Below are positions 1 through 27,190 of a DNA stretch of 27,190 nt, piece after piece. The stretch comes from a virus. The DNA lies in the IMG/VR virus record IMGVR_UViG_3300036772_000237, positions 1-27,190 of that record; one strand, 5' to 3'. The notes under the pieces are model-generated. The model was not told where the DNA came from and ran no database searches. It saw only the letters and a list, made by a program, of their open reading frames with translations. Position 1 is the stretch's first letter. Each line of letters starts with the position of its first letter. Both the position numbers and the translations under genes were made by a program.

Positions 1-156
1 ACATGGGGGCGTGGTGCCCGCCTCTGGCTCACTGCTGATGGCAAGCTGACGGCACAGGATAAGGATGCCAACAGCAAGGCCAACGCACTGGCAGGCACAT
101 CATGGATCACCACCAATGCAGGTGACGTTGAGGGACGTGTGCGCCTGGGCTTCTGA
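1..156 (+). CDS. C-terminal end of a capsid decoration-type protein (DUF2190-like), partial
   Basis: An open frame enters from the left edge and stops at TGA 154-156, giving 51 residues that end in GDVEGRVRLGF. The run WLTADGKLTA, then ALAGTSWITT, then the EGRVRLGF ending resembles the C-terminal beta structure of DUF2190-type capsid cement proteins. This window has a separate full-length member of the same kind at 6562-6885, which ends GKAWEAAATNTTTIAVRLNG. The two C-termini share a layout but not close identity, so this is not a recent duplication. The position is odd: a head protein ends here, yet the next genes are not head-tail joining genes but a Nu1-like DNA-binding protein and RHH regulators. 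That suggests the left edge belongs to another phage or a satellite. The family call is by eye from 51 residues only; the coding nature is well supported by the open frame. Confidence 0.6.
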   Translation, partial: TWGRGARLWLTADGKLTAQDKDANSKANALAGTSWITTNAGDVEGRVRLGF

Positions 157-189
157 GTGGCAAAGCTTGTGCAACCCGGCACATTTTCA

Positions 190-239
190 AAAGGTACTCC
201 CGGTGGGGTACCCCTGCCACGGGTCATCAGCGCCCCGGC
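190..239. other. GTACC-centred inverted repeat between capsid end and Nu1-like gene; candidate packaging (cos-like) site
   Basis: The gap between the capsid-type gene and the next gene contains ggtac-tcccggtggg-gtacc, an inverted repeat, followed by a very GC-rich run with cctgccacgggtc and gccccggcc. In lambda-like phages the cohesive-end site lies just upstream of the small terminase gene, and a Nu1-like winged-helix gene starts about 75 bp downstream. The cos interpretation is inference from placement and symmetry; I do not recognise a known cos core. Confidence 0.25.
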
Positions 240-313
240 CAGAGGCTCATTTTTGAGTTTTGATCGCTGTTCATCATCATCACCACCAGGTCAGGAATAA
301 AAGGTTATAAATT

Positions 314-538
314 ATGAGGATGCGTTACCTTAAAGCCGATGAGGCCGCGATAAACGTTGTAAACGGTGAATATGTCTTCACTATCAGCGAAATAGCGAGA
401 ATGTTGGGCATTCATCGCCAGACAGTGAAGAAAATCATTGTAGACCAGAGGATTGAAAGTAAAGGGGTAGTGAAAACGTATAATCTTTATGCCGTGCGGG
501 ATGTGGCTAAATGGCATTTTAAAGCGCGGTGGTATTGA
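314..538 (+). CDS. Short Nu1-like winged helix-turn-helix protein (small-terminase DNA-binding domain only)
   Basis: This 74-residue protein starts at ATG 314, with a purine-rich aaaagg 9 bases upstream. Residues 24-45 (FTISEIARMLGIHRQTVKKIIV) form a clear helix-turn-helix. It is followed by a wing-like KGVVKTYNLYAVRDVAKWHF, the same layout as the N-terminal winged helix of lambda Nu1 and DUF1441-type small terminases. Those proteins run to about 160-180 residues because they add oligomerisation and large-subunit-binding regions; this one stops straight after the DNA-binding domain. It could be a decayed small terminase gene. It could also be a deliberately short protein, such as the packaging-redirecting proteins (Rpp) encoded next to cos in enterobacterial phage-inducible islands. 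The fold call is fairly safe; the role is inference. Confidence 0.55.
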   Translation: MRMRYLKADEAAINVVNGEYVFTISEIARMLGIHRQTVKKIIVDQRIESKGVVKTYNLYAVRDVAKWHFKARWY

Positions 539-697
539 TTTTTAGTGTAAAAAACTGCTTGCCGTCCCCCTCATCATGTATGCAGGTGTACGACCCCATT
601 ATTGCGGGGGTGCCTGATTTATACCTGTCGAAAGACCTGTGCAGGGCTTGCGGACACTTTTACCGATATCAGCAATTTTTCGCTTCCTGTTTGCGGG

Positions 698-760
698 TGG
701 GTGACAGTTGTCACCCAGTTACCGATTTGACAGGTAAAAGTGTCACCCACTTGTCACCCA
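698..760. promoter_or_regulatory. Array of TGTCACCCA sites upstream of the RHH gene
   Basis: Four copies of the 9-mer TGTCACCCA lie in the 80 bp before the start codon at 777. An inverted copy (698-706) and a direct copy (709-717) form a palindrome with perfect 9-bp arms and a 2-bp centre. Two more direct copies follow at 741-749 and 752-760, 11 bp apart, about one helical turn. A fifth copy lies inside the gene at 857-865. The array ends just before the ribosome-binding site cggagg (763-768). It is most simply the autoregulatory operator of the RHH protein; an iteron-type replication origin is the alternative. Only the repeats are directly seen. Confidence 0.6.
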
Positions 761-776
761 CCCGGAGGAATGCACC

Positions 777-980
777 ATGAAAACAGGCAACCGTAACGGC
801 AAATCTGTGAAAATTTACGCCCGGATTTCTCTCGAGCTGGCCGCTGAATTGGAAACTGTCACCCAGAGCGGGGAAACCCTGACGGATATCATTACGGCAG
901 CATTACGGGCAGAGATGGAACGTCGCAGGAGCCAGACCGGAGCGGTGCAGAGTGAACCACCGGAACGTAACTGGATTTAG
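777..980 (+). CDS. Small ribbon-helix-helix-type DNA-binding protein
   Basis: This 67-residue protein has a strong Shine-Dalgarno (ggagg at 764-768) ahead of ATG 777. The pattern KSVKIYARISLELAAELETVTQSGETLTDIITAALRAEMERRR, with an N-terminal strand, helix, turn and helix, is that of a ribbon-helix-helix (MetJ/Arc/CopG) protein, which acts as a dimer with the strand in the DNA major groove. The TGTCACCCA array directly upstream is the obvious candidate target. It is followed after 16 bases by the 65-aa gene at 997, so the two are probably co-transcribed. No phage structural function is suggested. I cannot name a specific family member. Confidence 0.6.
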   Translation: MKTGNRNGKSVKIYARISLELAAELETVTQSGETLTDIITAALRAEMERRRSQTGAVQSEPPERNWI

Positions 981-996
981 CCCCGGAGCCATCAGT

Positions 997-1194
997 ATGG
1001 AAAAACTCAGTCATGAAGCATTGAATGCAGTGCTGACAGAAATGGCCCACCAGCAGGGCCATGCGCTTAACGCACAAGACCGGCTGATATTACGCACCCG
1101 CATTACTGCATCGCTGGCAGCCAAAGAACGCCACCGGCAGCGGATGAATGCAGCATCCTACCAGTGGAAAAAACCAGGCAGACTGCGCCGTTGA
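997..1194 (+). CDS. Small basic hypothetical protein
   Basis: ATG 997 is preceded by ccggagcc (Shine-Dalgarno core GGAG at 985-988) and gives 65 residues beginning MEKLSHEALNAVL. The frame is also open upstream to an ATG at 952, but that would overlap the preceding gene by 29 bp without a better ribosome-binding site, so 997 is chosen. The protein is helical by composition. Its middle, SLAAKERHRQRMNAAS, and its end, WKKPGRLRR, are strongly basic, suggesting nucleic-acid or acidic-protein binding. It lies 16 bp after the RHH gene and ends 9 bp before a hairpin. I do not recognise the family. Confidence 0.5.
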   Translation: MEKLSHEALNAVLTEMAHQQGHALNAQDRLILRTRITASLAAKERHRQRMNAASYQWKKPGRLRR

Positions 1195-1202
1195 ACAATA
1201 AA

Positions 1203-1228
1203 GGACGACTGCCATTATGCAGTCATCC
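1203..1228 (+). terminator. Hairpin after the small gene pair, probable transcription end
   Basis: The arms ggacgactgc (1203-1212) and gcagtcatcc (1219-1228) pair over 10 bp with one mismatch around a cattat loop. It lies just after the stop codon at 1192-1194. The following run aattattt is only a weak U-tract, so a terminator role is likely but not certain. Confidence 0.4.
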
Positions 1229-1660
1229 AATTATTTAACATTGTGGAAGTGAGAGGAGGTTATTATTCCACTGGCCGTCTGCATAGATGCGAATGTAATT
1301 GCTTTTCCTGTTAGGATCCTGATTTGCACTGTGTCTATTGCTGACCGTCACAGTGACTACCTTGGTCATATCTGAGTTGAACTCAGTTTTGTTGCGGTTA
1401 TAAAGTCTGTTTACTGATTTATCATCGGAATCTCAAGAGTCTCAGCCATATGAGTGCTGCTGGCCCATAAATTGCGGCAGGCACTCTGGCACAGTCCCCT
1501 CTCAATTATCCCATCATGGAACAGGGTTACGAATTATACAGACGTATAATTGGCTTTTGCATGCCATTTTTTTTCGTTTTTTTATGCTCATATGCGGACT
1601 CAAATGTGGACTATATAGAAACGCTGAAATGTAGTTATTTCCTTTCTATCAGTAGTTTAC
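1229..1660. other. AT-rich non-coding stretch ending at the terminase truncation
   Basis: No convincing gene is seen here. The composition drops to clearly AT-rich, with homopolymer runs such as a T-rich tract near 1565-1583. A short open frame starting at 1516 lacks protein-like composition and simply runs into the terminase in another frame. At 1592-1612 there is a tandem near-repeat (atgcggact, caa, atgtggact). The stretch ends where recognisable large-terminase sequence begins, so it probably holds a recombination junction. Confidence 0.5.
1592..1612 (+). repeat. Tandem 9-mer (atgcggact / atgtggact), possible integrase arm-type sites
   Basis: Two 9-mers differing at one base are spaced 12 bp apart start to start, in AT-rich DNA about 70 bp before the truncated terminase. 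Closely spaced short direct repeats near an element end are typical of tyrosine-integrase arm-type sites. No integrase gene or duplicated core is visible in this window, so this remains inference. Confidence 0.25.
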
Positions 1661-1681
1661 CGTTTATTTACTTCTTCCTGG

Positions 1682-2797
1682 ATGGAAGGTCCGGCAGCCG
1701 CTTACCAGAGCTGGCAGCAACTGGTTTACAAACTACTGACCGCCGAGCAGGAATATGAAGTCAACGGCAGCGAAGAAACTCTCAAGACGGTAATCAATAC
1801 CGACTGGGGATTACCCTATCTGCCGCGCGCCAGCCTCGAGCAGCGCAAAGGTGACGAACTTCAGTTGCGTGCGGAGCTGGTCGAAAAACGCAGGGTTCCG
1901 GCAGGTGTTCAATTTATGGTGGCGACCGTCGATGTTCAGGGCGGTAAGAACCGCCGCTTCGTCGTTCAGGTAATTGGCTATGGTGCCCAGGGAGAGCGAT
2001 GGATTGTCGATCGCTACAACATCACGCAATCCATGCGATGTAATCCTGAGGGCGAAAGCCTGCACATTGACCCGGGCAGCTATCCCGAAGACTGGGATTT
2101 ATTACGCACTGATGTGCTCGATAAAACCTGGGCGCTCGATGGCGAACCCGGAAAGCGGATGAGCCTGCTGGCAATGGGGGTGGATTCCGGCGGTGAAGAT
2201 GGTGTTACCGACAACGCCTACCAGTTCTGGCGCCGCTGCCGGCGTGATGGTCTGCAACGCAAAGTCTGGTTATTCAAAGGTGACAGTCAGACACGCAGTA
2301 AACTCATTACCCGTACCTTCCCGGACAATACAGGCCGCTCAACACGTAGGGCAAAAGCGGCTGGTGATATCCCGCTTTACCTTCTTCAAACCAATGCACT
2401 TAAAGACCGGATCAACAACGCACTATGGCGCGATGTACCGGGGGCGAACTATGTCCACTTTCCGGACTGGCTGGGTAGCTGGTTTTACGACGAACTGACC
2501 TACGAGGAGCGTTCAGTAGATGGCAAATGGACTAAACCCGGCAAGGGCGCTAACGAAGCGTTTGACCTCATGGTGTATGCGCATGCTCTGGTCATTCTCC
2601 ACGGTTACGAAAAGATTAAATGGCCTGATGCGCCAGAGTGGGCGCGTCGTGAAACCTATCTTGTGGATGAGCCCGCAACGGATGCGCCAGTTGTGGCAGC
2701 AGTTGCGAAACCGCTACCGGCAGTATCAGCAACAAAGACAAAGAAACCAGCCCACGAATCGCCATGGGCACCATCTAAATCAGGAGGCTGGGTGTGA
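1682..2797 (+). pseudogene. Large terminase subunit, GpA family, 5'-truncated (C-terminal nuclease half)
   Basis: The open frame gives 371 residues matching only the C-terminal part of GpA-type terminases, which are usually about 640-700 residues. Recognisable parts are the linker AAYQSWQQLVYKLLTAEQEY, TDWGLPYLP, the nuclease strand MGVDSGGEDGV with candidate metal-binding aspartates, KGDSQTR and the C-terminal NEAFDLMVYAHALVI. The N-terminal ATPase with its Walker A and B motifs is absent, and nothing upstream in any frame supplies it. Just before ATG 1682, the +1 frame reads FYFFLDG and the gene frame resumes with GPAAAY. Removing one A from ctggatggaagg would join them, so a single-base frame slip sits at the break. 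The ATG is therefore probably not a native start. The reading frame downstream is intact and overlaps the gpW-type gene. Confidence 0.8.
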
Positions 2798-3012
2798 TGC
2801 TTAATGATATTCAGGACATGGTCCGGAAATACACCGACGCAGAGATAGCAATCCTCGGGGGGAAATCCATCACCTTTAACGGTCAGCAAATGACAATGGA
2901 AAACCTGAGTGAAATCCGTAGGGGACGCCAGGAGTGGGAACGCAAACTTGCCACCGCATCTTCAGCAAGGAATGGACGGGGTGGGTTCAAACTGGCGAGG
3001 TTCAGACAATGA
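2797..3012 (+). CDS. W: Head-tail joining protein, gpW family
   Basis: This 71-residue protein has its ATG at 2797 overlapping the terminase stop (TGATG), with aggagg 9-14 bases upstream. An overlapping GTG at 2794 is possible but less well placed. The sequence (helix DIQDMVRKYTDAEIAILGG, hairpin KSITFNGQQMTMENL, helix EIRRGRQEWERKLA) follows the alpha-beta-beta-alpha plan of lambda gpW. Lambda gpW (68 aa) enters the portal channel after DNA filling and forms the platform for the next head-tail proteins. Length, position between terminase and portal, and fold pattern agree. Confidence 0.8.
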   Translation: MLNDIQDMVRKYTDAEIAILGGKSITFNGQQMTMENLSEIRRGRQEWERKLATASSARNGRGGFKLARFRQ

Positions 3013-4514
3013 GTGCCCTCGACAACCTGATTGGATTCCTTTCACCTGGCTGGAAAGCAGGAAGACTCAAATCCCGCATGATGATCCAGGCCTACGAGGC
3101 TGTATTGCCAACACGAACCCACCAGGCAAAACGTGAAAACCGATCAGCCAATCAGTTGACGCAGTTTGGAGGTCGCTCACTACGAGAACAAGCCCGCTGG
3201 CTGGACTGTAATCACGATCTGGTTATTGGTCTGCTCGATAAGCTCGAGGAACGCATCGTCGGGGCGAATGGCATCATTGTAGAACCCCAACCCTTACTGA
3301 AGTCAGGCGCGGTTTCCAGTGAACTTGCTAAGCAAATCCGCGGCAAATGGGCTGAGTGGTCAGTCTCGCCGGATGTGACGGGGCAATTTACCCGACCGGT
3401 ACTTGAACGGCTTATGGCACGCACCTGGTTGCGTGACGGGGAAGTGTTTGCGCAGCTTGTGAGTGGTACCGGCAATGGATTAACACCAGTTGCGGGTATT
3501 CCCTTCTGGCTGGAAGCCCTCGAGCCTGATTTTGTCCCGATGGAGCGGAGTGAACCGGCCAATAAATTATGCCAGGGCATTTATCTCAATGACTGGGGGC
3601 GACCAACCAAATACATGGTGTACAAAAATCTGCCAGCGGAAGGAATGAGGCAGGGCGAGACAAAAGTTATCGGTGCCGAGAGCATGTTGCACCTCAAATT
3701 TATGCGTCGCCTGCATCAGATCCGGGGTAATTCAATGCTGGCTGGTGTTTTGATACGTCTTTCTGCGCTCAAAGAATATGAGGATTCTGAACTGACCGCA
3801 GCGCGTATTGCTGCGGCGCTGGGCATGTATATCAAAAAAGGGGACGGGCAGACCTATCCGGAGGACGCGTCAGGCGAAAGCCGTGAGCTGGATATCCAAC
3901 CCGGTATGCTCTTTGACGATCTTCGGCCTGGTGAAGATATCGGGATGATTAAATCAGACCGCCCGAACGCTAACCTTGAGTCTTTCCGTAACGGGCAACT
4001 CCGCGCCGTGGCAGCAGGTTCACGAGGGAGCTTTTCCAGCATCGCACGTAATTATGACGGCACATACAGCGCACAACGCCAGGAGTTGGTGGAGACAACC
4101 GAGGGATATTTCGTCCTGCAGAACGCCTTCATTGCCGCTGTTACCCGCCCGATATACCGCGCCTGGCTGAAAATGGCAATCGCCTCAGGCCAAATCACGG
4201 TACCGAATGGGGTTGATAGAGAGTCTCTCTATAGCGCTGTTTTCTCGGGGCCGGTAATGCCGTGGATTGACCCGGTTAAAGAGGCAAATGCCTGGAAAAT
4301 ACTGCTACGCGGCGGTGCAGCTACAGAAAGTGAATGGGTGCGTGCACGTGGCGCGAATCCGGATGATGTGAAACGCCGCCGAAAAGCGGAAGTCGACGAA
4401 AACCGCAAGCAGGGGCTGGTGTTTGATACCGACCCGGCTAATGACAAAGGAGCCACCAGTGGCCACGAAGAAAAACCGGGTAATGAACCGACCGAAAGCC
4501 AGCGCAAAAAATAG
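3009..4514 (+). CDS. B: Portal protein, lambda gpB family
   Basis: This 501-residue protein starts at ATG 3009, overlapping the gpW stop (ATGA). The frame is open further upstream, but that would lie inside gpW. The N-terminus MSALDNLIGFLSPGWKAGRLKSR is followed by QAYEAVLPTRTH, SLREQARWLDCNHDLVIGLLDKLEERIVG, FWLEALEPDFV and HLKFMRRLHQIRGNSML, all typical of the lambda portal family. Portals form the dodecameric ring at one capsid vertex through which DNA is packaged and ejected. The C-terminal tail is charged (RRKAEVDENRKQG...TESQRKK) and its coding DNA overlaps the start of the protease-capsid gene by 56 bp, so translation of the two is probably coupled. The length is normal and no defect is seen. 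Confidence 0.92.
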   Translation: MSALDNLIGFLSPGWKAGRLKSRMMIQAYEAVLPTRTHQAKRENRSANQLTQFGGRSLREQARWLDCNHDLVIGLLDKLEERIVGANGIIVEPQPLLKSGAVSSELAKQIRGKWAEWSVSPDVTGQFTRPVLERLMARTWLRDGEVFAQLVSGTGNGLTPVAGIPFWLEALEPDFVPMERSEPANKLCQGIYLNDWGRPTKYMVYKNLPAEGMRQGETKVIGAESMLHLKFMRRLHQIRGNSMLAGVLIRLSALKEYEDSELTAARIAAALGMYIKKGDGQTYPEDASGESRELDIQPGMLFDDLRPGEDIGMIKSDRPNANLESFRNGQLRAVAAGSRGSFSSIARNYDGTYSAQRQELVETTEGYFVLQNAFIAAVTRPIYRAWLKMAIASGQITVPNGVDRESLYSAVFSGPVMPWIDPVKEANAWKILLRGGAATESEWVRARGANPDDVKRRRKAEVDENRKQGLVFDTDPANDKGATSGHEEKPGNEPTESQRKK

Positions 4515-6480
4515 CTGGTTCCGGATGCAGGCGCAGGAAGGTAACTCCGCCGACATCTATATCTACGATGAAATTGGCTACTGGGGTGTGACGGCAAAAC
4601 AGTTCGTGGCCAACCTTAAAGCGCTGGGTGATATCACTAATATCAACCTTCACATTAACTCCCCTGGTGGTGATGTCTTTGATGGCATCGCCATTTTTAA
4701 TGCCCTGAAACACCATGGCGCGTCGATTACCGCTTATATCGATGGCCTGGCTGCATCGATGGCATCAGTCATCGCGATGGTGGGTAATCCGGTCATCATG
4801 CCGGAAAACACCATGATGATGATCCACAAGCCGTGGGGCTTTACCGGTGGTGACGCGAACGACATGCGTGACTACGCCGACTTGCTGGATAAGCTCGAGG
4901 GCGTACTTATCCCGGCTTATATGGCAAAAACCGGAAAGTCTCAGGAAGAGATTGCCGCCATGCTGGAGGACGAGACCTGGCTTTCCGGTGCTGAATGCCT
5001 GGCGCTGGGTTTTGCCGACGAAGTTACTCCATCCCTTCAGGCTATGGCCTGTATTCAGTCAAAACGTATTGAGGAATTCGAGAAGATGCCACGCACAATC
5101 CGCAACATGATCACCCCACCACGCAATACCGTGCCGCGAGAGCCGCTGCAAAATACCCCTGTGCAGACAACCAACGCGCCGGAAAACATCAACGAAACTG
5201 AAATTCGCCAGCAGGTGCTGACCGAGCAGAAAGCGCGTGTAAACGGCATTAAAGACTTGTTTGCCATGTTCGGTGGTAAGCATCTGGAGTTGCAGGAACA
5301 GTGTGTTTCTGATGTTGAATGCTCCATCGCACAAGCCAAAGATAAGCTGCTGGCTGAACTGGGCAAGAGCGCGACACCATCTAACAAAACAACCCAGACA
5401 CAGACTCAGGCACATGTTTACGCGGGTAACGGTAACTTTGTCGGGGATGGTATCCGTCAGGCGCTGATGGCGCGTGCCGGTTATGAAGATTTGCAGCGCG
5501 ATAACGTTTATAACGGCACAACGTTGCGTGAACTGGCGCGTATGTCACTGACAGAGCGCGGTTTCGGTGTGGCAGCTTATAACCCGATGCAGATGGTCGG
5601 CTTTGCACTGACCCACAGTACGTCTGATTTCGGTAATATCCTGCTGGATGTGGCAAACAAGGCACTGTTGCAGGGTTGGGACGAATCGGCAGAAACCTTT
5701 GAGCAATGGACCAAAAAAGGTCAGTTGTCAGACTTTAAAACAGCTCACCGTGTCGGTATGGGTGGTTTTCCTTCCTTGCGTCAGGTGCGTGAAGGTGCGG
5801 AGTATAAGTACATCACCACTGCCGACAAAGGCGAAACCATCGCGCTGGCCACCTACGGTGAAATCTTCTCTGTGACCCGCCAGGCTATTATTAACGACGA
5901 TCTGAATCAGCTGACCGATGTGCCGATTAAGATGGGCCGCGCAGCAAAAGCCACTATCGGCGATCTGGTTTACGCCACGCTCACCGCCAATGGCAAACTG
6001 TCCGATGGTAAAGCACTATTCCACGCTGACCATAAAAACATGGCCACCGGCCCTATCGATATCGGCAATCTGGACAAAGGCCGCCAGTTAATGCGCACCC
6101 AGAAAGAGGGTGAGCGTGCACTGAACATTCGTCCGGCTTACATTCTAGTTCCGGTTGCACTGGAAACGGTCGCCAACCAGACCATCAAGTCTGCCAGCGT
6201 GAAAGGGGCGGATGTGAACGCCGGGGTCATTAACCCAATCCAGAACTTTGCTGAAGTGATTGCCGAAGCGCGTCTGGATGATGCTGATCCAGCGGCGTGG
6301 TATCTGGCGGCTGCGCAGGGTACTGACACCATCGAGGTGGCGTATCTGAATGGCGTGGATGCGCCATACATCGACCAGCAGGAAGGTTTCACCACTGACG
6401 GCATCGCGACGAAAGTACGTATCGATGCGGGTGTGGGGGCACTGGATTATCGTGGTCTGGTGAAATCCACTGGTAAGTAA
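4459..6480 (+). CDS. Prohead protease (ClpP-type) fused to major capsid protein
   Basis: The start is taken as GTG 4459 because aaaggag (4446-4452) lies 6 bases upstream; ATGs at 4441 and 4483 have no comparable site. The product is 673 residues. Residues 30-205 are a ClpP/S14-type protease with HINSPGG (66-71), the nucleophile in GLAASM (Ser100), MIHKPWG (His123) and an Asp around 141-144. After a low-complexity linker (about 215-320, PPRNTVPREPLQNTPVQTT) comes a complete HK97-fold major capsid protein, including FGNILLDVANKAL, ISVTRQAIINDDLNQL and AFHADH-like LFHADHKNM. Fused protease-capsid genes are known from Gifsy-type prophages; lambda uses separate genes for protease/scaffold and capsid. 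The protein would assemble the shell and release mature capsid subunits by proteolysis. The frame is intact. Confidence 0.9.
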   Translation: MATKKNRVMNRPKASAKNSWFRMQAQEGNSADIYIYDEIGYWGVTAKQFVANLKALGDITNINLHINSPGGDVFDGIAIFNALKHHGASITAYIDGLAASMASVIAMVGNPVIMPENTMMMIHKPWGFTGGDANDMRDYADLLDKLEGVLIPAYMAKTGKSQEEIAAMLEDETWLSGAECLALGFADEVTPSLQAMACIQSKRIEEFEKMPRTIRNMITPPRNTVPREPLQNTPVQTTNAPENINETEIRQQVLTEQKARVNGIKDLFAMFGGKHLELQEQCVSDVECSIAQAKDKLLAELGKSATPSNKTTQTQTQAHVYAGNGNFVGDGIRQALMARAGYEDLQRDNVYNGTTLRELARMSLTERGFGVAAYNPMQMVGFALTHSTSDFGNILLDVANKALLQGWDESAETFEQWTKKGQLSDFKTAHRVGMGGFPSLRQVREGAEYKYITTADKGETIALATYGEIFSVTRQAIINDDLNQLTDVPIKMGRAAKATIGDLVYATLTANGKLSDGKALFHADHKNMATGPIDIGNLDKGRQLMRTQKEGERALNIRPAYILVPVALETVANQTIKSASVKGADVNAGVINPIQNFAEVIAEARLDDADPAAWYLAAAQGTDTIEVAYLNGVDAPYIDQQEGFTTDGIATKVRIDAGVGALDYRGLVKSTGK

Positions 6481-6498
6481 TCAGAACGTCCCTCCAGT

Positions 6499-6518
6499 GG
6501 CCCGAAAGGGCTTTTTTT
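6499..6518 (+). terminator. Hairpin with T-tract after the capsid gene
   Basis: GCCC-gaaa-GGGC (6500-6511) with a flanking G-T pair and seven T residues (6512-6518) gives a compact intrinsic terminator in the middle of the head operon. In a late operon read by antitermination it probably trims expression of downstream genes relative to the capsid rather than ending the transcript. Confidence 0.7.
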
Positions 6519-6561
6519 ATGTCTGAAAAACGGCTCCTGAATGGGGCCGTGGAGCTTAGCG

Positions 6562-6885
6562 ATGAAAAACTATTTTCAGGATGGTCACACCATCACTCTT
6601 AAAAATACAGGAACTGATGCCATTCTCAGTGGTACTCCCGTGCCTGTTGGCGATGTGTTGGCCGTGGCGATTGCCGATATTCCTGCAGGGGGATTTGGCG
6701 AAGGGATCACGAGCGGTGTGGTCGTATTGCCGAAACTGGCAACCGACAACATTCCCCAGGGGAAAACGCTGAACATCAAAGATGGCAAAGTGCAGATTGA
6801 TGCAACCGGTGCTACGTCGGCTGGAAAAGCCTGGGAGGCGGCTGCGACAAATACCACCACGATTGCCGTTCGTCTGAACGGCTAG
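6562..6885 (+). CDS. Capsid decoration (cement) protein, DUF2190-like
   Basis: This 107-residue protein starts at ATG 6562, preceded by tggagc (6550-6555). The frame is open to an earlier ATG at 6541, but that lies in the terminator-proximal spacer with no ribosome-binding site. The sequence is rich in short beta strands and glycines (HTITLKNTGTDAILSGTPVPVGDVLAVAIADIPAGGFGEGITSGVVVLPK) and ends GKAWEAAATNTTTIAVRLNG, the pattern of DUF2190 proteins found next to Gifsy-type capsid genes. Such small trimer-forming proteins stabilise the expanded shell, as gpD does in lambda. Placement straight after the capsid gene agrees. The family is assigned by eye. Confidence 0.75.
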   Translation: MKNYFQDGHTITLKNTGTDAILSGTPVPVGDVLAVAIADIPAGGFGEGITSGVVVLPKLATDNIPQGKTLNIKDGKVQIDATGATSAGKAWEAAATNTTTIAVRLNG

Positions 6886-6910
6886 TCCGTTTGCCCAGTT
6901 TGCGGCGCGC

Positions 6911-7153
6911 ATGGACGCCGCTACGGTGACAGTGATGGGTGAACCTGTACTGATAAATGGTGAGCCTTCCAGTGCTATCGAAAGCCAGTTTGTTGCAGAG
7001 ATGGGACCTCTGGTCAGTGATGGTTTATCGCTGGTGGTGTTCTCTTCCGTCCTGAAACCCCGTAGAGGGGATGATGTTATCTGGCAGGGGAAACCGTACA
7101 AAGTCACTCGCCAGCAAACCTTTAATGGCAAACCGCAAATCTGGATTGAGTAG
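6911..7153 (+). CDS. Head-tail attachment protein (Gifsy-2 'ATP-binding sugar transporter-like', gpFII-type)
   Basis: This 80-residue protein begins MDAATVTVMGEPVLINGEP and ends RRGDDVIWQGKPYKVTRQQTFNGKPQIWIE. It is a small beta protein of the kind annotated in Gifsy-2 as 'ATP-binding sugar transporter-like', a misleading name for a family grouped with the lambda gpFII attachment protein. FII caps the head and forms the surface to which the tail binds. ATG 6911 has a poor ribosome-binding site. The frame is open 33 bp further upstream but has no alternative start codon, so translation may depend on coupling to the gene ending at 6885. It sits between the decoration protein and gpZ, as expected. 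Confidence 0.75.
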   Translation: MDAATVTVMGEPVLINGEPSSAIESQFVAEMGPLVSDGLSLVVFSSVLKPRRGDDVIWQGKPYKVTRQQTFNGKPQIWIE

Positions 7154-7161
7154 GAGGTGTC

Positions 7162-7716
7162 ATGTCCATCAAAGGACTGGAACAAGCCATAGCCAATCTC
7201 GACAGCATCAGCAAAACTGCGGTTCCTCGCGCTTCGTCACAAGCTATCAACCGCATTGCCACCCGCGCTATCAGTCGCAGCACGCGTGAAGTGGCAAAGG
7301 ACACAAAGGTACCGCTGAAACTGGTGAACCAACGCGCCCGGCTTAAAAAAGCCACGGTGCGTAAACCTCAGGCCACTATCAGGGTGAACCGGGGTAATTT
7401 ACCCGCTATCAAGTTAGGACCGGCAACAATACGGCTTTCACGGCGTAAGCGGGATAAAAACGGCATACGAAGCGTGCTACAGGTAGGGCGGTTTCGTTTC
7501 CCCGGAGCCTTTATTCAGCAGTTAAGTAACGGTCGCTGGCATGTTTTGCAGCGTACAACCGCGGCACGCTACCCGCTCAAAGTGGTGAGTATTCCGATGG
7601 CTGAACCGTTGACCACTGCTTTTAAAGAGCAGAGCACGAAGCTTACTGAAACGGACCTGCCTAAAGAACTGTCTGCTGCCCTGCGCAATCAACTCCGTTT
7701 GGTACTGATTAAATGA
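7162..7716 (+). CDS. Z: Minor tail protein Z
   Basis: This 184-residue protein has aggagg directly upstream of ATG 7162. It is highly basic (ATRAISRSTREVAKDTKVPLKLVNQRARLKKATVRKPQATIRVNRG, then RLSRRKRDKNG) with the motif GRFRFPGAFIQQLSNGRWHVLQR typical of lambda gpZ (192 aa). GpZ acts at the head-proximal end of the tail; lambda Z mutants make tails that join heads but give poorly infectious particles. It overlaps gpU by 4 bp (ATGA), and the Z-U-V order matches lambda. Confidence 0.9.
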   Translation: MSIKGLEQAIANLDSISKTAVPRASSQAINRIATRAISRSTREVAKDTKVPLKLVNQRARLKKATVRKPQATIRVNRGNLPAIKLGPATIRLSRRKRDKNGIRSVLQVGRFRFPGAFIQQLSNGRWHVLQRTTAARYPLKVVSIPMAEPLTTAFKEQSTKLTETDLPKELSAALRNQLRLVLIK

Positions 7717-8111
7717 AACATCCGCAAATCCGTGCTGCGATCATCCTGGCACTCAAGGCCGGTAATACTGATTCAGTGACCTGGTTCGATGGGCGGCCTG
7801 CCGTTCTTGATCCTGAAGACCTCCCGGCACTTGCCGTCTACTTAACCGATGCACAGTCAACGGAAGAATCCGTTGATGAAGATCTGTGGCACGCCATCCT
7901 GCATATCGAAGTCTTCCTGAAAGCCGCTGAGACTGATTCTGCCCTGGATGAGTGGATGGAAAGCCGCATCTACCCCAACTTACAAAGCATCCCCGGTCTG
8001 AGTGACCTGGTTGAAACCATGTCACCTCAGGGCTACGACTACCAGCGTGATGACGAAATGGCGACGTGGGGATCTGCTGATATGAAGTATTCACTCTCTT
8101 ACACAATGTGA
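7713..8111 (+). CDS. U: Tail terminator protein U
   Basis: This 132-residue protein (lambda gpU 131) starts at ATG 7713 in an ATGA overlap with gpZ. The beginning MKHPQIRAAIILALKAGNTDSVTWFDGRPAVLDPEDLPALAVYLTDAQ and the end YDYQRDDEMATWGSADMKYSLSYTM are characteristic of the family. GpU forms a hexameric ring that stops tail-tube growth at the length set by the tape measure and provides the head-binding face. The acidic stretch STEESVDEDLW is a normal family feature. No defect is seen. Confidence 0.93.
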   Translation: MKHPQIRAAIILALKAGNTDSVTWFDGRPAVLDPEDLPALAVYLTDAQSTEESVDEDLWHAILHIEVFLKAAETDSALDEWMESRIYPNLQSIPGLSDLVETMSPQGYDYQRDDEMATWGSADMKYSLSYTM

Positions 8112-8118
8112 GGCAACT

Positions 8119-8856
8119 ATGCCAACCCCAAACCCGCTTGAACCCGTAAAGGGTGCCGGTACCACACTCTGGATTTATACCGGTGTGGGCGACCCTTATA
8201 CGAATCCGACCAGCGACACTGACTGGACCCGAACGGCTAAAGTTAAAGAAATTACGCCGGGCGAACTGACCGCACAATCGTACGACGATACCTATATAGA
8301 TGATCCGAATGCGGATTGGGCAAGCACTGCACAGGGTGAAAAATCTTCCGGTGAAGCCAGTTTTACGCTGGCATGGAAACCTGGAGAGTCAGGACAGCAA
8401 AGCCTGGTGGACTGGTTCTACGCTGGTGATGTTCGCGCTTACAAAATCAAATACCCGAACGGCACTGTTGATGTGTTTAAAGGATGGGTGAGCAGCCTGG
8501 GTAAAACCATCCCGGCAAAAGAAGTGATCACCCGTAGCGTGAAAATCAGCAATAACGGCAAACCGTCACTTGCGGAAGAAACCCGTGCGCAAGTTGTCGC
8601 TGTCACAGGCGTAACACTTGATAAAACCACATCCGCGATTGCGGTTGGTGCTACCGATACTGTGAGTGTCACGGTTAATCCTGCTGGGGCAACGGATAAA
8701 ACCTTCCGTGTTTCTAGCTCTGATCTGACAAAGGTAACGGTTAAAGCTAATGGAGATGTGCTGACAATTACCGGCAAAGCAGCGGGTAGCGCTGAAATCA
8801 TTGTCATGACAAATGATGGCTTGTTCGTTGGTATCGATAAAGTCACCGTATCCTGA
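8119..8856 (+). CDS. V: Major tail tube protein V with C-terminal Ig-like domain
   Basis: This 245-residue protein (lambda gpV 246) starts at ATG 8119 after gagg. Residues 1-155 are the tube-forming domain (GAGTTLWIYTG, TPGELTAQSYDDTYIDDPNADW, FTLAWKPGESGQQSLVDWF). Residues 158-245 (VTGVTLDKTTSAIAVGATDTVSVTVNPAGATDKTF...GSAEIIVMTNDG) form a bacterial Ig-like group 2 domain that projects from the tail surface. The tube domain stacks as hexamers to form the tail. The Ig-like domain is dispensable in lambda and may bind cell-surface sugars. A gap of 37 bp separates it from gpG, enough for its own ribosome-binding site. Confidence 0.94.
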   Translation: MPTPNPLEPVKGAGTTLWIYTGVGDPYTNPTSDTDWTRTAKVKEITPGELTAQSYDDTYIDDPNADWASTAQGEKSSGEASFTLAWKPGESGQQSLVDWFYAGDVRAYKIKYPNGTVDVFKGWVSSLGKTIPAKEVITRSVKISNNGKPSLAEETRAQVVAVTGVTLDKTTSAIAVGATDTVSVTVNPAGATDKTFRVSSSDLTKVTVKANGDVLTITGKAAGSAEIIVMTNDGLFVGIDKVTVS

Positions 8857-8893
8857 TCAAAGGGGCTTCGGCCCCAGTTTCCTGGAGTCACCC

Positions 8894-9304
8894 ATGTTTC
8901 TGAAATCAGAACCGTTTGAATTTAAAGGTCATACCGTCACGCTCTATGAACTGTCAGCGTTACAGCGAATTGAACACCTGAAATATTACGCCGACCTGAA
9001 TAAAGACCTTCCTGATAATGCTGATGATCCAGAGCATTATCATTTTCTGGTGGCACGGAATATTCAAGCCGCAGGACGACTGGTGTCGATGTCACTCTGG
9101 CAGGCTGATATTACCGGGCCTGATGTGGAAACTTTGCATCAGCAGGTTATGAGTGGCTGGTCGCCTGAAATGATTGGCGCGGCTGAATTTATGGTTAAAA
9201 AGCTCTCCGATATGCTCCCGCCAGAACAGGAAACGGTTACGGATGATGAAAATCAGGCTGAGCAGGAAGAAATTACAGCGGAAAAGCCTACGCCGGTGAG
9301 CTGA
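8894..9304 (+). CDS. G: Tail assembly chaperone G
   Basis: This 136-residue protein starts at ATG 8894 with ctggag upstream. The MFLKSEPFEFKGHTVTLYELSALQRIEHLKYY opening is nearly the lambda gpG opening (MFLKTESFEHNGVTVTLSELSALQRIEHL). The C-terminus is acidic (ETVTDDENQAEQEEITAEKPTPVS). GpG coats the tape-measure protein during tail assembly and is absent from the finished tail. A fraction of ribosomes slip back one base near the end to make the gpG-T fusion, which recruits tube subunits. The overlap with the T frame is preserved here. Confidence 0.93.
   Translation: MFLKSEPFEFKGHTVTLYELSALQRIEHLKYYADLNKDLPDNADDPEHYHFLVARNIQAAGRLVSMSLWQADITGPDVETLHQQVMSGWSPEMIGAAEFMVKKLSDMLPPEQETVTDDENQAEQEEITAEKPTPVS
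9280..9286 (+). promoter_or_regulatory. Programmed -1 ribosomal frameshift site (GGAAAAG) for gpG-T
   Basis: In the G frame the bases read gcg-GAA-AAG-cct. Slipping back one base reads GGA-AAA and continues without a stop as [22 protein letters not shown] into gene T, which closely follows the lambda G-T junction. Lambda uses G-GGA-AAG at the same place. This variant keeps the A-rich second half but would give a mismatch in the P-site codon. The site is assigned by position and frame logic. Confidence 0.7.
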
Positions 9305-9312
9305 ATTTTGTC

Positions 9313-9627
9313 ATGAAGCTGGCGAGGGAATTCAACCGTCCCGACTGGCGCAACATGCTCGCCGGCATGTCATCTTCTGAGTTTGCTGAGTGGGGAAACT
9401 TTTACAGCCATCAGTATTTTCAAACTGATCAGCTTGATACGCACTTTTCCCGCCTGAGTCATCTTGTTGTGTCAATGCTCTGCAAGGATACCGACATCAC
9501 CCCTCGTGATTTTAGTCTTCTCGATCCACCTGCTGATATGCAAGCGCCCGGTGAAGTGGATGGCGACACCATGATGTCAGTCGCTGAAAGTTTAGGAGGT
9601 ATGCGCTATGGCCCAGTCAGTGGGTGA
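9313..9627 (+). CDS. T: Tail assembly protein T (expressed as gpG-T fusion)
   Basis: The T frame lies -1 relative to G and is open from before the slip site to 9627. The 104 residues from ATG 9313 ([36 protein letters not shown]) match lambda gpT. In lambda, T is made only as a fusion through the frameshift, so the ATG given here is a conventional boundary rather than a proven start. The gpG-T fusion carries the T domain that contacts the tail tube protein while G binds the tape measure. The end overlaps the start of H by 20 bp. Confidence 0.88.
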
Positions 9628-12106
9628 TCTGGTTGTCGACCTTAATCTGGATGCTGCAAAATTCCAGGAACAGGTTGAGCGGGTCAAAAAGTCGTTTGGC
9701 GGAACCGGTAAGGCTGCGAATGATGCAGCTCTTCAGGTGCAGCAGTCATTCTCTAAACAAGAAATTGCAGCCAAAAAAGCAGGCCTGTCCGTGGGACAGT
9801 ACAGCAACGCCATGCGTATGTTGCCTGCTCAGTTTACTGATGTGGCCACTCAGCTGGCTGGTGGTCAAAGTCCCTGGTTAATCCTGCTTCAACAGGGTGG
9901 TCAGGTTAAAGATATGTTCGGAGGCATACGACCGATGTTTTCGGCGTTGCTGAGTACCCTGTCCCCGGCAGTGCTAGGGGTCGGGGCACTGGCCGCTGCA
10001 ACCGGTACGCTGGCGTATTCGTTCTATCAGGGTTCCGCCACACTTTCTAATTTCAACAAAACGCTGGTGCTGTCGGGTAATGCCGCCGGGTTAACAGCGT
10101 TGCGCATGCAGAGTATTGCCGAAGCGGGTGAAAAGTCTGGCCTGACCTTCAATCAGACCAGCGAGGCACTGACCGCGCTGGTTAATTCCGGAGTACGTGC
10201 CGGTGCAAACTTTGAAGACTTGTCCGTTTCTGTCGCGAAATTTACCAGTGCATCCGGATTACCGGTTGAAAAGGTAGCCGAGGCATTCGGCAAACTGGCG
10301 AATGACCCCGCGTCAGGCCTGTTGGCTATGGCGCAGCAGTTTCATAATGTTACCGCAGAACAGGTTGCACATGTTGCCGCACTACAGCGTGCTGGTGATG
10401 CCGCTGGCGCGTTACAGGCGGCAAATGAGGCTGCTACTGCTGGTTTTAATGAGCAGAGCAAATCTATCCGCGACAATATGGGGACAATTGAATCAGCAGC
10501 TAATTCACTGTCCAAAGCGTTCAAATCGATGTGGGATGCGGCGCTGGATATCGGACGTCCGTATACTTCCGAGCAGATGCTCAAGAAAGCGCAGGATGCT
10601 TTCGATAAAGCTGACAAAATCTGGAGCCTGCGCAAGAACGACCCGTTTGTTAAAGATGATGCCCGGGCGAGTTACTGGACTGACAGAGAGCAGGCTCGGG
10701 TTGCGCTGGATATGGCGCAACAACAAGCTCGAAATTCCCAATTGGGTCTGGAAAATGCGAAGCGTGAAGCGAATGCAGAAGCTGACAAACTGAAATACTC
10801 GCAGCAGGCTCAGGCAAATTATACTAAATCGCAGTCTGCAATTGAGAAGTACACCGCACGCCAGAACGAACTGAATAAGGCACTTAAAGATGGTCGTATT
10901 GTTCAGGCTGACTACAACGTCAACATGGCCGCCGCCAAAAAAGAGTATGAGGATTCGTTAAAGAAACCGACGAAAACCCGCACGCCTGGTGGCACTAAGC
11001 TTACCGACTCAACCAATGCGCAAACCCTCGAGCTTCAGTCCCAGCTCGAAGTACTGAGCAAGCATTCTGGTATCAACGACAAAATCAGCCAGCAGCGCCA
11101 GGATCTCTGGAAGCAGCAGGCAAAGTTCACCATCCTCGAGCAGGCATCCCGAACCCGCACGCTCAGTGATGATGAAAAGTCTTTGCTGACCAACAAAGAT
11201 AAGGTATTGGCGCAGGCTGAGATAAACGCCCGTCTTGGTGATCAGATCGTTATTCAGGAAAGGCTTAATCGCCTCCAGGATGCTTCGCAGAAATATGTCA
11301 CGCAGATGGGGGAGAAGACTAAAGCGTTAACTGAAAGCGCGGGGCAGAGTAGCCGCGCCACCCAGCGACGCCTTGAGGAAGCTCAGTTATTGCAGGGCTG
11401 GAAAAATGCAGGTGGTTCCGAGAATGATCAGGGTTACCAGAATGAGCTTGTAGCGCTGAGAAACTATTACGGCGAACAGGATACGCTGCGTAACAACTGG
11501 AAGGCTGGCGCCAAAACCGCGTGGGCGGATTATGCGGATTCTGCTGGAGATGCTTACGGTCAGATGAAGTCGGTCGCTTCGGCAACCTTTGACGGTTTGG
11601 GCAAAGGGTTATCAGACATGTTGATGACCGGGAAATCGAATTTTGGCGACTTCACCAAATCGATTCTGGGTATGTTGAGCCAGATCCTGGTTAAGCAGGC
11701 TATGGTCGGCATGGTTGATTCAGCCACTACGGCTATGGGTTGGGCAGACGGTGGTTACACTGGTTCTGGTGGTAAATATGACCCTGCTGGCGTTGTCCAT
11801 CGTGGGGAATTTGTTTTCACCAAAGAGGCTACCAGTAGAATAGGTGTTGGCAATCTATATCAACTGATGCGTGGATATGCCTCGGGTGGTTATGTAGGAA
11901 ATGGATCATCAGCTCTCGCAACACCTTTAGGTATCAGCATTTATGCGCCTGTAACTGTCCAGAACCCTCAAAATACGGATCAACAAACCAATAGTGATCA
12001 ACTGGGTCGCGCTTATCAACAGGTCGTCAATAAATCTATAACAGAAGGGATCGCGAAGGAAGTTCGCCCTGGTGGTCTTATCTGGAACGCAACAAACCGA
12101 AGGTAA
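9608..12106 (+). CDS. H: Tape measure protein H
   Basis: This 832-residue protein (lambda gpH 853) has aggagg 4-9 bases upstream of ATG 9608. The order is a short conserved N-terminus ([26 protein letters not shown]), a hydrophobic region around 100-145 ([31 protein letters not shown]), a long alanine- and glutamine-rich helical or coiled-coil middle (about 300-600), and a C-terminal conserved block with [37 protein letters not shown] and the [29 protein letters not shown] repeats-like tail. Its length sets tail length, and the hydrophobic segment is thought to help DNA cross the inner membrane. The slightly shorter length predicts a tail marginally shorter than lambda's. The gene is intact. 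Confidence 0.94.
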
Positions 12107-12111
12107 CAATT

Positions 12112-12459
12112 ATGGCCATAGAAGCTTTTAGTTGGGGTATTCAGTCAGCCAGTCAGCCAACGACAAAGAGCAAGGATAACATTCGCAAGGCTCAGTTCGG
12201 CGACGGATATACTCAGGTTACTGGCTCTGGACTGAATGACGAAACTCTCTCATATGAGTATGCGTTCACCGGTAAGCCCGAGATTGCGCTACAAATTTAT
12301 GCATTTCTTCGTCGGCATAAAACCAGATCATTCTCCTTTAAGCCTCCCTTCGAAGAGCTAAGTTTGTGGCGTGTGGAAGCAGACAGTTTGCAAAAAATAG
12401 TAAAAAACAAAAAGGTTATGACTATTTCAGCCACATTTGAACAGGCATTTGCGCCATGA
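12112..12459 (+). CDS. M: Minor tail protein M
   Basis: This 115-residue protein (lambda gpM 109) starts at ATG 12112, 5 bases after H ends. The FSWGIQSASQPTT opening, AQFGDGYTQVTGSGLND and the end KVMTISATFEQAFAP are typical of the family, which shares a beta fold with distal tail proteins. GpM joins the tail tip after the tape measure has been coated and links the tip to the first tube ring. It overlaps gpL by 4 bp. Confidence 0.92.
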   Translation: MAIEAFSWGIQSASQPTTKSKDNIRKAQFGDGYTQVTGSGLNDETLSYEYAFTGKPEIALQIYAFLRRHKTRSFSFKPPFEELSLWRVEADSLQKIVKNKKVMTISATFEQAFAP

Positions 12460-13208
12460 TTAATAGCGATTATCAAAAGCTAGAACCGGGAAATGTCATT
12501 CGCTTATTCGCGGTTGATGGCACTTCCTTTGGCGTGAGCGATATTCTTCGCTTCCATGCCCACAACATTCCTCATGGTGAAACTGAAATTCTTGCAGCAG
12601 GCGGTGATGAATCAAAGCTACCGGCTAAATCAATATGGTGGCAGGGCGAAGAATTTAAGGCGTGGCCATGCCAGATTGAGGGGATTGAATCCTCAACAAG
12701 TGGTAGTGCGGCACAACCTAAACTATCGGTCGCTAACCTTGATGGTTCAATCACTGCGCTTTGTCTTCATTATGATGACCTGCTGCAGGCAAAAGTCACG
12801 ATCCATGACACGCTAGCTCAGTATCTGGATGCGAAGAATTTCCCGACCGGTAATCCAGTCGCTGACCCGACGCAGGAAAAGCTGCAGGTGTATTACATCG
12901 ACAGCAAGAGTGCGGAAACTAATCAGGTCATCGAGTTTACGCTGAGCAGCCCGATGGATTTGCAGGGGCTGATGATCCCGACGCGCCAGCTTCATTCACT
13001 ATGTTCTTGGTGCATCCGTGGAAAGTACCGCACCGGTGATGGCTGCGATTACACCGGAACGAGCTACTTTGACGATAAAAATAACCCCGTTGGTGATCCC
13101 TCGCTTGATAAATGCAGCGGCACACTGAGTGGCTGCAAGTTACGCTTTGGTGAGCATGAAGAATTGCCGTTCGGCGGCTTCCCCGGCACGTCACTTATCA
13201 GGAGTTAG
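12456..13208 (+). CDS. L: Minor tail protein L (iron-sulfur binding)
   Basis: This 250-residue protein (lambda gpL 232) starts at ATG 12456 overlapping M. The N-terminal two thirds is a beta domain with WWQGEEFKAWPCQIEGIE. The C-terminal third carries cysteines at about 183, 186, 197, 220 and 227 (LCSWCIRGKYRTGDGC, DKCSGTLSGC). In lambda, four cysteines in this region hold a 4Fe-4S cluster needed for tail tip assembly, and the spacing here agrees; one cysteine (183 or 186) is additional. GpL works with I, J and K at the tail tip. Its stop is 2 bases before gpK. Confidence 0.92.
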   Translation: MINSDYQKLEPGNVIRLFAVDGTSFGVSDILRFHAHNIPHGETEILAAGGDESKLPAKSIWWQGEEFKAWPCQIEGIESSTSGSAAQPKLSVANLDGSITALCLHYDDLLQAKVTIHDTLAQYLDAKNFPTGNPVADPTQEKLQVYYIDSKSAETNQVIEFTLSSPMDLQGLMIPTRQLHSLCSWCIRGKYRTGDGCDYTGTSYFDDKNNPVGDPSLDKCSGTLSGCKLRFGEHEELPFGGFPGTSLIRS

Positions 13209-13210
13209 CC

Positions 13211-13921
13211 ATGCGGCAGAAAACCCTTGACGCTATTATGGTGCATGCTGCTGCCGAGTATCCGCGGGAGTGCTGTGGCGTTGTGGCGCAAAAAAGCCGG
13301 GTAGAGCGTTATTACCCTTGCCGCAATCTGGCGGCCGAACCCACTGAGCATTTCCATCTGAGCCAGGAGGATTACGTCACGGCGGAGGACTGGGGAGCTG
13401 TGACCGCCATTGTACACAGTCACCCCGACGCAACGACACAACCCAGTGAACTGGACAAGGCACAATGCGATGCAACACTGCTGCCCTGGCATATTGTTAG
13501 CTGGCCGGAGGGAGACTTGCGGACCATTCAACCTCGCGGTGAACTTCCTCTTCTCGAACGCCCTTTTGTGCTTGGGCATTTCGACTGCTGGGGTCTGGTG
13601 ATGAGCTACTTCCGGCAGCAACACGGCATCGATCTGACAGATTACCGTGTCGATTACCCGTGGTGGGAAGACAATTACCCTGAGAACTTCTATCAGGATT
13701 GCTGGTATGAATGCGGATTTCGGGAGTTTACCGGACCACCTCTACCGGGAGATATGGTTATCATGCAAGTACAGGCCAACAAGTGGAATCATGCGGGAAT
13801 ACTGCTGGAAGGAAACATGCTGCTTCACCACCTTTACGGACACCTCAGCCAACGCGTTCCCTATGGTGGTTACTGGCAGGAAAGGACAATGAAGGTGTTA
13901 CGATATAAAGCTTTAATGTAG
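13211..13921 (+). CDS. K: Tail assembly protein K (JAMM plus NlpC/P60 domains)
   Basis: This 236-residue protein starts at ATG 13211. Residues 1-100 are a JAMM/Mov34 metalloprotease-like domain with Glu20, the HSHP motif (His69, His71) and Asp82. Residues 118-236 are an NlpC/P60 cysteine peptidase-like domain with Cys126 in HFDCWGLV and His194 in WNHAGILL. The combination is diagnostic of lambda gpK, which is needed for tail tip assembly and may help pass the peptidoglycan. All catalytic positions are present in both domains. In lambda, K is followed at once by I; here about 1.8 kb of other genes intervenes. The stop codon's last base begins the terminator hairpin at 13920. Confidence 0.93.
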   Translation: MRQKTLDAIMVHAAAEYPRECCGVVAQKSRVERYYPCRNLAAEPTEHFHLSQEDYVTAEDWGAVTAIVHSHPDATTQPSELDKAQCDATLLPWHIVSWPEGDLRTIQPRGELPLLERPFVLGHFDCWGLVMSYFRQQHGIDLTDYRVDYPWWEDNYPENFYQDCWYECGFREFTGPPLPGDMVIMQVQANKWNHAGILLEGNMLLHHLYGHLSQRVPYGGYWQERTMKVLRYKALM

Positions 13922-13940
13922 CCCACTCAGGTGGGCTTGT
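13920..13940. terminator. Bidirectional hairpin between convergent K and Mnt-like genes
   Basis: AGCCCAC (13920-13926), loop tcag, GTGGGCT (13931-13937), then tgtt on the plus strand. The K stop codon ends at the base of the stem, and the minus-strand gene's stop codon (13927-13929) falls exactly in the loop. One hairpin can thus end both converging transcripts. The T-tract is short. Confidence 0.55.
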
Positions 13941-14322
13941 TATCATGAAGTTTGGTTGTTATTGGCGCATTTTCTATTAGGTCTACATCGAAATCAAAAT
14001 TGTTCTTTAATATGCCTTTAAGCACATTTATGTAATCAGCCTGAACATGCATAGCGTTTGTTATGGCCTTGATTTGCGCATCTTTGGCTTCAATCGATTT
14101 ACCCATGGCAGACTCAACACTTTTGAATGTATCTAACGCCATACTCAGAGTAGCAACGGAATTATTGAGATTCTTATCTTTCAGAGCATCCTCGATAACC
14201 TGAATGATTTCTGCATTCATCGATCTCCCGTTGTTTTTTGCCCGTTCCGCAATAGCTTCGCGCATCCCCTCAGGAAGACGCACTACAAATTTGTCATAGT
14301 CTTTGACAGGTTTGTCACTCAT
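13927..14322 (-). CDS. Mnt-like ribbon-helix-helix repressor
   Basis: This 131-residue minus-strand protein starts with [50 protein letters not shown]. The strand-helix-helix and especially [17 protein letters not shown] closely follow P22 Mnt (NGRSMNSELLQIVQDAL). Residues 55-131 form a longer helical tail than in Mnt (82 aa), with a possible coiled coil for tetramer formation. It diverges from an Arc-like gene across a 93-bp operator region, the same plan as P22 immI, where Mnt keeps the antirepressor silent in the lysogen. The order here, after gpK on the opposite strand, is an insertion into the tail operon. Confidence 0.8.
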
Positions 14323-14340
14323 TTCAACCTCAATAAAAAT

Positions 14341-14405
14341 GATGATGGCATATTGCCATCATCGTTCAATGGTGGCATATTGCTTTCAGGGCATAATGCC
14401 ATCAT
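14341..14405. promoter_or_regulatory. Divergent operator region between Mnt-like and Arc-like genes
   Basis: Positions 14341-14363 form a palindrome with perfect 10-bp arms (gatgatggca and tgccatcatc) around tat. Two further half-sites follow, atggtggcata (14369-14379) and ataatgccatcat (14393-14405), so four TGGCA/TGCCA half-sites occur in 65 bp. The run cataat (14392-14397) is a possible -10 for the rightward antirepressor promoter. RHH repressors bind paired half-sites of this kind, and the layout suggests one full and one wider operator. This assignment is from symmetry and context. Confidence 0.7.
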
Positions 14406-14415
14406 GAGGTGATTT

Positions 14416-14571
14416 ATGGAAAGGAAAGATGTAAAGACTACACTTCGCTACCCACAGAAAGTCAAAGATGCGTTTAAGCGGATTGCAGAGGAGGAAGGGC
14501 TTTCCGAGAATGCAGTGCTTGTACAGGCATTGGTATGGGCATTACGGTTCAGAGGGCAAATGCATGCTTAG
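14416..14571 (+). CDS. Arc-like small ribbon-helix-helix repressor
   Basis: This 51-residue protein from ATG 14416 (atgaggtgattt upstream contains gaggtg) reads MERKDVKTTLRYPQKVKDAFKRIAEEEGLSENAVLVQALVWALRFRG. The strand TTLRYP, first helix QKVKDAFKRIAEEEG and second helix SENAVLVQALVWALR align with P22 Arc (53 aa; FNLRWPREVLDLVRKVAEENGRSVNSEIYQRVMESFK). In P22, Arc shuts off the ant promoter shortly after infection to prevent toxic over-expression. Here it is also the first gene of the antirepressor operon, and its last 8 bp overlap the longer start of the Bro-N gene. Confidence 0.75.
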   Translation: MERKDVKTTLRYPQKVKDAFKRIAEEEGLSENAVLVQALVWALRFRGQMHA

Positions 14572-15229
14572 TAAAAACAGCGAAGCCCCAACTGCGCTAA
14601 CAGTTGAGGCCTCTAATTTGCCAGTTAACCTTCGCGGGAAAACCAACATGAACAGTTTAACGAAATCAGATCTGAATTTCCACGGAGTTGCTTTAACCCC
14701 TGTTGCCGAAATGCCAGGCATTTGGCTTACAGCAAACCAGTTGGGATGTGCTCTTGAGTATGCTGACGATAAAGCTGTACAGAGAATTTACTCGCGCCAC
14801 TCTGATGAGTTTACAGTTCAAATGACACAGGTGGTCAGAGTGACCACCCCAGGTGGAGCACACGACTGTCGTGTGTTTTCAATTCGAGGGTCGCATTTAA
14901 TCGCGATGTTTGCTCGCACCTCAGTAGCTAAAGAATTTCGTCGTTGGTTACTGGATATTCTTGATCGGCAGTCGACACTTTCAACCCCTCTTACTAGCCA
15001 ACCAAGCGAAAGAGAGCTTCACGCCTACAATGTCCAGGCTATGTTCGACTACTTCCGTATTATTAATGACACATGGAAACTTCAAATTGAACCGGCATTA
15101 AGAACCATTGAATCCCCCCTTGCTGGTCGCCTCCATGATCGATTTTCAGACGGCATGTTTTTTATGACGAGAATAAAACAGAGGGCGCTAGGGGAATTAA
15201 GAGAGGGGGAGATTGCTAGAATCCGATGA
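14564..15229 (+). CDS. Antirepressor with Bro-N domain (Ant-like)
   Basis: This 221-residue protein starts at ATG 14564 with agaggg 7 bases upstream. A second possible start at ATG 14648 (MNSLTKSDLNFHGVALTPV, 193 aa) lies just after an RNA hairpin and could be the real one. Residues about 35-140 are a Bro-N DNA-binding domain: FHGVALTPVAEMPGIWLTANQLGCALEYADDKAVQRIYSRHSDEF, then FSIRGSHLIAMFARTSVAKEFRRWLLDIL. Proteins of this type bind phage repressors and release lytic genes, or control phage switches directly. The C-terminal 80 residues are helical and unassigned. Its pairing with Arc-like and Mnt-like genes supports an immI-type antirepressor role. Confidence 0.8.
   Translation: MLSKNSEAPTALTVEASNLPVNLRGKTNMNSLTKSDLNFHGVALTPVAEMPGIWLTANQLGCALEYADDKAVQRIYSRHSDEFTVQMTQVVRVTTPGGAHDCRVFSIRGSHLIAMFARTSVAKEFRRWLLDILDRQSTLSTPLTSQPSERELHAYNVQAMFDYFRIINDTWKLQIEPALRTIESPLAGRLHDRFSDGMFFMTRIKQRALGELREGEIARIR
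14579..14633 (+). other. Structured RNA segment in the Arc/Ant junction
   Basis: An inner hairpin (agccccaactg, loop cgctaa, cagttgaggcct) is enclosed by an outer pair gcgaag (14579-14584) and cttcgc (about 14629-14634). The structure sits after the first possible start of the antirepressor and ends shortly before its second start at 14648. It resembles, in location only, the region of P22 and P1 where small RNAs (Sar, C4) control antirepressor translation. The structure is seen; its function is inference. Confidence 0.4.
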
Positions 15230-15288
15230 AAAAGTATCTGATAGGTAGTTACTACATCTAATTTACATTTTGTAGATGCAGCATAGTG

Positions 15289-15308
15289 CCCGCTTAACTG
15301 CGGGTTTT
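15289..15308 (+). terminator. Intrinsic terminator after the antirepressor
   Basis: CCCGC (15289-15293), loop ttaact, GCGGG (15300-15304), then TTTT, 60 bp after the antirepressor stop. It separates the immunity-type operon from the lipoprotein gene, which therefore needs its own promoter. Confidence 0.7.
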
Positions 15309-15366
15309 CCCGTTACTTTATCTCCATGCTAGGATTACTCTAACTTTTACCCATGGGGATAGGGAA

Positions 15367-15702
15367 ATGAAAAAAAAGATTCTAGGGTTAGTCATTTTGG
15401 GATTGACTGGATGCAGTGCCTCCACCCTCGAAAAACAAGGTCCCATTTTTTCCGGTAGTTCCTTAAAGGCAGCTTCTCAACTTAATAAATGCTTGACCCC
15501 TAAATGGCAAGATCTCCACCCTCAGGCGACAAGCATTGAAACTGAGGATGGTTATAAAATTTCGGCGGCTGACGATCTATTTGGTGTTTTGTCTATGGCT
15601 ATCATACATGACAAAGGAGCCAGTGGTTCTGATGTGAAAGTTTACGCGGCAAGCAAAGGGATCGGTGATCCTTGGGGAAGTGCCGCAAAGTCCTGTCTTT
15701 AA
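15367..15702 (+). CDS. Small phage lipoprotein (moron)
   Basis: This 111-residue protein starts at ATG 15367. Residues 1-16 are a lipoprotein signal: basic MKKK, hydrophobic ILGLVILG, lipobox L-T-G-C with Cys16 as the lipidated residue. Serine at +2 favours transport to the outer membrane. The mature part (SASTLEKQGPIFSGSSLKAASQLNKCLTPKWQDLHPQATSIETEDGYKISAADD...GDPWGSAAKSCL) has two cysteines that could form a disulfide. It lies between two intrinsic terminators, an arrangement typical of a lysogen-expressed moron. Small phage lipoproteins often mask receptors or block DNA entry by rival phages; that role is inferred here. I do not recognise the exact family. Confidence 0.7.
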   Translation: MKKKILGLVILGLTGCSASTLEKQGPIFSGSSLKAASQLNKCLTPKWQDLHPQATSIETEDGYKISAADDLFGVLSMAIIHDKGASGSDVKVYAASKGIGDPWGSAAKSCL

Positions 15703-15706
15703 ATCA

Positions 15707-15728
15707 AACCACCTTCGGGTGGTTTTTT
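15707..15728 (+). terminator. Intrinsic terminator upstream of gpI (AACCACC-TTCG-GGTGGTT)
   Basis: A 7-bp perfect stem with a stable TTCG tetraloop is followed by TTTT (15725-15728). It ends the lipoprotein transcript 13 bp before gpI. Late transcription from gpK must pass it to reach I and J. Confidence 0.85.
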
Positions 15729-15740
15729 AATGGGGTAAAA

Positions 15741-16343
15741 ATGCAAGAAATAATGACAACAATTGAGTTTGGTGGCTCACTTGGGAAAACATTTGGCAAA
15801 ACTCATCAAAGATTAATAAGCACCGTTGGGGAATCAATTAGAGCTTTATCCTGCACTATTAACGGGTTTGAGCAATATCTAAATACAAGCAAACAAAGGG
15901 GACTTACTTTTGCTGTATTTAAGGGAAAGAAGAACATCGGAAAAGACGATCTTGGTTTTCCTGTTACAGGAGAAGTAATTCGAGTCGTTCCTATAATTAT
16001 TGGTAGTAAAAAGGCTGGAATGCTCCAAACCATATTAGGAGCAGTTCTTGTTGTTGTTGGAGCCTTGGGAGCTACGATAGGCCAAGCATGGGGTGGCGCT
16101 GCATGGGGGCCAGCAGCAATGAAAATTGGTGCTGCCATGATGCTTGGTGGTGTCGTGCAAATGCTTTCGCCTCAGCCCGGTGGCCTCGCTAGCAAGCAGA
16201 GTGCTGATAACCAAGCTTCTTATGCATTCGGTGGCGTGACGAATACAGCTGCTCAGGGTTACCCCGTTCCATTGCTTTATGGCCAGCGCTTGATTGGTGG
16301 AGCCATTATATCCGCCGGGATCTACGTCGAAGATAAGCAGTAA
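15741..16343 (+). CDS. I: Tail assembly protein I
   Basis: This 200-residue protein (lambda gpI 223) starts at ATG 15741 with ggggt upstream. The frame is open earlier, but that part lies across the terminator. The N-terminal domain (TTIEFGGSLGKTFGKTHQRLISTVGESIRALSCTINGFEQYL) is ubiquitin-like in this family. Residues about 93-145 (AGMLQTILGAVLVVVGALGATIGQAWGGAAWGPAAMKIGAAMMLGGVVQML) form long glycine-rich hydrophobic segments, followed by FGGVTNTAAQGYPVPLLYGQRLIGGAIISAGIYVEDK. GpI is needed with J to build the tail tip but is not in the finished virion. The DNA of this gene is more AT-rich than J, and it sits alone between twin terminators. Confidence 0.9.
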   Translation: MQEIMTTIEFGGSLGKTFGKTHQRLISTVGESIRALSCTINGFEQYLNTSKQRGLTFAVFKGKKNIGKDDLGFPVTGEVIRVVPIIIGSKKAGMLQTILGAVLVVVGALGATIGQAWGGAAWGPAAMKIGAAMMLGGVVQMLSPQPGGLASKQSADNQASYAFGGVTNTAAQGYPVPLLYGQRLIGGAIISAGIYVEDKQ

Positions 16344-16360
16344 AACTTACGAATTCAATT

Positions 16361-16383
16361 AACCACCTGAGGGTGGTTTTTTT
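16361..16383 (+). terminator. Intrinsic terminator between gpI and gpJ (AACCACC-TGAG-GGTGGTT)
   Basis: The 7-bp stem is identical to that of the terminator before gpI; only the tetraloop differs. TTTTT follows (16379-16383), and gpJ starts 12 bp later. Within an antiterminated late operon it would be read through. Confidence 0.85.
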
Positions 16384-16394
16384 ATGGGCGCAAT

Positions 16395-19300
16395 ATGGCA
16401 AAGAACCTGATTAAAGGACGCAAGGGTGGGTCTTCGTCATCCCGTACCCCGACCGAACAGCCTGATGATTTACAGTCGATTGCAAAGGCAAAGTTACTTA
16501 TCGCGTTAGGTGAAGGTGAGTTTGCTGGTGGGCTGGATGGGAAAAGCATTTTTCTTGACGGTACCGCACTGGAGAACGCGGACGGTTCAGCAAATTTTAG
16601 TGGCGTGGCGTGGGAGTTTCGCCCCGGCACTCAGGCGCAAACCTATATTCAGGGGATGCCAGGCACTGAGAACGAAATCAATGTTGGAACCGAGATTAAA
16701 AGTGCCGTTGCCTGGACTCACACTTTTACTAATACGCAGCTCTCAGCCGTTCGCCTGCGCCTTAAATGGCCTTCGTTGTTCAACCAGAAAGATGACGGTG
16801 ATCTGGTTGGCTATTCGATTAATTACTCAATTGACTTACAGACTGACGGTGGTACCTGGCAAACGGTAATTAATACCGCAGTAACCGGCAAGACAACCTC
16901 GGGTTATGAGCGTAGTCACCGCATCGATTTGCCACTGGCAGGAAGCACATGGACCGTCCGCCTGCGCAAAACCACAACCGACGCCAACAGCGCGAAAATC
17001 GGCGATACGATGACTCTGCAAAGTTACACCGAAGTCATTGATGCAAAATTACGTTATCCGAATACAGCGCTACTCTACATCGAGTTCGATTCAAGCCAGT
17101 TCAATGGCAGTATTCCTCCAATTTCATGTAAGCCGCGTGGACGAGTTATACGTGTGCCGGATAATTACGATCCCATTACTCGCAGCTACAGTGGTACATG
17201 GACCGGTTCATTCAAATTTGCATGGACGGATAACCCTGCTTGGATATTTTATGATGTTGTTGTTAACGACCGTTTCGGACTTGGCCACAGACTGACGGCG
17301 GCAAACATTGATAAATGGGCGCTGTATCAGGTGGCGCAATATTGCGATCAACTGGTGCCAGATGGAAAGGGTGGAAGTGGCACCGAGCCTCGTTATATTT
17401 GCAATGTTTACGTTCAGAATCGTAATGATGCCTACACAGTGCTGCGGGACTTTGCTGCTATTTTCCGGGGGATGACAACCTGGGGTGGCAATCAAATTGT
17501 TACCCTGGCTGATATGCCTCGCGATATTGATTATAGCTATTCTCGCGCGAATGTTATCAACGGTGAATTCACTTACTCGAGCAGTACCACGAAAACGCGC
17601 TATACCACGGCACTGGTGTCCTGGTCCGATCCGGATAACGCTTACTCTGATGCGATGGAGTCGGTCTTTGAGCAGAATCTGGTTTCCCGTTATGGTTTTA
17701 ACCAGCTCGAGCTGACGGCAATCGGCTGCACCCGTCAGTCGGAAGCCAACCGAAAAGGGCGCTGGGGCATTCTGACCAACAACAAAGACCGTATTATTTC
17801 GTTCTCTGTCGGGCTGGACGGTATGATCCCCCAGCCTGGTTATATCATTGCCGTGGCTGATGAAATGCTTTCCGGGAAAGTTACGGGTGGGCGTATTCGC
17901 GCTGTAAATGGCCGAGTTATCACACTTGACCGAAAACCTGATGTCGTTGCTGGCGACAGACTTATCCTTAACCTACCATCCGGTTCTGCGCAGAACAGGA
18001 CCATCCAGGCGGTAAACGATAACGTCGTCACCGTGACGGTGGCGTATGGCGAAACTCCCGAGGCAGAAAGTGTCTGGGTGGTGGAGTCGGATGAGCTCTA
18101 CGCTCAACAATATAGAGTAGTGAGCGTGGCGGATAATAACGACGGCACGTTTACTATCTCTGGCGCGTATTACGATCCGGATAAATATGCCCGCATTGAT
18201 ACCGGTGCGTTGATTGATGAGCGTCCGGTCAGTGTCATTCCCCCTGGCAGCCAGACAGCGCCAGACAATATTGTCATTAACTCTTTCTCTGTCGTGCAGC
18301 AGGGCATCAGCGTGGAAACCATGCGCGTGAGCTGGGACCAGGCGAGTAACGCTATTTCTTATGAGGCACAATGGCGTCGTAATGAAGGGAACTGGGTCAG
18401 CGTACCGCGTAGCTCTACTACATCATTCGATGTGCCGGGTATTTACTCTGGTCGATATATAGTGCGTGTGCGTGCAATCAATGCGGCAGAGATTTCAAGT
18501 GGATGGGGTTATTCAGCCGAAAAAACATTAACCGGAAAGGTGGGTAATCCACCAAAGCCGGTTGGGTTTGTGGCCACGCCAATCAACTGGGGTATTCGTC
18601 TTAACTGGGGATTCCCCGCCAACACTGCCGACACGCTGAAAACGGAGATCCAGTACACGCCGAACGCGGATTATTCGGATTCGATACTTCTGACGGACGT
18701 CCCTTATCCGCAGGCCGAATACACCCAACTCGGCCTTCGTGCGGGGCAAGTATTCTGGTACCGGGCGCAACTGGTTGATAAGACGGGTAACGAGTCAGGG
18801 TATACCGACTGGGTTCGTGGCATGGCGAACGATAATGCTGATGATTACCTAGGCGATATCGCTAAAGACTTCCTTACTTCAGAAGATGGTGAGCGACTCT
18901 CCAGCCAGATTGACACCAATATCGAAGGGTTACTGCAGAACGCGCTGAATAACAACTCGTCAGTTGATCACCAGTTTGCTCTCTATGGACAGAATCGCGC
19001 CGATATTCTGACGATTGGCACCACTGTTGCGGATACAGAGCAAAGCCTGGCTGAGCTTTCGACCACGGTAGCCGTGAAGTTTGATGAGCAGGAAGCGGCG
19101 CTTGAGCAGAAAATGACGTCGGTTTTCGATAGTTCGGGCGGTTCAGCAATATACAGCATGAAAGCGGGCATTACGCTCAATGGCAATTACTACGACGCCG
19201 GGATGACTATTGCCGTTCTGGCACTATCAGGGCAGCCGGTGACAACGCGCATTGGTTTTAACGCCAATCAGTTCGTCGTCATGAGTGGCAGCGGAGGTAG

Positions 19301-19568
19301 TGCTTATTCACCTTTTGCCATCGTGAACGGACAGGTCTTTATCAGCTCAGCCTTTATTCAGGATGGCACGATCACTGATGCCAAGATTGGCAATTACATT
19401 CAGTCCAATAATTGGGTGTCCCAGACCACCGGCTGGCGTCTGGATAAAAGTGGAGTGCTGGAAATTAATGGCTCCCTTGCAGGGCAGGGGCGTAACGTTA
19501 TTAATAATACAGGGCAAAGAGTCTATGACCAGAACGGTACTTTGCGCGTTGTTGTTGGTCAGTATTAA
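16395..19568 (+). CDS. J: Tail tip / host specificity protein J
   Basis: This 1057-residue protein (lambda gpJ 1132) opens MAKNLIKGRKGG, with DDLQSIAKAKLLIALGEGEFAGGLDG, WEFRPGTQAQTYIQGMPGTENEINVG and CKPRGRVIRVPDNYDPITRSYSGTW, all standard J signatures. Residues 1-590 form the tip core; about 610-800 hold two fibronectin type III domains (MRVSWDQASNAISYEAQWRR, IRLNWGFPANTADTLKTEIQY). Residues about 855-970 are a helical DUF1983-type central fibre region, and the last 90 residues (YIQSNNWVSQTTGWRLDKSGVLEINGS) form the distal receptor-binding region. J trimers form the central tail fibre that recognises the outer-membrane receptor. The final 44 bp also code, in another frame, for the start of the following lipoprotein. 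Confidence 0.95.
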   Translation: MAKNLIKGRKGGSSSSRTPTEQPDDLQSIAKAKLLIALGEGEFAGGLDGKSIFLDGTALENADGSANFSGVAWEFRPGTQAQTYIQGMPGTENEINVGTEIKSAVAWTHTFTNTQLSAVRLRLKWPSLFNQKDDGDLVGYSINYSIDLQTDGGTWQTVINTAVTGKTTSGYERSHRIDLPLAGSTWTVRLRKTTTDANSAKIGDTMTLQSYTEVIDAKLRYPNTALLYIEFDSSQFNGSIPPISCKPRGRVIRVPDNYDPITRSYSGTWTGSFKFAWTDNPAWIFYDVVVNDRFGLGHRLTAANIDKWALYQVAQYCDQLVPDGKGGSGTEPRYICNVYVQNRNDAYTVLRDFAAIFRGMTTWGGNQIVTLADMPRDIDYSYSRANVINGEFTYSSSTTKTRYTTALVSWSDPDNAYSDAMESVFEQNLVSRYGFNQLELTAIGCTRQSEANRKGRWGILTNNKDRIISFSVGLDGMIPQPGYIIAVADEMLSGKVTGGRIRAVNGRVITLDRKPDVVAGDRLILNLPSGSAQNRTIQAVNDNVVTVTVAYGETPEAESVWVVESDELYAQQYRVVSVADNNDGTFTISGAYYDPDKYARIDTGALIDERPVSVIPPGSQTAPDNIVINSFSVVQQGISVETMRVSWDQASNAISYEAQWRRNEGNWVSVPRSSTTSFDVPGIYSGRYIVRVRAINAAEISSGWGYSAEKTLTGKVGNPPKPVGFVATPINWGIRLNWGFPANTADTLKTEIQYTPNADYSDSILLTDVPYPQAEYTQLGLRAGQVFWYRAQLVDKTGNESGYTDWVRGMANDNADDYLGDIAKDFLTSEDGERLSSQIDTNIEGLLQNALNNNSSVDHQFALYGQNRADILTIGTTVADTEQSLAELSTTVAVKFDEQEAALEQKMTSVFDSSGGSAIYSMKAGITLNGNYYDAGMTIAVLALSGQPVTTRIGFNANQFVVMSGSGGSAYSPFAIVNGQVFISSAFIQDGTITDAKIGNYIQSNNWVSQTTGWRLDKSGVLEINGSLAGQGRNVINNTGQRVYDQNGTLRVVVGQY

Positions 19569-19824
19569 CGGCTGCGCAACGCTGGATGATGGAATACATG
19601 AAGTTAATTGCAGGGGAGAATATGCCTCAGTAATTAATCTCAACAAGAAATTTGAAGTCATCAAAATTAAACAGGTGCGGATAGATAAAAATGGGGTTCT
19701 CTGGATAAGGCCTGTTAATACGCTTAATACCCATTTTATGGGAAGTCCCTGGAAAAATCGGAACCTGTTAAAAAACTATACCTGCACAGGGGAGGATTAT
19801 GGCTTACGGCGTCCAGTTATTTAA
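19525..19824 (+). CDS. Cor-like exclusion lipoprotein overlapping J
   Basis: This 99-residue protein starts at ATG 19525, inside the end of J in another frame, with gggcaaagag upstream. MTRTVLCALLLVSINGC is a lipoprotein signal with a lipobox I-N-G-C and Cys17 lipidated. The short mature part has two further cysteines (EVNCRGEYA, NYTCTGEDY) and basic beta-like segments FEVIKIKQVRIDKNGVLWIRPVNTLNTHF. In phi80, N15 and HK022, a small lipoprotein gene, cor, follows J and blocks the FhuA receptor against superinfection; location and architecture match. Direct identity with Cor is not claimed. The overlap ties its translation to J. It ends just inside the next gene (19799). Confidence 0.65.
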   Translation: MTRTVLCALLLVSINGCATLDDGIHEVNCRGEYASVINLNKKFEVIKIKQVRIDKNGVLWIRPVNTLNTHFMGSPWKNRNLLKNYTCTGEDYGLRRPVI

Positions 19825-20068
19825 CGCGTCTGGTGTGGAACTGGTCGGTCGCTTTGTTCCCTCGTTTATTGTGGATTTCATCACTTTCGGGAGTGGGACG
19901 AAAACCTACGCAGGCGTTACGGGAAAGTCACTTCAGGCGGTCCCGCTGAATTACATCACGAACCTTGAAAGTGTGGCAACCGTTCCCGCAACAGCATCAG
20001 TCAGTGGTAACACGCTGACCTATGCCAATGCTTCCGGGGAATGCCCGGTGCTTGTCTGTTATCAATAA
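19799..20068 (+). CDS. Tail-tip accessory protein (DUF6453-like), short form
   Basis: This 89-residue protein has caggggagg just upstream of ATG 19799. It begins MAYGVQLFNASGVELVGRFVPSFIVDFITFGSGTKTYAG, the same opening plan as the next gene (MTYGLQIFRDDGSLWMSPDVTPLNYIGKIAFGGTGT). It is beta-rich with no signal peptide or membrane segment. Small proteins of this type follow J in many Klebsiella and Enterobacter lambda-like prophages and are thought to sit near the central fibre; their function is not established. It overlaps the lipoprotein gene by 26 bp and precedes its paralogue by 15 bp. Confidence 0.6.
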   Translation: MAYGVQLFNASGVELVGRFVPSFIVDFITFGSGTKTYAGVTGKSLQAVPLNYITNLESVATVPATASVSGNTLTYANASGECPVLVCYQ

Positions 20069-20083
20069 CGGAGTCATTCAACC

Positions 20084-20713
20084 ATGACTTATGGCCTGCA
20101 AATATTTAGAGACGATGGTTCTCTGTGGATGAGCCCTGATGTAACACCGTTAAATTATATCGGTAAAATAGCGTTCGGTGGAACAGGTACAATTACAACG
20201 TCCGTCCCCTCAGGGAAAAACCTGATGGTGTTTATTCGTAATGATGTCGCTACTTCTGCAACACGTATAACGACCAGCAATGCGGGTGCTGTCTGGACGA
20301 TAACCATTACCCAGACAAACTCTGGTGGTTTGCTATATCTGTTTGCAAATATGGTCACGAGTACAACGGGGTTTGGTGTCGCTGTTTATAACGCTGCAGG
20401 AGAAATGACCTGGAATACGGACATGCTACCTATGCAGTTTTTTAATGTGAATAATCCTTATGGTGTATCCCAGACCGGAAATTACTCTATTGATACCGGC
20501 GTCCAGATTGCTGTAGCCCCAGGCGTTTGCTCTACCTATATTGCCGTACTCAACGCGCCGCAGAATATATATTTGTGGGGCGCTATAAGCGCGGGGGCAA
20601 GTGGTACCAGCATTTATGGGGTGCGTAGCACCGGTGTTCAGGTTAACGGCCAGCGTCAGGTATGGAAATACAAAGAGTTTTTTCTATGTATCGACGTATC
20701 AAAATACCCTTAA
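20084..20713 (+). CDS. Tail-tip accessory protein (DUF6453-like), long form
   Basis: This 209-residue protein starts at ATG 20084 with acggag upstream. It has the MTYGLQIFRDDGSLWMSPDVTPLNYIGKI opening shared with the preceding gene. An internal echo appears around residues 97-120 (FGVAVYNAAGEMTWNTDMLPMQFFNV), suggesting two copies of one beta-sandwich unit. The sequence is rich in T, S, G and N, as expected of a virion surface protein. No enzymatic motif is seen. It is probably part of, or attached to, the tail tip or fibre base. It ends just before a terminator. Confidence 0.6.
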   Translation: MTYGLQIFRDDGSLWMSPDVTPLNYIGKIAFGGTGTITTSVPSGKNLMVFIRNDVATSATRITTSNAGAVWTITITQTNSGGLLYLFANMVTSTTGFGVAVYNAAGEMTWNTDMLPMQFFNVNNPYGVSQTGNYSIDTGVQIAVAPGVCSTYIAVLNAPQNIYLWGAISAGASGTSIYGVRSTGVQVNGQRQVWKYKEFFLCIDVSKYP

Positions 20714-20733
20714 CCAAAATACTTATTAAATTG

Positions 20734-20755
20734 CCGACCAATGTGTCGGTTTTTT
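20734..20755 (+). terminator. Intrinsic terminator before the tail fibre gene
   Basis: CCGAC (20734-20738), loop caatgt, GTCGG (20745-20749), then six T residues (20750-20755). It lies 20 bp after the accessory protein and 24 bp before the fibre gene, marking a module joint. Confidence 0.7.
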
Positions 20756-20778
20756 ATTGTCTGAAATAAGGAGTTTCC

Positions 20779-21627
20779 ATGCCAGCAGGCACTATTGCCC
20801 TTACCAACAACTCAGTCGCTGTGACCGGTTCCGGTACCGCATTTCCTACTGAGCTCAAAGGGAATGATTTCCTTGTTGCCGTAGTGGGTGGTACGACGTA
20901 CACGCTGGGTGTTAAATCGGTCGAGTCAGCAACAGCTCTGACCCTTACCACTTCCTATGGCGGGCCGACCACCAGCGGCCTTGCATGGACACCCATTCCA
21001 AACGGCACACTGGTGGGTATTACGGCTCAAATTGCTGCTGATACAGCGCGCGCCATTCGTGGTTTGAATTATGACAAACAGAATTGGCAGCAGGTTTACA
21101 GTTCCAGCGGAAATATCACTGTAACGTTGCCAGATGGCTCTACATGGGCAGGGCCATCGTGGAAATACCTTTCCGATAACATGGCAACCAAAGTAGCCGG
21201 TGCAGTTCCTGTGAACCAGGGTGGGACTGGTGGAAATACGCAACTACTTGCGAGAGCGGGACTGGGTGTTCCTGCGGGGGTGGACGCTCAAATGTGTACG
21301 GCATGGGCGATGACTAGCGGTCTTGTGTCTCCAGCTATTTATGCAGCCTACAATATAAGCTCTGTTGTTCTTCTGAGCACGGGTATCTACCAGATTAACT
21401 TTACAGTGCCTATGGCAAATACATTCTACTCTGCTAACGCCAGTTTTGACCCTGACTCAGATGCTGTAGCGTATTTCAATCAGGCTGCATCACCTCGATC
21501 TATTTATATCCCTCAATCACAAAAAAACATGTCGAATTTCAGAATATATACGGGTGCAAACCTTTCGACTGCGAGTCAGGCTCTTAATGCCCGACACCTT
21601 AATATCTCGGTTTTCGGAGGCAAATAA
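20779..21627 (+). CDS. Short tail fibre protein
   Basis: This 282-residue protein starts at ATG 20779 with aaggag upstream. The N-terminal 70 residues, MPAGTIALTNNSVAVTGSGTAFPTELKGNDFLVAVVGGTTYTLGVKSVESATALTLTTSYGGPT, are a beta domain common at the base of side tail fibres in Klebsiella and Enterobacter prophages. NMATKVAGAVPVNQGGTGGNTQLLARAGLGVPA is the recurrent fibre-repeat motif. The C-terminal 110 residues end LNARHLNISVFGGK and probably form the variable receptor-binding tip. It is short compared with lambda Stf. The stop overlaps the next gene's ATG (TAATG), a typical fibre to fibre-accessory junction. Confidence 0.85.
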   Translation: MPAGTIALTNNSVAVTGSGTAFPTELKGNDFLVAVVGGTTYTLGVKSVESATALTLTTSYGGPTTSGLAWTPIPNGTLVGITAQIAADTARAIRGLNYDKQNWQQVYSSSGNITVTLPDGSTWAGPSWKYLSDNMATKVAGAVPVNQGGTGGNTQLLARAGLGVPAGVDAQMCTAWAMTSGLVSPAIYAAYNISSVVLLSTGIYQINFTVPMANTFYSANASFDPDSDAVAYFNQAASPRSIYIPQSQKNMSNFRIYTGANLSTASQALNARHLNISVFGGK

Positions 21628-21878
21628 TGGACGTTATTATTTTTCAAACCCCAGATGGGGTTGCGCTGCTTCAACCTTTCACCGGGTGCGGGTTGTCAGT
21701 TCTGGATATAGGTAAAAAAGATGTCTTTCCAGGATCTCCGTTCTGGATCACCGATAGCAGTACTTTGCCGGTGAATCAACCGCAAGTTACCTGGGAGCTT
21801 GATACTGACTCACTAGGCGATCCGGATGGCTATGGCGGTACTTACATTCAGGAGGCAGAAAAAGGAAATGACGAATAA
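21627..21878 (+). CDS. Small protein between tail fibre and its assembly factor
   Basis: This 83-residue protein has ggagg 7-11 bases before ATG 21627, which overlaps the fibre stop. The sequence MDVIIFQTPDGVALLQPFTGCGLSVLDIGKKDVFPGSPFWITDSSTLP...TWELDTDSLGDPDGYG is acidic with no signal peptide. Proteins of this size and place accompany tail fibres in enterobacterial prophages and are presumed to help folding or sit in the fibre; I do not know a proven role. It overlaps the following gene by 11 bp. Confidence 0.6.
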   Translation: MDVIIFQTPDGVALLQPFTGCGLSVLDIGKKDVFPGSPFWITDSSTLPVNQPQVTWELDTDSLGDPDGYGGTYIQEAEKGNDE

Positions 21879-22107
21879 AATCATGATTAAAGTTAATGCC
21901 GAAAAACTTGCTGTTATAAACGCTGAGGATGCACGCCAGAAGCGTGATCAGTTACTCTCTGATTGTGACTGGGTAGTGCTGCGTTCGCAGGAGCAAAGCG
22001 AGCCGGTACCGGAAGAATGGGCATCATATCGTCGCCAGCTAAGGGATATTTCTGAACAGGTAGGCTTTCCCAATGAAGTGATCTGGCCCGTAACGCCAGT
22101 AGCATGA
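21868..22107 (+). CDS. Tail fibre assembly protein
   Basis: This 79-residue protein starts at ATG 21868, preceded by aaaagga. The earlier in-frame ATG at 21826 lies deep in the previous gene and lacks a ribosome-binding site. AEDARQKRDQLLSDCDWVVLRSQEQSEPVPEEWASYRRQLRDISEQVGFPNEVIWPVTP is the classic C-terminal domain of tail fibre assembly proteins (Tfa/DUF4376 type), with the R-D-x-L-L-x-x-x-D-W and W-x-x-Y-R-x-x-L-R-x-I signatures and final WP. Such proteins help fibre trimers fold and may stay on the fibre tip. Tfa proteins are usually about 190 aa; this is the short, single-domain form. Confidence 0.85.
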   Translation: MTNKIMIKVNAEKLAVINAEDARQKRDQLLSDCDWVVLRSQEQSEPVPEEWASYRRQLRDISEQVGFPNEVIWPVTPVA

Positions 22108-22257
22108 ACAGTCACCGCAGCAGAGCGACTGGATATCTTCGTTCTGAAAATTTACACAACGCGTAATCCCTTCATCAGTAAAGTCCTTTAATCCGATTCG
22201 CTCAATATTCAACCAGTCCTGCTTGCCGGCTCGCTTGATCAGTTTTAATGATAGATA

Positions 22258-22277
22258 TACTGTATATAAACACAGTA
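22258..22277. promoter_or_regulatory. LexA box upstream of umuD
   Basis: tactgtatataaacacagta matches the enterobacterial SOS box TACTGTATATAAAAACAGTA at 19 of 20 positions, with intact CTGT and ACAG ends. It lies 18 bp before the umuD ATG, so LexA would block transcription until DNA damage. Confidence 0.95.
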
Positions 22278-22295
22278 TTTTATTAAGGCTCTCAT

Positions 22296-22715
22296 ATGAA
22301 TCTCATCAAGCCCGTTTTTCTACGCGAAGTTATCACTATTCCTCTGTTCAGTGAGCCTGTGAAATGTGGTTTCCCGTCACCAGCACAAGACTACGTTGAA
22401 GAGCGCGTAGACATTAGCCAGTTAATCGTACCTCATCCCGCCAGCACCTATTTTGTCAGGGCTTCGGGAGACTCAATGATAGACGGGGGGATCAGTGACG
22501 GCGATTTGCTGGCTGTGGACTGTTCGCGCAGCGCCACGCATAACGATGTGGTCATTGCTTCAGTTGATGGTGAATTTACGGTCAAACGTCTCCAGCTTTA
22601 CCCGACAGTCCAGCTTAACCCGATGAATACCGCATACTCGCCAATTCTCATTGGCAGTGAAGGTACGCTCAATGTTCTGGGCGTGGTCACGTTTGTCATT
22701 AAATCGATGAGCTGA
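22296..22715 (+). CDS. umuD: UmuD, SOS-cleaved subunit of DNA polymerase V
   Basis: This 139-residue protein is the same length as E. coli UmuD. Self-cleavage elements are all present at canonical positions: Cys24-Gly25 cleavage site (VKCGF), Ser60 nucleophile in GDSM and Lys97 base in TVKR. RecA-ssDNA filaments stimulate cleavage to UmuD', which joins UmuC to form Pol V. A LexA box is immediately upstream and umuC follows after 2 bp. The N-terminal 23 residues differ from the E. coli chromosomal form, as is usual for mobile-element copies (compare MucA, RumA, ImpA). Carriage next to tail fibre genes points to a prophage-borne copy. Confidence 0.95.
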
Positions 22716-22717
22716 GC

Positions 22718-23992
22718 ATGTTTGCCCTTGTTGATGTCAATTCGTTCTACGCCAGTTGCGAAACAGTGTTCAGACCGGACCTGGAAGGCAAGCCTGTGGT
22801 CGTGCTCTCGAACAATGACGGCTGTGTCATTGCAAGGAGTGCTGAGGCTAAAAGCATTGGCGTCAAAATGGGCGATCCGTACTTTAAGCAAAAGGATCTT
22901 TTCAGGCGATACGGCGTTGCGTGTTTCAGCTCAAACTATGAGTTATATGCCGATATGTCGGATCGGGTGATGACGGTACTCGAGGAGATGTCACCTCGCT
23001 GCGAAATTTACTCAATTGACGAAGCCTTCTGTGACCTGAGCGGGGTTCGCAACTGCCGAAACCTGGAAGATTTTGGCCGAGAGATCCGACAGAGCATTTT
23101 ACTTAGAACGCATTTAACAGTAGGTGTCGGGGTTGCGCAAACCAAGACTTTAGCCAAGCTCGCGAATCATGCGGCGAAAAAATGGCAGCGGCAAACCGGT
23201 GGCGTTGTTGACCTGTCTAATGTGGAGAAACAGCGCAAATTAATGGCATATTTCCCCGTTGATGAGGTCTGGGGTGTTGGTCGCCGCATAGCTAAAAAGC
23301 TTGAGTCCATGGGGATCAAGACGGTTCTGCAACTGGCTGATACTGATATCCGGTTTATCAGGAAGCACTTCAATGTGGTGCTCGAGTGCACGGTGCGTGA
23401 ACTACGTGGCGAGCCCTGTCTTGGACTTGAAGAGTTTGCTCCGACTAAGCAAGAAATCGTCTGCTCACGTTCGTTCGGGGACCGTATCACCGATTACGAG
23501 CAAATGCGCCAGGCTATCTGTAGTTATGCTGCTCGAGCAGGGGAGAAACTACGGGGTGAACACCAGTTCTGTCGCTATATTTCCGTATTCATCAAAACAA
23601 GCCCCTTTGCTTTAAACGAGCCCTATTATGGTAATCAGGGGGCAGTAAAGCTGATGACACCCACGCAGGATACGCGGGATATTATTGCCGCAGCGATGCG
23701 CAGTCTCGATAAAATCTGGAAAGAAGGCCATCGCTATCAGAAGGCCGGTATTATGTTAGGTGATTTCTTTAGCCAGGGCGTCGCCCAGCTCAATCTGTTT
23801 GATGATAATGCCCCACGACAAAATAGCGCGGCGTTAATGGAGGTATTCGACCATCTTAACCATAAAAATGGGAAGGGTGCGTTGTACTTTGCCGGGCAGG
23901 GTATCCAGCAGCAATGGCAGACGAAACGGGATATGCTCTCACCTCGCTACACGACGAGATGGTCAGATTTGCTGGTGGTAAAGGTCAAATAG
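22718..23992 (+). CDS. umuC: UmuC, Y-family translesion DNA polymerase V catalytic subunit
   Basis: This 424-residue protein (E. coli 422) has [14 protein letters not shown] with Asp6, [10 protein letters not shown] with Asp101-Glu102 (the metal-binding carboxylates), a helix-hairpin-helix region around 180-210 ([17 protein letters not shown]) and the beta-clamp-binding motif QLNLF near residue 357. It synthesises DNA across lesions at the price of mutations. The frame is intact and it is translated just after umuD. A small hairpin follows the stop. Expression would be SOS-controlled through the LexA box at 22258. Confidence 0.96.
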
Positions 23993-24008
23993 GCACAATT
24001 TCTTGTGC
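23993..24008 (+). terminator. Small hairpin directly after umuC
   Basis: gcacaa (23993-23998), loop tttc, ttgtgc (24003-24008), starting at the base after the umuC stop. It has no T-tract, so it may be an mRNA 3' end structure rather than a terminator. The 200 bp that follow are AT-rich and hold only a possible promoter. Confidence 0.3.
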
Positions 24009-24134
24009 AAACTCAAGTATTTTCAAAAGTCATCTGTTTTGTACCTTTGGCTTATGTTGTATTTCATAATCGAAGCTACTGAAGTTGGTGGTAGAATGCA
24101 TTAAACTCCAAGTTAATTTCCCTGTGATAAATTA

Positions 24135-24164
24135 TTGTTTCTCAATCATTTAGAACCTTAGTAT
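24135..24164 (+). promoter_or_regulatory. Possible promoter for the EEP cassette
   Basis: TTGTTT (24135-24140) and TAGTAT (24159-24164) with an 18-bp spacer lie 48 bp before the TTG start. It is the best sigma70-like pair I see in the AT-rich gap between umuC and the cassette. In AT-rich DNA such matches are common, so the call is weak. Confidence 0.25.
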
Positions 24165-24211
24165 ATTTGAGTTGTAGTTTAACAATACACAATCCGAGTG
24201 GAGGATTTTGA

Positions 24212-25129
24212 TTGGACTTTCGTTTCGCATTCTGGAATTGCGCCATGTCGCCACCCGGTAGCAACCTCATGCGTTCGCCAACTGATGTTGCTGATGCGGT
24301 TGACGTGATTTCTGACCTATTTTCGAAAAGTAACATTTCATTATTAGCTTTATGCGAAGTTAATAAAGCATCTTTTGCACATATTTCAAACGCACTTAAT
24401 GAAATGGGATTGGCACTTTCTTCTGAATTCATGCCGGATAAGACTTCAACTGGAAGTGAGTTTGATATAGGTTATTTCTATGACTCTTCAATCGTTGATG
24501 TTCAACATGGACTTGCCCATACAGGTATGCTTGGTACATCTGCTGTAAAAATAGCTCAGCAATTGCAAGTAGTTGTTATTGAGGATTGCCCATCTATCAT
24601 AAATGTTCTTGTCTCACACTGGTCCAGTCAACTTCTAAAAATAGCAGATGACATAAGAGATGAGTGTTCGAAAGGTCTTCGTAGCTTCGTTTTAAAGTTA
24701 ATTAGTGAAAATCAACAGGTTATACTGATGGGGGATTATAATGAAGAACCGTACTCCCACAATTTGTTTAAAAACATGCGCGCTACTAACGATCGCGCTC
24801 TGGTACTCTCGGAGCCTAACTTTTGGCTCTATAATCCATACTGGAAAGCACTTGCTGCGAGAATGCCATTTACAGTAGACGAACAACAACATGACTTCGG
24901 AACCTGCTACAGCAAAGCAGGGAATCGCAACCATTGGTCAACGTTTGATCAAATCATTTTTTCATCTCACTTCATAAATGATGGACCATGGTACCTAAAA
25001 GAATCTGCAACAGGCGTTGCTTTGACCAATAAACTGCGTGCAGCAATAATGGATAGTAAACATTGCTTTGACCACATGCCAGTGATCGGATGTATTAGTA
25101 AAAGAGAGGCTAAAAATGTTTCAGTTTAA
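24212..25129 (+). CDS. Endonuclease/exonuclease/phosphatase (EEP) fold enzyme
   Basis: This 305-residue protein starts at TTG 24212, chosen because ggagg (24200-24204) lies 7 bases upstream and the next ATG (24245) would cut away a catalytic strand. The EEP (DNase I-like) active-site set is complete and in order: FAFWNC (Asn9), LCEVN (Glu49), VSHWSS (His136), MGDYNEEP (Asp175, Asn177), STFDQIIF (Asp246) and CFDHMPV (Asp287, His288). The family includes nucleases, phosphodiesterases and lipid phosphatases, and the substrate cannot be told from sequence. No signal peptide or membrane segment is seen, so it acts in the cytoplasm. It overlaps the next gene by 14 bp. The base composition is much more AT-rich than neighbouring umuC, indicating separate origin. 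A lysogen-expressed defence or toxin role is inference. Confidence 0.8.
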   Translation: MDFRFAFWNCAMSPPGSNLMRSPTDVADAVDVISDLFSKSNISLLALCEVNKASFAHISNALNEMGLALSSEFMPDKTSTGSEFDIGYFYDSSIVDVQHGLAHTGMLGTSAVKIAQQLQVVVIEDCPSIINVLVSHWSSQLLKIADDIRDECSKGLRSFVLKLISENQQVILMGDYNEEPYSHNLFKNMRATNDRALVLSEPNFWLYNPYWKALAARMPFTVDEQQHDFGTCYSKAGNRNHWSTFDQIIFSSHFINDGPWYLKESATGVALTNKLRAAIMDSKHCFDHMPVIGCISKREAKNVSV

Positions 25130-25583
25130 AGATCTTATTCAAACGGGAATGGAGTCTGCAAAAAGGGTTGAGGAAAATCGTAGAATGGTTGATGAGGTTT
25201 TTACTTCATTGAACATTGAATTAGAAAAAGAAACAAATGGCCTTATTACTATTCAGCGCTATAGGAATATACCAGGTGCTCTAAAGAATCTGGTAGATAC
25301 TTATAATGCGGCAAACAAGAATGGGCTAGAGCTATCATTAGACAAAAAACCTAATAAAGGAACGTTGAACGTAGTTCTTAACAATGATGCAAACGCCTCA
25401 ATTGCTCGTTGGGAGCAAGATCCCGAAGGGTATCCTTTTACTATAGAATTTATGGGGGAACGCACAGATTGCTGGGACCAAGAGGCTGTGGCCAATGCGT
25501 TAGGTCAAATTATAGTGTCGGGACAATTATGGTTAAAAGTGAAGGAGCTACAGTCTAAAACTCAAAAGGAAGAAGGAGAGTAA
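25116..25583 (+). CDS. Unrecognised partner protein of the EEP enzyme
   Basis: This 155-residue protein starts at ATG 25116 with aagagagg upstream, overlapping the EEP gene by 14 bp in another frame. It opens with a helical region (MFQFKDLIQTGMESAKRVEENRRMVDEVFTSLNIELEKET) and continues in mixed alpha/beta: GLITIQRYRNIP, KGTLNVVLNNDANASIARWEQDPEGYPFTIEFMGERTDCWDQEAVANALGQIIVSGQLWLKVKEL. It has no signal peptide, membrane segment or DNA-binding motif that I recognise. It is acidic overall with a charged end (QSKTQKEEGE). Tight coupling with the EEP gene suggests the two act together, for example as regulator, inhibitor or recognition subunit. I do not know this family. Confidence 0.65.
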   Translation: MFQFKDLIQTGMESAKRVEENRRMVDEVFTSLNIELEKETNGLITIQRYRNIPGALKNLVDTYNAANKNGLELSLDKKPNKGTLNVVLNNDANASIARWEQDPEGYPFTIEFMGERTDCWDQEAVANALGQIIVSGQLWLKVKELQSKTQKEEGE

Positions 25584-25608
25584 TACCGATTTTATTTACC
25601 ACAAAAAT

Positions 25609-25646
25609 CGAGCTTATCCAGATTTTATACAAGGCAAGCTCGTTTT
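25609..25646. terminator. Hairpin after the EEP cassette
   Basis: cgagctt (25609-25615) pairs with aagctcg (25636-25642) over a 20-base loop and is followed by TTTT. It lies 26 bp after the 155-aa gene and faces the converging SRAP gene. The large loop makes it a moderate candidate. The rest of the gap to 25744 holds nothing recognisable. Confidence 0.45.
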
Positions 25647-25744
25647 ATTGGTTGGAAAGGATATCTTAAAGTGCCTTTACATCTCCGCAGTTAGATTTGA
25701 ATGTTTAGGCTTGGGTGCGAGAATTATTTGCTTTTGCCCGACAG

Positions 25745-26425
25745 TCATATTTTATTGTCAGTATTATTAATAAGTTCTGGGCTTTGATTTTTCACATTCC
25801 CGACCGCTCGTGTAACCGCATGCCAAGTAAATTCATCTGCTGGCACCGTGGCATCATGGGCTAGTTCGCTGGCCTGAGTATCGGATGTATTCGGATCTAT
25901 CCACTCAAGTGCTGATTCAGGAGTGAATACCAAAGGCCTGCGATCATGGATATCGACCAAACCTTTATCAGCCGCTGCAGTCACAATCAAAAATCCCTCT
26001 GCTTCATCCCCAATATCAAATGGCTGTTTACCGATTGCTGCAAAGAAAAGAGGTTTCTTATCTTTCCGGTAAATATAGTAAGGCTGTTTTTTGTCTCCCT
26101 CCTTTTTCCACTCATACCATCCATCAGCAAACACAATTGCCCGACCATGGTTCCATAACGGTTTGAACATCCGGCTTGTGGCCGCAGTTTCAACCCTGGC
26201 GTTTATGAGTGGAGCTTTGTCCCACCATCCGGGGGCGTAGGACCAGAGTACAGGATCGAGGTGGAAAGTATCATCGCGGCTATTCAATAAGAGAACCTTA
26301 GTGCCTGGCGCCACGTTGTAACGACCAATCGGTTCGGGATCGTAGGGAATATCGTTTCCGGCTTCTTCAGTGAGAAAGGATAGATAGTCGTCTCGCGACT
26401 GGATTTGAGTGAAGCGTCCGCACAT
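25745..26425 (-). CDS. SRAP-domain abasic-site crosslinking protein (HMCES/YedK family)
   Basis: This 226-residue protein is read on the minus strand from ATG 26425. This start is chosen over an ATG six codons upstream because SRAP proteins require Cys2, exposed after Met removal, and ggagg lies 5 bases upstream. Active-site residues match E. coli YedK numbering: Cys2 (MCGRF), Asn75 and Arg77 (INARVET), Glu105 (GWYEWKK), His160 (DIHDRRPL). The family covalently traps abasic sites in single-stranded DNA through a thiazolidine link, protecting the strand from breakage. It is the last gene after dinI-like and an 80-aa gene on the same strand, so it is probably SOS-induced from the LexA box at 26999-27018. 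It is a phage-borne copy, distinct in context from chromosomal yedK. Confidence 0.93.
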   Translation of the reverse strand: MCGRFTQIQSRDDYLSFLTEEAGNDIPYDPEPIGRYNVAPGTKVLLLNSRDDTFHLDPVLWSYAPGWWDKAPLINARVETAATSRMFKPLWNHGRAIVFADGWYEWKKEGDKKQPYYIYRKDKKPLFFAAIGKQPFDIGDEAEGFLIVTAAADKGLVDIHDRRPLVFTPESALEWIDPNTSDTQASELAHDATVPADEFTWHAVTRAVGNVKNQSPELINNTDNKI

Positions 26426-26492
26426 ATTTACCTCCAGATCCAAGACTGAAAGTATAGTAGTCAGTTCGTCCGCTATTCAGAGGCTATTGATG

Positions 26493-26735
26493 TTATGCAT
26501 CATCATGGCCGGAATTTTTGCCCAGCCTTACTGCTGCCATTATTGCCTTTCCTGAGGTTTCAAATTCAGGAAGAGGCAGTACAAGCCATTCCCCTCGCTG
26601 AAACTCAAGAAGGCAAGATTGAGAACCCGTTGTGCTTTTAATTGCAAAGCTTCGGAGATCGGAGGATGGGAAGGGTAAGCGTTCCCCTGGAAGCGGAAAG
26701 TAAATTCTTACGCCTGATATGATCATGTTGTCCAT
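26493..26735 (-). CDS. Small hypothetical protein between dinI-like and SRAP genes
   Basis: This 80-residue minus-strand protein starts at ATG 26735, 5 bases after the dinI-like stop; a second ATG three codons in is also possible. The sequence MDNMIISGVRIYFPLPGERLPFPSSDLRSFAIKSTTGSQSCLLEFQRGEWLVLPLPEFETSGKAIMAAVRLGKNSG suggests a small beta protein. The close spacing after a LexA-controlled gene argues for SOS co-expression. I do not recognise its family; it may be a conserved companion of phage DinI genes. Confidence 0.6.
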   Translation of the reverse strand: MDNMIISGVRIYFPLPGERLPFPSSDLRSFAIKSTTGSQSCLLEFQRGEWLVLPLPEFETSGKAIMAAVRLGKNSGHDDA

Positions 26736-26740
26736 AACAG

Positions 26741-26980
26741 CTACTCGCTAACGAGCCAGAACTCGGCTTCCTCAAACATCTCTTCAACCAGGCGATTTAG
26801 TTTTTCTTTTTCAGTCTTCGTGCAGTCGCTGTTTACAGCATTAGCTTGCATAGGCTTAACGCGAACATCTGCTGCAGGGAAAATACAATGCACGCGTTTC
26901 GTCAGTTCTGACTGGATGATTTCTTTCGCGCCAGCTAACCCTTCTACATTGCGTTTGTCATAAACGAGTTCAACGTACAT
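26741..26980 (-). CDS. DinI-family SOS modulator
   Basis: This 79-residue protein (E. coli DinI 81) is on the minus strand from ATG 26980 with ggagag upstream. The frame is open further upstream, but that part crosses the LexA box. MYVELVYDKRNVEGLAGAKEIIQSELTKRVHCIFPAADVRVKPMQANAVNSDCTKTEKEKLNRLVEEMFEEAEFWLVSE follows the DinI fold: an N-terminal strand, a helix, DVRVKPMQ-type strand and an acidic C-terminal helix (EKLNRLVEEMFEEAEFW) that mimics DNA and binds RecA. DinI stabilises RecA filaments and limits UmuD cleavage. As a phage protein it probably tunes RecA during induction. Confidence 0.9.
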   Translation of the reverse strand: MYVELVYDKRNVEGLAGAKEIIQSELTKRVHCIFPAADVRVKPMQANAVNSDCTKTEKEKLNRLVEEMFEEAEFWLVSE

Positions 26981-26998
26981 GATGCTCTCCAATAAATT

Positions 26999-27018
26999 AA
27001 CTGTGTTTATATACAGTA
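26999..27018. promoter_or_regulatory. LexA box upstream of the dinI-like operon
   Basis: Read on the minus strand the site is tactgtatataaacacagtt, identical to the umuD box at 19 of 20 positions. It is 18 bp upstream of the dinI-like ATG, the same spacing as at umuD. It would control dinI-like, the 80-aa gene and probably the SRAP gene. Confidence 0.93.
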
Positions 27019-27068
27019 ATAATTTTACTGGATTTGAGCAAGCCCCGGAAACGAAAAAACCCGCACAG

Positions 27069-27190
27069 TGAAGTGAACCCCGAAAGTTGGACACCCAACA
27101 AGTAGGGGTTTTGCGTTTAATGGGTAAAAGAAAATACACAACTGAATTTAAACGTCAGGTTGTTCTCCACTTCCTCAACAGTGGTGATGG
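27069..27190 (+). mobile_element. IS3-family insertion sequence (IS150-group-like), left end
   Basis: The terminal repeat starts TGAAGTGAACCCCGAAAGTT followed by GGACAC, the TG-start and CCCC...TTGGAC layout of IS3-family ends close to the IS150 group. A transposase orfA begins 51 bp inside. The element runs past the right edge, so its full length and right end are not visible. The bases just before it (aaaaaacccgc, 27054-27064) look like the left arm of a terminator whose right arm is displaced. Confidence 0.85.
27120..27190 (+). CDS. IS3-family transposase OrfA, N-terminal part
   Basis: The 23 visible residues, MGKRKYTTEFKRQVVLHFLNSGDG, continue off the window. The K-x-K-Y-x-x-E-x-K-x-x-V-V-x-H-x-x-x-S-x-D-G pattern is the start of the helix-turn-helix OrfA protein of IS150-like elements, which binds the element ends. 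OrfA and OrfB are normally joined by a -1 frameshift to make the transposase, and OrfB would lie beyond the window. Confidence 0.85.
   Translation, partial: MGKRKYTTEFKRQVVLHFLNSGD

Follow-up and report, generated by a model that had tools for sequence, protein, structure and literature searches.

A PICI-type satellite end lodged in the large-terminase gene of an mEp213/LLS-like prophage

Introduction

What stands at the left edge of this DNA, where a record that begins mid-feature runs through a cos site and a few small genes into a large-terminase gene that is itself incomplete? The window analysed here, the whole stretch of 27,190 bases, is an IMG/VR virus record, and a first-pass annotation had taken its left edge for a satellite end lying against a prophage. 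We conclude with high confidence that window positions 1–1684 form the right end of a PICI-type satellite about 10–13 kb long, inserted by a tyrosine integrase in terL of an mEp213/LLS-like prophage so that the ATPase and nuclease halves of the gene are parted. The window, a metagenome contig, starts inside the satellite; the integrase, the attL and the N-terminus of TerL are known from relatives alone.

The HE-PICIs are the point of reference for such an arrangement. PMC10111431 places the HE-PICI 11capE in 50icd, describes these elements (in 2023) solely for relatives of one integrase, and gives 400 bits to 11capE as the integrase cutoff of its survey.

Results

The prophage terL gene is split at a shared att core

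The first gene of the prophage (1682–2797, plus strand) encodes the endonuclease part alone of a GpA-type large terminase. In alignment with the TerL proteins of LLS, Gifsy-2 and cdtI it begins at FW/MEGPAA, about residue 330, the ATPase half being absent from the window; the nearest intact phages, L088 and L089, are similar to the window from 1671 on. The split falls at the att core CTGGATG (attR, 1678–1684, plus strand; terL codons FWM/EGPAA), and therefore the TerL of the window lacks its ATPase half. A doubled arm-type motif, GGACT-N7-GGACT, with half-sites 12 bp apart, is located about 78 bp to the left of the core (1594–1612, plus strand). Next on the same strand, at 2934–6885, come the genes for portal, a ClpP-protease/major capsid fusion and decoration that belong to the embedding mEp213/LLS-like prophage.

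The junction pattern is found in one other IMG/VR record, L171, whose satellite end (..TTTTATTTACTTCTTCCTGGATGGAAGG..) enters terL at a base identical to that of the window, and the sequence TTTATTTACTTCTTC-CTGGATG-GA[AG]GG is common to the window, L178/L171 and L181. The whole interval is seen in the independent contig L178, which presents phage TerS, TerL residues 1–331, integrase, AlpA, Bro-N, primase, SSB, RHH, ClpP-capsid fusion, cos, full-length TerS and the TerL C-terminal part, with CTGGATG at both its left and its right junction. If the two terL flanks of L178 are joined, they give an open 705-codon gene with no stop, reading IASFWMEGPAAAYQ. Integrase, AlpA and primase are all present in both same-site relatives, L178 and L181.

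The exact left junction (attL) occurs in 15 IMG/VR contigs. A query of left junction plus integrase, starting at the terL junction, has matches in 89 of 5426 complete E. coli genomes, and in 82 of these the match spans at least 80% of the query. The window attR (1560–1700) matches 19 E. coli genomes, always at a "terminase gpA endonuclease subunit"; 17 of these 19 are among the 25 integrase matches listed, with integrase and attR on one strand and, as taken from match coordinates, 9.8–13.2 kb apart. SCU-171 and SCU-125 are annotated complete-chromosome examples, and in these two and L178 both ends of the terL insertion are seen.

The shared junctions and the restored frame argue that the window presents a satellite lodged in terL, and therefore not a neighbour of the prophage. 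The first-pass annotation, which had the satellite abutting the prophage and stopped the feature at 1228, is to be corrected on both counts: the element is embedded, its real end is the att core, and the interruption of terL had gone unreported. Simple adjacency of a satellite and a truncated prophage was ruled out by the shared attR. A split at this terL codon was seen in none of the 45 Enterobacteriaceae genomes with a terL match (392 species genomes), and so the terL-embedded arrangement is not general. The unsplit species genomes had suggested a junction artefact, an idea dropped after the E. coli and IMG/VR examples. No match was returned by an Rfam search, by a search for near matches to window 1–1800 in E. 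coli, by window 1–1700 against plasmids or by an exact 25-mer near 1215, and the 470 bases before 1671 had no E. coli match at the sensitivity used.

Gene content of the satellite end

From left to right the satellite end carries the tail of a DUF2190 gene, cos, a 74-aa wHTH gene, an RHH gene, a phrog_7271 gene and attR. A head gene, cos and a terminal phrog_7271-type gene make up the late zone of a Gram-negative PICI, and all three are here. Every element listed by the first-pass annotation is present in the sequence, and its reading of the left edge as the packaging end of a satellite holds, with cos and a gene for a TerS DNA-binding domain in the slot that rppA takes in EcCICFT073.

Positions 1–156 (plus strand), in the satellite late zone, are the 3′ end of a gene for a DUF2190-type head decoration protein, of which the final 51 residues are encoded here; the gene had been called capsid-type, and the product is not the major capsid protein. 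The 51-aa stretch has 98% amino-acid identity to satellite L168 and 90% to phage contig L169, and the complete L168 relative matches phrog_122 head decoration (1.6e-24). The window agrees with the L168 satellite copy and not with the phage type (TWG vs TWA, DANSK vs DSGNK), while the phage copy of L179 carries the L169-type residues. Embedding entails two DUF2190–cos copies, one of the phage and one of the satellite, and both are seen in the L168/L179 composite. Because the 51-aa stretch matches the L168 satellite copy best, an intact satellite beyond base 1 is more probable than a recombination remnant. L088 (3930–4349), L089 (2144–2485) and L169 (4812–5156) also have a DUF2190-type decoration gene right before cos at the end of the genome, besides one in the usual place behind the capsid gene.

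What had been described as a cos-like palindrome is a genuine cos, as positions 193–281 align to the stretch that immediately precedes DUF1441 terS genes in E. coli prophages. Alignments place the cos core, the GGTACTCC box and cosN, at 193–245 (plus strand; exact cut positions deduced) and the left cohesive end, GGTCATCAGCGC, at 222–233 (plus strand), with cos base 1 set at 222 through the annotated cohesive end of phage LLS. Two phage contigs, L169 and L124, have exactly the same unusual cosN, GGGTCATCAGCGCC. The cosN type CCACGGGTCATCAGCGCCCCGG seemed degenerate, yet it is exact in L169, which has full-length terS and terL; the suspicion had come from its difference from the GGGCGG type and was ruled out by the L169/L124 recurrence. 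A candidate R3-like TerS site, CATCATCATCACC, occupies cos bp 51–63 (272–284, plus strand), and the start codon (ATG) of the 74-aa gene is cos bp 93. For comparison, lambda TerS contacts cos bp 55–63, the PICI R3 has been proposed at bp 48–65, and rpp of PICI-C starts at cos bp 102 (PMC9026076). The 74-aa gene, directly behind cos with its start near bp 100, is thus in the position of an rpp gene.

The RHH-like gene of the first-pass annotation is confirmed at 777–980 (plus strand; 67 aa), with a homologue behind the 74-aa pseudogene of L046. Repeat inspection finds operator-like repeats, TGGGTGACA / TGTCACCCA, at 694–764 before it; several TGTCACCCA/TGGGTGACA repeats are seen before and within the gene and are probably its operator. 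The 65-aa product of the last gene (997–1194, plus strand) matches phrog_7271 (4.5e-25), typically the last gene of enterobacterial PICIs.

A short TerS-like protein behind cos

The gene at 314–538 (plus strand), in the rpp/terS slot, encodes a 74-aa winged-helix protein. Its match to terminase small subunit phrog_141 (1.3e-8, residues 16–71) is restricted to the N-terminal domain, in line with the earlier description of the protein as a DNA-binding domain only. It has the N-terminal wHTH of phrog_141-type TerS; the central oligomerisation and C-terminal TerL-binding regions are absent, and 6 of 6 intact copies end at residue 74. The five intact relatives, 78–85% identical to that of the window, are likewise 74 residues long, and their genes come immediately after cos at the ends of satellites with a ClpP-capsid fusion. 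The relatives on long enough sequences carry an integrase. A search for the island without the adjoining prophage, proposed in the first-pass annotation, leads to L002 and L009, which carry integrase, an AlpA-type gene, primase, RHH, protease-capsid fusion, the same cos and the 74-aa gene. Searches with the 74-aa protein gave no match in phage records and generic HTH matches only in the PDB by sequence.

Between the window and these relatives pS is 0.65–0.77, with synonymous sites near saturation, and pN is 0.08–0.12; by this substitution pattern the 74-aa gene is under purifying selection. The L046 copy is a pseudogene with a stop codon. A broken full-length TerS as the present state is ruled out by the intact homologues of equal length and the strong constraint. 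The first-pass annotation had reckoned with precisely such a broken gene; the protein is a conserved short one, but L005 still has, downstream of the gene, a decayed terS 3′ end (positions 6318–6470) that resembles TerS residues 108–158. The 74-aa form may therefore stem from a truncated TerS, yet it is kept as a short protein.

AlphaFold2 predicts a winged helix with mean pLDDT 76, and the model ends after one C-terminal helix. Structure matches include the viral packaging DNA-binding domains 7lw0, 7lwr and 7lxs and RppC (6hn7) at Z 5.1–5.8, but they are middling, and MerR-type regulators and excisionases match as well. Other satellites at this terL site (L178, L181, SCU-125) bear a full-length TerS instead; the embedded lifestyle therefore does not depend on the 74-aa protein.

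The recognition helix and the R3 site

The recognition helix HRQT of the 74-aa protein corresponds to a (CAT)n R3 at cos bp 51–63. Both the RQT helix and a CATCA-type R3 are present with 6 of 6 intact 74-aa genes. Among 54 distinct phage TerS/cos pairs, 37 combine a TerS RQT helix with a CATCA-type R3, three have RQT without such a site, none has the site without RQT and 14 have neither; the comparison covered 61 distinct helix/site combinations, and since the TerS pairs are related sequences, phylogeny confounds these counts and the association does not amount to independent events. When the helix is masked, the 74-aa framework scores 16.2 bits with TerS type B and 0.8 with type A, and members of type B use repeats other than CAT. 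Common descent of the entire domain thus does not by itself account for the match of helix and site, because the masked framework belongs with type B, and helix and R3 site appear to travel together. These data support the prediction that the 74-aa protein binds at its own cos. The (CAT)n R3 class is also that of the family of the embedding phage (L088), and because the L088 relatives share the repeat class, the protein could bind the helper cos too. Across window 272–284 and the cos regions of L002–L009 and L049–L194, DUF1441-type TerS helices are found with trinucleotide-phased R3 sites as RQT-CAT, HRDT-GGC and NRNL-GCAGCAG; such pairings look like a readable specificity code.

Comparison with Rpp and other satellites

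The first-pass annotation had proposed Rpp-like packaging redirection. The slot behind cos and the probable role agree with this; homology to Rpp was undetected. Against RppA the 74-aa protein gave no BLASTP alignment, and hhalign returned a probability of 6% over 20 columns. Rpp proteins combine a wHTH with helices alpha3–alpha6 in 139–154 aa; at 74 aa this architecture is not present, and the helices with which RppC holds TerS are absent. The late zone of EcCICFT073 likewise has capsid/decoration, cos, a TerS-DNA-binding-domain-type protein, a phrog_1561/7271 gene and att (PMC6739421; PMC9026076), its phrog_1561 relative coming after rppA. Its RppA is a 144-aa protein related to TerS phrog_57, whereas the 74-aa protein is related to TerS phrog_141, and EcCICFT073 lies between chromosomal roxA and phoQ, not inside a prophage gene. 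Rpp switches specificity, but the 74-aa protein need not, since its R3 class is that of the embedding phage family. The slot and the probable role are thus common with Rpp; common ancestry is not supported by sequence comparison.

In common with the HE-PICIs of PMC10111431 are a PICI within a prophage late gene, in the same orientation and with no replacement sequence at the junction; a doubled arm motif with half-sites spaced by 12 bp at comparable distances; and a four-zone gene order, here present in relatives. The GGACT-N7-GGACT motif keeps the same 12-bp spacing both in the window, where it lies about 78 bp to the left of the core, and in the L178 attL, where it lies about 141 bp to the right. 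The differences from those HE-PICIs are in the integrase, the arm motif and the helper. The integrase of the group, taken from L178, scores 86.7 bits at 26% identity to 11capE, and fis-PICI integrases score 358–374 bits in the same comparison, values from pairwise BLASTP that are only roughly comparable with the TBLASTN scores of PMC10111431. A 25-row tree separates a clade of 11capE, the L168 integrase, EcCICFT073 and the fis integrases (96/94) from one in which the terL integrases group with P4 and others (96/95); many tips of the latter were picked by similarity to the query, so that sampling is lopsided. The L178 integrase is accordingly outside the published HE-PICI integrase clade. The doubled TGTATTGC motif is absent from the window, L178 and L181, which have GGACT-type motifs, and the helpers use a GpA-type terL with a DUF1441 TerS. 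The embedded configuration is thus already known, and the integrase lineage seen here appears to extend it. The integrase cutoff makes it less likely that one of the gene A sites of PMC10111431 coincides with this terL codon.

L168, read with L179 (IMGVR_UViG_3300036772_000104), presents a second satellite-in-terL site at about TerL residues 98–116, some 230 codons upstream. It resembles the window in its place within terL, a DUF2190 of 98% identity and a shared cosN type, and differs in the terL site, an 11capE-like integrase (459 bits, 50%), the TGTATTGC arm motif and a full-length TerS of its own. The fis/tRNA PICIs (L002, L003, L009) have the same cos layout, 74-aa gene and ClpP-capsid fusion, but they are sited at fis or beside a tRNA-Met gene, outside prophages, and have no DUF2190 between the capsid gene and cos.

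Other features of the prophage

The far end of the prophage (22296–27139) holds an SOS-linked cluster of UmuD-like S24 peptidase, UmuC-like polymerase, SRAP and DinI-like genes. Between polymerase and SRAP (24212–25583) lie an Exo_endo_phos-like 305-aa gene and a 155-aa gene; the latter has no Pfam match, and the interval has no PADLOC match. In the tail gene region, the gene at 14468–15226 matches Bro-N weakly (3.8e-5). At the right contig edge (27115–27190) the start of a reading frame resembles, by eye only, an IS3-type transposase.

Discussion

A model for the embedded satellite builds on the observed insertion, its site, orientation and gene order, the frame restored in a relative, the conservation of the 74-aa protein and the match of helix and site. 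The insertion would keep terL in two pieces, silent until excision; excision would restore the packaging motor, and the helper would be unable to package before the satellite leaves. Late transcription of the helper would enter the satellite, and helper terminase would use the satellite's copy of a helper-type cos. The 74-aa protein, having no TerL-binding tail, would act with or against helper TerS at R3, most likely by sitting on the (CAT)n R3 and partnering a helper TerS that brings TerL. As with Rpp, packaging would then favour satellite DNA at the expense of productive TerS homodimers. The RHH protein probably regulates the operon through the repeated TGTCACCC sites. We would give the cassette part of this model, a satellite cos with a 74-aa/TerS partnership that biases packaging, slightly less than an even chance. 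With the R3 class the same, helper TerS might use the satellite cos unaided. As an overall explanation, the embedded satellite together with the cassette mechanism is the best we have, and we consider it likely.

The 74-aa protein might instead be a dominant-negative competitor that occupies the (CAT)n R3 on helper cos and blocks the helper without escorting terminase. The R3 class common to the satellite and type A helper phages and the missing TerL-binding tail both fit such a competitor, but the satellite cos has the same R3 and would be blocked too unless dosage or spacing differs; we regard this as unlikely.

Another possibility is that the window is a collapsed remnant, in which recombination between the two DUF2190–cos copies deleted terS, the N-terminal part of TerL and most of the satellite. 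The order lysis genes, DUF2190, cos in L088, L089 and L169 fits such an event, as does the presence of both copies within one L168/L179 record. This reading, under which the prophage would be dead and lysis genes would adjoin base 1 on the left, is improbable, as the 51 residues of the window are nearer the satellite copy of L168 (98%) than the phage copy of L169 (90%).

To read the 74-aa protein as an ordinary transcription regulator or an excisionase-like wHTH is about equally improbable. Weak matches to the MerR-like phrog_2474 and HTH_17, along with structural matches to MerR regulators and excisionases, point that way; against them stand TerS phrog_141 as the best family, the fixed distance behind cos in all copies, the helix/R3 match and the AlpA-type gene that such satellites have of their own near int. 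An assembly chimera of satellite and prophage reads is hardly credible: the window is a metagenome contig whose exact junction 19-mer is in one other IMG/VR record only, but the junction is identical to the base, in orientation and in core, in L178 and in complete E. coli genomes.

With the embedded satellite as the preferred reading, we tentatively propose that satellite insertion in the helper terminase gene arose at least twice, by unrelated integrase lineages, and that here, while the motor is held split, a minimal TerS made of the DNA-binding domain, parallel to Rpp and from another TerS family, determines at cos which DNA is packaged. Dozens of complete E. coli genomes have a second integrase lineage at terL, annotated there only as a truncated terminase beside an integrase. 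This suggests that satellites have evolved repeatedly to hold a helper's late gene hostage and that some defective-looking prophages may be restored upon exit of their satellite. The 74-aa protein offers a minimal system for asking how little of TerS suffices to steer packaging, and the correspondence of helix and R3 triplet a direct route to testing cos recognition.
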